Assembly (NCBI GenBank): GCA_004379135.1
Contig: NBNI01000007.1
Coordinates: 483,501 to 547,500, forward strand
Reading direction: 5' to 3'
Length of the DNA: 64,000 nucleotides
DNA from: Acidimicrobiales bacterium mtb01
GTDB taxonomy: Bacteria; Actinomycetota; Acidimicrobiia; Acidimicrobiales; Ilumatobacteraceae
Shown: piece by piece, positions 1-64,000 of the stretch
Position numbering within the stretch: position 1 is the first letter of the stretch
How the letters are laid out: every line of letters begins with the position of its first letter
The notes under the pieces: model-generated
What the model was told of the DNA's origin: nothing
Databases searched by the model: none
The model's input: only the letters and a program-made list of their open reading frames with translations
Made by a program: the position numbers and the translations under genes

Positions 1-277
1 ACTCCTCGTCGCGCAGGACTCGAATGGTCCTCAGCGCCGCCGCCGGATCGGGTGCGATCGGAGCGATGGATCCGTTGGCCGCCGTCGGAAGCGAATCACC
101 GAGCGGAGTCACGAAGGTGTCGGGAGGTGCACCGTCGCACGGACCGAGAACTCGTACCTCGTGACCGATCCGGCGCAGGGCTCGGGCCAATCCGAGAACC
201 TGACCCTGCACGCCACCGGGCAGAGTGAGCGAGTACGGGCAGATGATGCCGATGCGAAGGTGATCGTTCGGCGGCAT
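1..277 (-). CDS. pimA: Phosphatidylinositol mannosyltransferase PimA, N-terminal part (cut by window edge)
   Basis: The first 92 codons are present; the rest lies beyond base 1. The translation begins MPPNDHLRIGIICPYSLTLP and continues with GGVQGQV, the N-terminal glycine-rich nucleotide-sugar/lipid loop of GT4 glycosyltransferases. In Mycobacterium PimA transfers the first mannose from GDP-mannose to phosphatidylinositol at the inner membrane face. Its place beside patA and pgsA supports PimA over other GT4 enzymes. The ATG at 277 lies 7 nt after a TAGGTT hexamer, so it may be leaderless and have its own promoter. Family is sure; exact specificity is inferred from context. Confidence 0.88.
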   Translation of the reverse strand, partial: MPPNDHLRIGIICPYSLTLPGGVQGQVLGLARALRRIGHEVRVLGPCDGAPPDTFVTPLGDSLPTAANGSIAPIAPDPAAALRTIRVLRDEE

Positions 278-284
278 CCCCGCC

Positions 285-290
285 AACCTA
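285..290 (-). promoter_or_regulatory. -10 hexamer TAGGTT for pimA
   Basis: TAGGTT read on the minus strand ends 7 nt before the pimA ATG. It fits the TANNNT-N6-8-start pattern seen at many gene heads here. No convincing -35 is visible. Confidence 0.5.
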
Positions 291-320
291 CCGAGGCCGC
301 GCCTGTCGAACGGGTGGCAG

Positions 321-326
321 TACGGT
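321..326 (+). promoter_or_regulatory. -10 hexamer TACGGT for the LLM oxidoreductase
   Basis: TACGGT ends 6 nt before the GTG start at 333, which predicts a leaderless transcript. It is divergent from the pimA -10 element within a 55-bp intergenic region. Confidence 0.5.
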
Positions 327-332
327 GACCAC

Positions 333-1220
333 GTGACTCTTCCCGCCCTTTCTCTCGTGGCCACGCCGACCAAACGGCGTTCGGTGATCGAACTGGCCCA
401 GCGCGCCGAGGAACTCGGCTTCCCCGCCATCGCGTGTCCTTCCCTCGGAAGCGCGCTCGGTCTGTGCGCGAGCCTCGCGCACGAAACGTCGACGATCCGC
501 TTCTATACGGCGATTCATGGCATCTACGGAACGACCGCGGGCGACATGGGCACGCTCGCCAGCCACATCCACGAGATCGGGGGTGGCCGGTTCGCCCTCG
601 GTCTCGGAGTGAGCCACGAACCCATGGTGAAGCGGCTCGGAGTGCAGGCTGGTCGACCCTTGAGCGACATCCGCAACTACGTCGCCGCCCTCCGCGCGAA
701 CGAGAAGTACTCGGGAGAACTGCCGCCGATTCTCCTCGCTGCCTTGCGCGACAAGATGCTCGATCTCGCGCAGGAGGTCGCCGAAGGCGCTTTGTGGGCC
801 AACGCCAGCCACTCGGCAACGGTCGAACAGGTGAAGCGCGTCGCGCGTGATCGGTCGTCGTTCCGATTGTCGGTGATGATCCCGACCGTCATCAGCGATG
901 ACGTGGCAGCGGCCAAAGCCGTCAATCGCAAGACGATGATCAATTACGTGCGACTTCCCAACTATCGGAATTATTGGCGCTCAGCCGGATACGTAGACGA
1001 GATGGACGCCGTCGAACGGACGATCGGCGACGGCGGCGACCTCACGTCGGCGATGTCGGATCGCTGGCTGACCGACTGCACCCTGGCCGGACCTTCGACT
1101 GTGATTCGCGAGGGGTTCGAGCGGTGGCGCGACCTCGGCATCGAGCCGATCGCGGTGATGTCGAGCACATCGGGCGGTCAGGTGAAGGCCGTGGCCGAAC
1201 TCTTCGACGTCTATTCCTGA
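333..1220 (+). CDS. LLM-class (luciferase-like) F420-dependent oxidoreductase
   Basis: A 295-aa protein with the bacterial luciferase-like TIM-barrel pattern: an early SLVATPTKRR strand, EELGFPAI, then HIHEIGGGRFALGLGVSH, typical of F420-binding LLM enzymes. Family members transfer hydride from reduced F420 (or FMN) to varied substrates; the substrate cannot be read here. The GTG start at 333 has a -10 box close upstream. It is divergent from pimA and its last 10 bases overlap the end of patA on the other strand, so it interrupts the phosphatidylinositol mannoside cluster. npdG about 7 kb away makes F420 use plausible. Family assignment is firm; role unknown. Confidence 0.85.
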   Translation: MTLPALSLVATPTKRRSVIELAQRAEELGFPAIACPSLGSALGLCASLAHETSTIRFYTAIHGIYGTTAGDMGTLASHIHEIGGGRFALGLGVSHEPMVKRLGVQAGRPLSDIRNYVAALRANEKYSGELPPILLAALRDKMLDLAQEVAEGALWANASHSATVEQVKRVARDRSSFRLSVMIPTVISDDVAAAKAVNRKTMINYVRLPNYRNYWRSAGYVDEMDAVERTIGDGGDLTSAMSDRWLTDCTLAGPSTVIREGFERWRDLGIEPIAVMSSTSGGQVKAVAELFDVYS

Positions 1221-2140
1221 TCGAGACGGTGCGGGTAGCCCGGATCGGACGGCCAATTCGGCTGGAGAAGGTGCCATTGCTCCGGCGCACGGCGGATGAG
1301 GAACTCGAGTTCGTGCGCGAGCAACTGGGTGAGACGCTGCACGTCGTCACGCAACTTCCCTCGTCGATCGTTCGGTAGTGCCGGACGCACGACCGCTTCG
1401 TGGCCCCGACCACGGAAATAGACGGCCGCTGGAATCAGCGGCGCACCGGTTCGCAGCGAGAGCGTGGCCGGTCCGGCCGGAAGCAGGGTGCGTTCGCCGA
1501 AGAAGTCGACCTCGGTGGAGGCCCCCGAGATGAAACGATCGGACAAGAGGCAGACTAGTTCGTTGTTGGCCAGCGCGCGGAGCACTGCTCCCCCGGCATC
1601 AGGACCGAGCGGAACCACCGTCATTCCGAAACCTCGCCGCAAGGACGCGAACCACTCGAAGAGTTCGGGAGGCTGGAGCGGCTCGACGACGACCGTCATC
1701 GGCAGGCCGCGATCGGTGAACCAGCGGCCCGCCCATTCCCAGCCGCCGAGATGCGGGAGAGCCACGATGGCGCCCTTGCCGGCCTCCAGAACGGGTGCGA
1801 GGTGCTCGTCGTAGCCGGGCAGGATGATTCCGTCGCGCACCTCCTTCGCCGTGAGCGTGGGCAACTTGAAACTCTCCACGTAGTACCGCGCGTAGTTGTC
1901 GAACACCTCGCGCACGAGACGGCGGCGAACCGCCGACGATGCCGAGGGCAGGACTCGGCGCATGTGTCGATCGACCATCTGCCGCTTGTCGGCCAGACCG
2001 ACGGCGGCGGGAAGACCGACCAGTGACGAGATCGCCGACGTGAGCGGGCCCGGAACGGTTCGCGACAGGAACGAGCCGAACTTGTATCCACCGACGACGA
2101 ATCCGTCGGTCGCCGCACGCAAGGGCGAGCGGTCGGTCAC
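1211..2140 (-). CDS. patA: Phosphatidylinositol mannoside acyltransferase (LpxL/HtrB fold)
   Basis: A 309-aa member of the lysophospholipid/LpxL-type acyltransferase family. Visible are the IVALPHLGGWEWAG block with a catalytic-type His and acidic partner spacing, and LPAGPATLSLRTGAPLIPAAV. In Mycobacterium PatA acylates the mannose of PIM1/PIM2 on the cytoplasmic side. The GTG start at 2140 was chosen because it forms a GTGA overlap with the pgsA stop; the frame stays open further upstream but that would run into pgsA. The pgsA-patA-pimA context supports the name. The end overlaps the convergent LLM gene by 10 bp. Confidence 0.88.
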   Translation of the reverse strand: MTDRSPLRAATDGFVVGGYKFGSFLSRTVPGPLTSAISSLVGLPAAVGLADKRQMVDRHMRRVLPSASSAVRRRLVREVFDNYARYYVESFKLPTLTAKEVRDGIILPGYDEHLAPVLEAGKGAIVALPHLGGWEWAGRWFTDRGLPMTVVVEPLQPPELFEWFASLRRGFGMTVVPLGPDAGGAVLRALANNELVCLLSDRFISGASTEVDFFGERTLLPAGPATLSLRTGAPLIPAAVYFRGRGHEAVVRPALPNDRRGKLRDDVQRLTQLLAHELEFLIRRAPEQWHLLQPNWPSDPGYPHRLDQE

Positions 2141-2820
2141 GTCTGGCGACGCAGGAATTCGCGACGGCGGGCGACGCGGTGGGCCCGACGGCTCTGACGA
2201 CGGGAACGCCGGAGTTCGATGCGGGCGGCCGTGACCGGTGCGACCGCGGCCTGCTTCCAGACCTTCACGAAACGCTGGACCGCTGTCACCGCGACGAGCA
2301 CGAGCATGAGCCACATGATCGGCACCAGGAGTGCCGGGAACAAGAGACCGAGGCAGAGCAGGATGATCCGCTCGGCTCGTTCCATGATGCCGCCCTTGGC
2401 GCTGAGGCCGAGCGATTCGGCCTTGGCCCGCTGGTACGAGATGACCGAACTCAGGGCCAACACCGCCATGGGGAGGATGGCCATGTGGGCCGACTCCTCC
2501 GATGCGAAGTACCAGGCGACTCCGCCGAACAGAAGGGAATCGGCGACGCGGTCGATGACGCTGTCGAAGAACGCGCCGCGCTGGCTCGACGTATTCGACG
2601 CCTTGGCCAGGGCTCCGTCGAGAAGATCGGGCAGAGCGGCGAGGATGACGAGGAGCAGACCCAAGGCCAAGAAACCGGCGCCAATGGCGACTGCGGCGCC
2701 CACCGCCACCACCAGACCGACGACAGTCAGGTGATCGGGCGACAACCGTGTGCGGCGGAGACGGTCACCGATGGGTTTGACGGCGCGCTCGACCGGCGCG
2801 CGCAGGTGACCATCGAACAT
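2137..2820 (-). CDS. pgsA: Phosphatidylinositol phosphate synthase (CDP-alcohol phosphotransferase)
   Basis: A 227-aa integral membrane enzyme with the CDP-alcohol phosphotransferase signature, read as DLLDGALAK, then GAFFDSVID. It normally joins CDP-diacylglycerol and inositol phosphate to start phosphoinositide synthesis. The four Asp residues are present, but the usual Arg of DGxxAR is Lys. Several hydrophobic helices follow, and the C-terminus is Arg-rich. An ATG start at 2820 has TAGACT 6 nt upstream. It overlaps patA by four bases. The PI branch (not PG) is inferred from the neighbours. Confidence 0.9.
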   Translation of the reverse strand: MFDGHLRAPVERAVKPIGDRLRRTRLSPDHLTVVGLVVAVGAAVAIGAGFLALGLLLVILAALPDLLDGALAKASNTSSQRGAFFDSVIDRVADSLLFGGVAWYFASEESAHMAILPMAVLALSSVISYQRAKAESLGLSAKGGIMERAERIILLCLGLLFPALLVPIMWLMLVLVAVTAVQRFVKVWKQAAVAPVTAARIELRRSRRQSRRAHRVARRREFLRRQT

Positions 2821-2826
2821 AGGGTC

Positions 2827-2832
2827 AGTCTA
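2827..2832 (-). promoter_or_regulatory. -10 hexamer TAGACT before pgsA
   Basis: TAGACT ends 6 nt before the pgsA ATG, in the 47-bp gap after the preceding membrane-protein gene. It suggests an internal, leaderless promoter for pgsA-patA. Confidence 0.45.
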
Positions 2833-2867
2833 CGAAACCGGGACGGACGTGGGGACCAAGGATCCGC

Positions 2868-3359
2868 TCACTCCCAGGTTTCGTCGGCGTCCTGGACCAG
2901 TTTCTGCACGACTTCCCCGTCGATCGCATCGACGAGAACCAGGCCGCGGCGCTTGGGCGGATCCTCGTCCGAGTAGCAAAGAACACGCCAGGTGGGGCGG
3001 CTGCGCAAGCCTCGCCAGACCTGCTGGGCCGACGCATGACCGATGGCGAAACCGACGGCTCCCCCGGCTCGCTCGAGCGCGGCTTGTTCGTCGATCCGCA
3101 TGCGCCAACCCGACGACAAGCACACCAGTCCGAACACGACGAGGACGATCCCGCCGGCCGCCAATCCGCCGTTCAGGAGCACCGCGTCGTCCCGAACGTT
3201 GGAGAGCACGGCCACCACGAGTCCGCACGCGATGTAGATGTATCCCGGAATCCGACGACGACTGTTGTCGGGAAACTTGAACGGCAGGACGTTGTCGACG
3301 GCGTTCAGATCGTCGGGCAGTCGATCGACGTGCTCGTCGGAACGGGAGGACTCGTTCAT
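2868..3359 (-). CDS. Small membrane protein of unknown function
   Basis: A 163-aa protein. After an acidic N-terminus come two hydrophobic stretches, around residues 38-54 (IPGYIYIACGLVVAVL) and 63-82 (LNGGLAAGGIVLVVFGLVCL). The cytoplasmic-looking C-terminal half contains VLVDAIDGEVVQKLVQD and ends DETWE. It starts inside the stop of the HIT gene (ATGA overlap), so it belongs to the thrS-HIT-pgsA operon. I do not recognise the family; the mycobacterial cluster does not have it at this position. A role in phosphoinositide metabolism is only suggested by position. Confidence 0.8.
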   Translation of the reverse strand: MNESSRSDEHVDRLPDDLNAVDNVLPFKFPDNSRRRIPGYIYIACGLVVAVLSNVRDDAVLLNGGLAAGGIVLVVFGLVCLSSGWRMRIDEQAALERAGGAVGFAIGHASAQQVWRGLRSRPTWRVLCYSDEDPPKRRGLVLVDAIDGEVVQKLVQDADETWE

Positions 3360-3874
3360 CGATCGCCGACCTTAGGTCGGCCGGCGACTCGAACCCACGA
3401 CCGTCGCAGACGATCGGCCGTGACATCCAACGCCTCGGGCAATTGACGGGTCGACGCGGTGGCAGCGAGGAAATTGCCGTCGCCGATCCAGCGCGGAACC
3501 ACGTGTACGTGCACATGGTTCCGGACGCTTCCTCCGGCCGCCGGACCGAGGTTGGCTCCGATATTGATTCCGGCCGGCCGATACTCGTCCTCGATCACCC
3601 GAGTGGCGGTGACGACGGTGTCCCAGAGTTCGCGATGCTCATCCGGGGTGAGGGTGTGCAACTCGGAGGTCTGGCGATACGGCAGCACGAGGAGATGGCC
3701 GACCGTGTACGGATGAAGGTTCATCAGAGCGAAGACGGTGCTGCCGCGCCACACGACGAGGGTTTCCTCGTCCGGGCGACCCGACTCGATGATCTCCCTG
3801 AACACGGAGCGATCGGAGGGTGCGCGATCTTCGAGATAGCGGCTACGCCATCCGGCCCAGAGAGCCTCGTGCAT
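3356..3874 (-). CDS. HIT-family nucleotide hydrolase/phosphorylase (Rv2613c-like)
   Basis: A 172-aa histidine-triad protein. The active-site motif HVHVHVVPRW near residue 130 supplies the three histidines, and FALMNLHPYTVGHLLVLPYR is the typical HIT core. The orthologous position in Mycobacterium, between thrS and pgsA, holds an Ap4A phosphorylase, so a dinucleoside polyphosphate substrate is plausible. The gene begins one base after the thrS stop and shares ATGA with the next gene, so it is translationally coupled. Family is sure; substrate is inferred. Confidence 0.9.
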   Translation of the reverse strand: MHEALWAGWRSRYLEDRAPSDRSVFREIIESGRPDEETLVVWRGSTVFALMNLHPYTVGHLLVLPYRQTSELHTLTPDEHRELWDTVVTATRVIEDEYRPAGINIGANLGPAAGGSVRNHVHVHVVPRWIGDGNFLAATASTRQLPEALDVTADRLRRSWVRVAGRPKVGDR

Positions 3875-3875
3875 G

Positions 3876-5840
3876 TCAGAGTGCCGCGACGCTCACGTCG
3901 GATGCGACGCGTTGGACGAACGAGGCCAACGGCACGTCGCGCTCGACGTCGGATCCGCGTGCGTTGACTCCGACCGTTCCGCTCGCGACGTCGGAGTCGC
4001 CGACCACCAGCACGTACGGAATCTTCTCGATCTTTCCGTTTCTGATGCGCTTCCCGAGCTGGTCGTCGGCCGCGACGACCTCGGCACGGAATCCGTTCGC
4101 GGCCAGTTCGGCCGCCACACGTTCGGCGTACTCGTGGTGGGCCTCGGCCACGGGGAGGATCCTCACCTGGACGGGTGCCAGCCACGTGGGGAAAGCGCCC
4201 GCGTAATGCTCGACAAGTACGCCGAAGAATCGCTCGACCGAACCGAACAGAGCGCGGTGCAGCATGATCGGGCGCTGACGCGAACCATCGGGTGCGACGT
4301 ACTCGAGTTGGAACCGTTCGGGAAGGTTGAAGTCGCACTGGATCGTCGACAATTGCCAGGTGCGACCGATGGCGTCGCGCACATGGATGTCGATCTTCGG
4401 ACCGTAGAAGGCGGCATCGCCCTCCTTCACGGCGTACTCGACACCGTGGGATTCGAGTGCGGTCGCCAGCGCCTGCGTGGCCTCGCTCCAGATCTCGTCG
4501 GACCCGACGTACTTCTTCGGATCCTTGGTGGAGAGGTGGAACGAGAAGTCGTCGAAGCCGAAGGCGCGCAGCACGCTGATCACGAAGTCGAGCAGCGAGA
4601 TGATCTCGCCCTGGAGTTGTTCGCGGGTGCAGTAGATGTGGCTGTCGTCTTGGGTGAATCCGCGGATGCGAAGCAGACCATGGAGCGTTCCGGCCCGCTC
4701 GTACCGGTAGACCGTGCCGAGTTCGAAGAGACGAAGGGGCAGTTCTCGATAGCTGCGCTGCCGACCTCGGAAGATGAGGCAGTGCATCGGGCAGTTCATG
4801 GGTTTCGGGTAGTAGACGCCGTTGTCCATCTCCATCGGCGGATACATGCCGTCGGCGTAGAAGTCGAGGTGGCCCGAAGTCTGGAAGAGAGTGGCGTTCG
4901 ACAGGTGCGGTGTGAACACGAATTGGTACCCGCCGGTCTGGTGGCGATGGCGGCTGTAGTCCTCCAACAACTTGCGAACGATCGCGCCCTTGGGGTGCCA
5001 CACGGCCAACCCTCCCCCGAGCTCGGTCGGGAAGGAAAGAAGATCGAGTTCGACGGCCAAGCGTCGGTGATCCCGCTTCTCGGCTTCGGCCAGACGGTGG
5101 AGATGTTCGTCGAGTGCCGCCTTCGACTCCCATGCGGTTCCGTAGATCCGCTGGAGGACCGGACCCTTCTCGTTGCCGCGCCAATAGGCCGACGAAACCT
5201 TCTGCAACTTGAAGTGACCGAGTCGGCTGGTGGTGGGGACATGAGGGCCGAGACACAGATCGACGAACTGGTCGGAGTTGCGATAGACGCTCACCTCGTC
5301 GGCCGAACCGACTTCTCCGGCATCCGATCCGTCGGCGCCACCGGCGCGAACCCGATCGATGATCTCGCACTTGTAGGGCTGGTCGGCGAACAGGACGAGT
5401 GCCTCATCGGCGGACACGACCGACCGCACGAAGGGTTGATCGGCCTTCACGATGTCGCGCATCTTCGCTTCCACCGATTCGAGGTCGGCTTCGGTGAAGG
5501 CCCGACCCCCGAGGTCGAAGTCGTAGTAGAAGCCGTTCTCGATGGCTGGGCCGATCGTGTACTTGGCTCCCGGATACAGCGCGAGGACGGCCTGCGCCAT
5601 CACGTGCGCGGTGGAGTGGCGAAGCACGTGGCGGCCCGACTCGGAATCGGCGGTGACGATCGCGACCGCGTCCCCATCGTTCAGCGACTCGGAGAGGTCG
5701 CCGAGGCGACCGTTGATCTCGGCGGCGACGGCCGCCTTGGCCAGATTGCGCGAAATCGACTGGGCGAGGCCCGATGCCGTGGTGCCGCTCTCGACCTCAC
5801 GACGCGCACCGTCGGGGAGAACCACGGAAATCTGGGCCAT
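3876..5840 (-). CDS. thrS: Threonyl-tRNA synthetase
   Basis: A 654-aa class II synthetase of normal length. An N-terminal TGS domain (residues 1-65) is followed by the editing domain, with HSTAHVMAQA and later a Cys-containing motif. The catalytic core contains MNCPMHCLIF, with the zinc-binding Cys, and the class II motif FELGTVYRYERAG. A C-terminal anticodon-binding domain carries VRILPVAEAH. It charges tRNA-Thr in the cytoplasm. It heads an operon with the HIT gene, a membrane protein and pgsA. TAGACT lies 10 nt before the ATG. Confidence 0.98.
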   Translation of the reverse strand: MAQISVVLPDGARREVESGTTASGLAQSISRNLAKAAVAAEINGRLGDLSESLNDGDAVAIVTADSESGRHVLRHSTAHVMAQAVLALYPGAKYTIGPAIENGFYYDFDLGGRAFTEADLESVEAKMRDIVKADQPFVRSVVSADEALVLFADQPYKCEIIDRVRAGGADGSDAGEVGSADEVSVYRNSDQFVDLCLGPHVPTTSRLGHFKLQKVSSAYWRGNEKGPVLQRIYGTAWESKAALDEHLHRLAEAEKRDHRRLAVELDLLSFPTELGGGLAVWHPKGAIVRKLLEDYSRHRHQTGGYQFVFTPHLSNATLFQTSGHLDFYADGMYPPMEMDNGVYYPKPMNCPMHCLIFRGRQRSYRELPLRLFELGTVYRYERAGTLHGLLRIRGFTQDDSHIYCTREQLQGEIISLLDFVISVLRAFGFDDFSFHLSTKDPKKYVGSDEIWSEATQALATALESHGVEYAVKEGDAAFYGPKIDIHVRDAIGRTWQLSTIQCDFNLPERFQLEYVAPDGSRQRPIMLHRALFGSVERFFGVLVEHYAGAFPTWLAPVQVRILPVAEAHHEYAERVAAELAANGFRAEVVAADDQLGKRIRNGKIEKIPYVLVVGDSDVASGTVGVNARGSDVERDVPLASFVQRVASDVSVAAL

Positions 5841-5850
5841 GGGTCGGAAA

Positions 5851-5856
5851 GTCTAC
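5851..5856 (-). promoter_or_regulatory. -10 hexamer TAGACT for thrS
   Basis: TAGACT ends 10 nt before the thrS ATG, giving at most a leader of a few bases. I see no T-box structure upstream, and the region is too short to hold one. Confidence 0.45.
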
Positions 5857-5858
5857 GG

Positions 5859-6629
5859 TCAGGCGTCGGTGGTGACCGGCGAATTGTCCCGGTCGGACAC
5901 GTGGCCGACCTGGCCGGTGGCGACCGAATCGACCGCGGTCGACTCGGCGGGTTTGCCGGCGTACACGTTCTTGTACACCTGTCCGGACATCTCGCGGATC
6001 TCGAACATCACTTCGTCGATCATCTCTCGCCATGCGCGATGCTGCTCGGCCTCGGGGGTTCCGGCCGGTACGTATCGCTCGGGCCTGATCGGACGACCGA
6101 TGGTGATCGTGGCCGACTTGAAGAGTTTCGGTGCCTTGGCGTCGGGAGGTTGGATGAGATCGGTTCCGGTGATCGCGACCGGATAGATCGGACATCCGAT
6201 CTTCGCGGCGAGTCGCGCGGCACCCGTGCGACCCTTGTACAGGCAGCCGTCGCGGCTGCGTGTTCCCTCCGGGAAGATGCCGAAGAGTTCACCACGACGC
6301 AACACGGTCTCGGCCGTGTCGAGTGCGGCCTGGCTCCGTTCGCCGCCGGCGCGGTCGATCGGAATCATTCCCATCATCGGGAACAGGATCTTCGTCTTCC
6401 ACGAATCCATGTACTCGGCCTTGCCGACGAACGAGATGTTCCGCGGGGCGACGAGCATCAGGAACGCCGAGTCGAGGAACGAGATGTGGTTGGGGCACAG
6501 AATCGCGGGACCGTCGATCGGAAGACGATCGAGGCCGACGACGTCGATCTTCCAAAGGCGCCGCGCGAACGGAGCAGCGATTCGTCTCGCTCTCTGCTGA
6601 GCCTTGCCGGCTCCCTGCGCCTTCATCAT
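5859..6629 (-). CDS. 1-acyl-sn-glycerol-3-phosphate acyltransferase-like protein
   Basis: A 256-aa PlsC-family acyltransferase. It has the catalytic motif NHISFLD (NHx4D), the glycerol-phosphate motif FPEGTRS and MIPIDRAGGERS between them. It probably acylates lysophosphatidic acid or a related lipid at the membrane. Start: MMKAQ, with GGGAGG at 6639-6634 placed 4 or 7 nt before the two adjacent ATGs (6629 or 6626). Upstream TAATCT at 6652-6647 would give a leader of about 10 nt. The C-terminal 50 residues are low in conservation and Val/Asp-rich. A second PlsC paralogue is at 36984-37679. Confidence 0.88.
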   Translation of the reverse strand: MMKAQGAGKAQQRARRIAAPFARRLWKIDVVGLDRLPIDGPAILCPNHISFLDSAFLMLVAPRNISFVGKAEYMDSWKTKILFPMMGMIPIDRAGGERSQAALDTAETVLRRGELFGIFPEGTRSRDGCLYKGRTGAARLAAKIGCPIYPVAITGTDLIQPPDAKAPKLFKSATITIGRPIRPERYVPAGTPEAEQHRAWREMIDEVMFEIREMSGQVYKNVYAGKPAESTAVDSVATGQVGHVSDRDNSPVTTDA

Positions 6630-6646
6630 GCACCCTCCCGTGCGGG

Positions 6647-6652
6647 AGATTA
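6647..6652 (-). promoter_or_regulatory. -10 hexamer TAATCT for the PlsC-like gene
   Basis: TAATCT is followed about 6 nt later by CGGGAGG, so the mRNA would begin almost at its ribosome-binding site. Confidence 0.4.
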
Positions 6653-6713
6653 CTGGTGGTTCACGCACTCTTTCCACGGGGAAAGGCTGATGTGACGAGA
6701 GTTAACACGGCGA

Positions 6714-7847
6714 TCACGAAGTCGTCACGAGCTCGACGCCGAGCAGGCGTGCAGCGGCCGTCACATCGATTCCGCTCGATGCGGCGCCGTCGATCAACCG
6801 GAGCGCGCTCGGTGCGTCGAGGTCGTCGTCGAGACATGCTCCGACCTCGGCGAGGACGGCCGGATCGATACGGCCACCCTGTGACTCGCTCCACAACCCG
6901 AGACGACGGACGGCGTCGGGCATGTCGGACGACGTCCATTCCCACTCGCGACGGTAGTGATGCGCAATCAGTGCTAAACGGATCGCGCGCGGGTCCCACT
7001 CCCGCCGCAGTGCATCGACGAAGACCAGGTTGCCGAGGCTCTTCGACATCTTGTGGCCGTCCATGAACACCATCGCCACGTGCATCCAGTGGCGCACGAA
7101 GGGAACCCCGGTGGCCGCTTCGCTCTGGGCCCGTTCGCACTCGTGATGCGGAAAGATGAGGTCGCTCCCCCCGCCGTGGAGGTCGATGGTCTCGCCCAAC
7201 TCTCTCAGCGCCAATGCACTGCATTCGATGTGCCAACCGGGGCGGCCCGGCCCCCACATGGCCTCCCAGGAGGGCTCATCGGGTGCCGAGGGGTGCCACA
7301 GCACGAAGTCGAGCGGGTCGCGCTTCGCGGGATTGTCGACGTCGCCCCCGCGCTCCCGGGCGAAGGCGATCATCTGCTCGCGGGAGTAATGGCTCACTGA
7401 ACCGAACGACGGGAACTTGCTCACGTCGAAGTAGACCGAGCCACCGGCCTCGTACGCGAAACCCCGATCGAGCACCATCCCGATGAAGCCACGGATATCG
7501 GAGATGGCCGACGACGCGCGCGGAGTCGAGTGGACCGGCAGTGCGTTGAGTGCGGTCATGTCGCGTTCGAACCGCGCTTCTTCGCCGGCCGCGAGATCGA
7601 GATAGTGGACGCCCAGTTGGCGCGCCTTGGCGAAGAGCGGATCGTCGACGTCGGTCACGTTGCGGACGCAACGAACCTCGTGGCCGAGGTCGATGAGGCG
7701 GCGCATGAGGACGTCGTAGGTGATGAAGGTCGACGCGTGACCGATGTGGGTCGCGTCGTACGGGGTGATCCCGCAGGTGTACATGAGAACCCGATGTCCG
7801 GGTTCGAAAGGCACGACCGCCTGACGGGCGGTGTCGTACAGACGCAT
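6714..7847 (-). CDS. mshC: L-cysteine:1D-myo-inositol 2-amino-2-deoxy-alpha-D-glucopyranoside ligase
   Basis: A 377-aa CysS-like enzyme that ligates cysteine to GlcN-inositol in mycothiol synthesis. It carries MYTCGITPYDATHIGHA, where the ITPYDATHIGHA wording distinguishes MshC from cysteinyl-tRNA synthetase, and KMSKSLGN. WHIECSA and GGGSDLIFPHHE hold the other zinc ligands. It lacks the long C-terminal tRNA-binding part of CysS. Start: ATG at 7847; a GTG at 7853 overlapping the npdG stop (GTGA) is an equally possible start. It marks a mycothiol-producing actinobacterium. Confidence 0.93.
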   Translation of the reverse strand: MRLYDTARQAVVPFEPGHRVLMYTCGITPYDATHIGHASTFITYDVLMRRLIDLGHEVRCVRNVTDVDDPLFAKARQLGVHYLDLAAGEEARFERDMTALNALPVHSTPRASSAISDIRGFIGMVLDRGFAYEAGGSVYFDVSKFPSFGSVSHYSREQMIAFARERGGDVDNPAKRDPLDFVLWHPSAPDEPSWEAMWGPGRPGWHIECSALALRELGETIDLHGGGSDLIFPHHECERAQSEAATGVPFVRHWMHVAMVFMDGHKMSKSLGNLVFVDALRREWDPRAIRLALIAHHYRREWEWTSSDMPDAVRRLGLWSESQGGRIDPAVLAEVGACLDDDLDAPSALRLIDGAASSGIDVTAAARLLGVELVTTS

Positions 7848-7849
7848 CG

Positions 7850-8533
7850 TCACGGCGTGGGTGCCACTGTCACCGACGATTGACGGATGCCCGTCAACTT
7901 GGGTGCCACCCGGGTCTTGTAGCGAACGTTGAGCTGCAACAGAACCGCGGTGAAGGCTTCGATGGCCGTCGCATTGGACAACTCGCCCGCGTCCAGCGGC
8001 CGGCAACCCGGGATCTTCGACACCATCTCGCTCACGGTGGCGAGAGCGACGGTGTCATCGCTGCAGATCAGCACATCGGAGTCGATGGGTTCGCCCAGAT
8101 GACCGAGCTCCTTGGCCGGAAGATGATGGAACGCCGCGACCACTCGGCAACCAGGAACCGCCGCTTGAACGTGGGCGGCCACGCTTCCGCGCGGAGGAAG
8201 AAGGGGCTGGAACTCGCCGGCCACTCGCACGAGGGCATTGGCCATGCTGATCACGATCTTGCCCTTGAGCAGATCGGCGTGTTCTTGTGCCGTGGTGGCG
8301 GCCGAATCCCAGGGTGTGGCGATCACGACCAGGTCGCAGGAGGCGGCCGCATGGTTGTCGCCGAAATCGAGGCGTTCGGACAGATCGGGAAAACGCGACA
8401 CTTGTTCGTCGCGGGCTTCCATGGCCTTGTACTTCGAGCGGGACCCGATCACGCAGTGGTAACCGACCGATGCCAGGCGCGCGGCCAAAGCCGTGCCGGC
8501 GGGGCCCGTACCGCCAAGGATTCCGATGCGCAT
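7850..8533 (-). CDS. npdG: NADPH:F420 oxidoreductase
   Basis: A 227-aa F420-dependent NADP reductase. The N-terminus MRIGILGGTGPAGTALAARL is the Rossmann GxGxxG-type loop for NADP, followed by the NADP-phosphate contact GSRSK. Later ATPWDSAATT and SMANALVRV match the family. It moves hydride between NADPH and coenzyme F420, feeding F420-dependent enzymes such as the LLM oxidoreductase at 333. ATG 8533 was chosen because it begins directly at the Rossmann strand; longer in-frame starts add a non-conserved tail. It precedes and may be co-transcribed with mshC. Confidence 0.9.
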   Translation of the reverse strand: MRIGILGGTGPAGTALAARLASVGYHCVIGSRSKYKAMEARDEQVSRFPDLSERLDFGDNHAAASCDLVVIATPWDSAATTAQEHADLLKGKIVISMANALVRVAGEFQPLLPPRGSVAAHVQAAVPGCRVVAAFHHLPAKELGHLGEPIDSDVLICSDDTVALATVSEMVSKIPGCRPLDAGELSNATAIEAFTAVLLQLNVRYKTRVAPKLTGIRQSSVTVAPTP

Positions 8534-8602
8534 GGAGCAAGCCTCGCACATCGGCGAGTCGGCCTCCCCGTCCGAGACGATCCGGCGCGAAGCCGCGCCC
8601 AC

Positions 8603-8608
8603 TAAGTT
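8603..8608 (+). promoter_or_regulatory. -10 hexamer TAAGTT for fabI
   Basis: TAAGTT ends 6 nt before the fabI ATG at 8615, predicting a leaderless mRNA. Confidence 0.5.
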
Positions 8609-8614
8609 CGCCGC

Positions 8615-9382
8615 ATGGGAATCCTCGACGGCAAGCGGCTCGTGATCACCGGAGTCCTCACGGACGCCTCACTGGCCTTCGCGGTGGCGCAACGAGCCCA
8701 AGCGGAGGGTGCCCGGATCGTTCTGACGGGAGCGGGCCGAGCCCTGTCGCTCACCCAGCGAACTGCTCGCAAGTTGGAGGGCGAGGTTCCGGTCTTCGAG
8801 TTCGATGCGACCGACCCGATGCACGGCGAGCGGCTGCACAGCGACGTGGCGGACGTGTTCCAAGGGGTCGACGGAATCCTGCACAGCATCGGGTTCGCGC
8901 CCGAGGTGTGCCTCGGGGACGACTTCATGCCGGCGCAATGGCCTGACGTGGCGACCGCCATCCAGATCAGTGCGTACTCGTACAAGTACCTCGCCGAGGC
9001 ACTCCTCCCCCTCTTGGGACGCGGATCGTCGATCGTCGGTCTCGACTTCGACAACACCGTGGCCTGGCCGGCCTACAACTGGATGGGAGTCGCCAAGTCG
9101 GCTCTCGAGAGCATCAACCGGTATCTCGCCCGCCAACTCGGCCCGGCTGGCATCCGCTGCAATCTCGTCGCGGCCGGACCGATCAAGACCATGGCCGCCA
9201 AGTCGATCCCCGGTTTCGCCAAGTTCGAGGACGTGTGGGCGGAACGCGCACCACTCGGATGGGACGTGACCGACCCGAATCCCGTGGCCAACGCGTGCAT
9301 CGCGTTGTTCTCCGACCTCCTGTCCGCCACGACCGGATCGATGATCCACGTCGACGGCGGCTACCACGCGATCGGGGCCTAG
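8615..9382 (+). CDS. fabI: Enoyl-[acyl-carrier-protein] reductase (InhA/FabI type)
   Basis: A 255-aa SDR-fold enoyl-ACP reductase that completes each fatty-acid elongation cycle. It has the InhA-like N-terminus GKRLVITGVLTDASLAFAVA and LHSIGFAP. The catalytic YNWMGVAK is the Tyr-Met-Gly-Val-Ala-Lys form found in mycobacterial InhA. SAYSYKYLAEALLPLL and a C-terminal HVDGGYHAIGA complete the family pattern. It stands alone on the plus strand and its stop overlaps the convergent thiolase stop by four bases. ATG start with a -10 box close upstream. Confidence 0.95.
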   Translation: MGILDGKRLVITGVLTDASLAFAVAQRAQAEGARIVLTGAGRALSLTQRTARKLEGEVPVFEFDATDPMHGERLHSDVADVFQGVDGILHSIGFAPEVCLGDDFMPAQWPDVATAIQISAYSYKYLAEALLPLLGRGSSIVGLDFDNTVAWPAYNWMGVAKSALESINRYLARQLGPAGIRCNLVAAGPIKTMAAKSIPGFAKFEDVWAERAPLGWDVTDPNPVANACIALFSDLLSATTGSMIHVDGGYHAIGA

Positions 9383-10581
9383 GCCGCCTTCTCGAGGATG
9401 TGGATGCCGCAGGCCGAGCCCAGACCGATCACGTGGGCTAGGCCGATCTTCGCGTTCGCGATCTGACGATCGCCCGCTTCACCGCGCAGGTGGTGGCAGA
9501 CCTCCCAGATGTTGGCGATACCCGTCGCCGAGATCGGGTGGCCCTTCGACTGCAGGCCGCCCGACACGTTCACGGGGGTCTTGCCGTCGCGCCACGGTGC
9601 ACCCGACATCAAGAAGTCGACCGCGCCACCTTCGGGACACAGCATGAGATTGTCGTAGTGGACCAACTCGGCCGTCGCGAAGCAGTCGTGCAACTCCACG
9701 AGATCGAGATCGGACGGTGACACACCGGCCTGCTCGTAGGCGATCTTGGCGGCGTTGCGCGTGAGCGTGTTCACGTCGGGGAGGATCTGACAGGCCTCCT
9801 GGTACGGATCGGTGGTGAGCACCGAAGCGCTCACCTTGATCGCACGACGCTGCTGATCGGGCGACAACGTGCGCAACACCTCTCCACTGGTGACCACCGC
9901 GGCGGCGGCACCGTCGCAGTTGGCCGAGCACATCGGACGAGTGTTGGGGTAGGCGATCATCATGTCGCCCATGATCTCCTCGAGGGTGAATCGCTTCTGA
10001 TAGGCCGCCAACGGATTGAGCACCGAGTGGGCGTGGTTCTTCTCGGAGATGCGAGCGAAGGTCTCGAACGACACCTCGCCGTACTTGTGTCCGTACTCCA
10101 TGCCGACCTGGGCGAAGGTGCCGGGCATGGTGTCGGTGCCGATGCGACCGTCGGTGGGTGCGACGGCGCCATAGCGGCCCTTCGGCTCCCACTTCTTGCC
10201 GGCCGACTTGGCCTGACCGCCGCCTCCGAGGAGACCGGCACCGGCCAGCTTCTCGGCACCGACCGCCAGACCCATCTTCACTTCGCCCGACTTCACGGCC
10301 ATGATCGCCGTGCGCAGCGCCGTCGCTCCGGTGGCGCACGCGTTCGACACGTTGTAGACCGGAATACCGGTCTGGCCGATCTGTTTCTGGAGCTGCTGGC
10401 CGAACCCGCCCGAGCCCATGAGGTTGCCGGCGGCGAGCAGTCCGATGTCGCGCATCGACACGCCGGCGTCGCGGAGTGCGGCCATGGCCGCGTCGGCACC
10501 GAGGTCGACGATGTCCTTGTCGGTGTGCTTGCCGAACTTGGTCATCGAGATTCCGAGGATCCAGATGTCGTCGGTTGCCAT
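9379..10581 (-). CDS. Thiolase-family acyltransferase (SCP2/SCPx-type, lipid-transfer-associated)
   Basis: A 400-aa thiolase fold. The nucleophile Cys82 sits in NVSNACATGATAL, and the C-terminal active-site block SGGLQSKGHPISATG is present. ELHDCFATAELVHYDNL is typical of the SCP2-thiolase group. These act on acyl-CoA thiolysis/condensation, or with a DUF35 partner as aldolases in sterol side-chain breakdown. A DUF35 gene lies directly upstream, so the two probably form a complex. The substrate is not readable. A start at ATG 10581 follows AAAGAGAG. It is convergent with fabI. Confidence 0.9.
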   Translation of the reverse strand: MATDDIWILGISMTKFGKHTDKDIVDLGADAAMAALRDAGVSMRDIGLLAAGNLMGSGGFGQQLQKQIGQTGIPVYNVSNACATGATALRTAIMAVKSGEVKMGLAVGAEKLAGAGLLGGGGQAKSAGKKWEPKGRYGAVAPTDGRIGTDTMPGTFAQVGMEYGHKYGEVSFETFARISEKNHAHSVLNPLAAYQKRFTLEEIMGDMMIAYPNTRPMCSANCDGAAAAVVTSGEVLRTLSPDQQRRAIKVSASVLTTDPYQEACQILPDVNTLTRNAAKIAYEQAGVSPSDLDLVELHDCFATAELVHYDNLMLCPEGGAVDFLMSGAPWRDGKTPVNVSGGLQSKGHPISATGIANIWEVCHHLRGEAGDRQIANAKIGLAHVIGLGSACGIHILEKAA

Positions 10582-10618
10582 GTCGTCTCTCTTTCGTCGA
10601 ATGGTGTCGTGGTCGGGA

Positions 10619-10624
10619 AGATTA
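10619..10624 (-). promoter_or_regulatory. Possible -10 hexamer TAATCT before the thiolase
   Basis: TAATCT lies in the 63-bp gap between the DUF35 gene and the thiolase, about 37 nt before the start. It would allow separate thiolase transcription. There is no clear -35. Confidence 0.3.
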
Positions 10625-10644
10625 CAAGTGTCGGAAAGGCCGTT

Positions 10645-11037
10645 TCAGGCCGGTTCGAAGCCGAACCCGATCGCTTCGAGTCCGTCGTCGTCGGCACCCA
10701 TGCTGAAGGTCGCCAACTTGACCTTCATGCCGAGCTTCACCTTGTCGGGGGTCGGATCGACGTTGATGATGTTCCCCCTGACCGAGGTCCCGCCGCATTT
10801 CACGGTGGCGGCCACGAATGGAACCGGGATTCCGGGGGCGGCCAGCGCGACGATCGTGAAGGACGTGACCTCGCCGTCGGTCGGGACGTCGACCGTCCGG
10901 AATTCGGTGGCGAAACAACCCGCGCAGGCATTGCGACGGTCGAAGAATCGGGCTCCGCAGGACACGCACTCGTTGGCCACGAGGTGCGGCTTGGGTTCGA
11001 GTTTCAGGTACGAGACGTGGGCGATCTGCTGGGACAT
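10645..11037 (-). CDS. Zn-ribbon/OB-fold (DUF35) acyl-CoA-associated protein
   Basis: A 130-aa protein with a zinc ribbon (Cys24-x2-Cys27 and Cys38-x2-Cys41, read NECVSCGARFFDRRNACAGC) followed by an OB-fold (GEVTSFTIVALAA, PFVAATVKCGG). DUF35 proteins pair with SCP2-type thiolases and MaoC-like hydratases and form part of their active complexes. Its position directly before a thiolase gene fits this. AAGGAG lies 4 nt before the ATG and TAGGGT further upstream, so this gene has a leader and probably starts the two-gene unit. Confidence 0.88.
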   Translation of the reverse strand: MSQQIAHVSYLKLEPKPHLVANECVSCGARFFDRRNACAGCFATEFRTVDVPTDGEVTSFTIVALAAPGIPVPFVAATVKCGGTSVRGNIINVDPTPDKVKLGMKVKLATFSMGADDDGLEAIGFGFEPA

Positions 11038-11061
11038 CGCACTCCTTCCGATGACACCGTC

Positions 11062-11067
11062 ACCCTA
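11062..11067 (-). promoter_or_regulatory. -10 hexamer TAGGGT for the DUF35-thiolase unit
   Basis: TAGGGT lies 24 nt before the DUF35 start, and an AAGGAG ribosome-binding site lies between them. Confidence 0.4.
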
Positions 11068-11124
11068 CGACTCGTCGACGACCGACGGAAATTGGACCAC
11101 CCCGCCGCTCTGGTCGCGCCTGAC

Positions 11125-11718
11125 TCACCACGTTCCGAGGTGTGCGACCTCGTCCAGGGGACGCCGGCCGCGTCGCGCACCACTCCCCGATGCCACGTCG
11201 TCGACGGCGCGTCGGCCGATGGCCACCGCGCCCACGCAGTCGACGTGCTCGGGTACTCCGAAGGCACGGAGAGTGCGACGAGGTTCGACGAAGAGCCCGA
11301 AGAAAAGGGCGCCGAAACGGGCCTCCTCGACGAGGAGAAGGAGATTCTGCGCGGCCATGGCGGCGTCGGTCAGCCAATAGGGAACCGCCCACCCGTCGGC
11401 CGTCTCGAGCCCATGACCGGCCTTGTCGGCTTCGGAGTAGCGGGTCTCGTAGACCGAGCGGTCGGCGAGGACCAGGACGACGGCAGCGGCTCCGAGCACT
11501 CCGGGTTGACGTTCCGAGAACCAGGTTCCGGCCCCGCTCACGTCCCAAAAGCGGGCGAGGCACTCGCCCGACAGGACGAGGAAGTGGGTGCCCTGGGCGT
11601 AGCCGGCCGACGGGGCGCGGCGCGCGAGATCGCACTGTTCGACGATCCAGGGGACCGACACCTCACCGGCGAATCGCCGTGTCATTCGTCGTCGCCGCAG
11701 AACGTCGGCGAGAGTCAT
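11125..11718 (-). CDS. Nitroreductase-family flavoprotein (short form)
   Basis: A 197-aa protein with the nitroreductase FMN-binding start MTLADVLRRRRMTRRF and LARRAPSAGYAQG, then DAAMAAQNLLLLVEEARFGALFFG, the family's second conserved helix. Members reduce nitro or quinone-like compounds, or act in F420/flavin chemistry; substrate unknown. The ATG at 11718 comes one base after the stop of the upstream GNAT-like gene, so the two are coupled. A second, longer nitroreductase is at 41856-42566. Confidence 0.82.
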   Translation of the reverse strand: MTLADVLRRRRMTRRFAGEVSVPWIVEQCDLARRAPSAGYAQGTHFLVLSGECLARFWDVSGAGTWFSERQPGVLGAAAVVLVLADRSVYETRYSEADKAGHGLETADGWAVPYWLTDAAMAAQNLLLLVEEARFGALFFGLFVEPRRTLRAFGVPEHVDCVGAVAIGRRAVDDVASGSGARRGRRPLDEVAHLGTW

Positions 11719-11719
11719 G

Positions 11720-12376
11720 TCAGGCCGAGCGACGACCGAGTTTGAGGAGATCCTCCGCCATCGTCCAGCCGTGGACGATGAGCGCGCCGTCGGCGCCGAC
11801 TCCATGGAACTGCTGGGCGATGTCCGGCTTGATCTTGTCGGGTTTGCTCGACTCGTGGTCGAGGAAACCCGAGCGAGCCTTCTTGGCGACGATGAAGGTC
11901 TTGTCGTCGTAGTTGGACTCCACACCGAAGCGGCGAGCCAGTCGCTTGCCCCAAGCGCGCTCCTCGCCGACGGCGCGGTAATCGGGCCGCGGGATGATGC
12001 CGGTGAGCGACTTGAAGGCCTCCAGGCCGTCGGCCGAGGCGAAGCGACTCCCCACGACGACGTCTTCGTCGGGAAAGGCCATCAGGGCACGGTGGAACGC
12101 CTCGGACATCAGGCCCTTCAGGACCTGGTCGCGCTTGGAGGTCCGTTTCACGCTCATCAGACCGAGCAGAACGCACGGTGTCCCGCCGATCCGCTCGAGG
12201 GTCGAGAAGGTGAAACCCAAGACCTTGCCGTTCTCGCGAGCGGTGGTGATGAGGACCCAGTCCTCCTTCGCCTTTGACAGATTGCCGATGCCGAAGGCCC
12301 CGCCCATCGAGGCGAGTTCGTCAAGATCGGAGTCGGTCAGGGCCGAACAATCCTTCGTCTCAACGTCGATCGACAT
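11720..12376 (-). CDS. Unknown protein, possibly GNAT-like
   Basis: A 218-aa protein. Residues about 30-110 alternate strands and helices in a pattern like an N-acetyltransferase (WVLITTARENGKVLGFTF, then CVLLGLMSVKR and a helix with SEAFHRALMAFP), but no clear acetyl-CoA loop is visible, so this is tentative. The C-terminal third is Lys-rich (SSKPDKIKPDIAQQFHG). It is the first gene of a pair with the nitroreductase, one base apart. The start MSIDVETKD at 12376 was chosen because sequence upstream of it is not protein-like and runs into dnaE. Confidence 0.72.
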   Translation of the reverse strand: MSIDVETKDCSALTDSDLDELASMGGAFGIGNLSKAKEDWVLITTARENGKVLGFTFSTLERIGGTPCVLLGLMSVKRTSKRDQVLKGLMSEAFHRALMAFPDEDVVVGSRFASADGLEAFKSLTGIIPRPDYRAVGEERAWGKRLARRFGVESNYDDKTFIVAKKARSGFLDHESSKPDKIKPDIAQQFHGVGADGALIVHGWTMAEDLLKLGRRSA

Positions 12377-12446
12377 ACAGCGCGTACTCCCCTGGGCGCG
12401 AACCCCTCCATTCTGCCATCTCGGCTCGTCCGGAAGAAACCCGTGC

Positions 12447-15400
12447 TCACGCGGACGGAAGGATGACGTCGATACCGAACGCGACCCGCAGGTCGGGAAC
12501 GACTCGATCGATCTCCACCGCGAAATCGGCCCCGAGTTCGAGCACCTTGTCGGGGCCAAGGTGCAAGAAGACCGGTGACTCGCCGGGGTGACGCCGCAGG
12601 ATCTCGCGTAGTTCGTCGATCCGATTGCGCGCGATGGTGTCGACCGGGAGATTGAGACGCAGCTCGGGGTTCCGCACCGAGAGACGAAGCGCTTCGACTT
12701 CGATGGCCGAGAAGGACCGACGGTCGTCGTTGACGTTGACACGACCCTTGATCAGGACGACTCCGTCCTCTCTGATCTTGTGCCCGTGCGCCGCGGCCGC
12801 CTTGCTGAACAGCGTGACTTCGATCGAACCCTGGAAATCCTCCAGTTCGAGGATGAGCATCTGGTCGCCGCGTCGAGTCGTCTTCTTCTCGAGCTTGGAG
12901 ACGACCCCGCCGACGGTGCACACGGCACCGTTGTCCATTTCGACGACATCGACCGTGGCCGCCGTGGTGCGTCGGCTGAGGGTGACCTCGTGCCCCGACA
13001 ACGGGTGATCGGTGATGTACAGGCCGAGGAGTTCGCGTTCGAACTTGATGGTGAGTTCGCGGTCGAATTGCAATTCGGGAATCGGTCGGTCGAGCGAGAA
13101 GTCCTGAGGTCCGTCGTCGAGTTGGTCGAAGAGGTTCAGGACCCCCTGGTCCGCCTCGTGTCGCCGGCTCACTGCATCGTCGATGATTTCCTCGAACACC
13201 GTGAGCAGGCCGCGTCGCGGGAGCTTCAGCGAATCGAAGGCACCGACCTTGATGAAGGATTCGATGGTGCGCTTGTTGAGGCAGTCGGTGGGAACCCGCA
13301 TGCAGAAGTCGTGGAACGAGTCGAACGGCCCGTTGGCCCGGCGTTCGGCCACGATCCGCGTGCACACGGCGCTGCCGACGCCTTTGATCGCCGACAACCC
13401 GAACGTGACGGCCCGCTCAGAGGGCAGGGCCGCGAAATCGACCTCTGACAGGTTGATGTCGGGAGGACGCACATCGACCCCCTGTCGACGTGCATCGGAG
13501 AGGTAGCCGGCCGCCTTGTCGAGGTTGTCCTTGACCGATGTGAGGAGGGCGGCGAAGAAGTGAACGGGGTACTTCGCCTTCAGATAGGCCGTCTGGTAGC
13601 AGACGAGCCCGTAACCGAAGGAGTGCGACTTGTTGAACGCGTAGTCGGCGAAGTTCTCGATGATGTCGAAGAGATAGTTCCCGAGATCCACGCCGTAGCC
13701 GGTGCGATCGCAGCCCGCGATGAAGCTCGAGCGCTCCTTCTCCATCAACTCGCGAACCTTCTTGCCGCAGGCCTTGCGGAGGTTGTCCGCTTCGGCGAGC
13801 GAGTAGCCGGCGAATCGCTGCGCGACGCGCATCACGCTCTCCTGGTAGATCATCAGTCCGTAGGTGTCGGACAGGATCTCCTCGGCCTGGGGATGGAAGT
13901 ACTCGACGGGTTTGCGCCGGTTCTTCCGATCGGCGTAGTCGTAGTGCATGTTGACGCTCATCGGACCCGGCCGGTAGAGCGCGATCACGGCCGACACGTC
14001 CTCGAAGCTGGTGGGCGCCATGGCGCGAAGCAACTGCTGCATGGGCGTCGACTCGAGTTGGAAGACCCCGGTGGTCTCGCCGCGACCCAGCAGTTCGAAC
14101 ACGGCCGGCTCTTCAAGCGACACCGTGTCGATGTCGAAGTCGGGATCGACCGTCGACCTGATGAGGGCGACGGTGTCGGTGATCACGTCGAGGTTCCTGA
14201 GTCCGAGGAAATCCATCTTGAGCAGACCGAGATCCTCGACACCGTGCATTTCGTACTGGGTAGTGATGGGTGTCTCGTCGGGGGACTTCCCCTGCTCGGG
14301 TTTGCGTTGGACCGGCAGGTACTCGACCAGCGGTTCCTTCGAGATCACGACGGCAGCGGCATGGATACCGGTGGAGCGCTTCAGTCCCTCGAGTCCCTTG
14401 GCCACGTCGATCACCTCGCGGGCCACCGGGTCGGTCTCGTACATGTCGCGCAACTCGGTGGCCGCCCGGAAGCCGTCCTCGAACTTCGGATGGGGTTCGA
14501 GGCAGTACTTGAGCGGCGTGTCACGGCCCATGACGAGCGGAGGCATGGCCTTGGCCAGCTTGTCGCCGACGCCGTACTCGTGGCCGAGGACGCGGGCGGC
14601 GTCGCGCACGGCGTTGCGCGCCTTGATGGTGTTGAACGTGATGATCTGCGCGACTCGGTCGCGGCCGTACTTCTCGGTGACGTACCTGATCATCTCGTCG
14701 CGGTGGCGGGAGTCGAAGTCCATGTCGATGTCGGGCATGGAGATTCGACTCGGATTGAGGAAGCGTTCGAAGAGCAGGTCGTACCGGATGGGGTCGATCT
14801 CGGTGATCCGCAGGCAATAGGCCGTGGCGCAGCCGGCCGCCGATCCGCGACCCGGCCCGACACGTATGCCGCGTTCCTTGGCGTGGCGAATGAGATCCCA
14901 GACGATGAGGAAGTACGACGCGAAACCCATGTCCTCGATGACCTTGAGTTCGTACGCGAGACGCTCGACCACTGACGGAGGCAGATCGCCACCCCAACGC
15001 AGCGCAGCGCCTTCCAACGTGAGATGACGGAGGTACTCGGCATCGGTCGTGAAACCGTGCGGCAACGGGAACGAAGGCAGTTGTGGCTTTCCGAATTCGA
15101 TCGTGAGGTCGGCTCGTTCGGCGATCCAGAGGGTGTTGTCGCAGGCTTCGGGAACTTCGCGGAACAGATGGCGCATCTCATCGGCCGTCTTGAGGTAGTG
15201 CTCGGTTCCATCGAACTTGAAGCGATTCGGATCGGACATCAGCGATCCGGTCTGGACGCAAAGCAGAGCGTCGTGCGCGGCACTGTCGTGGCGATGGACG
15301 TAATGAGAGTCGTTCGTCGCGAGGAGCGGTGCGCCGATGTCTCGGGCGAGACGCGTCAGGAGCGGATTGGTCCGGGCCTGATCGGGCAGGTGATGGTCCT

Positions 15401-15968
15401 GCAACTCGACGAACAAGTTGTCGCGACCGAAGATCTCCTGCAACCGCGCGGCGCGGGCGCGGGCACCGTCGTAGTCGCCCCGGAGCAGGTGCTGAAGGAC
15501 GTGGCCGCCGAGGCAGCCGGTGGTCGCGATGAGGCCTTCGCTGTGTCGGGAGAGGAGGTCCCAGTCCATACGGGGCTGGTAATAGAAACCCTCCAGGAAA
15601 GCCAGGCTGCTCAACTTGATGAGATTGCGATAGCCGACGTCGTTCTCGGCGAGCAGTGTGAGGTGGTAGTAGAGCTTGCCACCGCCTTCGACCTCTCCTC
15701 CCGTGTCGTCGAGGCGTCCGCGTCGGGGCGGACGATCGAAGCGGCTCTCCCCCGCCATGTAGGCCTCGGTTCCGACGATCGGCTTGATGCCTTGCTGGCG
15801 GCATTCGCGGTAGAAATCGAGAACCCCGTACATGTTCCCGTGGTCGGTCATTCCGAGGGCGGGCTGGCCGTCGGCGGCCGCCTTGGCGACCAATTCGTCG
15901 AGCTTGGCCGCTCCGTCGAGCATCGAGAACTCGGTGTGGACGTGGAGGTGCGTGAACGAGGCCCCCAC
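12447..15968 (-). CDS. dnaE: DNA polymerase III alpha subunit
   Basis: A 1173-aa replicative polymerase, close to the usual DnaE1 length. In order: an N-terminal PHP domain (HLHVHTEFSMLDG, GMTDHGNMYG) that looks metal-binding and intact; the polymerase palm with the catalytic PDIDMDF; KMDFLGLRNLDV; AFNKSHSFGYGLVCYQTAYL; a helix-hairpin-helix region (FGLSAIKGVG); and a C-terminal OB-fold (CTVGGVVSKLEKK). Actinobacterial DnaE1 often carries proofreading in the PHP domain. A strong AAGGAGG 6 nt before the GTG start supports the chosen start, unlike many leaderless neighbours. Confidence 0.98.
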   Translation of the reverse strand: MGASFTHLHVHTEFSMLDGAAKLDELVAKAAADGQPALGMTDHGNMYGVLDFYRECRQQGIKPIVGTEAYMAGESRFDRPPRRGRLDDTGGEVEGGGKLYYHLTLLAENDVGYRNLIKLSSLAFLEGFYYQPRMDWDLLSRHSEGLIATTGCLGGHVLQHLLRGDYDGARARAARLQEIFGRDNLFVELQDHHLPDQARTNPLLTRLARDIGAPLLATNDSHYVHRHDSAAHDALLCVQTGSLMSDPNRFKFDGTEHYLKTADEMRHLFREVPEACDNTLWIAERADLTIEFGKPQLPSFPLPHGFTTDAEYLRHLTLEGAALRWGGDLPPSVVERLAYELKVIEDMGFASYFLIVWDLIRHAKERGIRVGPGRGSAAGCATAYCLRITEIDPIRYDLLFERFLNPSRISMPDIDMDFDSRHRDEMIRYVTEKYGRDRVAQIITFNTIKARNAVRDAARVLGHEYGVGDKLAKAMPPLVMGRDTPLKYCLEPHPKFEDGFRAATELRDMYETDPVAREVIDVAKGLEGLKRSTGIHAAAVVISKEPLVEYLPVQRKPEQGKSPDETPITTQYEMHGVEDLGLLKMDFLGLRNLDVITDTVALIRSTVDPDFDIDTVSLEEPAVFELLGRGETTGVFQLESTPMQQLLRAMAPTSFEDVSAVIALYRPGPMSVNMHYDYADRKNRRKPVEYFHPQAEEILSDTYGLMIYQESVMRVAQRFAGYSLAEADNLRKACGKKVRELMEKERSSFIAGCDRTGYGVDLGNYLFDIIENFADYAFNKSHSFGYGLVCYQTAYLKAKYPVHFFAALLTSVKDNLDKAAGYLSDARRQGVDVRPPDINLSEVDFAALPSERAVTFGLSAIKGVGSAVCTRIVAERRANGPFDSFHDFCMRVPTDCLNKRTIESFIKVGAFDSLKLPRRGLLTVFEEIIDDAVSRRHEADQGVLNLFDQLDDGPQDFSLDRPIPELQFDRELTIKFERELLGLYITDHPLSGHEVTLSRRTTAATVDVVEMDNGAVCTVGGVVSKLEKKTTRRGDQMLILELEDFQGSIEVTLFSKAAAAHGHKIREDGVVLIKGRVNVNDDRRSFSAIEVEALRLSVRNPELRLNLPVDTIARNRIDELREILRRHPGESPVFLHLGPDKVLELGADFAVEIDRVVPDLRVAFGIDVILPSA

Positions 15969-15974
15969 GTCTTC

Positions 15975-15981
15975 CCTCCTT
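15975..15981 (-). promoter_or_regulatory. Strong ribosome-binding site of dnaE
   Basis: A perfect AAGGAGG 6 nt before the GTG at 15968 fixes the start. A possible -10 TACTGT lies at 16032-16027. Confidence 0.7.
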
Positions 15982-16040
15982 CAGTCTCCGATCATCCGGT
16001 CACGAATCACACGAATGTGGTTTGCGACAGTAGCAGGCCG

Positions 16041-16529
16041 TCAGAGGTACGTACCCGGGCGTCCGTCAGACGGATTCTCGGGAATCGGCTGGCCCCCGGG
16101 GCCGAGCCGGCGCATCTGCTCGAACTGCTGGCGGGCCGCCATCTGCTGGGCGAAGAGGGTGGCCTGGATGCCGTGGAACAGGCCTTCCAGCCAACCGACG
16201 AGTTGGGCCTGGGCGATTCGGAGTTCACCGTCGGTCGGCACATCGTCTCCGAACGGCAGGGCAAGCATCTGCAGTTCGCGCTGAAGATCAGGTGACAAGG
16301 CACTGGCCAGTTCGACGATCGACCGCTCGTAGATCTCGGCGAGCCTCTCCCGACTCTCGTGGTCGAGTTGGGAACTCCGCAGTTCTTCGAGCAGTTGCTT
16401 GACCATCGATCCGATACGCATGACCTTGCCGGGCTCGGTCACCGACTCGGTGAGGACCGGAGTCTCGGTGCTCGCGCCCTGGGACTCGGAGGTGATCACG
16501 GCGTCGGGTTGGTGGATCTCATTCGTCAT
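16041..16529 (-). CDS. bpa: Bacterial proteasome activator (DUF2587)
   Basis: A 162-aa protein of the Bpa/PafE family. After a variable N-terminus comes the helical core GKVMRIGSMVKQLLEELRSS and RERLAEIYERSIVELASALS, then LVGWLEGLFHGIQATLFAQQ. In Mycobacterium, Bpa forms an ATP-independent ring that opens the 20S proteasome through a C-terminal GQYL motif. Here the last residues read RPGTYL, so the penultimate Tyr and terminal Leu are kept while the Gln is Thr. No proteasome genes lie in this window. It lies between the phosphodiesterase and dnaE. Confidence 0.92.
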   Translation of the reverse strand: MTNEIHQPDAVITSESQGASTETPVLTESVTEPGKVMRIGSMVKQLLEELRSSQLDHESRERLAEIYERSIVELASALSPDLQRELQMLALPFGDDVPTDGELRIAQAQLVGWLEGLFHGIQATLFAQQMAARQQFEQMRRLGPGGQPIPENPSDGRPGTYL

Positions 16530-16601
16530 CGCGTGCTCGGTCTTTCGAAGGGAGGCAGAGGTCAGAATGACACAGAAACCAGTCCGTGCGCACGGCGGGG
16601 T

Positions 16602-17708
16602 TCAGGCGGTACGGGCGAGGAACGGAACAAGTACCTCGTCCGGTGTGAGCGAACCGTGGCGGCACCGCAGCGATGCCGGGGTCGAATCGGCCGGATCCTC
16701 GAAGGAGTGGAGCCCGTGCGGCACCAGCGCCACGTCGCCCAGACGCCGAGCACTCACTTCCGACTGATGGCCCACGATCCTTCCCATCCAGCCCTCGTCG
16801 ATCACTTCGTCCCGTGATTTCACCCACGCGATCGAGGAATATCGCGAGCACGCCTCGCGGAGCGCGGCCGCCTGGCCCGGGCGTGCGTGCAGCCACCGAA
16901 AGCGTCCTTCACCCGATTGGTGGTCGACGAGACGAGTGACCGCTGGATCGAGATCGACCAGAGCGTCCGCGGTCTGCACCTGCCCATGATCGGCGACGAT
17001 GGCGAGCACGACACCGACCGGCAACGCGTCGAGTATCGATGCGACCAGCGAGTCGACGAACCGCATCTCGGCCTCGTAGTGGGTTCCGAATCCGTGTTCG
17101 TGAGCCGTCGTGTCGATCCCGTCGTAGTAGGCGTAGACGAAGCGTGCGCCGTCGTCCAAAGCCGAACGGATCTCGACGGCGAGCGAACTCGGACTGCGCC
17201 AACCTCGATACGACGCGCCGCGTTGGTGCGCTTCGGTGAACCCCGTGTGGCGATGCTCGACGCGGGCCACGACGTCGGCCTCCAGACCGCAGAACGGCGG
17301 AACCGGCTGGACATCGGCCGGACGAAAAACGGTGCGCAGGTCGCGTCGACCATCACCCCAGCGGAGCGAGTTCATGATCGTGCCGCCCATGTCGATCCGG
17401 TATCCGACGATGCCGTGCTCGAGCGGAGTCGCTCCGGTGCACAGGCTGGTGAGGGCGGTCGCGGTGGTGGTCGGCACCACCGAGGCGATGGGTCCACCGG
17501 CCATCGAGGCGATCGTGGGGGCCTCGCTTCGATGATTCTGGAGCTGATTCCATCCGAGGCCGTCGAGGACGAGGAGGACGACCCGCTCCGCGACGCTCAG
17601 AACCTCGGGAAACCAGCCGGGCCGACGACCGGGTGGCGAGACGAGAAGACCGGGAACGACTCCGGTCAGGCACGCTCCGCGATAATCGGGAAGGACCGGA
17701 GCGGACAC
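16602..17708 (-). CDS. Alkaline-phosphatase-superfamily phosphodiesterase/nucleotide pyrophosphatase
   Basis: A 368-aa enzyme of the type I phosphodiesterase/nucleotide pyrophosphatase family. Metal and nucleophile sites are visible: LLVLDGLGWNQ, the Thr-rich nucleophile loop SVVPTTTATALTSL, YYDGIDTTAHEHG, AIVADHGQV and a late CRHGSLTPDE. It should cleave phosphodiester or pyrophosphate bonds; the substrate is unknown. No signal peptide is evident, so it is probably cytoplasmic. GTG start at 17708, divergent from the Rrf2 regulator. It is followed by bpa on the same strand. Confidence 0.88.
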   Translation of the reverse strand: MSAPVLPDYRGACLTGVVPGLLVSPPGRRPGWFPEVLSVAERVVLLVLDGLGWNQLQNHRSEAPTIASMAGGPIASVVPTTTATALTSLCTGATPLEHGIVGYRIDMGGTIMNSLRWGDGRRDLRTVFRPADVQPVPPFCGLEADVVARVEHRHTGFTEAHQRGASYRGWRSPSSLAVEIRSALDDGARFVYAYYDGIDTTAHEHGFGTHYEAEMRFVDSLVASILDALPVGVVLAIVADHGQVQTADALVDLDPAVTRLVDHQSGEGRFRWLHARPGQAAALREACSRYSSIAWVKSRDEVIDEGWMGRIVGHQSEVSARRLGDVALVPHGLHSFEDPADSTPASLRCRHGSLTPDEVLVPFLARTA

Positions 17709-17781
17709 CGCTCAATTCCACCACACTTCGGATCGACCTCCTGGTGCGGACGGCGTCACCGCTCACGCGACCGCCAACGCC

Positions 17782-17787
17782 TACGAT
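17782..17787 (+). promoter_or_regulatory. -10 hexamer TACGAT for the Rrf2 gene
   Basis: TACGAT ends 6 nt before the GTG at 17794, so the message is predicted leaderless. Confidence 0.5.
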
Positions 17788-17793
17788 GCGTTC

Positions 17794-18243
17794 GTGCGTG
17801 TTTCGACTCGGGGTGACTACGCGTGCCGGGCGCTCCTCAGTCTCGCGTTGCATTGCGATGAGCCCGGACCGACGTCGGTCCGCGACATCGCCGAGCGGAC
17901 GGGCCTCCCCCAGCCGTATCTCGAACAGATCCTCCTGGCCCTGAAGGGTGCGGGCTTGGTTCGCTCGAAGCGCGGAGTCGGCGGCGGTTACACCTTGGCC
18001 CGCCGGCCCGAGGAGATCAGATTGTCCGACGTTGTGTCGGCGGTCGATGGGCCGATCGTCGTGGGCGACTTCGGTGAACCCCACCAGAACGGATCATGCG
18101 ACCACGAAGGTCAGTGCGTTCTGCTCGCGATCTGGAAGCAGACGGGCGAGCACATGCGTCACCATCTCGAGGGCTACTCGTTGGCCGATGTCGCCGCGGC
18201 CGCCCGCGGCCAGGGCCCCTGGCCCGAGCCCTTGGCGCACTAG
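17794..18243 (+). CDS. Rrf2-family transcriptional regulator
   Basis: A 149-aa winged-helix regulator. The DNA-binding part reads VSTRGDYACRALLSLAL and SVRDIAERTGLPQPYLEQIL, followed by the wing KRGVGGGYTLARRPEEI. Rrf2 proteins such as IscR and NsrR usually bind an Fe-S cluster through three cysteines. Here the sensor region shows Cys102-x5-Cys108 only, so a cluster would need another ligand (several His follow) or redox sensing may occur by thiols. Targets cannot be read. Its stop overlaps the nusB stop by four bases. Confidence 0.9.
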   Translation: MRVSTRGDYACRALLSLALHCDEPGPTSVRDIAERTGLPQPYLEQILLALKGAGLVRSKRGVGGGYTLARRPEEIRLSDVVSAVDGPIVVGDFGEPHQNGSCDHEGQCVLLAIWKQTGEHMRHHLEGYSLADVAAAARGQGPWPEPLAH

Positions 18244-18629
18244 CGAACGTCTCGCGCCATCGTGGCGAGCACGCCATTGACGAAGCGGCCCGAGTCGTCC
18301 GTGCCGAATCGCTTGGCCAGTTCGACCGCTTCGTTGAGGACGACCGCGGTCGGCACTTCGGTCCGATGCAGAAGTTCGAACGTCGCGATGCGCAGCACGA
18401 TCAGGTCGAGCGTCGCCATCCGGTCGAGGCTCCATCCGCTCGCGCGTTCGGCGATGAGCTCGTCGATCCGGGTCGAATGACGTGACACACCGTCGACGAG
18501 CAGCACCGTGTCGGGTTCTGGATCGACGATTTGGGCGCTCAGGACCTCCGAAGCCGGACAGCCCTTGGTCTCCGCCTCGTAGAGGAGCGACAAGGCGTGT
18601 TCGCGCGCCGCGGAGCGGGCGTCGGTCAT
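18240..18629 (-). CDS. nusB: Transcription antitermination factor NusB
   Basis: A 129-aa all-helical protein of normal length. It carries the family pattern AREHALSLLYEAE at the start, LDLIVLRIATFELLHR, and PTAVVLNEAVELAKRFG followed by FVNGVLATMARD. NusB binds boxA RNA with NusE to support rRNA antitermination. It is the last gene of the alaS-to-nusB operon, four bases after efp, the same final position as in Mycobacterium. Confidence 0.96.
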   Translation of the reverse strand: MTDARSAAREHALSLLYEAETKGCPASEVLSAQIVDPEPDTVLLVDGVSRHSTRIDELIAERASGWSLDRMATLDLIVLRIATFELLHRTEVPTAVVLNEAVELAKRFGTDDSGRFVNGVLATMARDVR

Positions 18630-18633
18630 GGGA

Positions 18634-19197
18634 TCAGACTCGAGTGATGTAGTCGCCGGAGCGAGTGTCGACGCGCACCTTGTCGCCCACGTTCACGAAG
18701 AGAGGGACCTGGATCACCTTGCCGGTCTCCAGCTCCGCCGGCTTGCGGGCGCCCGACACGCGATCGCCCTGCACTCCGGGTTCGGTGTTGGCGATCGTGA
18801 GTTCGACGGCGGCCGGGATCTCGACCGAGACGATCTCGCCGTTGTACTGGGCGATGATGGCGCTCATCGACTCGATCAGGTAGTCGGCCGCCTCTCCCAA
18901 CGCGTTCGGATCCACGTTCATCTGGTCGTACGAGACCGTGTCCATGAAGACGTAGTCGTCACCGTCGCGGTAGAGGAACTGCATGTCCTTCTTGTCGAGG
19001 ATGGCCTGTTCGACTCGAATGCCGGCGTTGAAGGTCTTCTCGAAGACGTTCCCGGTCCGGACGTTGCGCAGCTTCGTCCGGACGAACGCGCCGCCCTTGC
19101 CCGGCTTGACGTGCTGGAATTCGACGACCTGGAAGAGACCGTTGTCCAGTTCGAGGGTGATTCCGTTCTTCAGATCGTTGGTCGTGATGGCAGGCAT
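18634..19197 (-). CDS. efp: Translation elongation factor P
   Basis: A 187-aa three-domain EF-P that relieves ribosome stalling at proline runs. The tip loop of domain I reads [18 protein letters not shown] with Lys34 at the position modified in other bacteria; no modification enzyme gene is seen nearby. The ATG at 19197 ([12 protein letters not shown]) lies inside the end of pepQ, giving a 28-bp overlap, so re-initiation or internal initiation is likely. Confidence 0.97.
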
Positions 19198-20252
19198 ATC
19201 AGGTCCTTGGGGAATGTGGAGAGCACGCGCGAGCCGGATTCATCGACCACGAGAAGGTCTTCGATTCGGACGCCGCCGAGTCCCACACGATAGAGGCCGG
19301 GTTCGACGGTCACGACATCCCCGGCGGAAAGCACCGCCGACGAGGTCGACCCGAGGAAGGGTTCCTCGTGGATGACCAGACCGACTCCGTGACCTGTGCC
19401 GTGGACGAAATCGGATTCCAGGTCGTGCGCACGAAACACCGATCGGCACGCCTCGTCCACGTCGCGGGCGGCGACCCCGGCCCGGACGGCGTCGACGCCT
19501 CGCTGCTGCGATTCCCTGACGATGTCGTACCGCGCCCGAAGCGAGTCGTCACATCGTCCGAGCGCGAAAGTGCGAGTGAGATCGGAGTGATAGCCGTCGA
19601 CCAGGGCGCCCACGTCGATCACGACGAGGTCGCCTTCTTCGAGCCGACGGGACGATGGGCGGTGATGGGGTCGCGCCGAATTGACCGGGCCCGAGGCGAC
19701 GATCGTGTCGTACGAGGGTCCGTCGGCTCCGTGGCGACGCATCCGATACTCGAGTTCGTCACGAACGTCCTTCTCGGTCATCGAATCGTCGATCAGCGGA
19801 CACACTTCGGCCAGGGCCCGATCGGCGCAACGAACCGCTTCTTCGATGGCTGCTAGTTCGGACAGATCCTTGGCGCGGCGCAGATCGGCGAGTTTCGATC
19901 CGATCGGAACGAGTCGGTGGCCGGTGCCCTTCAAGCGATCGAAGAGATCGACCGACACGTGGTTCGACTGGAACAGGAGCCGATCGGACGATGTCGCCTC
20001 GACACGCGCGACCATCTCGGCGACCGTGCGGGCCTCGAGGATCTCGACTTCGGTCTGCGCGCGCGCCTGTTCGACGTAACGACCGTCCGTCACGAGTGCG
20101 CTGTGCGAACCGGAGACTAGGAGCCATCCGTTCGAACCGGTGAATCCGGTCAGATATCTGATGTCGGTCGGATCGATGATGAGCGCAACGTCACCCGCCG
20201 CGACGTCGAGCAATCGACGAAGTCGATCGATCCGATCGGCCCCGGGACTCAT
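19170..20252 (-). CDS. pepQ: Xaa-Pro aminopeptidase/dipeptidase (M24)
   Basis: A 360-aa metallopeptidase. The N-terminal creatinase-like domain ([15 protein letters not shown]) is followed by the pita-bread catalytic domain with the metal ligands in order: [17 protein letters not shown] (two Asp), [12 protein letters not shown] (His), VTVEPGLY and [10 protein letters not shown] (two Glu). It removes N-terminal residues before proline. Start ATG 20252 shares ATGA with the aroQ stop. Its place between aroQ and efp matches Mycobacterium. The 3' end overlaps efp by 28 bp. Confidence 0.93.
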
Positions 20253-20692
20253 CGCACGATTCGCGAAACGGCCTCGATCGCCAACCGGTAACCGAGCATT
20301 CCGAAACCGGCGATCGAGCCGGACGCCACCGGGGCGATGACGCTGGTGTGCCGCCAGGGTTCCCTTGCGTTCGGCTGGGAGATGTGCACTTCGATGATCG
20401 GGCCGTGGAAGGTCGCCAGGGCGTCGTGCAAGGACCACGAGTAGTGGGTGAAGGCGCCGGCGTTGATGACGATCGCCGCGTGGCGTCCGCGAGCCGAATG
20501 GATCGCGTCGACCAGATCGCCCTCGTGGTTCGACTGCAGGTGCTCGAGGTCGAATCCGATTTCTCGGGCCCACTCGGTGCAGTTCGCGACGTAGTCGGCG
20601 AGCGTCGCGTGCCCGTAGATCTCGGGTTCGCGCTGGCCGAGAAGATTCAGGTTCGGTCCGTGGAGGAGCAGAATCGACGACACGGCGGTCAC
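20249..20692 (-). CDS. aroQ: 3-dehydroquinate dehydratase, type II
   Basis: A 147-aa type II dehydroquinase, third step of the shikimate pathway. It has LLLHGPNLNLLGQREPEIYG, with the catalytic Tyr loop, INAGAFTHYSWSLHDAL, and VHISQPNAREPWR with the catalytic His. GTG start at 20692; the in-frame upstream stretch is composed of Arg/Ser-rich shadow sequence overlapping aroB and was rejected. A strong RNA hairpin separates it from aroB, the only break of its kind in the aro cluster. Confidence 0.94.
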   Translation of the reverse strand: MTAVSSILLLHGPNLNLLGQREPEIYGHATLADYVANCTEWAREIGFDLEHLQSNHEGDLVDAIHSARGRHAAIVINAGAFTHYSWSLHDALATFHGPIIEVHISQPNAREPWRHTSVIAPVASGSIAGFGMLGYRLAIEAVSRIVR

Positions 20693-20696
20693 GCTA

Positions 20697-20730
20697 CTGA
20701 AAGAGGGCCGATCGCTCGGCCGTCTTTCAG
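20697..20730 (-). promoter_or_regulatory. 34-nt hairpin between aroB and aroQ
   Basis: A 15-bp inverted repeat with a single mismatch and a 4-nt loop: arms begin CTGAAAGA and end TCTTTCAG, with GGCCGA/TCGGCC inside. It covers the aroB stop codon and ends 4 nt before the aroQ GTG. No U-tract follows, so it looks like an mRNA-processing, stability or translation-coupling element and not an intrinsic terminator. Confidence 0.65.
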
Positions 20731-21764
20731 CCGACGGGTCGATCGAAGAAGGTCCGAAGCGCCGACTCGACGGTCGACGGATCGATGTCGGCCACCACTT
20801 CCAGGCCATTCCTTCCGTCGAGGACGAAAGTGAGTCCGTCGGTCGCCTTCTTGTCGCGACGCATGAAGTCGATCAGGTCCCGGGGTCCGAGCAAAGCGGC
20901 CGATGCGATCTGATCGGGGGTCGCCAGTCCGTATTCGGAACGGACGACACGTCGGTGGAATTCCACTCGATCGCGATCGATGCGACCCAGCTCGCGGCCC
21001 AACTCGGCGGCGAACAGAAGGCCGATCGCGACGGCTTCACCGTGCGCGAGATCGTGGTTCCCGGCCGACTCGAGGGCGTGAGCGAGCGTGTGGCCGTAGT
21101 TGAGGAGGGCCCGGCGGCCCGATTCCCGTTCGTCCTCTTCGACGATGCGCGCCTTGATCTCGGCACAGCGGGCAACCCGTTCGTCGAGTGGCAACGCCAG
21201 GAGATCGTCGCCGGCGATGAAGTGATACTTCGCGATCTCGCCGAGGCCGCAGCGACGCTCGCGCTCGGGAAGGGTGTCGAGTGCGTCGAGATCGGCGATC
21301 ACGGCTTGGGGTTGCCAGAAAGCCCCGACGAGGTTCTTGCCTTCGGGGATGTTCACGGCCGTCTTGCCCCCGATCGCGGCGTCGACCATTCCGAGCAGCG
21401 TGGTGGGAACATGGATGACCGCCGTTCCGCGGTGCCACACCGCCGCGGCGAATCCGGCGATGTCGGTCACGAGACCACCCCCGACGGCGACGACCACGTC
21501 GTTGCGCGTGAGGCCGAAACGTGCGAATTCGCGACAGAGGCGCTCGACGGTCGTGAGCGACTTGTTGTCCTCGCCAGCGCCGACATGCAGAACGAGCGAG
21601 GGAAGCGTCGTTCGAACGGCGAACGGAATCGAAGGATCGGTCACCACGACCGCCCGTCGAGCACGATCGGGAACGAAATCGTCGAGTTGATCGACCACTC
21701 CCCGGCCCACGACGATCGGATACGAGCGATCGCCCAGCGAGACGTCGATGCGGTGTCCGGTCAC
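20727..21764 (-). CDS. aroB: 3-dehydroquinate synthase
   Basis: A 345-aa NAD- and metal-dependent synthase converting DAHP to 3-dehydroquinate. The family blocks are clear: VVAVGGGLVTDIAGFAAAVWHRGTA is represented by GGGLVTDIAGFAA, then VPTTLLGMVDAAIGGKTAVN, GLGEIAKYHFI and LLNYGHTLAHALE with metal-binding His. GTG start at 21764 makes a GTGA overlap with aroK. It belongs to the continuous aroE-C-K-B-Q set. Confidence 0.97.
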   Translation of the reverse strand: MTGHRIDVSLGDRSYPIVVGRGVVDQLDDFVPDRARRAVVVTDPSIPFAVRTTLPSLVLHVGAGEDNKSLTTVERLCREFARFGLTRNDVVVAVGGGLVTDIAGFAAAVWHRGTAVIHVPTTLLGMVDAAIGGKTAVNIPEGKNLVGAFWQPQAVIADLDALDTLPERERRCGLGEIAKYHFIAGDDLLALPLDERVARCAEIKARIVEEDERESGRRALLNYGHTLAHALESAGNHDLAHGEAVAIGLLFAAELGRELGRIDRDRVEFHRRVVRSEYGLATPDQIASAALLGPRDLIDFMRRDKKATDGLTFVLDGRNGLEVVADIDPSTVESALRTFFDRPVG

Positions 21765-22273
21765 GCCAACAACTCCGCGATCTCCGAGCACAGCCCATCC
21801 ACGGTCTTGTCGGAGACATCGATGGTGTCGTCGGCCAGCGAGCGGTAGATGGGATCACGCTCCGACCAGAGCTGTCGAAGCTTCAGATCGGGATCGTCGT
21901 CGAGCAAAGGACGGTGCCCGCGGCGACGCCCGACCCTCTCGATGAGAAGTTCCGGCTCGGCCTTCAACCAGACGACGCGGTGCGGTCCACCGAGCAGGGA
22001 TCGGTTGTCCTCGCGCAGAACCGCCCCGCCGGCCGCCGCCACGACGAGAGGCTCGGGTGTCGCCATGGTGTCGGCGAGAGCACGGTGTTCGATGAGGCGG
22101 AACGCCTGCTCGCCATCGGTCTCGAAGATCTCGCGCACCGTCCGTCCGGTACGGCGCTCGACTTCTTCGTCGGTGTCGACGAACCGACGTCCGATCACCG
22201 AGGCAAGTTTTCGGCCTACTGTCGTCTTGCCGCTCCCCATCAGCCCGATCAGCACGATGTGGCCGACGGTCAT
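21761..22273 (-). CDS. aroK: Shikimate kinase
   Basis: A 170-aa P-loop kinase that phosphorylates shikimate. It shows the Walker A loop LIGLMGSGKTTVGRKLA, the shikimate-binding FVDTDEEVERRTG, VVAAAGGAVL and the lid RRRGHRPLL. ATG start at 22273 overlaps the aroC stop (ATGA), and its own stop overlaps aroB (GTGA), so the three genes are translationally coupled. Confidence 0.97.
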   Translation of the reverse strand: MTVGHIVLIGLMGSGKTTVGRKLASVIGRRFVDTDEEVERRTGRTVREIFETDGEQAFRLIEHRALADTMATPEPLVVAAAGGAVLREDNRSLLGGPHRVVWLKAEPELLIERVGRRRGHRPLLDDDPDLKLRQLWSERDPIYRSLADDTIDVSDKTVDGLCSEIAELLA

Positions 22274-23433
22274 GACAATCCGCGGCGGAACGCGTCGGCG
22301 TTTCGGACGAATTCGGAGAGCGAATCCCCTCCGAACTTTCGCTGGGCTTCCTGAGCGAGCACCAAGGCGACCATCGTCTCGGCGACCACACCCATCGCCG
22401 GCACGGCGGTGACATCGGTGCGCTCCTTGAACGACACGGTCGATTTCTTGGTGACAACGTCCACGGTGGGGAGAGTCGGTCGGTTGAGAGTGGCCAGAGG
22501 CTTCATGGCGGCTCGAGCCACCAGGAGTTCGCCGGTGGTCATGCCTCCCTCGGTGCCACCCGCGAGACTCCCCTGACGAACGTATGTCTTGCTCTCGGCG
22601 TCCCACGAGATCGGATCGTGAGCTTCGCTGCCGCGACGACCGGCCACGTCGAAACCGTCGCCGATCTCGACACCTTTCACCGCCTGGATGCTCAGGATCG
22701 CCTGTGCGATGAGTCCGTCGATCTTGCGATCCCAGTGAACATGGCTGCCGAGACCGATCGGAACGCCGTACGCGAGGACTTCCACGATTCCACCGAGCGA
22801 ATCGCCTTCCTTGGCGGCTGCTTCGATGGCGGCGATCATGGCCGCCTCCGCGGACGGATCGAAGCAGCGAACCGGCGACTCGTCGACACGTGCAAGATCG
22901 GACGGTGACGGACGCGAGCCGTTCGACGCCACGGCCTCGCCCATGCGAGTCACGTGCGACAGGATCGAGACGCCGAGGTGCGAGAGAAGCAACTTGGCCA
23001 ATGCTCCAGCCGCGACCCGAGCGGCTGTTTCGCGCGCACTGGCTCGTTCGAGGACGTCGCGGGCATCGTCGAATCCGTACTTCTGCATCCCGGTGAGGTC
23101 GGCGTGTCCGGGACGAACGCTGGTGAGCGGCTGTTCGGTCCGCCCGGGCGCAGGGTCCATCTCCTTGTGCCACTTGTCGGATCGGATCCACTCCGTGTTC
23201 AGGATCTCGATTGCAACGGGTGAACCGAGAGTGCGCCCGTGGCGCACCCCGCCGACGAGCGTGATCTCGTCGACCTCGAAACGCTGTCGAGGCCCGCGGC
23301 CGTAGCCGAGACGGCGGCGCGACAGTTCGGACTGGATGTCGGCGACCGTGACCGGGAGACCGGCGGGAAGGCCCTCGACGATCACCACCAGGGCTTTGCC
23401 ATGCGACTCGCCGGCGGTCAGGAAACGCAACAC
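22270..23433 (-). CDS. aroC: Chorismate synthase
   Basis: A 387-aa FMN-dependent enzyme that makes chorismate from EPSP. Recognisable parts are the N-terminus LRFLTAGESHGKALVVIVEG, RRLGYGRGPRQ, RPGHADLTGMQKYGFDDARD and the C-terminal RAAMKPLATL. GTG start at 23433. A TAGCCT hexamer 6 nt upstream, made of the last codons of aroE, may form an internal leaderless promoter. aroA and DAHP synthase are not in this window. Confidence 0.97.
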   Translation of the reverse strand: MLRFLTAGESHGKALVVIVEGLPAGLPVTVADIQSELSRRRLGYGRGPRQRFEVDEITLVGGVRHGRTLGSPVAIEILNTEWIRSDKWHKEMDPAPGRTEQPLTSVRPGHADLTGMQKYGFDDARDVLERASARETAARVAAGALAKLLLSHLGVSILSHVTRMGEAVASNGSRPSPSDLARVDESPVRCFDPSAEAAMIAAIEAAAKEGDSLGGIVEVLAYGVPIGLGSHVHWDRKIDGLIAQAILSIQAVKGVEIGDGFDVAGRRGSEAHDPISWDAESKTYVRQGSLAGGTEGGMTTGELLVARAAMKPLATLNRPTLPTVDVVTKKSTVSFKERTDVTAVPAMGVVAETMVALVLAQEAQRKFGGDSLSEFVRNADAFRRGLS

Positions 23434-23437
23434 GCGC

Positions 23438-24283
23438 TCAGGCTAACGGCCCGAGAACCTCGGAGACCGCCCGTTTCATGGCTTCGACGTCCGGCCGGCG
23501 GCCCGTCCAGATCTCTTCCTGACGAGCCGCTTGATGGACGAGCATGCCGATTCCGCCGATGGTGCGCGCACCGCGAGATCTGGCCGCGTTCAAGAAGCGT
23601 GTGTCGGCGGGGTGATACACGATGTCGACCGCGACATGACGATCGGACAGCGTCTCGTCGCCGAGCGGACTGTCGGAGTCGGTGCCCATTCCGATGCTCG
23701 TGCAGTTGATGACGAGATCGCACGACGACGCCACCGAGTTCCGATCGGACCAATCGACGACATCCGACAAATCAAGCGCGGCGGCGGTCGACGCGGAAAT
23801 CGGGGTGCGGTTCGCGATGGCGACCCGGCCGGCTCCGTGGCGCCGCATGGCGTCGGCAACGGCTCGACCGGCTCCGCCGAAGCCGAGAACGAGAACGTCA
23901 CGTGACGTCGGGTCGACTCCGTCATGACGAAGCGAATCGACCAATCCGTCGCCGTCGGTGCTGTGCCCGCGAGTGCTTCCGTCGGCACGGAACTCGATCG
24001 TGTTCACGCTGCGCAGGAGTCGAGCGGAGTCGGTGAGCGAATCGCAATGCTCGACCATGGCCGTCTTGTGCGGCATGGTGACGCTCAGCCCGACGACTCC
24101 GAGCGTTCGCGCGGCGTCGATGACATGGGGAGCCGCTTCCGGCGGAGTCGGAAAGGCGACGTACGTCCAATCGAGACCGAGTGATTCGAATCCGGCCGCG
24201 TGCAGTGCGGGCGACAGGCTGTGTTCGACTGGCCAGCCGATGACACCGGCGACACGGGTCCGCCCCGAGATCGGTCGACTCAC
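23438..24283 (-). CDS. aroE: Shikimate dehydrogenase
   Basis: A 281-aa NADP-dependent reductase making shikimate. Substrate-binding residues appear in EHSLSPALH and VTMPHKTAM, the nucleotide loop is VLGFGGAGRAVADAM followed by IANRTPIS, and INCTSIGMG is typical. GTG start at 24283 shares GTGA with the mltG stop. The frame remains open far upstream but that part lacks family similarity and overlaps mltG. Confidence 0.95.
   Translation of the reverse strand: MSRPISGRTRVAGVIGWPVEHSLSPALHAAGFESLGLDWTYVAFPTPPEAAPHVIDAARTLGVVGLSVTMPHKTAMVEHCDSLTDSARLLRSVNTIEFRADGSTRGHSTDGDGLVDSLRHDGVDPTSRDVLVLGFGGAGRAVADAMRRHGAGRVAIANRTPISASTAAALDLSDVVDWSDRNSVASSCDLVINCTSIGMGTDSDSPLGDETLSDRHVAVDIVYHPADTRFLNAARSRGARTIGGIGMLVHQAARQEEIWTGRRPDVEAMKRAVSEVLGPLA
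23440..23445 (-). promoter_or_regulatory. Possible internal -10 (TAGCCT) for aroC
   Basis: TAGCCT ends 6 nt before the aroC GTG. It lies within the final codons of aroE, so it may be chance. The spacing matches the leaderless pattern. Confidence 0.3.
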
Positions 24284-25440
24284 AGGACTCCCCTTTCCTT
24301 GGCGATGGCGATGTTGGCCTCGTGCTGCTGGAGTGTCGATGAGAACGCGTGATTGCCGTCCTCGTCGATGAGTACGTAATACAGGTAGACGCACGGTGAG
24401 TTCGCGGGAATATCGCGGCAGATGGGGTCGTTGGCCCGAGGGTTGGGGGCCGGGGCCAGCGCCGCCGCGATGGAGGCCCGACCGGGGTTGGCGATCGGAG
24501 TGGGCGGCAAACCTCCTCGGAGGTAGGTGTTGTAGGGAGTGTCCAAGGCTTTCAACGAGGCAAAGTCTCTGTCGGGATCCTGGCCGTAGAAGAGCGAGGC
24601 ATCGACCTCGAGATTCATGCCGAGGGCCAACCGGTTGTAGATCACCCGAGCGATCCTCGGTCGATCGGCGGCCACTTTGGCCTCGCGCTCGATCAGCGAA
24701 GCCACCGTGAGCACCTCGTACGGAGACAGGCCGAGCAGAGTGGGCGCGTCGTCGAGACCTTCTTGTCGGCCGACTCGCTCCATCAAGTCGACCATTCGTT
24801 TGAGGATCTGCACGGGCTTCTCGCTCACCGCGAACGAGTACGTGTCGGGGAAGAGGAGACCCTCGAGCGACGACGCTCCCGGAGGCACGTAATCGGTGCC
24901 CGGAACCGATGATGGGTCGAGGGCACGTGCGATGAACGCCTCGGGATCGAAGCCCGGAATCTCTTCGGCGAGCCGTTCGGCCATCTGGACCACGGTGAAA
25001 CCTTCGGGAAAGGTCACCTTCACGAAGGTTTCGGCGGGTGACGTTCGCAGGGCCCTCAGGAGATTGCCCATGTGATCTCGCGGACGGAGCGTGTAGAAAC
25101 CGGGCACGAGGTCGAGTCCACCTTCGTCGCCGACGTAACGGCGGAAGGTTCCGGAATCGACGACGATTCCGAGGTCCTCCAGCCGGTTCGACACCGAGCG
25201 GAGGTCGTCCGATTCGCGCACTTCGAACGTGGTCGCCGCGGCAGGATCGCCCGACGGATTGACCTTTTGCAGATAGCGCCATTGCGACCACCCGTAGGAG
25301 ACGACACCGAGGATCGCGCCGGCGAGGATGAAGAGGGCGATCTGCTTGAGCGTCCTGCGACCACGTGAAAGGTGAATCTGCGGCACCACCTCGTACGGAT
25401 CATCGTTCGACGCGCCGACTTCGTCGCGGTCGGCCATCAT
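24280..25440 (-). CDS. mltG: Endolytic murein transglycosylase MltG (YceG-like)
   Basis: A 386-aa membrane-anchored enzyme. A cytoplasmic acidic/basic N-terminus leads to one membrane segment at about residues 33-50, then a LysM-like part and the YceG catalytic domain, with the catalytic Glu in VASLIEREAKVAADRP and YNTYLRGGLPPTPIANPG near the end. It cleaves nascent peptidoglycan glycan strands at the membrane. The gene starts ATGATG within the ruvX stop. Its position between ruvX and aroE is conserved in actinobacteria. Confidence 0.95.
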   Translation of the reverse strand: MMADRDEVGASNDDPYEVVPQIHLSRGRRTLKQIALFILAGAILGVVSYGWSQWRYLQKVNPSGDPAAATTFEVRESDDLRSVSNRLEDLGIVVDSGTFRRYVGDEGGLDLVPGFYTLRPRDHMGNLLRALRTSPAETFVKVTFPEGFTVVQMAERLAEEIPGFDPEAFIARALDPSSVPGTDYVPPGASSLEGLLFPDTYSFAVSEKPVQILKRMVDLMERVGRQEGLDDAPTLLGLSPYEVLTVASLIEREAKVAADRPRIARVIYNRLALGMNLEVDASLFYGQDPDRDFASLKALDTPYNTYLRGGLPPTPIANPGRASIAAALAPAPNPRANDPICRDIPANSPCVYLYYVLIDEDGNHAFSSTLQQHEANIAIAKERGVL

Positions 25441-25844
25441 CGACTGTCGAGCCAGGCCTGCAGCATGATCGCCGCCGCGATCTTGTCGACGTGCCGACGA
25501 CGGTCGCTGGCTCGGATGTCGGCTTCCTTGAGGGCGCGGTCGGCCGCCACTGTCGTGAGACGCTCGTCGAAGAGGATCACCGGCACGCCGGTCAACGTAC
25601 CGATTTCCGCGGCATCACGGCGTGCACTCACGGCGGCCGGCCCCTCGTGACCCGACAGCGAGAGAGGCAGTCCGACCACGATCGTCTGCACCTCCTCGTC
25701 GATGACGATGCGAGCGATCTCCGCCCAGTCGCGACGTTTCGACGTTCGGACGATGACCGAGTGGGGCGAAGCGATCGACCCCGAACGGTCGCTGAGAGCG
25801 ATTCCGATTCGCTTCGTGCCCAGGTCGATGCCCAGGGCGCGCAT
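25437..25844 (-). CDS. ruvX: Putative pre-16S rRNA nuclease RuvX/YqgF
   Basis: A 135-aa RNase H-like protein starting MRALGIDLGTKRIGIALSD, with the first catalytic Asp. VVGLPLSLSGHEGPAA and FDERLTTVAADRAL supply the later conserved sites. The homologue processes the 16S rRNA 5' end. The ATG overlaps the alaS stop by one base (TGATG) and the stop overlaps mltG. Confidence 0.94.
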   Translation of the reverse strand: MRALGIDLGTKRIGIALSDRSGSIASPHSVIVRTSKRRDWAEIARIVIDEEVQTIVVGLPLSLSGHEGPAAVSARRDAAEIGTLTGVPVILFDERLTTVAADRALKEADIRASDRRRHVDKIAAAIMLQAWLDSR

Positions 25845-28435
25845 CAGGGGCGCGCCACCTCGGTCGCGATACGCAGTGCTTCGTCGAGACCCTGCGGATT
25901 CTTGCCACCGGCCGTGGCAACGTCGCCCTTGCCGCCACCGCCACCTCCGACCGCCTTGGCCGCATCGCGGATCAGATCACCGGCGGCGCCTTCACCGCTC
26001 GCGACAGCCGCGACCAGTGAGACTCCCCCGGCCGGCGTGAGGCCGCCCAGAACGACGCGTCGGATGCCCGCCACCGCGCGGACCGCCAAGGCGAGATCGC
26101 GGAGTTCGTCGGGCGCCAGACCATCTACGCGTTCGACGACGACTCCATTCGAAGCCGCGGTTGCGAATTCGGTTGCCCGACCTCGGGCCGCTCGCGCCTT
26201 CAACGTCTTGATCTCGTCGAGCGCCGCCTTCAATTCGGCGAGCTTGCGGTTCACACCCTCGACGACGACGTCGGTGCCCACCAGTTCGGCGATCGTCCCG
26301 AGTGTCGACTCCTGCTTCTGCAGAAGACCCAGGCTCCGATCCCCGGCAACGGCCTCGATGCGGCGCAGGTTGGCGCCGATCGATCCTTCGGAGACGATCT
26401 TGATGATGCCGATGTCCCCGGTGGCCGAGACATGGGTGCCGCCGCAGAGTTCGACCGACGGACCGGCTTGGAGGACCCGAACCGTGTCGCCGTACTTGTC
26501 GCCGAAGAAGGCGATGGCACCCTTGGCCAGAGCCTCCTCCTTGCTGGTCTCGTAGGCGGTGACCGCGGTGTTGACGAGGGTTTCGTGGTTGGCGAGTTCT
26601 TCGATTCGAGCGATCTCATCGGCCGACAGAGCGGCGAAATGATTGAAGTCGAAGCGCAACCGGTGGTCGTCGACGAGAGAACCGGCCTGCTTGACGTGAT
26701 CGCCCAGGACCTCGCGCAGGGCCCAGTGGAGGATGTGCGTACCGGTGTGATGGCGCCGGATGGAGGCCCTCCGGTCAGAGTCGATGATGGCGGTCACCAG
26801 TTGCCCGATCGACACCTCTCCGGACACCAGGCGGCAATGATGTCGGCGAAGACCGGGAACGGCGAACGTCGTGTCGAGAACCTCGAGGACGCCGGACGAC
26901 CCTTCGATGCGACCGGTGTCACCGACCTGGCCGCCGCTCTCGGCGTAGAAGGGCGTTCTGTCGAGGAACACGTCGAGCCCGTCGTCGGTTTCGATCACGG
27001 CCAGAACACGAGCGGCGGACTCGTCGGAGGTGTAGCCGACGAAGTTGGTGGTACCGAACTCCTCCAGGATCTCTCGGTAGCGATCCTGGAGTTCCGCGGC
27101 GACGCCCGCCCCCTTGCGCGCCGCCTTGGCGCGTTCCCGCTGCGACGTCATCTCGCGATCGAATCCTTCGCGATCGACCGTCAGACCGCGCTCTCCGACG
27201 ATCTCCTCGGTGACTTCGAGCGGGAATCCGTAGGTGTCGTGCAGAAGGAAGGCGGTTTCTCCGGCCAGACGACCGGCGGAACGAGCGATCTCACCGTCGA
27301 GAATCGCCACACCGGTCTTGAGGGTCTGACGAAAACGCTCCTCTTCGCGGGTCAGGACGTCGACGACGAAGTCGCGTTGCGACACGAGATCGGGGTACGC
27401 ATGGCCCATCACGTCAACTGCGGTCCGGACGAGATCGGGCATCACCAGCTTCTCGGTGCCCAACAAGTAGGCGTGACGTACGGCCCGGCGGATGATGCGG
27501 CGCAGGACGTAGCCGCGACCTTCGTTCGATGGGAAGACACCGTCGCCGACGAGCATCGCGCTGCTGCGGGCGTGCTCGGCCAGGACTCGCAGGCTGAAGC
27601 TCGCCCGATCGTCGTAATCGCCGGTCAGATACCTGGCTCCGGTGAGCGATTGGGCCTGTTCGATCATCGGGAAGAGGGCGTCGGTCTCCCACACCGAGTC
27701 GGTTCCCTGCACAAGAGCCAGAATGCGTTCGAGTCCGGCACCGGTGTCGATCGAAGGCTTCGGAAGCGGGGTGCGCGAACCGTCGGGTGCCTGGTTGAAC
27801 TGCATGAAGACGAGATTCCAGAACTCCATGAAGCGATCGCCGTGCGGATCGTTCAGCGGGCCGCCGTCCGGGCCGAAGGCCGGGCCACGGTCGATGTGAA
27901 GTTCGGAACACGGGCCGCACGGCCCGGTGTCGCCCATCTGCCAGAAGTTGTCCTTGTCACCCAGACGTTGGATCCGGTCGAGGGGAACACCCACCTGTTC
28001 GTGCCAGATCGCCTCGGCTTCGTCGTCACTGGTGTGCACGGTCACCCAGATGCGATCACCGTCGAAGCCGAGATGCTCGGTGACGAGCTCCCAACTCCAG
28101 GGAATGGCCGACTCCTTGAAGTAGTCACCGAACGAGAAGTTCCCGAGCATCTCGAAGAAGACGAGGTGGCGCTTCGTGCGGCCGACATCGTCGAGGTCGT
28201 TGTGCTTGCCTCCGGCGCGGACGCACTTCTGAACGGTGGCGGCTCGTTTGAACGGAGCGATCTCGTCGCCGACGAAGTAGGGCTTGAACGGAACCATGCC
28301 CGCCACCGTGAAGAGAACGGTGGGATCGTGAGGAATCAGGCTCGCCGACGGAACGGCAGTGTGCGACTTGCTCACGAAGAAGTCGGTGAAGGCCTGACGA
28401 AGTTCGTCGGCGGTGCGCGGCGGGCGGCGAGTCAT
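25844..28435 (-). CDS. alaS: Alanyl-tRNA synthetase
   Basis: An 863-aa class II synthetase of normal size. The N-terminal catalytic domain contains VPSASLIPHDPTVLFTVAGM and GPCGPCSELHID; the editing domain has HHTGTHILHWAL and CGGTHVSATGDIG, which together give the zinc ligands; the C-terminal C-Ala domain is Gly-rich (VGGGGGGKGDVATAGG). ATG 28435 (MTRRPPRT) was preferred over a GTG at 28444 because a TAATCT -10 element directly abuts that GTG. First gene of the long operon reaching nusB. Confidence 0.98.
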   Translation of the reverse strand: MTRRPPRTADELRQAFTDFFVSKSHTAVPSASLIPHDPTVLFTVAGMVPFKPYFVGDEIAPFKRAATVQKCVRAGGKHNDLDDVGRTKRHLVFFEMLGNFSFGDYFKESAIPWSWELVTEHLGFDGDRIWVTVHTSDDEAEAIWHEQVGVPLDRIQRLGDKDNFWQMGDTGPCGPCSELHIDRGPAFGPDGGPLNDPHGDRFMEFWNLVFMQFNQAPDGSRTPLPKPSIDTGAGLERILALVQGTDSVWETDALFPMIEQAQSLTGARYLTGDYDDRASFSLRVLAEHARSSAMLVGDGVFPSNEGRGYVLRRIIRRAVRHAYLLGTEKLVMPDLVRTAVDVMGHAYPDLVSQRDFVVDVLTREEERFRQTLKTGVAILDGEIARSAGRLAGETAFLLHDTYGFPLEVTEEIVGERGLTVDREGFDREMTSQRERAKAARKGAGVAAELQDRYREILEEFGTTNFVGYTSDESAARVLAVIETDDGLDVFLDRTPFYAESGGQVGDTGRIEGSSGVLEVLDTTFAVPGLRRHHCRLVSGEVSIGQLVTAIIDSDRRASIRRHHTGTHILHWALREVLGDHVKQAGSLVDDHRLRFDFNHFAALSADEIARIEELANHETLVNTAVTAYETSKEEALAKGAIAFFGDKYGDTVRVLQAGPSVELCGGTHVSATGDIGIIKIVSEGSIGANLRRIEAVAGDRSLGLLQKQESTLGTIAELVGTDVVVEGVNRKLAELKAALDEIKTLKARAARGRATEFATAASNGVVVERVDGLAPDELRDLALAVRAVAGIRRVVLGGLTPAGGVSLVAAVASGEGAAGDLIRDAAKAVGGGGGGKGDVATAGGKNPQGLDEALRIATEVARP

Positions 28436-28444
28436 GGAATTCAC

Positions 28445-28450
28445 AGATTA
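28445..28450 (-). promoter_or_regulatory. -10 hexamer TAATCT for alaS operon
   Basis: TAATCT ends 9 nt before the alaS ATG at 28435. It would drive the 11-gene unit to nusB with almost no leader. Confidence 0.5.
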
Positions 28451-28464
28451 CCTCTGCCTCCCCT

Positions 28465-28470
28465 TAGCCT
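28465..28470 (+). promoter_or_regulatory. -10 hexamer TAGCCT for the cysteine-rich protein gene
   Basis: TAGCCT ends 6 nt before the GTG at 28477. It is divergent from the alaS -10, with only 14 bp between the two hexamers. Confidence 0.45.
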
Positions 28471-28476
28471 GTCCTG

Positions 28477-29277
28477 GTGACCCCTCGACGCGTACCCGTG
28501 CCCGGCGTGAACAAGCGCTACGAAGACCTCCACGAGATGGTCTCGTTCGAAGATCCGACCGAGCAACGGACCTGGATCGTCGACGCCACGTTCTTGCGAT
28601 CGTCGTGGAAGTGCATCTTCGGCGAGGGCTGCAAGGGGGTCCTCGAAACGGACGCCACGCACCTCAACCAGGGCTGCTGCTCCTACGGAGCGCACTTCGG
28701 CGACGAGGAGGATGTGGCCAAGGTCGTCAAGCACGCTGTTCGTCTCACCGAGAAGAATTGGCAGTTCAAGAAGAAGGCCTCGTCCGGATTCCTGAAGAAG
28801 ATGCCGAGCGGTGAAACCGCCACTCGGCGTGTCGACGGCGCCTGCATCTTCCTCAACCGGCCTGGCTTCGAAGGCGGCGAGGGATGCGCCCTCCACATCG
28901 GCGCACTCGAAGCCGGTGAGCGGCCACTCGATTGGAAACCGACGGTTTGTTGGCAGCTCCCCATCCACCTCGAGCACTCGGAAGACGACACCGGCTGGGT
29001 CACGACGATCCTGCGCGAGTGGAAGCGTCGCGACTGGGGCGTCAGTGGCGACGAGTTCCACTGGTGGTGCACCGACACACCCGATTCGTTCATCGGTCGC
29101 GATCCGGTCTACAAGTATCTCCGCGACGAGATCGTCGAACTGGTGGGCAAGAAGGTGTACGACTGCATCGTCGAACTCCTCGAGCGGCCGCGCAACACTC
29201 CGCTCCCCCACGAGGCCGAAGTGCGACTCACCGCCCGCCGGAAGGGTTCAGCGGCGAAGAAGTCGACCAAGCGCTAG
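28477..29277 (+). CDS. Cysteine-cluster protein of unknown function (YkgJ/DUF3109-like)
   Basis: A 266-aa protein with nine cysteines: Cys46, 52, 67, 68, 123, 137, 158, 198 and 230. The arrangement WKCIFGEGCKG, GCCSYGAHF and ACIFLNRPGFEGGEGC resembles the Cys-cluster of YkgJ/DUF3109 proteins, thought to hold zinc or an Fe-S cluster; this is resemblance only. A Lys-rich C-terminus (RRKGSAAKKSTKR) may bind nucleic acid. It is transcribed divergently from alaS over a 41-bp gap and converges with typA. Function unknown. Confidence 0.82.
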   Translation: MTPRRVPVPGVNKRYEDLHEMVSFEDPTEQRTWIVDATFLRSSWKCIFGEGCKGVLETDATHLNQGCCSYGAHFGDEEDVAKVVKHAVRLTEKNWQFKKKASSGFLKKMPSGETATRRVDGACIFLNRPGFEGGEGCALHIGALEAGERPLDWKPTVCWQLPIHLEHSEDDTGWVTTILREWKRRDWGVSGDEFHWWCTDTPDSFIGRDPVYKYLRDEIVELVGKKVYDCIVELLERPRNTPLPHEAEVRLTARRKGSAAKKSTKR

Positions 29278-29314
29278 ACGAGTCGATTCGGCGCGACCGT
29301 TCAGGTGCGTCCGA

Positions 29315-31150
29315 TCAGGCATTCGCCTGCTTGAAGGCCTTGCGGCGATCCTCGAGACCGAGGTGCCGCTTGCGAACGCGAATGTTGGCCGGCGTGACCT
29401 CGACCAGTTCGTCGTCGGCGATCCATTCGATGGCGCTCTCCAAGGTGTGGATGCGCGCCGCCGCCAACTTCACGCCGTCGTCGTGGCTGTGGGTCCGGAT
29501 GTTGGTCTTCTCCTTGGCGCGAACCGCGTTGACCACCATCTCGTCGCCACGGGCGCTCTCGCCCACGACCATTCCCTCGTACACCTTGTCGCCCGGTTGG
29601 ACGAACAGCTCTCCTCGCAATTGCAGATTGTCGAGTGCGTAGGCGGTGACCATGCCCTCGCGGTCGGCGATCATCGCGCCGCCACTGCGATGCGGAAGAT
29701 CGCCCGCCCAAGGAGTCCAGCCGGCATGGTGCTGATGGAGCATCGCGGTTCCGCGAGTGGCCGAAAGCAGCAGCGAACGGAAGCCGATCAATCCACGGCT
29801 CGGGCACTCGAACGTGACGATCGTGCGACCCGGATCACCCGATCGCAGATCGGTGACCCGACCTTTGCGTGGCGCGAGAGCCTGCGTGACGGTTCCGACG
29901 TGTTCGTCGGGCACGTCGCACACACCGCGCTCGAGCGGTTCGTACTTCTTTCCGTTCACTTCCTTGGTGATGACTTCGGGCCGACTGACCTGGAGCTCGT
30001 AGCCCTCGCGCCGCATCGATTCGATGAGGACCGCCAACTGGAGCTCGCCACGGCCGGCGACCTCCATGACATCGGCGGTGTCGGTCTCGCGAAGTTTGAT
30101 CGACACGTTGCCGAGCACCTCGCGGCGAAGGCGATCGAGGATGTGCCGCGACGTCAGATACTTGCCTTCCCGGCCGGCGAACGGAGAGGTGTTGACCCCG
30201 AAAGTCATGGCCAGCACCGGTTCGTCCACCGACAGACGTGGCAGGGCGACCGGATTCTCGACCGAGGCGATGGTGTCGCCGATTTCCACCTCGGGGAAAC
30301 CGGCCACGACGAACAAGTCGCCGGCTGACAGCACGTCCTGATCGGCGCGTCCGACACCTGCGAACGACATGAGCGAACTCAGCCGCCGTTTGAGAGGCGG
30401 CTGACCCTCGGCGAACTCTTCCTCGAGCAGGGCGACCATCTCGCCCTTGCGCAACTCGCCTTGGTAGATGCGACCGATCGCCAGACGGCCGAGATAGTCG
30501 CTCGCATCGAGGTTGGTGACGAGTGCCTGCAGTGGTGCGGTCGGGTCTCCGGGCGGAGCCGGAATGCGCGAGACGATCGCGTCGAGCAGGGCCGACAGAT
30601 CGGCGTCGGCGGCCGGCATCCCGAGTCCCGTCATGGCCCGACCCTCGCGGGCGACCGCCGAAATCACGTCGAACTCGATGTGATGATCGGCGGCCTCGAG
30701 GTCGATGAAGAGTTGGTAGACCTCGTCGAGAACCTCGTCCGGTCGGGCGTCCTGGCGGTCGACTTTGTTGATCACGACGATGGCCGGCAGATCGCGGGCC
30801 AAGGCCTTCTGGAGCACGTAACGGGTCTGCGGGAGCGGACCTTCGGCCGCGTCGACGAGAAGAATCACGCCATCCACCATGGTGAGGGCTCGTTCGACCT
30901 CGCCTCCGAAGTCGGCGTGGCCGGGCGTGTCGACCAAATTGATCTTCACACCGTTCCAAGTGATGGACGCGGCCTTGGCCAGGATCGTGATGCCGCGTTC
31001 GCGTTCCTGATCGTTGGAGTCCATGACACGATCGACGACGGCTTGATGAGCGGCGAACGTTCCGGTGGCCCGCAGCAAGGCGTCCACCAGTGTCGTCTTG
31101 CCATGATCGACGTGCGCGACGAGAGCGACATTCCGGAGCTGGTGGTTCAT
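29315..31150 (-). CDS. typA: Translational GTPase TypA/BipA
   Basis: A 611-aa ribosome-binding GTPase. G motifs are clear: [16 protein letters not shown] (G1), [13 protein letters not shown] (G2), [13 protein letters not shown] (G3), [15 protein letters not shown] (G4). Domains II, III and V and the TypA-specific C-terminal domain ([19 protein letters not shown]) follow. It assists ribosome assembly and stress responses. It is the last gene of the group beginning with DUF3151. Confidence 0.97.
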
Positions 31151-31157
31151 CGACGAA

Positions 31158-31355
31158 CTACTGGTCGTCGGATTCGTCGTCGAGCTCGGAATCGTCCTCG
31201 TCGAAGACCACGCCGTATTTCTCGGCGAGGGCGGCGTACTCGTCGTCCTGCGAACGCGGAGAGCGATCGTTGCCCAGGCCCAGGTCGAACGCGCTGGGAC
31301 CGGCTTGCTTCAACTTGCGCGCCTCTTCGAAGCGGCGATGTCGACCCTTTTTCAC
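31158..31355 (-). CDS. Small charged protein (DUF3073-like?)
   Basis: A 65-aa protein with a basic start, VKKGRHRRFEEARKLKQAG, and a very acidic tail (DEDDSELDDESDDQ). The basic part recalls the small actinobacterial DUF3073 proteins, but the match is weak. GTG 31355 was chosen: GGAG lies 7 nt before it, while the longer frame's GTG at 31409 lies directly after a -10-like TACACT. It ends 7 nt before typA, so the two are likely co-expressed. Confidence 0.68.
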   Translation of the reverse strand: MKKGRHRRFEEARKLKQAGPSAFDLGLGNDRSPRSQDDEYAALAEKYGVVFDEDDSELDDESDDQ

Positions 31356-31413
31356 TGCAGGGCTCCGAACTGAATCTTGGGGGCTGAACACGGCGAGGAC
31401 ACCGAGCACGAAA

Positions 31414-31419
31414 AGTGTA
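31414..31419 (-). promoter_or_regulatory. -10 hexamer TACACT before the small charged protein and typA
   Basis: TACACT in the gap after rnd, about 58 nt before the GTG at 31355, suggests a separate promoter for the small gene and typA. The leader carries GGAG. Confidence 0.4.
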
Positions 31420-31465
31420 GGGCTTTCCGGACCAGCCTGCTCAGGATTTGATGCGAAAACCCTGG

Positions 31466-32635
31466 TCAGGAGCCAGTCTGGCCCGGAGCCTCGAACATCA
31501 CGAGGCCCCCATGGCCGTCGAAGGCCAGCCCGGTCCGGCCCGCCACCAGGGCCCCCAGATCCCGACCGACGAGGTCGTATCGCCAGCCGTGGGCCAGACG
31601 GGCATCGGGTTCGTCACGAAGGAACTCGACGATGTCGGATCGGGTTCCGATCAGCATCGGATCGATCTCCTCGCGCCGGGCAACCTCGCTCAGCCAGGCC
31701 GAGACCAAGGTGACCGCGGGCCGAAGTCGCCGATCGAGCTCGTCGCCCTCCATCGCCGGAAGATCGAGGGGCGTCTCGACACCGCGTGCGACCGCGGCGA
31801 GGATCTCGTTCGCGATCGTTCCGCGCGAGTGGCGCTCGTCGACTCCCCGAGCCTGCGCGAGATCCTGAAGGGTTCGCGGTTCGCGTTGGGCGATTCCCTG
31901 CAGGGCGAGATCGGGAAGGACCTGCCGCGGCGGGATGTCGCTCGCCATCGCGCGACGTTCGCGCCATTCGGCCACCGCCGCAAGAACTCCACGAGTGCGC
32001 GGTCGCATCGCACGGAGGTCCTTCATGCGCGTCCAGGCGAGTGTCGGATCGGACGGTCCGACCTTGCGCTGCAGCAGTTCACGGCAGGCTTCGAGCGCCC
32101 AGTCGAGACGATCGCGTTCGCGGAGGTTCTTCTCCAAGCGGTCGGTCAACTCGAACAGGTGCTCGACGTCGGCCGCCGCGTAGGTCTTCTGTGCATCGGT
32201 GAGCGGGCGACGGAGCCAATCGGTGAGGCGGTCACCCTTGGGCAGTGCTTGGCGCAGTTCGGCGTTGACGAGATTGGCGAGAGACGGTGTGGAGTAGCCG
32301 ACGAAACCAGCGGCCAACTGCGTGTCGAAGATGGAAGCGGGTCCTGTCCCGAGCGAATGCGCGAGGACGTCGAGATCCTGTTGAGCGGCATGGAACACGA
32401 ACAGCCGGTCGGACCGGAAGAGGCCGACGAGTGCCGTCACGTCGCACGCGAGCGGATCGACGAGCGCGACGTCCTGCCGTCCCGACGTCTCCCAGGCGAA
32501 TTGCATGAGGGCCAACCGCGGGTAATACGTGCGCTCGCGATGGAACTCCGTGTCGACGGCGATCCGCGAAGCCGTCGACATCTCGCCGATCAGTTCGGCG
32601 AGATCGTTGTCGCTGGCCACCCAGCGCAACGTCAC
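31466..32635 (-). CDS. rnd: Ribonuclease D-like 3'-5' exonuclease with HRDC domain
   Basis: A 389-aa DEDD-type exonuclease. Exo I is IAVDTEFHRERTYYPRLAL, exo II lies in FVFHAAQQDLDVLAHSLG, and exo III is TYAAADVEHLFELTDRL with the Tyr-x3-Asp pair. HRDC-like helices follow in the C-terminal half. It trims structured RNA 3' ends. GTG start at 32635 forms GTGA with the rhodanese gene stop; the open frame upstream is not family-like. Confidence 0.92.
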   Translation of the reverse strand: MTLRWVASDNDLAELIGEMSTASRIAVDTEFHRERTYYPRLALMQFAWETSGRQDVALVDPLACDVTALVGLFRSDRLFVFHAAQQDLDVLAHSLGTGPASIFDTQLAAGFVGYSTPSLANLVNAELRQALPKGDRLTDWLRRPLTDAQKTYAAADVEHLFELTDRLEKNLRERDRLDWALEACRELLQRKVGPSDPTLAWTRMKDLRAMRPRTRGVLAAVAEWRERRAMASDIPPRQVLPDLALQGIAQREPRTLQDLAQARGVDERHSRGTIANEILAAVARGVETPLDLPAMEGDELDRRLRPAVTLVSAWLSEVARREEIDPMLIGTRSDIVEFLRDEPDARLAHGWRYDLVGRDLGALVAGRTGLAFDGHGGLVMFEAPGQTGS

Positions 32636-32946
32636 GATGGCGACGATCCTTCGACGACCTCGCGTCCGCTCGCGACCCACGCCATGGTTCCGCCCGCGAT
32701 GTTCACGACGTCGAAACCGGCGTCGGCGAGGAACTCGCAGGCCCGCATGCTGCGACCCCCCGACTTGCAGATCACGTACAGCGTGGATCCACGGAATCCC
32801 GACAGGTCGGCTGACGGAATGGTGCCGAGGGGGACAAGGACGGCGCCGCGAACGTGACCGGCCGAATACTCGTCGGGTTCGCGGACGTCGATCAACGGTA
32901 CGGTTCCCAGACTCGCGAGTTCGGCGACGTCGACTTCCTTGATCAT
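32632..32946 (-). CDS. Single-domain rhodanese (sulfurtransferase)
   Basis: A 104-aa rhodanese domain alone. It has PLIDVREPDEYSAGHVRGAV and the active-site loop VICKSGGRSMRAC with the catalytic Cys, then NIAGGTMAWV. It carries persulfide sulfur between partners; a link with the preceding MobA-like gene is possible but only positional. ATG start at 32946, 27 bp after the mobA-like gene, and a four-base overlap with rnd. Confidence 0.92.
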   Translation of the reverse strand: MIKEVDVAELASLGTVPLIDVREPDEYSAGHVRGAVLVPLGTIPSADLSGFRGSTLYVICKSGGRSMRACEFLADAGFDVVNIAGGTMAWVASGREVVEGSSPS

Positions 32947-32973
32947 GTCGATCTCCTTGGCTGCGGAGCCAAA

Positions 32974-33537
32974 CTACTCGTCGAGCAGATCGTCCGGGGT
33001 GTTCACGTTGCGGAGTCTCCGGTCGTCCATCTGGACCCAACGCACCGAAATCGTGTCGAGCAGACCGTGGACGGAGCGCTCCCCCGACTCGAACCAGTCG
33101 TCCACGACCGATCGCGCCCCTTCGGTTCGCCAAACCGACAGGAGACCTTGTTTCCCGAGCGTCGGGCCGACCGCGGCCGCTGCGACGTCGCCTGGCCCGA
33201 GGGCGGTGGTCAGGTCGTCGAAGACATCGGCGCCGGCGGCCACGAGGTCGACGGCCAGAACGGCCGTCAGGTCGCACCGCGAGTGACGAAGCGCGGTTCG
33301 CAGGCCGTCGAGAGGGCCCTGTCCGCCTTCGTCGTCGACGATGACATCGACACCATCGAGCGATGTCAAAGCACGAAGGGACTCGGGAACCCGGTGGATC
33401 ACCGAGACACGATCGCACCACCTCAGTGCGTCGACTGCGACCGCCACGAGCGGCCGACCGTTCGACAAGACCATCGCCTTGTCGACGCCCATGCGACGAC
33501 TCAGTCCGCCGGCCAACACGAAACCGTGGATGGTCAC
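32974..33537 (-). CDS. MobA-like molybdenum cofactor guanylyltransferase/NTP transferase
   Basis: A 187-aa nucleotidyltransferase. The GTP-binding loop is FVLAGGLSRRMGVDKA, matching the GGxSxRMGxDK motif of MobA, and VDLVAAGADVF is near the metal-binding Asp position (usually CDxP, here VDLV). VNTPDDL ends the protein, as in MobA. The role may be attachment of GMP to molybdopterin, but no other cofactor genes are near. GTG 33537 overlaps the DUF3151 stop (GTGA). Confidence 0.85.
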   Translation of the reverse strand: MTIHGFVLAGGLSRRMGVDKAMVLSNGRPLVAVAVDALRWCDRVSVIHRVPESLRALTSLDGVDVIVDDEGGQGPLDGLRTALRHSRCDLTAVLAVDLVAAGADVFDDLTTALGPGDVAAAAVGPTLGKQGLLSVWRTEGARSVVDDWFESGERSVHGLLDTISVRWVQMDDRRLRNVNTPDDLLDE

Positions 33538-33962
33538 GTCAATTCGGGCGGAACGCTCGGCTCGAGTTGCCGAACGAACAAGCGACATCTCTCGGCTTCG
33601 TCGTCCTCGCCGATCGCGGAGGCACTACGAGCCAATCCGGCGATGCAGGACAGGACTCCACGATTTCCTTCGTGCGTCCAGCGGACGTAACCGGATCCGC
33701 GCCACCCGTTGGCGCGCAGCGCATCGAGTCCTCGGTGGTAGCCCACACGGTAAAAGGCGTACTTCGACACGGGGTCGCTCGTCGCGTCGGCCAATTCGGC
33801 CCACGCCCGACTCGACCGCGGGTTTCGTGCCGCGACAGTTGCAAGTTCCGACACCGAACCGGCGGCTTGCTTCAGTGCGTGCAACAGCTCGACCGGAGTC
33901 GGGGGAAGCACTGTCTCAGGAGGGCCGGAGGTCGTCAGTCGAACCGGGTTCACGTCGCTCAT
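33534..33962 (-). CDS. DUF3151-family protein
   Basis: A 142-aa protein typical of actinobacteria. The conserved core is YAFYRVGYHRGLDALRANGW and YVRWTHEGNRGVLSCIAGL, followed by IGEDDEAERCRLFVRQLEP, which I recognise as the DUF3151 signature. Function unknown. The helical build suggests a small soluble protein. It is the first gene of the group with the MobA-like gene, rhodanese and rnd. Confidence 0.9.
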   Translation of the reverse strand: MSDVNPVRLTTSGPPETVLPPTPVELLHALKQAAGSVSELATVAARNPRSSRAWAELADATSDPVSKYAFYRVGYHRGLDALRANGWRGSGYVRWTHEGNRGVLSCIAGLARSASAIGEDDEAERCRLFVRQLEPSVPPELT

Positions 33963-34008
33963 GCTTCCGATGCTCTCACAGTTCCATCTCGGTCGATCCC
34001 CGATGGCA

Positions 34009-34014
34009 TAGGGT
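34009..34014 (+). promoter_or_regulatory. -10 hexamer TAGGGT for the small membrane protein
   Basis: TAGGGT ends 7 nt before the GTG at 34022. Confidence 0.4.
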
Positions 34015-34021
34015 GATCATC

Positions 34022-34285
34022 GTGATATCGGTCGCCGCCGACACCCTCAAGAACTTCGTGACCGCCGGAGCCTTCGTTCCGATCGTCATCGGCCTGATCC
34101 TGGTCAAGATCGTGGTGAGCACCGTCGCCCGACTGGTCATCGTCGTCGTGGCCTTGGCCCTGGGCGTCGCCGTGTTCACGCAACGCGCGCAGATCGACGA
34201 CTGCATCGACGACTCCTCGGTCTCCACCTCGGGCGCAACGGTGTCCTGCAGCCTCTTCGGATTCGACGTCGACCTCCAACTCTGA
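34022..34285 (+). CDS. Small membrane protein, unknown
   Basis: An 87-aa protein with two nearly continuous hydrophobic stretches (AFVPIVIGLILVKIVV and ARLVIVVVALALGVAVF) and a polar C-terminus holding two cysteines 17 residues apart (DDCIDDSSVS and VSCSLFGFD), which may form a disulfide outside the cell. GTG start at 34022, with a -10 box close upstream. Its TGA is directly followed by the stop of the convergent hydrolase. Family unknown. Confidence 0.65.
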   Translation: MISVAADTLKNFVTAGAFVPIVIGLILVKIVVSTVARLVIVVVALALGVAVFTQRAQIDDCIDDSSVSTSGATVSCSLFGFDVDLQL

Positions 34286-35092
34286 TCAACCACTTCGCCC
34301 GATCAGGGCGAGGAGCGGTCGAACGAGCTTCTCGGCGAATTCCATCGGTCGACTCGAGTGGGCGTTGTGATGCGCGCCTTCGAGTACGACGAGCGGAATG
34401 CTTCCGCACTCATCGGCCAGCAGCCGGCTCCCTCTCTGCACGTGTTCGGCGGCGCGGGTGCCGACGCCCACCACCACGGGGCATTCCACTCGATCGAACT
34501 CGTACGGACGGCCGCGTCGGAGACTTGCCAGTTCGCCCACCAGGACCACACCCTCGGCTCGGCGCGCGGTGCGGGTTCGTTCGGGGAGACGATCCCACCG
34601 CTCGTCGCCGATGAATCGACGCAGGAAGTTCTCGGCGGCGACTTCGGGTCGATCGGCCGCCTCGAGTGCCGCGGCACCACCGGAGGATCGCGACCACCAG
34701 GGTTCCCACGACATCGGACTCTCGTAGATCACCAGACCGTCCACGAGGTCGGGCCTTTCCGAGGCAGCGGCGAGGGCCACGACTCCCCCGAAACTGTGCC
34801 CGACGACTGCGACGGGTCCACTGTCGGCGCGAACGACCTGCAGGACCTCGAGAAGGTCGGCGGTGTGCCGGGAGATGTCGAATGGTCCGGCCAGTCCATT
34901 CGAGCGCGCGTAACCGCGCCGGTCGTACGTGAGGCAAGCCACGTCGGGCAGCGACCGACACAATCGAGAGAACGACCCCTGTCGGTCCATGCTTCCGTGG
35001 ACAATGACCACCCGAAACTCCGAAGAGTCGATTCCGAACTCCTGGGCCGAATGGAGGACCGAGTCCGGCCCGATGTTTCGACCGAGTGTCAT
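34286..35092 (-). CDS. Alpha/beta hydrolase
   Basis: A 268-aa alpha/beta-hydrolase fold. The oxyanion strand is VVIVHGSMDRQGSF, the nucleophile elbow is VVGHSFGGVVAL with Ser100, and the late His lies in VLEGAHHNAHSS. CLTYDRRGYARSNG is typical of the family. The substrate is unknown. It is divergent from a histidine phosphatase gene over only 21 bp and both appear leaderless from one shared -10 element. Confidence 0.88.
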   Translation of the reverse strand: MTLGRNIGPDSVLHSAQEFGIDSSEFRVVIVHGSMDRQGSFSRLCRSLPDVACLTYDRRGYARSNGLAGPFDISRHTADLLEVLQVVRADSGPVAVVGHSFGGVVALAAASERPDLVDGLVIYESPMSWEPWWSRSSGGAAALEAADRPEVAAENFLRRFIGDERWDRLPERTRTARRAEGVVLVGELASLRRGRPYEFDRVECPVVVGVGTRAAEHVQRGSRLLADECGSIPLVVLEGAHHNAHSSRPMEFAEKLVRPLLALIGRSG

Positions 35093-35099
35093 ACCTGCT

Positions 35100-35105
35100 T
35101 ATCTA
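35100..35105. promoter_or_regulatory. Shared bidirectional -10 element TATCTA/TAGATA
   Basis: One hexamer reads TATCTA on the plus strand, 8 nt before the ATG at 35114, and TAGATA on the minus strand, 7 nt before the ATG at 35092. Both genes could be transcribed leaderless from it. The intergenic region is only 21 bp. Confidence 0.5.
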
Positions 35106-35113
35106 GTTCACCG

Positions 35114-35734
35114 ATGGAACTGATCCTCATCCGGCACGCGATTCCCCTCCGTCGCGAACTCGAAACGGGGGTTGCCGACCCCGAACTCTCCGGAGCCGGA
35201 CTCGAGCAGGCGCGTCTCCTGGCCGAGTACCTCGGTCAGGAGAGGATCGACGCCGTCTACGCGAGTCCGATGCAGCGAGCCCGGCAGACGGCTGCACCGG
35301 TCGCGCTGGGCCAAGGCCTCGAGACCACGATCGTCGATGGCGTCGCCGAGTTCGATCGAAACAGCAACGAGTACGTCCCGGTGGAGGAGCTGAAGGCCAC
35401 GAACGATCCTCGTTGGCGCGACATGCTCGACGGGAAGTGGCCTCCCACCGACGAGTCCGAAGCCGACTTCGTCCTTCGCGTCGTCGAGTCGATCGAGACG
35501 ATCATCGCCGGACACCCGTCCCAGCGAGTCGCCGTGGTCTGCCACGGCGGAGTCATAAACGCCTACGTCGCGCGCATCATCGGCCTGGGCGACCAACGCG
35601 GATTCTTCTACCCCAATTACACGTCGATCCATCGGGTCGCCGCGGCGAAATCGGGAGAGCGATCGGTCGTGACCCTCAACGAAACCCCGCACTTGCGCGG
35701 TTCGGGACTGCCCATCGGCTTGTTCCAGAAGTGA
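35114..35734 (+). CDS. Histidine phosphatase superfamily protein
   Basis: A 206-aa phosphatase. The phosphohistidine motif is LILIRHAIPL (Arg-His-Ala, in place of the usual RHG), YASPMQRARQTAAPV supplies the next Arg, and VAVVCHGGVINAYV the second catalytic His. The substrate is unknown. ATG at 35114 was chosen because the motif starts right after it. It is followed by the M18 peptidase gene, probably in one operon. Confidence 0.9.
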   Translation: MELILIRHAIPLRRELETGVADPELSGAGLEQARLLAEYLGQERIDAVYASPMQRARQTAAPVALGQGLETTIVDGVAEFDRNSNEYVPVEELKATNDPRWRDMLDGKWPPTDESEADFVLRVVESIETIIAGHPSQRVAVVCHGGVINAYVARIIGLGDQRGFFYPNYTSIHRVAAAKSGERSVVTLNETPHLRGSGLPIGLFQK

Positions 35735-35751
35735 CCGGACGGGCTCGAACC

Positions 35752-37008
35752 ATGACCGCGACCACCGATCGACTCGGATCGCTTCTCGCCCACCTCGACG
35801 CCTCGGTGTCGCCGTCGCATTCGGTGGCTCACGTCGCCAATCGTCTCGAACAAGCGGGCTTCGTGCGGAGCGAAAGTCTCACCCAACCGGCGAGTCGTGG
35901 TTTCCACGCAACGCAGGGACTCCTGATCGCCTGGGTCGACGACGGTTCGAGTGCCGACGGCTTCCGCGTGATCGGCGCCCACACCGATTCGCCTTGTCTT
36001 CGGGTCAAGCCTCGTCCCGACGCCGGTGCTTTCGGTTGGAAGCAAGTCGGCGTCGAGATCTACGGCGGAATCCTCAACAATTCGTGGCTCGACCGCGATC
36101 TTGGCGTGGCCGGTCGAGTGACGCTCGCCGACGGATCGTCCCGGCTGTTCCGGTCGTCGGAAGCCGTCGCGCGCGTCCCTCAGTTGGCCGTTCATCTCGA
36201 CCGCGACGTGAACGACAAAGGACTCGTTCTCGATCGCCAGAACCACCTGCTCCCCGTGTGGGGGCTCGGTTCGCCCCGGTCGGGCGAATTCGCCGAGTGG
36301 ATCGCCGCTGGAATCGGGGTCGCCGCCACCGACATCGTTTCATGGGAGTTGTCGCTCTTCGACGACCAGCCCGCCCGAACCATCGGGGTCGACTCCGAAC
36401 TCCTCGCATCGGGTCGCATCGACAACCAGGTGTCGTGTTGGGCGGCCACCGAAGCCATCGTTCGCCGATCGCAGTCGTCGTCCGGACCCACGTCCGTCAT
36501 CGCCCTGTTCGACCACGAGGAGGTCGGATCGGAGAGCACGCACGGTGCGGGCGGACCATGGCTCGAGTGGATCCTCGAGGCACTGCACTCCGGAACCCGA
36601 ACTTCGTTCCACGAAGCGTTGAGCCACTCGTCGTGCCTGTCGGCCGACTGCGCGCACTCGGTGCACCCGAACTATCCGGAACGCCACGAGCCGGCCCATC
36701 GACCGGTTGCCAACGGCGGACCGGTCCTGAAGCAGAACGCCAATCAGCGCTACGCCACGAGCCCCGAAACGGCCGCGTTCTTCGTTCGCTGCTGCCGCGA
36801 AGCCGGCACTCCGCATCAGGTCTTCGTGAGCAAGAACAGCATGCCGTGCGGATCGACGATCGGCCCCATCGCCTCGACGAGACTCGGCATCCCGACCGTC
36901 GATGCCGGAGTCGCTCAGTTGAGCATGCACTCGGCCCGTGAGCTCTGCGGAGTCTCCGACGTTCTGGCCTTCGCCGACGTCGCTCAGCGATTCGTCGAAT
37001 TGGGGTGA
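35752..37008 (+). CDS. M18-family aminopeptidase
   Basis: A 418-aa zinc aminopeptidase. Metal and catalytic segments are visible in order: IGAHTDSPCLRVKP, NNSWLDRDLG, SGRIDNQVSC, ALFDHEEVGSES and KNSMPCGSTIGPI. It releases N-terminal acidic or neutral residues in the cytosol. ATG start at 35752; an in-frame GTG at 35731 overlapping the phosphatase stop (GTGA) would add seven residues and is also possible. Its end overlaps the convergent PlsC-like gene by 25 bp. Confidence 0.93.
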   Translation: MTATTDRLGSLLAHLDASVSPSHSVAHVANRLEQAGFVRSESLTQPASRGFHATQGLLIAWVDDGSSADGFRVIGAHTDSPCLRVKPRPDAGAFGWKQVGVEIYGGILNNSWLDRDLGVAGRVTLADGSSRLFRSSEAVARVPQLAVHLDRDVNDKGLVLDRQNHLLPVWGLGSPRSGEFAEWIAAGIGVAATDIVSWELSLFDDQPARTIGVDSELLASGRIDNQVSCWAATEAIVRRSQSSSGPTSVIALFDHEEVGSESTHGAGGPWLEWILEALHSGTRTSFHEALSHSSCLSADCAHSVHPNYPERHEPAHRPVANGGPVLKQNANQRYATSPETAAFFVRCCREAGTPHQVFVSKNSMPCGSTIGPIASTRLGIPTVDAGVAQLSMHSARELCGVSDVLAFADVAQRFVELG

Positions 37009-37679
37009 CCGACTCGCTCCTGGGCGAGATCGAAGAGACGCTGCAGTTCACCGTGCAGCCGCTCCGACGTCTCCTTCACGGCGGTGCGAGACATGCGGCC
37101 GTCCACGGACGGCGGAACGGACAGCGGTTCGCCGATGATCACGTGGACCTTTCGCGGCCAGATGAATTTGGCACCCTTGCCCATCACCCGCTCGCTTCCT
37201 CCGATGCCGATGGGAACGATCGGCGCGCCGGCCTTGCACGCGACGTAGGCGGCTCCGTCGAAGAGCGGCTGCACGACCGGCCCCGCCTTGCGTTCACCTT
37301 CCGGGAACAGGACGAGGGGTTCGCCGCTCTGCAAGACCTGGATGCAACGGACGATGGCCTCTCGATCGGCGCTTCCGCGCGACACCGGAAAGGCCCCGAG
37401 CGCCGAAAGGATCCAGCGGTAGGGCTGCTTCTTCCACATCGAATCCTTGCCCATGAAACGCAGGCGGCGGCGAGTGCAGCCCGAGACGATGGGTGTGTCG
37501 ATGTAGCTGCGATGGATGGGCGCCACGACGTACGAGCCCGACGACGGGATGTTCTCGCGTCCTTCGATCGTCATGCGCATCCAGGTGCGACAGAACGCCA
37601 CGACGATGAAGCGAACGAACTTGTAGAAGGCGCGACTCTGTATTGAGTTGCCGGCCAGGAACGTCTCGACGCCGATCAT
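36984..37679 (-). CDS. PlsC-family acyltransferase
   Basis: A 231-aa lysophospholipid acyltransferase-like protein. The HX4D motif reads APIHRSYIDTP, followed by the glycerol-phosphate block LVLFPEGERKAG and PIVPIGIGGSERVM. It is shorter than the paralogue at 5859 and lacks its tail. ATG start at 37679 overlaps the cmk stop (ATGA); a cmk-plsC order is common in actinobacteria. It likely acts at the membrane in phospholipid synthesis. Confidence 0.9.
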   Translation of the reverse strand: MIGVETFLAGNSIQSRAFYKFVRFIVVAFCRTWMRMTIEGRENIPSSGSYVVAPIHRSYIDTPIVSGCTRRRLRFMGKDSMWKKQPYRWILSALGAFPVSRGSADREAIVRCIQVLQSGEPLVLFPEGERKAGPVVQPLFDGAAYVACKAGAPIVPIGIGGSERVMGKGAKFIWPRKVHVIIGEPLSVPPSVDGRMSRTAVKETSERLHGELQRLFDLAQERVGHPNSTNR

Positions 37680-38314
37680 CCCCGCTCCCCCAATAAGGCC
37701 ACGATCTGATCGACGACTTCGTCGATCGAGGAGTGACCGGTGTCGACGACGACGGCGTCGGACGATTCGGCCAGCGGACTGTCGGGGCGGGTCGAATCGA
37801 GCCTGTCGCGTTCGACGATGGCCATCTCCACCTGGTCGACGTCGCCGCCGGACTGCGCGACCCTGCGTTCGGCACGAACTCGAGGCGAGGTGGTGAGGAA
37901 CACCTTCAGCGCCGCATCGGGGAAGACCACCGTGCCGATGTCGCGACCCTCGATCACTCCCCCGCCTCGAGCATCTCCCCACTCGCGTTGACGACGGCGC
38001 ATCTCCGTTCGGACGCTGCTGTGCGCCGCAACGATGCTGACCGCGGCGGTGACTTCGGGAGTGCGGATCTCGGCGGTCACGTCGCGACCGTCGATGGTGA
38101 CGAGGTCGAGGCCGACGTGGAGGTCGCACTCGCGGGCGAGCGAACCAATGGCCGACGAGTCGTCGAGGTGGCGTCCGGTTCGCAGCGCCTCGGCGGTGAC
38201 CGCTCGATACATCGCGCCGGTGTCGAGGTACTGGACACCCAATCGCTTGGCGAGAGCGCGGGCGATCGTCGATTTGCCGGCTCCGGCCGGGCCGTCGATG
38301 GCGACGATGGCCAT
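37676..38314 (-). CDS. cmk: Cytidylate kinase
   Basis: A 212-aa P-loop kinase that phosphorylates CMP/dCMP. It begins MAIVAIDGPAGAGKSTIARA (Walker A), continues with QYLDTGAMYRAVTAEAL and has VIEGRDIGTVVFPDAALKVF, the CMP-binding region. ATG 38314 was chosen; a GTG at 38323 that forms GTGA with the upstream guaB1 stop is possible. It is followed by a plsC-like gene with ATGA overlap. Confidence 0.95.
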   Translation of the reverse strand: MAIVAIDGPAGAGKSTIARALAKRLGVQYLDTGAMYRAVTAEALRTGRHLDDSSAIGSLARECDLHVGLDLVTIDGRDVTAEIRTPEVTAAVSIVAAHSSVRTEMRRRQREWGDARGGGVIEGRDIGTVVFPDAALKVFLTTSPRVRAERRVAQSGGDVDQVEMAIVERDRLDSTRPDSPLAESSDAVVVDTGHSSIDEVVDQIVALLGERG

Positions 38315-38319
38315 GGAGT

Positions 38320-39756
38320 TCACCAACTCTGACCGAGCGGACGCCCTTCGTCGTATCCGGCTGCGCTCTGGATACCCACGACGGCCCGTTCGCGGAATTC
38401 GGCCACCGTGGCCGAACCCGAGTAGGTGAAGGCGCTGCGCACGCCGGCCACGATGTGGTCGATGATGTCCTCGACTCCCGGACGCTCCGGGTCGAGGTAC
38501 ATGCGCGACGAAGAAATGCCCTCCTCGAACAACTCCTTGCGGGCCCGCATGAACACGCTCTCGCGGCGCGTGCGATTGCGTACCGCGCGGTTGGACGCCA
38601 TCCCGTAGTTCTCCTTGTACAGGCGACCATCGGGATCACGAAGCGTGTCGGCCGCCGATTCGTACGTTCCGGCCAACCAGGATCCGAACATGACGCTCCC
38701 GGCACCGGCGGCCAATGCGAGCGCCACGTCGCGCGGATAGCGGATTCCGCCGTCGGCCCAGACCGAGGCTCCCGATTCGCGAGCGGCATCGGAGCACTCG
38801 AGCACCGCCGAGAACTGCGGACGACCGACTCCGGTCATCATGCGCGTGGTGCACATCGCTCCCGGACCGACTCCGACCTTGATGATGTTGGCACCGGCAT
38901 CGATCAACTGCTTCGTGCCATCCGTCGTGACGACGTTCCCGGCCACGACGATCGCGTTCGGTGCACTCTTGCGCACGGCGCGAACCGCTTCGAGCATCCG
39001 ATCCTGGTGGCCGTGCGCGGTGTCGACCACGAGGACGTCGACGCCGAGGTCGCGTAGACGCGCGGCCTTGTCGGCGGGCTCGCCGTTCACGCCGATCGCA
39101 ACCGCGGTGAGGAACTGGCCCTGTGAGTTGACGGCGGGACGGTAGAGCGTGGAGCGGAGTGCTCCCTTGCGGGTGACGCAGCCCACCATACGTCCGGCGC
39201 CGTCGACCACCGGAGCGGTGGTGAGACGGTGGCCCGAGAGGACATCGAAGACCTTTTCGAGATCGGTTCCCGATTCGATCGTCAGCAAATCGGTCGACAT
39301 CACGTTGTGCAGTTGAGTGAAGCGGTCGTAGCCGGCGGCATCGGCCTCGGTGAAGATTCCGGTCGGACGGTTGTCGGCGTCGACCACGACGACCGCACCA
39401 TGGGCGCGCTTGTGAATGAGTCCGAGGGCGTCACCCACGGTGTTGTGCGGCGACAAAGTGATCGGAGTCTCGTACACGTGGTGCCGCGACTTCACGTAAC
39501 GGATCGTCTCGTCGATCACATCGAGCGGAATGTCCTGTGGCAGGACGACCAGACCACCCCGGCGCGCCACCGTCTCGGCCATGCGGCGGCCGGCGACCGC
39601 CGTCATGTTCGCCACGACGATCGGAACGGTGGTTCCGACACCATCGGTGGTCTGCAGGTCGACATCGAGCCGCGAGTTGACCGACGACAGGCTGGGTACG
39701 AGGAAGACGTCGTTGTACGTCAGGTCGTAGGGCGGTTGGTGGTTGATGAACTTCAT
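38320..39756 (-). CDS. guaB1: GuaB1-family IMP dehydrogenase-related protein (GMP reductase type)
   Basis: A 478-aa TIM-barrel protein with a central CBS pair (about residues 95-205). The N-terminus MKFINHQPPYDLTYNDVFLV is typical of actinobacterial GuaB1, shown in mycobacteria to be a GMP reductase and not an IMP dehydrogenase. The catalytic Cys lies in GVGPGAMCTTRMMTGVG, the monophosphate site in WADGGIRYPRDVALAL. Start ATG 39756 was preferred over a GTG at 39771, which abuts a -10 element. It heads the guaB1-cmk-plsC set. Confidence 0.92.
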   Translation of the reverse strand: MKFINHQPPYDLTYNDVFLVPSLSSVNSRLDVDLQTTDGVGTTVPIVVANMTAVAGRRMAETVARRGGLVVLPQDIPLDVIDETIRYVKSRHHVYETPITLSPHNTVGDALGLIHKRAHGAVVVVDADNRPTGIFTEADAAGYDRFTQLHNVMSTDLLTIESGTDLEKVFDVLSGHRLTTAPVVDGAGRMVGCVTRKGALRSTLYRPAVNSQGQFLTAVAIGVNGEPADKAARLRDLGVDVLVVDTAHGHQDRMLEAVRAVRKSAPNAIVVAGNVVTTDGTKQLIDAGANIIKVGVGPGAMCTTRMMTGVGRPQFSAVLECSDAARESGASVWADGGIRYPRDVALALAAGAGSVMFGSWLAGTYESAADTLRDPDGRLYKENYGMASNRAVRNRTRRESVFMRARKELFEEGISSSRMYLDPERPGVEDIIDHIVAGVRSAFTYSGSATVAEFRERAVVGIQSAAGYDEGRPLGQSW

Positions 39757-39771
39757 AAGAAGGGCCGCCAC

Positions 39772-39777
39772 AGGCTA
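39772..39777 (-). promoter_or_regulatory. -10 hexamer TAGCCT for guaB1
   Basis: TAGCCT lies 15 nt before the guaB1 ATG, which gives a leader of about 8 nt. It is divergent from the TAGTTT of the hydrolase gene, within a 39-bp gap. Confidence 0.4.
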
Positions 39778-39782
39778 GGGGG

Positions 39783-39788
39783 TAGTTT
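39783..39788 (+). promoter_or_regulatory. -10 hexamer TAGTTT for the hydrolase gene
   Basis: TAGTTT ends 7 nt before the GTG at 39796, predicting a leaderless message. Confidence 0.45.
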
Positions 39789-39795
39789 GACCCCC

Positions 39796-40476
39796 GTGGT
39801 GAACCGTCCCGTCGTTCTCGTCCACGGTTGGGGCGGATCCTTCGACACCACGTGGAAGTCGTCGGGTCTGGTCGACCTTCTCGCCGACGCCGGCCGCGAG
39901 GTGATCGGAGTCGATCTCCTGGGCCACGGCACGGCCCCCAAGCCCCACGACCCGATCGAGTACGCCGACCTCACTTCTCGCGTCCTGGACGTCATCGGTG
40001 ATCGACAGGTCGACGCGGTGGGTTTTTCTCTCGGTGCCATGACTCTTCTCCGAGTCGCGATCGATCATCCGTCGAGCGTGAACAAACTGGTGCTGGGTGG
40101 GATCGGAAGGAACGTGCTCGATCCTCGGGACGAAGCCGCCCACGACCGTCTGGTCGACGCGCTCGAAGGGCGGGGCGATCCGGACGACAACATCGCGCGG
40201 TTGTTCATGCAGTACGCCGATTCGCCCGGAAACGATCGCGTGGCGCTCACGGCGGTCATGAAGCGCCCTTCGCGTCCGTTCGATCCGACCGAACTCGAAC
40301 GCGTCACCGCCCACACTCTCGTGACCATCGGTGACAAGGACTTTGCCGGACCGGGCGACCCGCTGGCATCGGCCCTTCCGAACGCACGTCTCGTGACGTT
40401 GCGCAATTGTGACCATTTCGCGACCACCGAGAACTTCGGGTTCTTCGATGCCGTCCTCGACTTCCTCGTCAACTGA
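39796..40476 (+). CDS. Alpha/beta hydrolase
   Basis: A 226-aa alpha/beta hydrolase. The start VNRPVVLVHGWGGSFDTTWK gives the oxyanion strand, AVGFSLGAMTLLRVA the nucleophile elbow (GFSLG) and RNCDHFATTENF the catalytic His. The lid is small. Substrate unknown. GTG 39796 or the adjacent GTG 39799 is the start. It overlaps the Sua5 gene by 29 bp. Confidence 0.88.
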   Translation: MVNRPVVLVHGWGGSFDTTWKSSGLVDLLADAGREVIGVDLLGHGTAPKPHDPIEYADLTSRVLDVIGDRQVDAVGFSLGAMTLLRVAIDHPSSVNKLVLGGIGRNVLDPRDEAAHDRLVDALEGRGDPDDNIARLFMQYADSPGNDRVALTAVMKRPSRPFDPTELERVTAHTLVTIGDKDFAGPGDPLASALPNARLVTLRNCDHFATTENFGFFDAVLDFLVN

Positions 40477-41359
40477 CGACCCCGTCGAGCGAGCCCGGCG
40501 GGTCCTCGAGGCCGGCGGGGTCATCGGACTGCCGACCGAAACGGTCTACGGACTCGCGGCCGATGCGACGTCGTCGTCGGCCGTCCGCAAGATCTTCTCG
40601 ATCAAGGGTCGGCCGGCCGACCATCCCTTGATCCTCCACGTGGCCGATCTCGCCGCCGCCCAAACGCTCAGCAGTCGATGGACCGACACCGCTCGCGCTC
40701 TCGCCGAAGCATTCTGGCCCGGACCGCTCACACTCGTCGTCGTACGTTCGGCCGAGGTGCTCGATGAAGTCACCGGAGGGCGGACAACGGTCGCGATCCG
40801 GATTCCGCGCCACGCGCTCGCTCTTCGTGTCCTTCAGGAATTCGGTCGGCCCGTTGCGGCTCCTTCGGCCAATCGATTTGGCCGCGTGAGCCCGACCACG
40901 GCCGACCACGTGCGAGCCGACCTCGGGGCGGACGTCGATTTCGTGCTGGACGGCGGGCCCTGCGAAGTCGGGCTCGAGTCGACCATCGTCGACTGCTCGG
41001 TCGATCCGCCGCAGATCCTTCGACCGGGTTCGATCAGTGCCGAACAGATCTCCGAAGTCGTCGGCGGCGTGGCGTCGGCCTCGGGGCCGTCACGCGCGCC
41101 GGGAATGCTCGAGAGCCATTACGCACCGGATTGCCTGGTCGTACCGGTCGACGTCGGCGATGCCTCACCGAACGACGTGGATCGAGTGCTCGACGGCCGC
41201 TCCGAACCGGCGAGGTTCGCCCACGATCTCTACGCACTGCTTCGCGAATGCGACCGACTCCGACTTCGACGAGTCGCTGTGTTGCTACCGGCCGACTCGG
41301 GAATCGGTCGAGCCGTGCGCGATCGCGTCTTCAAGGCGGCTGCACGACGTTCTCACTGA
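40448..41359 (+). CDS. Threonylcarbamoyl-AMP synthase (Sua5 type)
   Basis: A 303-aa protein with an N-terminal YrdC domain (GGVIGLPTETVYGLAADATS, KIFSIKGRPADHPLILHV, AAPSANRFGRVSPTTADHV) and a C-terminal Sua5 domain, so it is the long Sua5 form. It makes threonylcarbamoyl-AMP for the t6A37 tRNA modification. The linker RPGSISAEQISEVVG and APGMLESHYAP are typical. ATG 40448 lies inside the upstream hydrolase gene. Its end overlaps the J-domain gene by 7 bp. Confidence 0.93.
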   Translation: MPSSTSSSTDDPVERARRVLEAGGVIGLPTETVYGLAADATSSSAVRKIFSIKGRPADHPLILHVADLAAAQTLSSRWTDTARALAEAFWPGPLTLVVVRSAEVLDEVTGGRTTVAIRIPRHALALRVLQEFGRPVAAPSANRFGRVSPTTADHVRADLGADVDFVLDGGPCEVGLESTIVDCSVDPPQILRPGSISAEQISEVVGGVASASGPSRAPGMLESHYAPDCLVVPVDVGDASPNDVDRVLDGRSEPARFAHDLYALLRECDRLRLRRVAVLLPADSGIGRAVRDRVFKAAARRSH

Positions 41360-41859
41360 ACGACTCCCAACTCGTTGACGGTCGCCACCCACAGGTGGCA
41401 GAGATCCTCGGCCCGCACTCGACCATCCGACGTGATCGACACGGTCGACGACCCGGCGTCAGGCACCAGATCGAGACGACACCAGGACGTCGCACCGTCG
41501 TGGTCGATCAAGCACTCGAGCACGTAGGGAGGATCGTCGTCGACGACGTCGCCGAGAACCCGCGCGGCAACGATGAGGGTTTCGAAGGCGACGACCGGAA
41601 GAGCATCGATCACGAACGCCGGTCGATCGACCGAGCGAATCACGGGCTCGTTCGGTTCCGGGACCTTCGATACGGCGACGGTTCCGCCAGGGATTTCGGA
41701 CAGAGTCGCGTACGCCTCGTTCACCTTCGCCATGGATTCGTTCGAGCCACCGTGATCGGGGTGATGTTCGCGGGCCGCACGTCGCCAGTGATCACGGAGC
41801 ATCGTCGCGTCGTACTGCCCGACCAGACCCAGGATCGACTCTGCTTCGACGCGCTTCAC
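41353..41859 (-). CDS. J-domain protein with unknown C-terminal domain
   Basis: A 168-aa protein. The first 55 residues form a DnaJ-like J-domain with the HPD triad at residues 33-35 (REHHPDHGGSNESMAKVNEA). The rest, about 110 residues, forms an acidic predicted strand-rich domain (YVLECLIDHDGATSWCRLDL) that I do not recognise. A J-domain protein should stimulate an Hsp70. GTG 41859 shares GTGA with the nitroreductase stop. Upstream sequence is nitroreductase in another frame. Confidence 0.83.
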   Translation of the reverse strand: MKRVEAESILGLVGQYDATMLRDHWRRAAREHHPDHGGSNESMAKVNEAYATLSEIPGGTVAVSKVPEPNEPVIRSVDRPAFVIDALPVVAFETLIVAARVLGDVVDDDPPYVLECLIDHDGATSWCRLDLVPDAGSSTVSITSDGRVRAEDLCHLWVATVNELGVVQ

Positions 41860-42566
41860 GACGACTTCCAATTGGTGAATCGGGTTCCGTCCGGGTCGAC
41901 GACCCAATCGGCCGAGCGTCCCCATTCGTCGTCGAACACCAGGTCGCCGATCGGTCGTCGGCGCACCGGGCCGTGCGATCCCTGCGGGCGGCCCAACGTG
42001 ATGCAGGCCGAGAGCGCCACGTCTTCCGGAACGGCCAAGAGTTCGCGCAGTTGGGGCTCGACGCCTTGGTGCCACATCGTGAGCGCACCGCCGTACCCGA
42101 GCGCACGGGCCGCGAGGAGCAGGTTCTGGCAAGCCGGGTAGATCGAGGCGCCTTCGTACGGATTCGGATCGCGGTACCGGACCAGGCCGACCAGGACCAC
42201 GACCGGGATCTCCTCGAAGTGATCGACGTACCACTGCATCGCCCGCGCCTGACGGGCCTTGGGGCTGGACGAATCGCCGATTTGGTCGTAACCGTCGCTC
42301 GAACGCTTCGCGTTCCAACCGCGACGGAAGGCCTCACCGAGAAGCGACTTCGCCAGCCGAGCCTTGGGTCCATCGCGCAGAACCAGGAACCGGAACGGCT
42401 GCCGGTTCGACCCTGAGGGGGCACGCGAAGCCGACCAGATGATCGTGTTCAGATGGTCGTCGGGAATCGGATCGGCGGTGTAGCGACGAATGGCCCGCGT
42501 GGTCGAAAGACCGTCGAGAAGCGAGACGTCCTCGGGCCGATCACCATCCGGCGACAACGACGACAT
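41856..42566 (-). CDS. Nitroreductase-family flavoprotein
   Basis: A 236-aa protein. FMN-contact segments are STTRAIRRYTADPIPDDHL, IIWSASRAPSGSNRQPFRFL and IYPACQNLLLAARALGYGGA, then ITLGRPQGSHGPVRRRP. The substrate is unknown. The ATG at 42566 comes 11 bp after the enoyl-CoA hydratase-like gene. The operon is crotonase, nitroreductase, J-domain protein. Confidence 0.9.
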   Translation of the reverse strand: MSSLSPDGDRPEDVSLLDGLSTTRAIRRYTADPIPDDHLNTIIWSASRAPSGSNRQPFRFLVLRDGPKARLAKSLLGEAFRRGWNAKRSSDGYDQIGDSSSPKARQARAMQWYVDHFEEIPVVVLVGLVRYRDPNPYEGASIYPACQNLLLAARALGYGGALTMWHQGVEPQLRELLAVPEDVALSACITLGRPQGSHGPVRRRPIGDLVFDDEWGRSADWVVDPDGTRFTNWKSS

Positions 42567-42577
42567 CGACGTCGTGA

Positions 42578-43375
42578 TCAGCGACCGGTGAAGTTGGCCG
42601 GACGCTTCTCCATGAACGACGCCACGCCTTCCTTGAAGTCGGCGGTGCGGAACAACGGAAGGAGTTGCAGGAACACGTGGTGGATGTTCTGCTCGAACGT
42701 CTCGGTCTCGGCGGCGCGCATCATGCGCTTGATGGCGCGAACGGCCAGGGGTGCGTTGGCGGCGATTTCGCCAGCCAACTCGGCGACGCGATCGTTCAAC
42801 TGATCCGACTCGACGACGTGATTCACGAGTCCGAGTTCGAGCCCTTCCGTGGCCGAGAGCGTGCGGCCGGTGAAGCAGATCTCGGCCGCCTTGGCGTATC
42901 CGACGATCCGCGGCAGCAGCCAGGTGCCCCCGCTCTCGGGCAGGATTCCTCGCTTGGCGAAGCCAGGGTTCAACTTGGCAGTCGATGCGGCGATACGGAT
43001 GTCGCAACCGAAGGCGAGGTCGAGGCCGTAACCGGCCGCTCCGCCGTTGAGAGCGCAGATCGTCGGGGTGTCGAGATTGTGGAGAACCACGGGAGGTGCG
43101 GTCCGGAGATCGAATTCGCTTCCCATGTCCCCGCCCGTATCGAGGACGCCGAGCGCCTTCTTCTGTCCCATTTGCGCGGCCAGGTCGAGGCCGGCACAGA
43201 ACGCCTTGCCGGCTCCGGTCAGAACGATGCACCGCACGTTCCGGTCGCGATCTCCCTGCAGGAGGGCCTCGGACAGGTCGTTGAGCATCCCACCGGAGAT
43301 GGTGTTGAGGCGCTCGGGTGCGTTGAGGGTGATGGTCGCGACATGGTCGTTGACCTGGTAAAGGACTTCGCTCAT
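42578..43375 (-). CDS. Enoyl-CoA hydratase/isomerase (crotonase family)
   Basis: A 265-aa crotonase. Oxyanion-hole segments are LTGAGKAFCAGLDLAAQMG and ALNGGAAGYGLDLAFGCDIR; RGILPESGGTWLLPRIVG carries the family's catalytic Glu position; the C-terminus ends FMEKRPANFTGR, usual in this group. It probably hydrates or isomerises a medium or branched enoyl-CoA in fatty-acid breakdown. ATG 43375 has TACCGT 6 nt upstream. Confidence 0.92.
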   Translation of the reverse strand: MSEVLYQVNDHVATITLNAPERLNTISGGMLNDLSEALLQGDRDRNVRCIVLTGAGKAFCAGLDLAAQMGQKKALGVLDTGGDMGSEFDLRTAPPVVLHNLDTPTICALNGGAAGYGLDLAFGCDIRIAASTAKLNPGFAKRGILPESGGTWLLPRIVGYAKAAEICFTGRTLSATEGLELGLVNHVVESDQLNDRVAELAGEIAANAPLAVRAIKRMMRAAETETFEQNIHHVFLQLLPLFRTADFKEGVASFMEKRPANFTGR

Positions 43376-43381
43376 GAGGCG

Positions 43382-43387
43382 ACGGTA
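43382..43387 (-). promoter_or_regulatory. -10 hexamer TACCGT for the crotonase gene
   Basis: TACCGT ends 6 nt before the ATG at 43375, predicting a leaderless message. Confidence 0.45.
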
Positions 43388-43424
43388 ACACCCGGAACGA
43401 AAGTCATCTTTTTCGTGCTCCGGG

Positions 43425-43430
43425 TAGCCT
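43425..43430 (+). promoter_or_regulatory. -10 hexamer TAGCCT for the substrate-binding protein gene
   Basis: TAGCCT lies 58 nt before the ATG at 43489. The leader holds a GGGGC-ATCC-GCCCC hairpin (43449-43462) and the ribosome-binding site, unlike the leaderless neighbours. Confidence 0.4.
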
Positions 43431-43472
43431 TGGCGGTTCCAAACCAATGGGGCATCCGCCCCTCATCTCCAT

Positions 43473-43480
43473 AGGGGGAG
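43473..43480 (+). promoter_or_regulatory. Ribosome-binding site of the substrate-binding protein
   Basis: AGGGGGAG ends 8 nt before the ATG at 43489 and decides between this start and an in-frame ATG at 43447. Confidence 0.65.
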
Positions 43481-43488
43481 AACCAAAC

Positions 43489-44865
43489 ATGCAGAAGACC
43501 CGCGCACGCCGCGTTGGGGCTCTCATTCTCGGTCTCGCACTCGTAGGCGCAGCCTGCGGTGGCGACGACGAGGGTGCAGACACCACCGCTGCTCCGGCTA
43601 CTGAAGCTCCTGCCACCGAGGCACCCGCTACCGAGGCTCCGGCCGCTGGTGGCGAGCTCGAGGGCATGAAGGGCACCACGCCCAAGGGTGCTGAGGTCAG
43701 CGAAGAGTGGCTCCAGAAGGTTTCGGACTTCTGGGTCTCGATCGGCAACGAGCCGCTCGAGGACTTCAACTACGCCGGTGAGGCTTACGACGCCGCCATC
43801 GTGATCGCACTCGCGGTCGAGAAGGCTGGCACCGACGGCGCCAAGCATGCTGACGAGATCGTCGGCATCACCAAGGACGGCGAGAAGTGCACCACCTTCG
43901 CCGACTGCTTGGCCATCATCCAGGCTGGTGGAGACCCCGACTATGACGGCATCTCCGGCCCGCACGAGTTCAACGGCAACGGCGAGCCCCTCCAGGGTTC
44001 GTACGCCATGCTCGAGTTCGGCGCGGACAACCGCATCACCGAAGAGTCGAACAACAACCTGATTCAGGCCGAGGCTCCCGAGTCGGCAATCGTCGCACTC
44101 GGCACCACCACCGCCACCCGTGAGGGCGACGGCCAGCTGAAGATCGGTTCGCTCCTGCCCGAGACCGGCAACCTCGCCTTCCTCGGAGCTCCGGAGTACG
44201 CCGGCCTCGAGTACGCGATCAACGAAATCAACGCCGCTGGTGGCGTTCTCGGCAAGGAAGTCCTGTACTCGCAGGGCGACTCTGGCGACACCACCACCGA
44301 CATCGCGTCGCAGACCGCCGACCGTCTCATCAGCGAGAACGTGGACGCCATCGTCGGCGCCGCTTCCTCGGGTGTGACCCTCACGGTCATCGACAAGATC
44401 ACCGCCGCTGGTATCACCATGTTCAGCCCGGCCAACACGAGCCCCAAGCTGAGCGACTACCCGGACGACAACCTGTACTTCCGTAACGCTCCGGCGGACG
44501 GTCTGCAGGGCGCCGTGGTGGCCAACCAGATCGTGGAAGACGGCAACGCTTCGGCCTACATCCTCAACCTCGACGACGCGTACGGCAACGGCATCGCCGC
44601 TGTCGTGAAGAACGTGCTCGAGGCCGCGGGTGTCGAGGTCAAGGGCGTCAAGGCCTACGACCCGGCTGCTGCGTCGTTCGACGCCGAAGTCGCCGACTTG
44701 GTCGCCGCCGATCCGGACGCAGTCGTTCTGATCTCGTTCGACGAAGGCAGCCGCATCCTGCGCGTTGCCGTCGAGAGCGGCATCGGTCCGAAGGTGAAGA
44801 ACTGGTACGGCACCGACGGCAACATGGGTAACGCACTCGGCGAGAACTTCGACGCCGGTAAGTGA
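43489..44865 (+). CDS. Branched-chain amino acid-type ABC substrate-binding lipoprotein, apparently circularly permuted
   Basis: A 458-aa exported lipoprotein: signal peptide with lipobox VGAAC (Cys23), then a Thr/Ala/Pro/Glu repeat linker (residues 31-55). The order of the binding domain is unusual. Residues 56-200 (GMKGTTPKG, NYAGEAYDAAIVIALAVEKA, CTTFADC with Cys134/Cys140, DYDGISGPHEFNGNGEP) resemble the C-terminal third of LivK-type proteins. Residues 214-458 (LKIGSLLPETGNLAFLG to NWYGTDGNMGNALGENFDAG) resemble their N-terminal two thirds. In usual homologues, ENFDAG is followed by LxGMKGTTP. It should bind a small amino-acid-like ligand for the LivFGMH proteins nearby. A strong ribosome-binding site and terminator flank it. 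Confidence 0.9.
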   Translation: MQKTRARRVGALILGLALVGAACGGDDEGADTTAAPATEAPATEAPATEAPAAGGELEGMKGTTPKGAEVSEEWLQKVSDFWVSIGNEPLEDFNYAGEAYDAAIVIALAVEKAGTDGAKHADEIVGITKDGEKCTTFADCLAIIQAGGDPDYDGISGPHEFNGNGEPLQGSYAMLEFGADNRITEESNNNLIQAEAPESAIVALGTTTATREGDGQLKIGSLLPETGNLAFLGAPEYAGLEYAINEINAAGGVLGKEVLYSQGDSGDTTTDIASQTADRLISENVDAIVGAASSGVTLTVIDKITAAGITMFSPANTSPKLSDYPDDNLYFRNAPADGLQGAVVANQIVEDGNASAYILNLDDAYGNGIAAVVKNVLEAAGVEVKGVKAYDPAAASFDAEVADLVAADPDAVVLISFDEGSRILRVAVESGIGPKVKNWYGTDGNMGNALGENFDAGK

Positions 44866-44891
44866 TCACCCAGTCGCTCTGAGCGATTGAC

Positions 44892-44923
44892 GAAGGGGCC
44901 CCCGGGAAACCGGGGGCCCCTTC
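44892..44923 (+). terminator. Strong hairpin terminator after the substrate-binding protein
   Basis: A perfect 14-bp stem, GAAGGGGCCCCCGG with its complement, closed by a GAAA loop and followed by CCTTTCC. It starts 26 nt after the stop. The tail is not very T-rich. A smaller hairpin (CAGTCGCT-CTG-AGCGATTG) lies between stop and terminator. Confidence 0.8.
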
Positions 44924-44943
44924 CCTTTCCCCAGTTTCCTTGT

Positions 44944-45056
44944 GGATCTGGTGACTGAAAGTCACCGCATAGGGGACGAAGTCCAACCAGATTCCGATAC
45001 AGCAAATTTCTGGTGCGAGTTCGTCACCCCGGCGGTGATTTTCAGTCACCAGATCC
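44944..45056. repeat. 113-bp near-palindromic element between convergent transport genes
   Basis: Outer arms of 25 nt, 44944-44968 and 45032-45056, are inverted copies with one difference that would be a G-U pair in RNA. They begin GGATCTGGTGACTGAAA. Inner blocks also pair: GGGG (44972) with CCCC, ACGAA (44976) with TTCGT, ACCAGA (44986) with TCTGGT, leaving a loop of about 17 nt. Each outer arm also contains its own smaller palindrome, GGTGACT-GAA-AGTCACC. It lies between the terminator and the stop of livF. It may be a bidirectional terminator or a small mobile (MITE-like) element; no target duplication is evident. Confidence 0.75.
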
Positions 45057-45077
45057 TCGGGGCAGCTGATCCTTGGG

Positions 45078-45809
45078 TCAGCCGCCGGTGGCGCGGGCGA
45101 GGGTTCCGAGATACAACTCGATCACGTTCGGATCGGCCAACAGATCGCGGCCCGAACCGGTATACGCGTTACGACCCTGGTCGAGCACGTAGCCGCGATG
45201 GACTACTTGCAAGCAGCGACGAGCGTTCTGTTCGACCATCAGGATCGCCACACCCGACTGATTGATCGTGCGGCAGTTGACGAACACCTCGTCCTGGAGC
45301 GCCGGCGACAAGCCGGCCGACGGCTCGTCGAGCAGAAGGATCGACGGCTTCATCATCAGCGCCCGGCCCATGGCCACCATCTGGCGCTCACCGCCCGACA
45401 AAGAACCCGCTCGCAACGACGCCCGTTCGCCCAGACGCGGGAACATGTCGACCACGTACTCGAAGCGTTCGGAGAACACCGACGGCTTCAGGAAGCAACC
45501 CATCTCGAGGTTCTCGCGAACCGTGAGACTCGGGAAGACGTTCTTGGTCTGCGGCACGTATCCGACACCCATGGCCACGAGTTCGTGGGCCTTGCGCCCC
45601 GTGATCTCCACCTCGTTGAGGAAGATCTGGCCCGAGCGCACCTTGCACTGTCCCAGTACGGCCTTCAGGAACGTCGACTTGCCGGCTCCGTTGGGACCGA
45701 TGATTCCGACGAACTCCCCCGCCGACACTTCGAGGTTGCAGCCGTTGAGGATGTTGACCTCGGGGATGTACCCGGCCACGAGTTCGGTGGCGTGGAGAAC
45801 CTTGGTCAT
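45078..45809 (-). CDS. livF: Branched-chain amino acid ABC transporter ATPase LivF
   Basis: A 243-aa ABC ATPase. Walker A is GIIGPNGAGKSTFLKAVLG, the signature SLSGGERQMVAMGRALMM, Walker B ILLLDEPSAGLSP, and the H-loop part reads ILMVEQNARRCL, where LivF proteins carry Q-N in place of the usual His. It powers uptake together with LivG. ATG 45809 overlaps the livG stop (ATGA). It is the last gene of livH-M-G-F. Confidence 0.95.
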   Translation of the reverse strand: MTKVLHATELVAGYIPEVNILNGCNLEVSAGEFVGIIGPNGAGKSTFLKAVLGQCKVRSGQIFLNEVEITGRKAHELVAMGVGYVPQTKNVFPSLTVRENLEMGCFLKPSVFSERFEYVVDMFPRLGERASLRAGSLSGGERQMVAMGRALMMKPSILLLDEPSAGLSPALQDEVFVNCRTINQSGVAILMVEQNARRCLQVVHRGYVLDQGRNAYTGSGRDLLADPNVIELYLGTLARATGG

Positions 45810-46681
45810 GCGCCCTCCTCCATGAGTGATCGTCCCTGGTGCGCGCCCAAGTAGGCGTCGATCACGGCCGGATTCTTCGAGATGTCGTCGGGTGTTCCCT
45901 CGGCGATCACTCGACCTTCGGCCATGACGATGACCCAATCGGAGACGTCGTGCACCATGTCCATGTCGTGCTCGACGAACAGCACGGTCATGCCCTCGTC
46001 GCGCAGACCGCGGATGTGGTCGTTCAGGCTCTGCTTCAGCGCCGGATTCACACCAGCCATCGGTTCATCGAGCATCACCAGGGTCGGATCGGTCATGAGT
46101 GCTCGAGCCATTTCCAGGAGCTTGCGCTGTCCTCCGGACAAGGCGCCGGCGAACTCGTCCCGCATGTGCGACAACTTGAAGCGCTCGAGAAGGGTTTCGG
46201 CCCGAGCCGTGATTTCCGCTTCTTGCTTCTTCCACGTGGCCGAGAAGAGGCCGTTCCACCACTTCTCGCCGCGCTGACCGGTGGCGCCGAGTCGCATGTT
46301 CTCGATCACGGTCAGCTTCGTGAGGCTCTTGGTGAGCTGGAACGTACGGACCATCCCGAGCGCGGCCGTCTTGTGCGACGCCACCTTGGCCATGTTTCGG
46401 CCGTCGAACGACCAGGTTCCGGTGGAGGGAGTGTCGAAGCCGGACAGGAGATTGAACAACGTGGTCTTGCCGGCCCCGTTGGGTCCGATGAGCGCCGTGA
46501 TCGAACCCCGCTGCACTTCGATGTGCTCGACATCGACGGCGACGATGCCACCGAACTCACGACGAACGCCGTCGGCAACCAGCATCGGATCGGGCTTGCG
46601 CGATCCGGGCACCTTGTCGCACCCGGCCAGCGCCGAGCGCGCCGCCTGGGCCAGGGGCGAATACGAACGCTCAGCGCCCAT
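45806..46681 (-). CDS. livG: Branched-chain amino acid ABC transporter ATPase LivG
   Basis: A 291-aa ABC ATPase. Walker A is ALIGPNGAGKTTLFNLLSG, signature GALSGGQRKLLEMARALM, Walker B LVMLDEPMAGVNP, H-loop LFVEHDMDMVH. An N-terminal extension of about 32 residues before the usual start (LVADGVRREFGG) contains a Cys and is not typical; a later start at its Met33 is possible. ATG 46681 overlaps the end of livM by 11 bp. It pairs with LivF on the inner membrane face. Confidence 0.93.
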   Translation of the reverse strand: MGAERSYSPLAQAARSALAGCDKVPGSRKPDPMLVADGVRREFGGIVAVDVEHIEVQRGSITALIGPNGAGKTTLFNLLSGFDTPSTGTWSFDGRNMAKVASHKTAALGMVRTFQLTKSLTKLTVIENMRLGATGQRGEKWWNGLFSATWKKQEAEITARAETLLERFKLSHMRDEFAGALSGGQRKLLEMARALMTDPTLVMLDEPMAGVNPALKQSLNDHIRGLRDEGMTVLFVEHDMDMVHDVSDWVIVMAEGRVIAEGTPDDISKNPAVIDAYLGAHQGRSLMEEGA

Positions 46682-47681
46682 CGAAGGCCATCTCCTTGCG
46701 GTCTCCGAACACACCCTGCGGTCGGAAGACCATCAGCAGGATGAGTGTCAATCCGATGAGGATGAAGTTGAGCGGGCCGACGTCGGTCGAATCCATCACC
46801 TGGAAGTTCCCGATACGGATCGGATCGTCGGCGACTTCACGCATGAAATTGTCGAGGAACGTGAAGATGCCCCAGAAGATCATCGGACCCACGATCGATC
46901 CCGACACCCGGGCCACGCCTCCGAGCACGAGGGCCGTGAGGATGTAGAACGTCACATCGCGGCTGTAGTTGTCGGGCTGCACCGCGGCGCGGTCGAGCGC
47001 GAAGATCATGCCGGAAATGGTTCCGAGGATGCCGCCGAGGATGAGCGACTGCATCTTGTACGAGTAGACGTTCTTGCCGAGCGAGCGAACCGCGTCTTCG
47101 TCCTCGCGAATGGCCTTGAGAACCCGCCCCCACGGGCTCTTCATCAGCTTGTACACGAAGAAGCCGAGCAGCGCGACCAGGAGCCAGCCGATGATGAGCG
47201 TCCATAGTTCGCGGCCGGTGAATCGGAAAGGTGAGAACCCGTACCTGGTGGCTTCGTCGATTCCGACCTTGTTGCCGAGATCACGGAACGACTGCGAGAA
47301 GTTGTTGATGCCATCACTGCCGCCGAAGTAGTGCTTGAAGCGAACCGACCTCACCACCAACCGGATGATCTCGGCGGCGGCGATCGTGACGATGGCGAGG
47401 TAGTCGGCCCGCAAACGCAGGGTCGGTATGCCCATGAGCAGACCGAGTCCGACCGAGAAAACGATTCCGAGCGGGATTCCCCACCACATGGAGATCTCGA
47501 AGTACTGAGCCGTCATGCCCAGGCCGTAGGCACCGCACGCCATGAACCCGGCCTGGCCGAAGTTCAACAGGCCCGTGTAACCGAACTGAACATTGAGACC
47601 CAGGGCGGCGATCGCGAAGTAGACGGCGTTGATACCGATGAAGCCCTTGAGGGTGTTCTCGAAGATGAGCGACCAATCCAT
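46671..47681 (-). CDS. livM: Branched-chain amino acid ABC transporter permease LivM
   Basis: A 336-aa polytopic membrane protein. It has the LivM wording GLNVQFGYTGLLNFGQAGFM in the first third and the cytoplasmic EAA-like loop SPWGRVLKAIREDEDAVRSLG that contacts the ATPases. The C-terminus VFRPQGVFGDRKEM is characteristic. It forms a heterodimeric channel with LivH. The start lies 2 bp after the livH stop. Confidence 0.95.
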   Translation of the reverse strand: MDWSLIFENTLKGFIGINAVYFAIAALGLNVQFGYTGLLNFGQAGFMACGAYGLGMTAQYFEISMWWGIPLGIVFSVGLGLLMGIPTLRLRADYLAIVTIAAAEIIRLVVRSVRFKHYFGGSDGINNFSQSFRDLGNKVGIDEATRYGFSPFRFTGRELWTLIIGWLLVALLGFFVYKLMKSPWGRVLKAIREDEDAVRSLGKNVYSYKMQSLILGGILGTISGMIFALDRAAVQPDNYSRDVTFYILTALVLGGVARVSGSIVGPMIFWGIFTFLDNFMREVADDPIRIGNFQVMDSTDVGPLNFILIGLTLILLMVFRPQGVFGDRKEMAFDGR

Positions 47682-47683
47682 CG

Positions 47684-49039
47684 CTACCCCACTCTCTGCG
47701 CTTTGCCGAGGATGCCCTGAGGACGGAACAAGAGCACGAGGATCAGGATCAAGAGGGCCGGCGTGGCCTTCAACTCGGTGGGCACCACGAGGCTCGCCAC
47801 TTCGACGAGGACGCCCACCACGAACCCGCCCACCAGCGCTCCGAACGCCGAACCGAGGCCGCCCAGGGTGATGCCCGCGAACATCAAGAAGAGCAGTCGC
47901 GCTCCCATGTCGAAGCTGACCTGCTCGTCGAGTCCGCGGAACACGCCGCCGGTGGCGGCCAGCGCCCCACCGAGGATCCAGACCAACTTGACCACTCGCT
48001 CCGAGTCGATGCCGGTGGCCGACGCGAGGTCGGGGTTGTCGGATACCGCGCGAGTGGCCTTGCCGAGACGCGTGTAGCGAAGCGCGAGGGCCACCATCAC
48101 GAGGATGAAGAGCGACAGTACGGACAGGGTGAAGTCACGCGGCGTGATCTGGACCGGCCCGATCTCCCACGACTTCTGCAAGGAGTAGTCGCCGTAGGGT
48201 CGCGTCCGGCTGTCGAAGCGCGACAGATAGAAGTTGCGCAGCAGAATCGACAGTCCGACCGTGAGCACCATCTGGGTCACCAAGCCGATCCCGCGCTTGC
48301 GCAGACGCGAGAAGATCCCGGCGTTGAGCGCCCAACCGAACAGACCACCGGCCACGATGCCCAGTGGTGCGGCGATGAGTATGTGGAATTTCCCGTCGTC
48401 CGTGACGCCGGGAAGAAAACTCAGGAAGCCGAGGAATGTCAGGCCGGTGATGTTGAAGATGAACGCGGCCAATCCTCCGAAGGTCACCATCTCGCCGTGA
48501 GCGAAGTTCGTGAGGCCGGTCGTGCCGAAGATCAGCGACAGGCCGACCGAACACATGGCCAGGACCAGGCCGAGCCGGATGCCGTTGACGAGACGCTGCG
48601 CCAGCTTTTCGCCGAGGTTCTGGGATCCTCCTTGAGACTCGCCGGTGAAGAAGTTCACGACCTTGGTGGAGGTGATGAAACTCTCGGCGGTCAAGGTCTG
48701 GGTGGCCGGAGACGTGTCGCTCAACGTCTGGCCGTCCGGAAGGGTGTCCTCGTCGAGAGTCACCGTGTAGTTGGCCTTGCCCGGCAGATCGATGACCACG
48801 ACACCCTTGTCGTCCGTCTCGCCCCGCCCGACCTCGTTGCCCTCTTCGTCGGTTACGACGATCACCACGCCCGCGATCGGCACGTTTGCGGTTTCGCCCC
48901 CCGCCCCGCGCGCCTGCTCCTTGACCTGGGCCCGGACGGACACACCGTCGGCCGACGCCGGAGTCGCCGCCCATCCCAGTACGGCCAAAAAGCCGAACAG
49001 GATGACGAGCAATCGTCTCCAGCGATTCGCCACGAACAC
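47684..49039 (-). CDS. livH: LivH-type permease fused to an exported beta-sandwich domain
   Basis: A 451-aa protein. The last 305 residues or so are an ordinary LivH permease (VGLSLIFGTTGLTNFAHGEM, RLGKATRAVSDNPDLASATG, ending LLFRPQGILGKAQ). In front sits a signal peptide-like segment (residues 7-30, LVILFGFLAVLGWAATPASA) and a domain of about 95 residues (IAGVVIVVTDEEGNEVGRGE, GVVVIDLPGKANYTVTL) like prealbumin or carboxypeptidase regulatory-like folds. The extra domain would face outside and could meet the binding lipoprotein. GTG 49039 was chosen just before the hydrophobic segment; upstream sequence is not protein-like. Confidence 0.88.
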   Translation of the reverse strand: MFVANRWRRLLVILFGFLAVLGWAATPASADGVSVRAQVKEQARGAGGETANVPIAGVVIVVTDEEGNEVGRGETDDKGVVVIDLPGKANYTVTLDEDTLPDGQTLSDTSPATQTLTAESFITSTKVVNFFTGESQGGSQNLGEKLAQRLVNGIRLGLVLAMCSVGLSLIFGTTGLTNFAHGEMVTFGGLAAFIFNITGLTFLGFLSFLPGVTDDGKFHILIAAPLGIVAGGLFGWALNAGIFSRLRKRGIGLVTQMVLTVGLSILLRNFYLSRFDSRTRPYGDYSLQKSWEIGPVQITPRDFTLSVLSLFILVMVALALRYTRLGKATRAVSDNPDLASATGIDSERVVKLVWILGGALAATGGVFRGLDEQVSFDMGARLLFLMFAGITLGGLGSAFGALVGGFVVGVLVEVASLVVPTELKATPALLILILVLLFRPQGILGKAQRVG

Positions 49040-49171
49040 CGTCTCTTCCTCGTCCCGTTGCCTGGGGAGGTCCCCCGCCCAGGTCCGCCACCTGGTGGAC
49101 ACGCCGGCGACTCCTCGCTGACCCGTCTCGGACACCTCGCGGTCATCCGTGGTGGCGGAACGCCGAGATGG

Positions 49172-49177
49172 TAGTTC
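49172..49177 (+). promoter_or_regulatory. -10 hexamer TAGTTC for the EamA gene, overlapping a minus-strand TACCAT
   Basis: TAGTTC ends 7 nt before the GTG at 49185. On the other strand TACCAT (49173-49168) could serve livH, giving a leader of about 120 nt with a CCTGGG/CCCAGG stem. Confidence 0.4.
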
Positions 49178-49184
49178 AGAGGGC

Positions 49185-50105
49185 GTGCCCTCCGAAAGAG
49201 TCGACAGCCGCTCGGGTTCGTCTGCCTCCTCGACGTCTCCCCTCGGCCCGGTCGTCGCCGTCCTGGGCGTCGCCGTCCTCTTCGGCACCACGGGGACCGC
49301 GTTGGCCAAGGCGCCTGCCGGTACCGACGCCCTGGCCGCCGGGGCCGTCCGTCTGCTCCTGGGGGGCGCCGCGCTGTGCCTCCTGGCCGGGCGACGCCTC
49401 CTGGTCTGGCGCACGCACCGACCGCCGCTGATCGTCGGCGCTCTCGGAGTCGCGATCTACCAACTGGGATTCTTCGAAGCCACCCAACGCACGGGCGTCG
49501 CGATGGCCACGGTGATCACGATCGCCGTGAGCCCCCTCGCCAGTCGGATCATCGGCTCCGTGCGCGGCCGACCCGCCCCCGCACCGTTGTGGTACGTCGC
49601 CGCCGCACTGATCGCTGTCGGCTTGGTGCTCCTCGTTCTCGATGGAACGGGGCGGATCGAATCCGACGGTCTCGGAATCGTTGCCGCTGCGCTCGCCGGG
49701 GCCAGCTACGCGCTCTACACCGAAGCCGGATCGACGGCCATCGACGCCGGCGCCGATTCGACCGGAACCATGGCCGTGCTGTTCGTCGGAGGCGGAGTTA
49801 TCGCGAGCCCGGTTCTCCTCGTGCGCGACCTGGCCTGGCTCGCCGAAGGACGGGGCCTGATCGTCATGGCTTGGTTGGCTTTCATCACGCTGACCCTGGC
49901 GTACGTGGCCTTCGGATGGGGCCTGCGGACGCTGGCTCCCACGACGGTCGTGATGCTCACTCTTCTCGAACCGGCGGTCGCGGCGACTCTCGCCGTGATC
50001 TTCCTCGACGAGACACTGTCCGGATCCGCCTGGCTCGGCGCCGCTCTTGTGGTCGCCGCGATGCCGATGGTCGCGCTCTCGGCGCGAACTACCGTGCGCA
50101 CATGA
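49185..50105 (+). CDS. EamA/DMT-family transporter
   Basis: A 306-aa protein with about ten hydrophobic helices in two repeated EamA halves (VAVLGVAVLFGTTGTALAK at the start of the first, LGIVAAALAGASYALYTEAG at the start of the second, TVVMLTLLEPAVAATLAVIF near the end). It is a drug/metabolite-type exporter; substrate unknown. GTG 49185 was chosen for its -10 spacing; an in-frame GTG at 49149 would add 12 residues. It shares ATGA with the next gene. Confidence 0.88.
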   Translation: MPSERVDSRSGSSASSTSPLGPVVAVLGVAVLFGTTGTALAKAPAGTDALAAGAVRLLLGGAALCLLAGRRLLVWRTHRPPLIVGALGVAIYQLGFFEATQRTGVAMATVITIAVSPLASRIIGSVRGRPAPAPLWYVAAALIAVGLVLLVLDGTGRIESDGLGIVAAALAGASYALYTEAGSTAIDAGADSTGTMAVLFVGGGVIASPVLLVRDLAWLAEGRGLIVMAWLAFITLTLAYVAFGWGLRTLAPTTVVMLTLLEPAVAATLAVIFLDETLSGSAWLGAALVVAAMPMVALSARTTVRT

Positions 50106-51043
50106 ATCGTCCTGCTCCGATCGACAACCGTCTCACACGACTCCTCGGAGTCGACTACCCCATCGTTCAGGCGCCGATGGGTTGGATCGCTCGATCGCAA
50201 CTCGCCTCGGCCGTGAGTCGGGCCGGCGGCCTCGGAATCATCGAGACGTCATCGGGCGAGCTCGACGCGGTTCGTCGGGAGATCGCCATGATGCGTGAGC
50301 TCACCGACCGGCCATTCGGCGTCAACATCGCACAACTCTTCGTTCGCGATCCTTCCATCGTCGACTTCGTGGTCGACCAAGGCGTTCGCTTCGTCACGAC
50401 GTCGGCCGGTGACCCTCGCCAGTACACCGAGAAGCTCAAGGCGGCCGGGCTCACCGTCTTCCACGTGGTTCCCACGCTGTCCGCGGCCATGAAGGCGATC
50501 GACGCGGGCGTCGATGGGCTCGTGGTCGAAGGCGGCGAAGGCGGAGGTTTCAAGAATCCCCGCGACGTGTCGACGATGGTTCTGCTGCCACTGGTCGCGA
50601 GCAAGGTCGACGTCCCGATCATCGCCGCCGGCGGAATCTGCGACGGCCCATCCATGGCCGCCGCGTTCGCGCTCGGGGCCGACGGAGTGCAATTGGGAAC
50701 GCGGATGGTGTCGGCCGCCGAATCGCCCGTCCACACCAACTGGAAGGACGCGATCGTGGCCGGAGCCGAGACCGACACCGTCTTCCTCAATCGCCACTCG
50801 CGTCCCGGGTTGCGGGCCCTGCGAACGGAGCGCACCACCCTGCTCGAGAAGCAGGAGAACGTCCCCCTCACCGAAATGAGCCGTGCGCTCGACCTCTATT
50901 TCGGTGGCGACATGGAGGCATCGATCGCCCTCACAGGACAGGTGATGGGTCGAATCGAGTCGGTCGAGCCGGTCGAGTCGATCATCCATTCGATGGTGGA
51001 CGATTTTCGACGCGTTCGCGACCGTCTACGAGCGATCGACTGA
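50102..51043 (+). CDS. Nitronate monooxygenase / 2-nitropropane dioxygenase-like flavoprotein
   Basis: A 313-aa TIM-barrel FMN enzyme. It carries the family start YPIVQAPMGWIARSQLASAV, VVEGGEGGGFKNPRD, IIAAGGICDGPSMAAAFALG and VQLGTRMV, the phosphate-binding end of the barrel. Members oxidise nitronates or, as FabK, reduce enoyl-ACP. An InhA-type reductase is already present at 8615, so FabK activity is less likely. ATG 50102 overlaps the EamA gene stop. It ends 1 bp before ctaA on the other strand. Confidence 0.9.
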   Translation: MNRPAPIDNRLTRLLGVDYPIVQAPMGWIARSQLASAVSRAGGLGIIETSSGELDAVRREIAMMRELTDRPFGVNIAQLFVRDPSIVDFVVDQGVRFVTTSAGDPRQYTEKLKAAGLTVFHVVPTLSAAMKAIDAGVDGLVVEGGEGGGFKNPRDVSTMVLLPLVASKVDVPIIAAGGICDGPSMAAAFALGADGVQLGTRMVSAAESPVHTNWKDAIVAGAETDTVFLNRHSRPGLRALRTERTTLLEKQENVPLTEMSRALDLYFGGDMEASIALTGQVMGRIESVEPVESIIHSMVDDFRRVRDRLRAID

Positions 51044-51044
51044 G

Positions 51045-51926
51045 TCAGATTCGGACTGGTACGCGATTCGCCTGCGTGACCAGCCGTGTCAGTGCGATCA
51101 TGATCGCGGTGGCGCCCACGATGTGAACCGCCACGAGGGCGGCCGGGATGTCGTTGAAATACTGCGTGTACCCGACGGCCGCCTGGATCACGCCGACCGC
51201 CATGGTCGCTTCCAGGACGCCGCTCATCGCCGCCCACTCGTTTCTTGTTCGTCGGATCACGACGATGATCGCGAGAAGCACGATCAGGAACAGGATCACG
51301 CTGATTCCGTGGATCCGAGCGACGTGCGAGATGTCGAAGCCGAACCGACGAGCCTTTTCGTCACCCGCGTGCGGGCCCGAACCGGTGACGATGGTCCCGG
51401 TGTACAAGGCCACGCAACCGAGGACGAAGGCGACGAGCGAGAGTCTCTGCGAAACGCTTCGAGGCCCGGCGCGTTCGGGACGACGTTCGTCCAAGGAACG
51501 GACCCAGAGCACCGTGGCGTTCGTGACGAGGACCATCGACAACAGGAAATGGCCCTGGTTGGCCAGGGGATGGAGATCGGTCAGGACCACGATCCCTCCG
51601 AGGACGACCTGCCCGACGACTCCGGCCACCAGACCCCACGCAAGGCGAACCAGGTCGGGTCGATGCGGAACGCGACGGTGAGCACCCAGGACGGCCAGGA
51701 TCACCGACAAGGCGACCAGACCGGTGAAGAGACGGTTGATCTGCTCGATCGCCCCGTGCGTCGACGACACGTCGATGAAACGCTCCTCGTTGCAGCGAGG
51801 CCAGTCCTCGCAGCCGAGCCCGGAACCGGTGAGACGAACGGCGGCTCCCGTCAGGACGATCACGCACAAGAAGACCAACGCCGACATGGCGAGGCGCGAA
51901 TACGAGCGAGGGCTGATCGTCCGCAC
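51045..51926 (-). CDS. ctaA: Heme A synthase (COX15/CtaA)
   Basis: A 293-aa membrane protein with about eight helices. Heme-ligand histidines occur in HGAIEQINRLFTG, HPLANQGHFLLSM, HVARIHGISV and HIVGATAIMI. The extracytoplasmic Cys pair lies in GSGLGCEDWPRC, as in Bacillus CtaA. It oxidises heme O to heme A for cytochrome aa3 oxidase. GTG start, TAGGGT 6 nt upstream. ctaB and oxidase genes are not in the window. Confidence 0.92.
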   Translation of the reverse strand: MRTISPRSYSRLAMSALVFLCVIVLTGAAVRLTGSGLGCEDWPRCNEERFIDVSSTHGAIEQINRLFTGLVALSVILAVLGAHRRVPHRPDLVRLAWGLVAGVVGQVVLGGIVVLTDLHPLANQGHFLLSMVLVTNATVLWVRSLDERRPERAGPRSVSQRLSLVAFVLGCVALYTGTIVTGSGPHAGDEKARRFGFDISHVARIHGISVILFLIVLLAIIVVIRRTRNEWAAMSGVLEATMAVGVIQAAVGYTQYFNDIPAALVAVHIVGATAIMIALTRLVTQANRVPVRI

Positions 51927-51932
51927 GACTCG

Positions 51933-51938
51933 ACCCTA
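51933..51938 (-). promoter_or_regulatory. -10 hexamer TAGGGT for ctaA
   Basis: TAGGGT ends 6 nt before the GTG at 51926. Confidence 0.5.
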
Positions 51939-51982
51939 TTACGCGTCGCTGGGAGCCGCCCCCTCGGCTTCCTACTACCGTC

Positions 51983-53080
51983 GTGACCGTGCTCACATCA
52001 TTCGACGACTACCCGATCCATGCGTCGAGTTCTCCGATCGCCCACACGGCGTCGAGCGACCCGAATCACTACGACCGCTACTTCTTCAACGGCTATCGGC
52101 GCGATGCGTCGCTCTATTTCGGAGTCGCACTCGGTCTCTACCCGAACCGACACATCGTCGATGCGTCCTTTTCCGTGGTGGTCGATGGATCGCGCCAGAT
52201 CTCGCTCCACGCATCGGCGCGCGCTCCGCTCGATCGAGCCGATGCCAATCGGGTCGGCCCGATCGACGTACGAATCATCGAGCCCATGAAGCGGCACCGA
52301 ATCGTCGTCGATTCGGCCGAACACGGGATCAAGGCCGACCTCGAGTTCGTCGCACGGAGCGCACCGGTTCAGGAACCCCACTTCCTCGTGCGCGCGGGGC
52401 AACGGATCACCACCGATTACACGAGACTCACCCAGTTCGGCCATTGGTCCGGATGGATCGAAGTCGAGGGACGACGTCACGACGTCGAAGCCGGCTCGTA
52501 CGGCTCGCGCGACCGGTCGTGGGGCGTTCGACCGATCGGACCTCCGTCCGAACTCGGTGCGCCCACGAACAGACCGCAGTTCTACTGGCTCTGGGCTCCG
52601 GTGAACTTCGAGACGCACGCGACTCACTTCGACGTGAACGAGTTCGCCGACGGAACTCGCTGGCACGAGGTCGGTTTCCTGCTCCCCGACGGAAGCGCTG
52701 CGGCTTCAGCGGCGAACCCGGTCGAGTACTCGACGTCGCTGCGCCCCGGTACTCGATGGGCGCGTTCCTTCGCGCTCGATCTCACCTTTCCCGACGGAAC
52801 GACGCGGCATCTCGACTTCGAACCCCTCTACGAGTTCCACATGTCCGGGATCGGCTACTTCAATCCCGAATGGGGCCACGGTTACTGGAAGGGTGAACTG
52901 GCCGTGGGCGCCGAAGCCTGGGACCTGCCGGTGCCGTCGCCCTGCGATCCGCGACACGTGCACATCCAGGCCGTGTGCCGCGTTCGCGACGGAGAGCACG
53001 AAGGTCTCGGCGTGCTCGAGCAGTTGATCATCGGCGAGCACGCACCAACCGGACTGACCGGCATCTTCGACCCGGCCTGA
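51983..53080 (+). CDS. DUF7064-like (AttH/lipocalin-type) protein
   Basis: A 365-aa soluble protein rich in beta strands. The segment EAGSYGSRDRSWGVRP, followed by FYWLWAPVNFETHATHFDVNE, matches the pattern of DUF7064/AttH-like lipocalin-fold proteins (named from memory), which often sit in lipid or terpenoid pathways. No catalytic residues can be assigned. The GTG at 51983 and another at 51989 are both possible; the second has TACCGT 7 nt upstream. It converges with the SDR-methyltransferase-exporter operon. Function unknown. Confidence 0.78.
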   Translation: MTVLTSFDDYPIHASSSPIAHTASSDPNHYDRYFFNGYRRDASLYFGVALGLYPNRHIVDASFSVVVDGSRQISLHASARAPLDRADANRVGPIDVRIIEPMKRHRIVVDSAEHGIKADLEFVARSAPVQEPHFLVRAGQRITTDYTRLTQFGHWSGWIEVEGRRHDVEAGSYGSRDRSWGVRPIGPPSELGAPTNRPQFYWLWAPVNFETHATHFDVNEFADGTRWHEVGFLLPDGSAAASAANPVEYSTSLRPGTRWARSFALDLTFPDGTTRHLDFEPLYEFHMSGIGYFNPEWGHGYWKGELAVGAEAWDLPVPSPCDPRHVHIQAVCRVRDGEHEGLGVLEQLIIGEHAPTGLTGIFDPA

Positions 53081-53100
53081 CGCCGCGCGACGCGGAACGT

Positions 53101-53892
53101 CTACGTGTGGCGGATGGTCATGCCTCCGTCGACCACGAGTGTCGCCCCGTTGGTGAAACTCGCGGCCGGCAGGCACAAACCGAACGTCATCTGAGCGACT
53201 TCCTCGGGCTCGCCGTACCGTCGAAGCGGCACCTTGCGCTTGGCGTACACGTCCTTCGCCTCGCCCGGGATGCCCGAGGTCATTCCGGTGTTGATCGGAC
53301 CCGGGCACACGCAGTTCACCGTGATTCCGAACCGACCGAGTTCGACGGCCATCGACCGCGTCAACCCGGTCACGCCCGCCTTCGACGCCGAGTACGCGGC
53401 CAGACCACCGGTGGCGACGATCGATTCGGTGGACGCAACGTTGACGATACGACCGAAACCCGATTCCTTCATCACGGGCACCACGAGACGGGCGAGATGC
53501 ACATACGCCGAGAGGTTGACGTCGAGCGTGCGGCGCCAGGCCTCGCCGAACGAGTCGTCGTCCTGGAGAAGACTCGACACCATCGAGACTCCGGCGTTGT
53601 TCACCAGGCAGTCGATCCGACCCCAGTCGGCGAGGACCGAGTCGACCATAGAAGCCAGCGCACCGCGATCGGTCACGTCGAGCGCGAAACCTCGTGCTCG
53701 GCCCGAGCCGTGGGTCCGCTCGATCTCGCTCACGACCGCCTCCACGCGGTCGCTCCCCAGGTCGACCACGGCCACTTTGGCCCCTTCGTCGGCGAACAGA
53801 TGCGCCGTGGCGCGTCCCATTCCGCTCGCCGCTCCCGTCACGATCGACACTCTTCCGACGACGCTGCGGTCGAGTGAGGTCAGACGAGTCAC
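53101..53892 (-). CDS. SDR-family oxidoreductase
   Basis: A 263-aa classical SDR. The dinucleotide loop is SIVTGAASGMGRATAHLF, with the acidic VVDLGSDR favouring NAD; NNAGVSMVS follows, and the active site reads YSASKAGVTGLTRSMAVELG with Ser nearby in NVASTESI. The C-terminus GATLVVDGGMTIR is usual. Substrate unknown. GTG 53892 overlaps the PPOX gene stop (GTGA). It is the last gene of a seven-gene operon. Confidence 0.92.
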   Translation of the reverse strand: MTRLTSLDRSVVGRVSIVTGAASGMGRATAHLFADEGAKVAVVDLGSDRVEAVVSEIERTHGSGRARGFALDVTDRGALASMVDSVLADWGRIDCLVNNAGVSMVSSLLQDDDSFGEAWRRTLDVNLSAYVHLARLVVPVMKESGFGRIVNVASTESIVATGGLAAYSASKAGVTGLTRSMAVELGRFGITVNCVCPGPINTGMTSGIPGEAKDVYAKRKVPLRRYGEPEEVAQMTFGLCLPAASFTNGATLVVDGGMTIRHT

Positions 53893-54323
53893 GTGCGACG
53901 CCAGGAGTCTCGACCCGCCATCCCGTACGTGCGCAGGATGGTGGCTCGAACCGGATCGATCAGGAGGAAGACGTGATTGTCCGATTCGGGCCCGCCCGGT
54001 TCGAAAGCCTTCAAGTCGTAGCCCATCTTGTCCCAGAGTTCGCGGCGCTCGGCGGTGGTGTCGGCGATGCGAGCATCTCCCCACACGATGCAGCTGTCCC
54101 ACTTCGTCGATTCGCCGACCGAATAGTGCACGGTGGCACGTGGGTTCTGTCGGACGTTGCGGACCTTGCGACTGGTCGCCAGAACGAACGCGGCCACCTG
54201 GTCGCCGATCCAGTTCACGGCGACCGGCGCCAGGTGCGGCTCGCCGTCGGTACCCGTCGTCGCGATGAACGCGAACGGCCCGTAGCGGCGGCTGTCGTTC
54301 TTAATGTCGTCGAGCGATGCCAT
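53889..54323 (-). CDS. PPOX-type (pyridoxamine oxidase-like) flavin/F420-binding protein, copy 2
   Basis: A 144-aa split-barrel protein: FAFIATTGTDGEPHLAPVAV, then KVRNVRQNPRATVHYSV, where the RNVRxNPRATV phrase is typical for F420- or FMN-binding members. It ends RTYGMAGRDSWRRT, closely similar to the end of the neighbouring copy (MRAYGMAGIDRWKR), so the two probably arose by tandem duplication. Substrate unknown. Start ATG 54323, 19 bp after copy 1. Confidence 0.88.
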   Translation of the reverse strand: MASLDDIKNDSRRYGPFAFIATTGTDGEPHLAPVAVNWIGDQVAAFVLATSRKVRNVRQNPRATVHYSVGESTKWDSCIVWGDARIADTTAERRELWDKMGYDLKAFEPGGPESDNHVFLLIDPVRATILRTYGMAGRDSWRRT

Positions 54324-54342
54324 CGTCGTGTCTCCTCTTCCT

Positions 54343-54780
54343 CTAACGCTTCCAGCGATCGATGCCAGCCATGCCGTAAGCGCGCATGAGCATGGCCCGA
54401 TCGATCTCGATTTTCATGAACACGGTGTCCGGACTGTTGTCGGGTCCCCCGGGGGCGAACGCGTTCAGGTCGTAGTCGAACACCCCGTTCCACAACCGCC
54501 GCTTCGTCGCGATGTCGCCGTGCAGCGAAGCCCGGCCCCAGACCTCCACGCCGTCGCCACTCTCGGTCACCTGCCAGTGCAGGGCGACTCGCGCCTCGTG
54601 ACCCACGTTCTTCGACTTGACCGAATCGAGGCCCACCATGATCCAGATGTCGTCACCTTCCCAGCACGGGTGCACCGGCACGACGTCGGGTTCGCCATCG
54701 GAGCCCACCGTGGCCAAATGGGCCCACGGACTCAGCGTCGAAGCGAAGGCTCTGATCTGCTCGATTGTCGTCTTGCTCAT
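54343..54780 (-). CDS. PPOX-type flavin/F420-binding protein, copy 1
   Basis: A 145-aa split-barrel protein: WAHLATVGSDGEPDVVPVHP and VKSKNVGHEARVALHWQV. In place of the RNVRxNPR motif of copy 2 it has KNVGHEAR, so ligand use may differ between the copies. FDYDLNAFAPGGPDNSPDTV aligns with YDLKAFEPGGPESDNHV in copy 2. ATG 54780 overlaps the methyltransferase stop (ATGA). Confidence 0.87.
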   Translation of the reverse strand: MSKTTIEQIRAFASTLSPWAHLATVGSDGEPDVVPVHPCWEGDDIWIMVGLDSVKSKNVGHEARVALHWQVTESGDGVEVWGRASLHGDIATKRRLWNGVFDYDLNAFAPGGPDNSPDTVFMKIEIDRAMLMRAYGMAGIDRWKR

Positions 54781-55862
54781 GGTCGTACCTCGTAGAAAGC
54801 GTTGACTGAATGGTCGATGTCGAGTCGGCGGAAGCGGCTGAATCCGGCTTGCGTCGCCATGGCGCGTGCCTTCGATTCCGGAAGTCCGAGAGTTCCGAGA
54901 CCGGCCCCTCCCGGCGTCGAAAGGGCCGACGACATGCACGACATCACGCTGATCCCGTACATCAAGGAGGCCATCGGATTCTTGGCCGCGTTCTCCTCGA
55001 AGGTGTCGAGGGCCTTGATGTCGACGAGCAGCCAGGTGCCGTCGGGCTTCAGCGAGCGCCTGATCGCACCCATGATCTCGGCCGGATGCGTCATGTCGTG
55101 AACGCAGTCGAACGCCGTGACGAGATCGAGGGATTCGTCGTCCGGAAGCGGTTCGCGTCGCGGATCGACGAAACGAGCGTTGGAGACACCGGACTCGCGC
55201 AGTTTCGTCTCGGCACGATCGAGGGCGTAGCGCGAGATGTCGTAACCGACGATGTGCGAGTGGGGGAATCGTTCGGCCAGGCGAAGAGCCGCTCCCCCGG
55301 CACCGCATCCGATGTCGGCCACGCGTGCACCGTCGTCGAGTTTGGCGACCACGCCATCGAGAGCGGGGATGACCAACGGGATCAGGAAGGCGTTCGACCA
55401 GGGTTCGAACGACCGCTCGATGCCCACCGCTCCTTCCGGTCCGTGACTGTCGTAGTCGTGTCCGAGACCGGTGCGGAAACTCTCGGGCAGACGCTCCAGC
55501 GAGGCCATGGTCTGCGGCAATCGATGGAACATCCCCATGCCGAAGGCCGGATCGTCCTCGTCGGCGAGGACCATGCGCGCCTCGGGACGCAGCCAGAAGG
55601 TTTCGCGTCCATCGACATCGCGCGCGAACTCGATCACCTTGGCGGCGGCTTGATTATGGGCCCACTCCTGGACCCATCTCGACGCGAGCGACAGATGATC
55701 GGACAGTTCGTCGATCGTGACGGGGCGATCGAGGTGAGACAACGCCCGGTACAGACCGAGTCGATCGCCCAGGTGGACCATCCCGGCCGTGACCGCTCCC
55801 TCCAATTTCGTGAACACATGGAAGCTGAAGAGCTTCACGGCCATGGGATCGATCTGGGTCAC
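54777..55862 (-). CDS. Class I SAM-dependent methyltransferase with winged-helix N-terminus
   Basis: A 361-aa protein. Residues 1-90 look like the dimerisation/winged-helix domain of small-molecule O-methyltransferases (TAGMVHLGDRLGLYRALSHL, ASRWVQEWAHNQAA). The SAM loop is VADIGCGAGGAALRLAE, followed by GYDISRYALDRAE and FDCVHDMTHPAEIM. A Cys/Met-rich segment (YGISVMSCMSSALSTPGG) lies late. The substrate is not known. GTG 55862, 12 bp after the phosphatase gene. Confidence 0.9.
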   Translation of the reverse strand: MTQIDPMAVKLFSFHVFTKLEGAVTAGMVHLGDRLGLYRALSHLDRPVTIDELSDHLSLASRWVQEWAHNQAAAKVIEFARDVDGRETFWLRPEARMVLADEDDPAFGMGMFHRLPQTMASLERLPESFRTGLGHDYDSHGPEGAVGIERSFEPWSNAFLIPLVIPALDGVVAKLDDGARVADIGCGAGGAALRLAERFPHSHIVGYDISRYALDRAETKLRESGVSNARFVDPRREPLPDDESLDLVTAFDCVHDMTHPAEIMGAIRRSLKPDGTWLLVDIKALDTFEENAAKNPMASLMYGISVMSCMSSALSTPGGAGLGTLGLPESKARAMATQAGFSRFRRLDIDHSVNAFYEVRP

Positions 55863-55874
55863 GATGGGGTCCGA

Positions 55875-56552
55875 TCAGTACGTGCGGTCGGTCGAGGACA
55901 AGTGTTCCACATCGCTCAACTTGGTCAAGCCGAAGGTGTGACCGTCGCCGATGGCGTACGAAGTCAGCCGACTCACCGAGGCGTGCCCGAGAACGAAGCG
56001 TTCCCACTCCCACGGTGTGGCGGGGAGGCCCAGGAGATGGCAGATGAGGACACTGTTGGTACCCGCGTGGGCCACGAGCAGGATGCGACGGTTGGGATCG
56101 TCGATTTCCCATACCGGAAGGCTTTGGCCGCTCGGCCTCATCCCCCGCTCGGCGAAGAAGAATCCGGCGTTGGTGTGGATGCGATCCACGAATTCGCGAA
56201 CCGGCTCGCCGCCGACCAACCCGTCCCAGCGGCCTTCGGCTGGACGCCGACGCTCCTCGGCGTACGCCGCGTCGGCTCGCTCCCGAGGCGTTCCATGCCA
56301 AAGAGGATTGCGGATCTCCTCCAGCCATTCCTGGATGGGTTCGTCCAGTCGGCGGTCGTCGAGGAGTGGTCGGGCGGTCTGTCGTGCGCGGACGAGGGGT
56401 GACACCCAGACCTCGTCGAAGACTTCGTCGCGCAGGGCCCGGGCGACCCGTGCCGCCTGTCGGTGACCGCGTTCGGTGAGCGGGGGGTTGTCGACGTTGA
56501 GATCGTCGCGAACCCACTCGGGTTCGCCGTGGCGGACGAGAACGATGTCCAT
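55875..56552 (-). CDS. Histidine phosphatase superfamily protein
   Basis: A 225-aa phosphatase starting MDIVLVRHGEPEWVRDD with the canonical RHGE motif; VSPLVRARQTARPL and LLVAHAGTNSVLICHL give the second Arg and His. It lies one base after the exporter subunit gene stop. Its substrate may be a phosphorylated intermediate of the same operon's product; this is inference from position. Confidence 0.92.
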   Translation of the reverse strand: MDIVLVRHGEPEWVRDDLNVDNPPLTERGHRQAARVARALRDEVFDEVWVSPLVRARQTARPLLDDRRLDEPIQEWLEEIRNPLWHGTPRERADAAYAEERRRPAEGRWDGLVGGEPVREFVDRIHTNAGFFFAERGMRPSGQSLPVWEIDDPNRRILLVAHAGTNSVLICHLLGLPATPWEWERFVLGHASVSRLTSYAIGDGHTFGLTKLSDVEHLSSTDRTY

Positions 56553-56553
56553 G

Positions 56554-58398
56554 TCAGGTCTCCTCGGATCGCGTCGAAGGGTCCGCGATGTCGTCTTCGT
56601 CGACCGTGATGGACGTCGATTCGATCCAGTCGGCGTACATGCGAGCGTACGGCCCGGGCTCGTCGACGAGTTGTTCGTGCCGCCCGTCCTGGACGACCGA
56701 GCCGTTGGCCAGGACGACGACCCGATCGGCGCGAGCCGCGGTCGACAAACGATGCGCGATGGAGATCGTCGTCCGGTTCCTGCTCAGCATGTCGAGCGCA
56801 CGGGCGATGCTCACCTCGGTTCCGGGATCGACCGACGACGTCGCTTCGTCGAGGACGAGGATCGGTGGATCGACGATCGCCGCTCGGATCAAGGCCACCA
56901 ATTGCCGTTCGCCGGCCGACAGGGCCGATCCTCGATTTCCGACTTGCGTGTCGAGACCGTCCGACAGGCCATCCACCCATTCGGCGAGACCGAGCGATTC
57001 GATACGGGATTCGACCTCGTCGACACCGATGCCCGGACGAGCGAACCGAAGGTTTCCCAGAATCGAATCGTCGAACAGGAACGGTTCCTGGGGAACGACG
57101 ACCACCGAGCGACGCAGTTCGTCGTTGTCGACGCGCCGCAATGACACGCCGCCAAGGCGAATGTCGCCCACGGTCGGATCGGCGAAACGAGCCAGGAGGC
57201 GACCCAACGTGGTCTTGCCCGATCCGGTTTCTCCGACGATCGCCACGCGAGTTCCCGTCTTGATGGTCAAGGCGACGTTGCGCAGAGCGGGCGCTTCATC
57301 GGCATCCTCGCCCCGGGGGCGGTAGCGGAAACTGACGTCGTCGATCACGATGTCGAGAGGACCAGACGGGAGACGGACCGGCTCCGACGGAGGAAGTGGA
57401 CCGACGGGTATGGCCAGGATTCCGAGAACCCGTCGCAGACCGGCGATCGCGGTCTGCGTCTGATCGAGCACCTCCGTCAATTCGGCGATCGGTTCGAGGA
57501 GTCGATAGGTGAGGAAAACGAATCCGACCAGTGCACCCGCAGTGAGACCACCCGCCTCACCGCGCCACACTCCGACGACGACCACTGCTGAGATCGCGAG
57601 CGTGCCGAACACTTCTCCACTCGGAAACAAGAAGGCGCCGATGAGCGAAGCGCGGGTCTGGGCGCGGCGACGTTCGGCCGTGGCCTCGGCGACCCGCCCG
57701 GCGAAACCCTCGCCGCAGCGATAGGCAATCAACGTCTCGGCGCCGTTGATGATTTCACCCGCAGTTCCGAGAACGCGACCGTTGGCCGCCCGCACCGCGT
57801 CATACGCGGCGACGAGCCGCCGTTGCACCCGCCGGAGCACCAAGTAGAGAGGCGCCGACACCACGATCGCGGTCACGGCCAGGATCCAGTCGTACGACAG
57901 CATCACGGCCGACACCACGAGGGTCAGTGCTCCGTTGAGGATGAAGGCGAAACCGCCCCACGAGAAGAACTGCGACAGAGTCTCCACATCGGAGGTCACT
58001 CGTGCCACCAGTGCCCCGCGGCGCTCGTCGTTGTGATCCTCGAGACTCAGACGGTGGACGTGTTCGAAGAGGCGCGAACGGAGTCCGTACAGCGCTTCCT
58101 CGCTGCGATGTCCCAGTCGCTTAACCGCCGCCCGCTGGGCGAGGCCGGTCACGACGAGGCAACCGAGACCGATCGCACACAGACGGGTGATGAAGTCGGT
58201 GTCGACCTTCAAACCGCCTTCGATGTCCATTCCCCTGTCGATCGCCTGCTGAACGACGATCGGGCCGACCACTCGTCCGGCCGAGCCGACCAGTGCGAGG
58301 ACGAGCGTCAGTGCCAAGCCCGACTTCAGAGCCGGGGCGGCCCTCACCCCCGCTCCGATCATGGCCACGGAGCCTCGGGAGAACTCGGACTCGCTCAC
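56554..58398 (-). CDS. ABC exporter half-transporter with canonical Walker B and H-loop
   Basis: A 614-aa type IV ABC exporter subunit: six-helix membrane domain (residues 10-310), then the ATPase with Walker A GETGSGKTTLGRL, signature ALSAGERQLVALIRAA (LSAGE, a changed LSGGQ), Walker B ILVLDEATSSVDP with the catalytic Glu, and H-loop ISIAHRLSTA. It pairs with the next subunit upstream. GTG 58398 overlaps that gene's stop (GTGA). Cargo unknown. An acidic C-terminal tail follows. Confidence 0.93.
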   Translation of the reverse strand: MSESEFSRGSVAMIGAGVRAAPALKSGLALTLVLALVGSAGRVVGPIVVQQAIDRGMDIEGGLKVDTDFITRLCAIGLGCLVVTGLAQRAAVKRLGHRSEEALYGLRSRLFEHVHRLSLEDHNDERRGALVARVTSDVETLSQFFSWGGFAFILNGALTLVVSAVMLSYDWILAVTAIVVSAPLYLVLRRVQRRLVAAYDAVRAANGRVLGTAGEIINGAETLIAYRCGEGFAGRVAEATAERRRAQTRASLIGAFLFPSGEVFGTLAISAVVVVGVWRGEAGGLTAGALVGFVFLTYRLLEPIAELTEVLDQTQTAIAGLRRVLGILAIPVGPLPPSEPVRLPSGPLDIVIDDVSFRYRPRGEDADEAPALRNVALTIKTGTRVAIVGETGSGKTTLGRLLARFADPTVGDIRLGGVSLRRVDNDELRRSVVVVPQEPFLFDDSILGNLRFARPGIGVDEVESRIESLGLAEWVDGLSDGLDTQVGNRGSALSAGERQLVALIRAAIVDPPILVLDEATSSVDPGTEVSIARALDMLSRNRTTISIAHRLSTAARADRVVVLANGSVVQDGRHEQLVDEPGPYARMYADWIESTSITVDEDDIADPSTRSEET

Positions 58399-60107
58399 GA
58401 GCGATCGCTCTCGTACGTGCTCATCAAGAGCGAATACGCCTCGGTGCGAGCCGCGATCTCCTCGTGTCGGCCGCGGTCGACGATGCGCCCGTCGTCGATG
58501 AAGATCACCCAATCGGCATTGGCGACGAGACTCGGCCGCGACGACACCGCGATGATGGTCGTGTCGCCGAGGGAGCGTCGGAGGCCTTCGAGAACGGCGG
58601 CCTCCGTGGAGGGGTCGAGCGCGCTCGTCGTGTCGTCGAGGAGCAGAACGTGCGGAGACCCCACGATGGCGCGAGCCAAGGCGATCCTCTGGCGCTGACC
58701 ACCCGACAAACCGACGCCGCGCTCTCCGACCACGGCGTCCAGGCCACCGGGAAGATCGAGGACGAACTCGGCTTGGGCGACGGAGATCCCCTTCGACATC
58801 ATGCTGTCGTCGATCGGACGACCCAGGGCGATGTTCTCGCGAATCGAGCCGCTCAACAAGAAGGGTTCCTGGAAGACGATGGCCGAATCACCGAGTGGTC
58901 CGCTGATCAGTCCGCGACTCGGCGCCAAGAGACCGGCCAGGGCGTGGAGGAGCGTCGTCTTCCCCGAACCCGTCGGACCGACGACCGCCGTCAACGCTCC
59001 GGAAGGAAAGCGGCACGAAACGTCGGAGAGGACGACGCGACCGTCGCCCTGCTCGATGGTGACCTCTTCCAGAACGACGTCACCCGGGACGTTCCTCAAA
59101 CGATCACGCGGATCGGCCTCCACCGGTTCGCGAACCAGTTGCTTCACCCGGTCGAAGCCGGCCTGTGAGCGTGGCATCTCGCTGAACGCGTATCCGATGA
59201 TGCGCAGCGGAAACACGAGCAGGGCGAAGATGTAGATGAAGGATGCGAGATCGCCGACCGTCATGGCACCGTCGGCCACGCGATACGAACCCAACAGGAC
59301 GATGAGGACGCTCGCCACGTTCGGGACGACGTCGAGCAGGGTCTCGAAGAGGGACCGGACCCGGATCGCCTGCACCCGCGCCGACCGGACGCGAAACGCG
59401 ATCTCCGAGAGGCGACTGGCCTCACGCGCCTCGGCCCCGAACGCTTTGACCACCGTGACGGCTTCGAAGCTCTCATGCGCGGCCGACGACAGCTTGGCCA
59501 GCTCGGCCTGAGCCAGGTCGTACCAGCGATCGGCTCGCTTCTGATACACGAGGTTGAGCGACATGATCAACGGGAACACCAAGGTGGCCAGCACGCCGAG
59601 TTGAACATCGGCGGCGATGAGACCTCCCGAGGCGATCAGGAGCATCAGGACCACGCCGGTCGAGAACGGCAAGGGCGCCACGACCTGAACCGCGGCCTCG
59701 ACGTCGACGCCGACTCGGGTCATCAGATCACCGGTGCTCTGTCGACGGTGCCACGGGACGGGTTGCCGCACGACGGCATCGATGGCTTCCCCGGAAAGAT
59801 CCTCGGCGATCCCCCACTGAGCCTTGCCCGCCCACGTACGGCGAACGATCACGCCGGCCGCGCGCACCACGGCGACGAGGACGAAGATCGCGATTCCGGC
59901 CACCGCGGCCTTCGCATCGATGGATCCGGAGTCGAAACGCTCGATGATGACGTTGTCGATCACCCATCGCAACACCCACGACGATGCGACGGTCCCGAAC
60001 GCGAAGACCGTCGCCCCCACCACGGCGATCGTGAAATCGGCGCGGCGGTACGACACGAGCGACGTGACGAGCTTCACCCGTCTGCGAAAGCGCGATTCCC
60101 CGTCCAC
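58395..60107 (-). CDS. ABC exporter half-transporter with degenerate Walker B
   Basis: A 570-aa partner subunit: membrane domain, then Walker A GPTGSGKTTLLHALAG, canonical signature GLSGGQRQRIALARAI, but Walker B VLLLDDTTSALDP (Asp in place of the catalytic Glu) and a switch region AVSSRPSL lacking the His. This is the asymmetric pattern of heterodimeric exporters such as TM287/288 with one degenerate ATP site. GTG 60107 follows TACAAA by 6 nt; it heads the seven-gene operon. Confidence 0.93.
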   Translation of the reverse strand: MDGESRFRRRVKLVTSLVSYRRADFTIAVVGATVFAFGTVASSWVLRWVIDNVIIERFDSGSIDAKAAVAGIAIFVLVAVVRAAGVIVRRTWAGKAQWGIAEDLSGEAIDAVVRQPVPWHRRQSTGDLMTRVGVDVEAAVQVVAPLPFSTGVVLMLLIASGGLIAADVQLGVLATLVFPLIMSLNLVYQKRADRWYDLAQAELAKLSSAAHESFEAVTVVKAFGAEAREASRLSEIAFRVRSARVQAIRVRSLFETLLDVVPNVASVLIVLLGSYRVADGAMTVGDLASFIYIFALLVFPLRIIGYAFSEMPRSQAGFDRVKQLVREPVEADPRDRLRNVPGDVVLEEVTIEQGDGRVVLSDVSCRFPSGALTAVVGPTGSGKTTLLHALAGLLAPSRGLISGPLGDSAIVFQEPFLLSGSIRENIALGRPIDDSMMSKGISVAQAEFVLDLPGGLDAVVGERGVGLSGGQRQRIALARAIVGSPHVLLLDDTTSALDPSTEAAVLEGLRRSLGDTTIIAVSSRPSLVANADWVIFIDDGRIVDRGRHEEIAARTEAYSLLMSTYESDRS

Positions 60108-60113
60108 GTTTCC

Positions 60114-60119
60114 TTTGTA
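60114..60119 (-). promoter_or_regulatory. -10 hexamer TACAAA for the exporter operon
   Basis: TACAAA ends 6 nt before the GTG at 60107. It is the only promoter candidate seen for the seven genes down to 53101. Confidence 0.45.
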
Positions 60120-60149
60120 GCAGTCGGGCACAGGAGCCGACCCGACCAG

Positions 60150-60155
60150 TAATGT
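60150..60155 (+). promoter_or_regulatory. -10 hexamer TAATGT for the DoxX gene
   Basis: TAATGT ends 6 nt before the GTG at 60162, divergent from the exporter operon. Confidence 0.5.
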
Positions 60156-60161
60156 CGGGTC

Positions 60162-60689
60162 GTGCGCTCTCTCGTCGCTGCATTGGCCGGTCCCGACCAG
60201 ACCGACGTGGGCCTGCTCGTCGTCCGCGTGTGCATCGGCGGATTCCTCGCGTACCACGGTTACAACAAGATCTTCGGTGCTGGGGGTCTCTCGGGAACCG
60301 CTGCGTGGTTCGGATCGATCGGCATGAAATGGCCGCGACTGCAGGCCCGGCTGGCGGCCGGAACGGAGATCGGAGCCGGACTCGCAATGGCCTTCGGTTT
60401 GTTCACTCCGTTGTCGGCGGCCGGAGTCATCGGCATCATGCTCGTGGCCATCGCCGTGGCCCACGCGAAAGTCGGGTTCTTCGTCTACCTCCCGAATCAG
60501 GGTTGGGAGTACTGCGCAACGATCGCCTTGATGGCTTGGTCGGTCGGAGTCATCGGGCCCGGACGAATCTCGATCGATCACGCGCTCGATCTCCATGTCG
60601 ACGGTTGGACCTCCGCGATCATCACGTCGGCGGTCGGCCTCTTCAGCGCCGGTCTCCTGCTCGCCACCTCGTATCGCCCGAAGTCGTGA
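60162..60689 (+). CDS. DoxX-family membrane protein
   Basis: A 175-aa protein with four membrane helices. It has the DoxX start VGLLVVRVCIGGFLAYHGYN, then RLAAGTEIGAGLAMAFGLFT and IGIMLVAIAVAHAKVGFFV. DoxX proteins are linked to redox and thiol stress in actinobacteria; the exact reaction is unknown. GTG 60162 has a -10 box 6 nt upstream. The stop overlaps the next gene (GTGA). Confidence 0.9.
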   Translation: MRSLVAALAGPDQTDVGLLVVRVCIGGFLAYHGYNKIFGAGGLSGTAAWFGSIGMKWPRLQARLAAGTEIGAGLAMAFGLFTPLSAAGVIGIMLVAIAVAHAKVGFFVYLPNQGWEYCATIALMAWSVGVIGPGRISIDHALDLHVDGWTSAIITSAVGLFSAGLLLATSYRPKS

Positions 60690-61210
60690 GCACCAAACGC
60701 CAGAAGACTGTCCGGATCGTTTTGGGTGCCATCAGCCTGGCTATCGCCGCCTTCTGGGTGTGGGCGCTCTTCTTCCCACCCAAGCAGTCGGTGGCCAAAC
60801 TCACCGACGTCGCGTGGACCGAACGAGCCACACTCGTCTGCGAGACCGCGAACATCCGTCGGAACGAACTCGCCGACACTCGTCGCATCGAGGACGTCGG
60901 TCCGGGTGCTCTCTCCGAAAGGGCCGATCTCATCGACCGCGCCACCGACATCATCGACGACATGCTCGACCAACTCCAGTCGACAGCACCGACGACGGGC
61001 GACGACCGTCGCCTCGTGGAGACCTGGATCGGCTATTACCGCACGCTCATGAACGATCGTCGCGATTACACCGATGTCCTCAGAGCCGGCGACAATCCCC
61101 CGTTCCCGGAATCGGTCATCGACGGCTCGCCGATCTCCGAGTACATCAACGACTTCACCGTCGCCAACCGGATGAAGGCCTGTTCGGCCCCCGCCGATCT
61201 CGCGGTCTAG
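60686..61210 (+). CDS. Membrane-anchored protein of unknown function
   Basis: A 174-aa protein with one N-terminal hydrophobic segment (VRIVLGAISLAIAAFWVWALFF without cleavage motif; about residues 9-30) and an extracytoplasmic helical domain with acidic residues (ERADLIDRATDIIDDMLDQL). Two cysteines (VCETAN, KACSAP) could form a disulfide. GTG 60686 overlaps the DoxX stop, so the two proteins may work together. Its end overlaps the convergent acyltransferase gene by four bases. Family unknown. Confidence 0.75.
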   Translation: MSTKRQKTVRIVLGAISLAIAAFWVWALFFPPKQSVAKLTDVAWTERATLVCETANIRRNELADTRRIEDVGPGALSERADLIDRATDIIDDMLDQLQSTAPTTGDDRRLVETWIGYYRTLMNDRRDYTDVLRAGDNPPFPESVIDGSPISEYINDFTVANRMKACSAPADLAV

Positions 61211-61866
61211 ACGCTCCTCCACTCACCGTTCTCGAAGCGTCGCACCACCCGGGCCGGGGTCCCGACGGCCACCGAGTACGACGGAATGGAGCCGGTCACG
61301 ACGCTGTTCGCTCCGATGACGACGTGCTCCCCGATGTCGGCTCCGGGGAGTACGACGGATCCGAAGCCGATCCACGATCCGTTTCCGATTCGAACCGGCT
61401 TCTCGGGCATCGTCTGCACCGAAATCGGACGATCGACGTCCTCGTACCCGTGGTTCTGGTCCGTGATGTACACGTGATGACCCGTCCACACGTCGTCACC
61501 GATCTCGATCGAGAAGTGTCCGACGATTCCGGAACCCTTGCCGATCAGACAACGATCGCCGATGGTGACCACCGGGTCGGTCAGACATTGCTGTCCGGGC
61601 ATCATGCCGGCGGACAACGTGCACTGCGGTCCGATCATCGTGTCGCGTCCGATCCGGATGTACTTCTCGTTGTAGAGGGTGTTCACGGGGAAGCACACCA
61701 CGCTTCCCGATCCGAACGCTCCGAACGATCGACCCCGAAGCGAGTCGGGCCCGATCGCCCCGGCCTCGACCACCCGATCCCACGCGGCGTGGACGATCGG
61801 ATGCAGGAATCGAACGAGCCGACCCCGGAGTCGGCTCATGGGACGCGGCGGAAGCGCTGCGGGCAC
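61207..61866 (-). CDS. Hexapeptide-repeat (left-handed beta-helix) acyltransferase
   Basis: A 219-aa protein. Hexapeptide repeats run from about residue 70 to 205 (IRIGRDTMIGPQCTLSAG, VVTIGDRCLIGKGSGIVG, VRIGNGSWIGFGSVVLPG, IGANSVVTGSIP). The loop YITDQNHGYED holds the likely catalytic His. It probably O-acetylates a sugar or glycan. The N-terminal 60 residues are helical and basic. GTG 61866 with TAGAGT 6 nt upstream. Confidence 0.9.
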   Translation of the reverse strand: MPAALPPRPMSRLRGRLVRFLHPIVHAAWDRVVEAGAIGPDSLRGRSFGAFGSGSVVCFPVNTLYNEKYIRIGRDTMIGPQCTLSAGMMPGQQCLTDPVVTIGDRCLIGKGSGIVGHFSIEIGDDVWTGHHVYITDQNHGYEDVDRPISVQTMPEKPVRIGNGSWIGFGSVVLPGADIGEHVVIGANSVVTGSIPSYSVAVGTPARVVRRFENGEWRSV

Positions 61867-61872
61867 GGGCCG

Positions 61873-61878
61873 ACTCTA
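61873..61878 (-). promoter_or_regulatory. -10 hexamer TAGAGT for the acyltransferase
   Basis: TAGAGT ends 6 nt before the GTG at 61866. Confidence 0.5.
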
Positions 61879-61992
61879 ACGATCACCGGCGGGTCGTCGA
61901 CCGGTGAGCTCTTCGATCGATCGCGCAGAGGATTTGAGTCGGAAATCACAGGGTCCCCGACCTCCGGTAGTGGCCGTTTCCCGACCCGTCGC

Positions 61993-61998
61993 TAGGTT
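61993..61998 (+). promoter_or_regulatory. -10 hexamer TAGGTT for panB-panC
   Basis: TAGGTT lies 16 nt before the ATG at 62015. GATGAGG at 62003-62009 may serve as ribosome-binding site, giving a very short leader. The 148-bp divergent region holds no other structure I can name. Confidence 0.4.
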
Positions 61999-62014
61999 GC
62001 CCGATGAGGCCCCT

Positions 62015-62830
62015 ATGACCGAGCGCAAGAAAGTCTCCGTGCCCGACCTCGCGGCTTGGCGGGAAGCCGGTCGTCGAATCTCGATGATCACGGCCTACGA
62101 CTACACCTTCGCACGCCTGGTCGATCTCGCCGGAGTCGACATGATCCTGGTCGGCGACTCGTTGGCGATGGTCGTTCAGGGCGAACGCAACACCATTCCC
62201 GTCGAGCTCGACGAGATGGCGTACCACGTCCGGTGCGTCGCCCGGGCGCGGACCAAGGCCCTCGTGGTGGGCGATCTTCCATTCGGTTCGTACCAGGCGA
62301 GCGCTCAGCAGGCCGTCGAATCGTCGATTCGTTTGATGAAGGAAGGCGCCGAGGCGGTGAAGTTGGAGGGTGGAGTCACCGTCGCCTCCTCCATCGCCAC
62401 GATCACCGCCGCCGACATCCCCGTCGTCGGGCACATCGGCCTCACACCGCAGAGCTACCACCGCATGGGCGGTCACCGCGTCCAGGGTCGTACCGCCGGC
62501 TACGAACCCGGTGGTCGCGAGCGGCTCCTCGAGGATGCGCACGCCGTCGAGCAGTCGGGAGCCTGCGCGGTGGTGATCGAAGGTGTTCCGCTCGATCTCG
62601 CCGCCGAGATCACCGACAAGGTGAGCATCCCGACCATCGGCATCGGTGCGGGTCCGAAGTGTTCGGGTCAAGTCCTCGTGATGCACGACGTTCTCGGGTT
62701 GTGCGAAGCCGAATTCCGCTTCGCCAAGAAGTACGCCGACCTTCGTTCCAGCGTCATCGATGCCACCAGTGCCTTCGTCGACGAGGTGCGCAACGGCACG
62801 TGGCCCGATCTCGAGCATTCGTTCACCTGA
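62015..62830 (+). CDS. panB: 3-methyl-2-oxobutanoate hydroxymethyltransferase
   Basis: A 271-aa enzyme of the pantothenate pathway that adds a hydroxymethyl group to ketoisovalerate. It carries ISMITAYDYTFARLVDLAGV, ILVGDSLAMVVQG, VVGHIGLTPQSYHRMGG and IPTIGIGAGPKCSGQVLVMH. ATG 62015 (MTERKKVSVPDL) was chosen over an in-frame GTG or ATG further upstream because it follows the -10 element and family similarity begins here. panC follows after 4 bp. Confidence 0.96.
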   Translation: MTERKKVSVPDLAAWREAGRRISMITAYDYTFARLVDLAGVDMILVGDSLAMVVQGERNTIPVELDEMAYHVRCVARARTKALVVGDLPFGSYQASAQQAVESSIRLMKEGAEAVKLEGGVTVASSIATITAADIPVVGHIGLTPQSYHRMGGHRVQGRTAGYEPGGRERLLEDAHAVEQSGACAVVIEGVPLDLAAEITDKVSIPTIGIGAGPKCSGQVLVMHDVLGLCEAEFRFAKKYADLRSSVIDATSAFVDEVRNGTWPDLEHSFT

Positions 62831-62834
62831 CATC

Positions 62835-63665
62835 GTGCGAGTCGTCCACTCGCCAGCCGACGCTTCGCTCGCATCCGATCGTCTTCGAACCACGGGTCGA
62901 GTGGTCATGGTGCCCACGATGGGAGCCCTCCACGACGGCCACGTGAGCCTGATGGACCGGGCTCGCGCGCTCGGCGACCACGTCGTGGTGTCGATCTTCG
63001 TCAATCCGCTCCAATTCGGAGACGCGTCCGATCTGGCGAAGTATCCATCCGACCTCGACGGCGACCTCGACATCTGCCGACGCGCCGGTGTCGACCTCGT
63101 CTGGGCGCCGTCCATCGATCACATGTATCCGGACGGGTTCGCGACGCGCGTGTCGGTCACCGGAGTCTCCGAGCCTTTCGAGGGTCGCCACCGCCCCGGT
63201 CACTTCGATGGCGTCGCCACTGTCGTGACCAAACTCTTCGCGGTGATCAGACCCGACGGAGCGGTGTTCGGCGCCAAGGACTTCCAGCAGGTCGCGGTCA
63301 TCAAGCGCCTCTCCGCCGATCTCGGCCTTCCCGTCGGCATCGACGTCGCACCGACCGTTCGCGATCACGACGGCTTGGCGCTGTCGAGCCGCAACGCCCG
63401 CCTCGACCCGGCATCACGATCACGGGCCCTGGCCATTCCCCGTTCTTTGACCGCAGTCGAGAAGGCCTGGCGTTCCGGAGTGCGACACACCGACGAACTC
63501 GAAACGATCCTGGCCGCTGAACTCCTCGGTCTCGACGTCGACTACGCCTCCGTCGTCGATCCTCAGACCTTGTCGACCCGTCGCGATGATCATGCCCCCG
63601 CGGTAGCACTCGTCGCCGCCACGGTGGGCAGCGTCCGCTTAATCGACAACACCGTTCTCGACTGA
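62835..63665 (+). CDS. panC: Pantothenate synthetase
   Basis: A 276-aa ligase joining pantoate and beta-alanine with ATP. Motifs: VMVPTMGALHDGHVSLMDRA (HxGH), VSIFVNPLQFG, VFGAKDFQQVAVIKRL and ALSSRNARL (the KMSKS-like loop). GTG 62835 lies 4 bp after panB. With panB it forms a two-gene operon; panD and panE are not in the window. Confidence 0.96.
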   Translation: MRVVHSPADASLASDRLRTTGRVVMVPTMGALHDGHVSLMDRARALGDHVVVSIFVNPLQFGDASDLAKYPSDLDGDLDICRRAGVDLVWAPSIDHMYPDGFATRVSVTGVSEPFEGRHRPGHFDGVATVVTKLFAVIRPDGAVFGAKDFQQVAVIKRLSADLGLPVGIDVAPTVRDHDGLALSSRNARLDPASRSRALAIPRSLTAVEKAWRSGVRHTDELETILAAELLGLDVDYASVVDPQTLSTRRDDHAPAVALVAATVGSVRLIDNTVLD

Positions 63666-63702
63666 TCCGTCGATCGCGCCGGATCCTTCGGCGACCCTGA
63701 CG

Positions 63703-63708
63703 TACAGT
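63703..63708 (+). promoter_or_regulatory. -10 hexamer TACAGT for the FAD oxidoreductase
   Basis: TACAGT ends 7 nt before the GTG at 63716. Confidence 0.5.
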
Positions 63709-63715
63709 CGGTGCG

Positions 63716-64000
63716 GTGGACACCTGCTTGTGGAAGGACGTCGTCAGCGACGTTCCTCGAGAGTCAGGCGGGGATCGTGGGACCTTGCCACCAGACGTCG
63801 ATGTCGCCATCGTCGGTGCGGGCTTCACCGGCCTCTGGACGGCTCACTACCTGAATCTCGCATCACCGGACACGACCATCCTCGTCATCGAATCGAATCG
63901 CGTGGGCCACGGGGCGAGCGGTCGCAACGGCGGCTGGTGCTCGTCAATTCTTCCGATGTCCCTCGATCAGGTCGCCGAGATGTCGTCGCGCGACGACGCG
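63716..64000 (+). CDS. FAD-dependent oxidoreductase (DAO family), N-terminal part
   Basis: The first 95 codons are in the window; the gene runs past the right edge. It shows VDVAIVGAGFTGLWTAHYLN, the FAD-binding GxGxxG fold, the ribose-binding acidic end VIESNRVGHG, and GASGRNGGWC, a phrase typical for gamma-glutamylputrescine oxidase and other DadA/glycine-oxidase-like amine oxidases. The substrate cannot be named from this part. GTG 63716 is preceded by a close -10 element, so probably leaderless. Confidence 0.85.
   Translation, partial: MDTCLWKDVVSDVPRESGGDRGTLPPDVDVAIVGAGFTGLWTAHYLNLASPDTTILVIESNRVGHGASGRNGGWCSSILPMSLDQVAEMSSRDDA

Follow-up and report, generated by a model that had tools for sequence, protein, structure and literature searches.

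A circularly permuted LivK-type substrate-binding lipoprotein gene beside livHMGF in an Acidimicrobiales bacterium, with relatives cut at two sites

The window analyzed here is a 64,000-nucleotide stretch of contig NBNI01000007.1 from Acidimicrobiales bacterium mtb01. The open reading frame at positions 43489-44865 begins with ATG, ends with TGA, contains no internal stops, and encodes a protein of 458 amino acids. This protein is arranged as a lipoprotein signal, a linker, a HAAT/LivK C-terminal segment, a short new linker, and a HAAT/LivK N-terminal segment. The features at the locus, in window positions, are as follows.

43473-43480, forward strand: Shine-Dalgarno sequence AGGGGGAG, preceding the start, read from the sequence
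43489-44865, forward strand: circularly permuted HAAT/LivK-type substrate-binding lipoprotein, 458 aa plus stop (sequence, Pfam, relatives' profile)
43489-43554, forward strand: lipoprotein signal peptide, residues 1-22, with lipobox VGAAC, read from the sequence
43555-43650, forward strand: Cys23 and Thr/Pro/Ala/Glu-rich linker, residues 23-54, read from the sequence
43654-44082, forward strand: segment that ends ordinary relatives, approximately residues 56-198 (profile columns 284-412 at residues 55-188)
44083-44124, forward strand: new linker from the old C-terminus to the old N-terminus, approximately residues 199-212 (~14 residues), limits by eye
44125-44862, forward strand: counterpart of the N-terminal segment of ordinary relatives, residues 213-458, with the cut ENFDAGK at its end (PF13458, profile, model)
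44895-44920, forward strand: GC-rich, terminator-like inverted repeat between the convergent genes, read from the sequence without a terminator scan
45078-45938, reverse strand: livF-type ATPase (ORF as listed), PF00005; likewise located in relatives, whether permuted or ordinary
45806-46714, reverse strand: livG-type ATPase (ORF as listed), PF00005 and PF12399
46671-47681, reverse strand: livM-type permease, PF02653
47684-49414, reverse strand: livH-type permease with an N-terminal extension, likely start near 49039, PF02653 above cut-off

The same eight bases, AGGGGGAG, stand ahead of every one of the 14 starts that were placed in a first set of relatives, window gene included. The lipobox cysteine is residue 23, and the cysteine pair C134/C140 in the first segment is invariant in sequence sets A1 and A3. 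The end of the first segment (~residue 198) was placed by eye against ordinary tails, and the start of the second (~213) against ordinary leads. The new linker between them has no counterpart in the ordinary tails displayed, and it differs among the three permuted groups described below. An earlier note on this stretch, made from the sequence alone, had claimed that the two segments are swapped within one unbroken frame, and this held, with coordinates and frame correct. Its segment limits (residues 56-200 and 217 onward) held approximately against Pfam and the ordinary-order profile. The ribosome-binding site and signal it described were also confirmed by reading the sequence, while the terminator amounts to the inverted repeat listed above. 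As a side observation, the 5' leader of the permuted livK gene (window 43449-43481) contains a small hairpin, GGGGC-ATCC-GCCCC, and a TCTCC able to pair with the Shine-Dalgarno sequence. Both are mostly retained across 16 aligned sequences and there are a few paired changes (4 cells versus a shuffle mean of 1.0), but the fold score is weak (z -1.44). The leader sequence TCTCCNNAGGGGGAGA occurs once in the genome.

A profile of 418 columns, made from 77 single relatives in ordinary order, matched the protein twice. Columns 284-412 matched residues 55-188 with 133.7 bits, and columns 24-281 matched residues 195-455 with 345.4 bits, a two-part match far above chance. PF13458 scored 126.3 bits against a curated cut-off of 31.7, yet matched only residues 217-452 (profile positions 2-237 of 343), so the start of the family sits in the middle of the protein. 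Read in the usual order the Pfam match is incomplete, with 106 profile positions unmatched at the protein end; the relatives' profile shows that the rest of the LivK-type family is present in swapped order. When solved structures were searched by phmmer with the protein in its actual order, the match reached only residues 7-230 of 4gnr, while a profile of the un-permuted window sequence and four ordinary relatives reached residues 7-303. Identity to ordinary relatives (L032, L033) is ~60% for one part and ~50% for the other, and the first part is 50% identical to the C part of an ordinary relative (L033; L197). Together, the two segments make up one complete LivK-type protein in swapped order, with nothing lost or doubled. 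Pfam covers only about half of the protein, and such proteins may consequently be annotated as partial.

An AlphaFold2 model built from 22 rows trimmed to the mature part had a pLDDT of 74.3 and a pTM of 0.69; an earlier model from 15 rows was poor (pLDDT 46.1) and was not used. Of the 50 structure matches displayed, 49 paired model residues 159/163 to 402/404 with a solved chain, the alignments covering 231-240 residues. The best match was 4zpj (Z 18.0, rmsd 3.1, 238 aligned), and 4gnr gave Z 17.2 and rmsd 3.2 over 234 aligned residues. Structure searches of this kind follow chain order, so they cover only ~160-404 and are blind to the first 160 residues of the model; the fold of the moved part therefore rests on sequence. 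We infer that the ~14-residue linker would join the old termini and so allow the protein to complete the two-lobed fold typical of type I binding proteins. The cut lies at what we take to be, from the lobe limits of LivJ/LivK, a position near the second lobe-to-lobe crossover. The new termini would then lie near this crossover, and the lipid anchor would attach there.

Comparison of the window gene with five relatives by the Nei-Gojobori method gave dN/dS values of 0.08-0.15, and the gene is therefore very likely functional. In all five comparisons dN was below dS in both parts, and in the new linker dN was near zero for the three closest relatives. A simple lipobox rule was satisfied by 38 of 40 proteins cut like the window protein (site I, below), by all 32 cut at the other site (site II), and by 75 of 77 single ordinary proteins. 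We take SSG (293-295), NT (316-317), and D443 to be at the LivJ/LivK ligand-contact positions. There is every indication that the gene is a functional, naturally permuted HAAT (LivJ/LivK) lipoprotein serving the adjacent LivHMGF importer, although function is inferred from conservation and there are no structure, binding, or transport data. The protein probably binds a branched-chain amino acid or a related one, also by inference and without an assay. The genome itself has 21 matches to the permease family and nine to PF13458, and the LivHMGF set here is thus one importer among several.

The window gene converges on livF of the livHMGF set. The same arrangement was found at other site I loci (e.g., L198, L204, L210), at site II loci (L205, L056, L057), and, with an ordinary-order livK, at L196, L197, L201, and L202. 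This sharing across permuted and ordinary loci points to a change of order in place. The permuted genes of genomes G523 and G754 are an exception, as they adjoin livH rather than livF, and the stretch examined showed no livHMGF gene at three G620-group loci. The N-terminal extension of LivH looks secreted and resembles a carboxypeptidase-regulatory domain, with PF13620 and bMG3 matching only below their cut-offs. A link between this extension and the permutation was suspected from tblastn matches in 11 of 11 permuted versus two of six ordinary loci. It was rejected, since the extension was present, as judged by eye, in all 53 LivH-bearing loci of either order (28 permuted, one gene counted twice, and 25 ordinary). 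LivH was missing from the stretch examined at five permuted loci and at one ordinary one.

The permuted order is widespread in other genomes. Among 24 genomes of the genus, counting the one analyzed here, 17 had a single match spanning both parts; of the remainder, three had only contig-end fragments and four only distant matches to the second part. Whole-span matches were seen in 16 of 347 genomes sampled from the order, 13 of 395 from the class, and seven of 396 from the phylum. In the order of G620, 47 of 200 genomes had a whole-span match to a permuted query, though not every match was examined gene by gene. Within the loci fetched there were 151 distinct homologues, 72 permuted and 79 ordinary, two of the latter being fused doubles. 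This is not a prevalence, as loci were picked by similarity to permuted queries. The permuted genes come from metagenome bins, from single-contig genomes, and from one isolate, Blastococcus xanthinilyticus DSM 46842. Whole-span matches were present in the single-contig genomes G620 and G826 (site II-type cut). Viral contigs were also scanned and yielded no remoter kin.

Some apparent permutants were discarded. Continuous matches in G421 and G359 from the class sample proved to be fused tandem ordinary units, and matches in Nonomuraea and Arthrobacter were pieces that had been joined, both being ordinary; the Arthrobacter livK (L212) is in ordinary order, split over two frames. Separately, three metagenome-bin records titled Bifidobacterium breve (L041, L042, L053) carry genes ~86% identical to the window gene; L053 also has the same neighbors as the window gene, and the titles are probably wrong. 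We also noted a fast-evolving site II permutant (L119-L141, L206, L248, L249) that belongs to one family, mostly one genus, with genomes of 5.4-9.2 Mb; the three of its loci that were inspected showed no livHMGF gene.

The earlier note had considered this a working permutant. That reading is supported by the 72 homologues, the exact cut, the low dN/dS in both parts, and the livHMGF neighborhood; the word working is inferred from conservation, without binding data. It had also held that the ordinary order at this locus in relatives would refute the permutation, and the ordinary order does occur there. We do not regard this as a refutation because the permuted order is found in many independently assembled genomes, including an isolate. 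Beyond what the note proposed, the permutation is probably an old, repeated event with two cut sites.

The 72 permuted genes fall into two types by the position of the cut. In 40, including the window gene, the cut is at site I, where the moved part starts with the strand LEGMKGTTP or the like and the protein ends with LGENFDAGK or the like. In the other 32, at site II, the start lies one element earlier (VYGTDGNMGN or the like) and the end is GIGPQR, AGVPIRH, or similar. On the profile, the median columns for site I rows are 281 for the end of the N part and 283 for the start of the C part; for site II both are 259, ~22 columns before the site I cut. Neither cut entails a lost or doubled stretch. 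Assignments follow a list made from printed chain ends, as the automatic assignment had misfiled at least three genes. By eye, the linkers from tail to head are alike within each of three groups and seemingly unrelated between them, and all three groups retain the native tail before the linker and the native lead after it.

These three groups appear in the main tree, which was built from 79 of 153 un-permuted rows with junction columns excluded and near copies thinned. It omits L006, the second frame of L078, and the permuted gene of L075, which were three long branches in an earlier quick tree, as well as the second frame of L193 and four tandem units. The main site I group contains 16 rows (100/98), and the ordinary row closest to it is L032 of G053 (96/90). 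The G523 and G754 rows, also cut at site I, form a set of four together with two ordinary rows (100/99) and have their own linker. The site II group has seven rows (100/99), with one ordinary row inside. That row (L103 / L202, from G687) could be a reversion to ordinary order or a misplaced row. Placing all permuted rows in one clade was rejected (p-AU 2.9e-6), as was placing all site I rows in one clade (p-AU 5.0e-6). Joining main site I with site II was not rejected (p-AU 0.117); this group was defined after the tree had been viewed, so the AU test is not clean. Nor was a site II clade without the ordinary row rejected (p-AU 0.118). In separate trees for each part, the 16 rows of the main site I group came together (support 95 in both), with the smallest starred set in the N-half tree holding these 16 and one ordinary row. 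The C-half tree alone had weak resolution, splitting site II and moving L032 elsewhere.

These trees support at least two origins of the permutation in the family. Three origins are suggested by the best tree and remain possible, given that the union of the two large groups was not rejected. A bolder reading, which we would neither favor nor dismiss, is that the permutation was fixed at least three times, with two cuts flanking the same short element near the lobe crossover. If true, this would be parallel evolution of topology, in which an anchored terminus at that position presumably alters opening or permease docking.

The likeliest route to the swapped order, by inference, is permutation by duplication, because fused and tandem livK genes occur in the family. 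Under this model, livK would be duplicated in tandem and the two copies fused in frame; the N part of the first copy would then be lost behind the signal and linker, and the C part of the second copy would be lost as well. If the main site I and site II groups do have a common origin, both cuts would be explained, again by inference, by a doubled element that was shortened from one side in one group and from the other side in the other. L117 and L118, from two genomes in one family of the same order, are single proteins in which one complete LivK-type unit is fused to another behind it; as a point against the model, these fused doubles belong to a distant subgroup. Nonomuraea gerenzanensis (L211) has three tandem ordinary livK genes beside livHMGF, and L208 has two tandem permuted genes, the first truncated by the contig end. 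The L211 record, at 11.85 Mb, is listed as a plasmid in the collection. No half-trimmed intermediate (C-N-C or N-C-N) was found among the 151 homologues, chosen by similarity. The 68 downstream flanks searched likewise held no degenerate remnant of the missing C part; the only weak match there (E 0.004) was to the N part.

Several other explanations could be raised. An assembly or binning artifact, in which two livK pieces were misjoined, might be suspected given that the window genome is in seven contigs and many relatives are metagenome bins. It can be all but ruled out, as 72 distinct permuted genes share just two cut sites, the single-contig genomes G620 and G826 and the DSM isolate show whole-span matches, and the linkers compared by eye are alike within groups and different between them. 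The same can be said of the proposal that the first part is an unrelated domain fused to a truncated LivK. It has in its favor that Pfam recognizes only residues 217-452 and that the chain-order structure search matched only ~160-404. Against it, the first part matches the ordinary C-terminal columns at 133.7 bits, is 50% identical to the ordinary C part (L033, L197), and gives a tree that gathers the same 16 main site I rows as the tree of the other part (95 each).

Two further alternatives concern how the order came about. Split proteins could reassemble at the lobe crossover, and the cut lies near it, so genes that had once separated might have re-fused in the other order. We consider fission and fusion unlikely: tandem and fused whole copies were observed, and the only broken livK noticed was that of Arthrobacter (L212), although split genes were not deliberately searched for. 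Less likely still is a single permutation followed by reversions to ordinary order and a shift of the cut. Its support comes from the main site I and site II clade that was not rejected (p-AU 0.117), and from the ordinary L103 inside the site II group, where site II alone was also not rejected (p-AU 0.118). It is opposed by the rejection of an all-permuted clade (2.9e-6) and of an all-site-I clade (5.0e-6), and by the G523/G754 pair, which groups with two ordinary rows (100/99), has its own linker, and lies beside livH.

Compared with known systems, the window protein shares homologous parts, a lipoprotein form, and LivHMGF-type neighbors with ordinary HAAT/LivJ-LivK proteins (PF13458 Peripla_BP_6; 4gnr, 1usg, 2lbp, 3ipc), but it differs in its swapped parts, new tail-to-head linker, and relocated termini. 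No report of a permuted LivK/HAAT protein was found in the open-access literature searched, which is weak evidence since most subscription journals were outside its scope. Natural permutants themselves are known. TpMglB-2 (Tp0684) of Treponema pallidum is a naturally permuted glucose-binding lipoprotein whose binding and shape change were shown experimentally, and for which the name Type Ic / Cluster Bc was proposed (PMC4990184). Only its first three N-lobe strands are at the C-terminus, a fourth crossover is added, and its last 70-100 residues were unmatched to homologues (PMC4990184). The moved part aligned at only 13% identity, and its origin from another gene was left open (PMC4990184). 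The window protein likewise is a natural circular permutation of a type I binding lipoprotein. However, TpMglB-2 belongs to the MglB, glucose family, whereas the window protein is a HAAT protein with ~245 residues at the end, a cut near column 282 of 418, and parts ~60% and ~50% identical to ordinary relatives, and its nearest kin in the tree are ordinary HAAT proteins. What this analysis adds is a second cut site among the permuted relatives and at least two origins.

Permutation by duplication has been described for saposin/swaposin and DNA methyltransferases, and it predicts tandem and fused copies (PMC3320104). The LivK family resembles these systems in having such copies and a cut without loss, but differs in that no half-trimmed intermediate was found. 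Engineered sensors made from permuted or inserted binding proteins are also rearranged at chosen points; those are man-made, while the window protein is natural, and evolution, it seems, has repeated what protein engineers do deliberately. For TpMglB-2, the permuted topology was suggested to be an adaptation to tethering (PMC4990184). Tethering alone does not explain the swap here because ordinary and permuted forms nearly all have a lipobox. A natural experiment is offered by permutants whose close relatives have the ordinary order at this locus, with both orders at ~50-60% identity, two cuts, and two to three origins, allowing pairwise comparison of folding, hinge motion, and anchoring.
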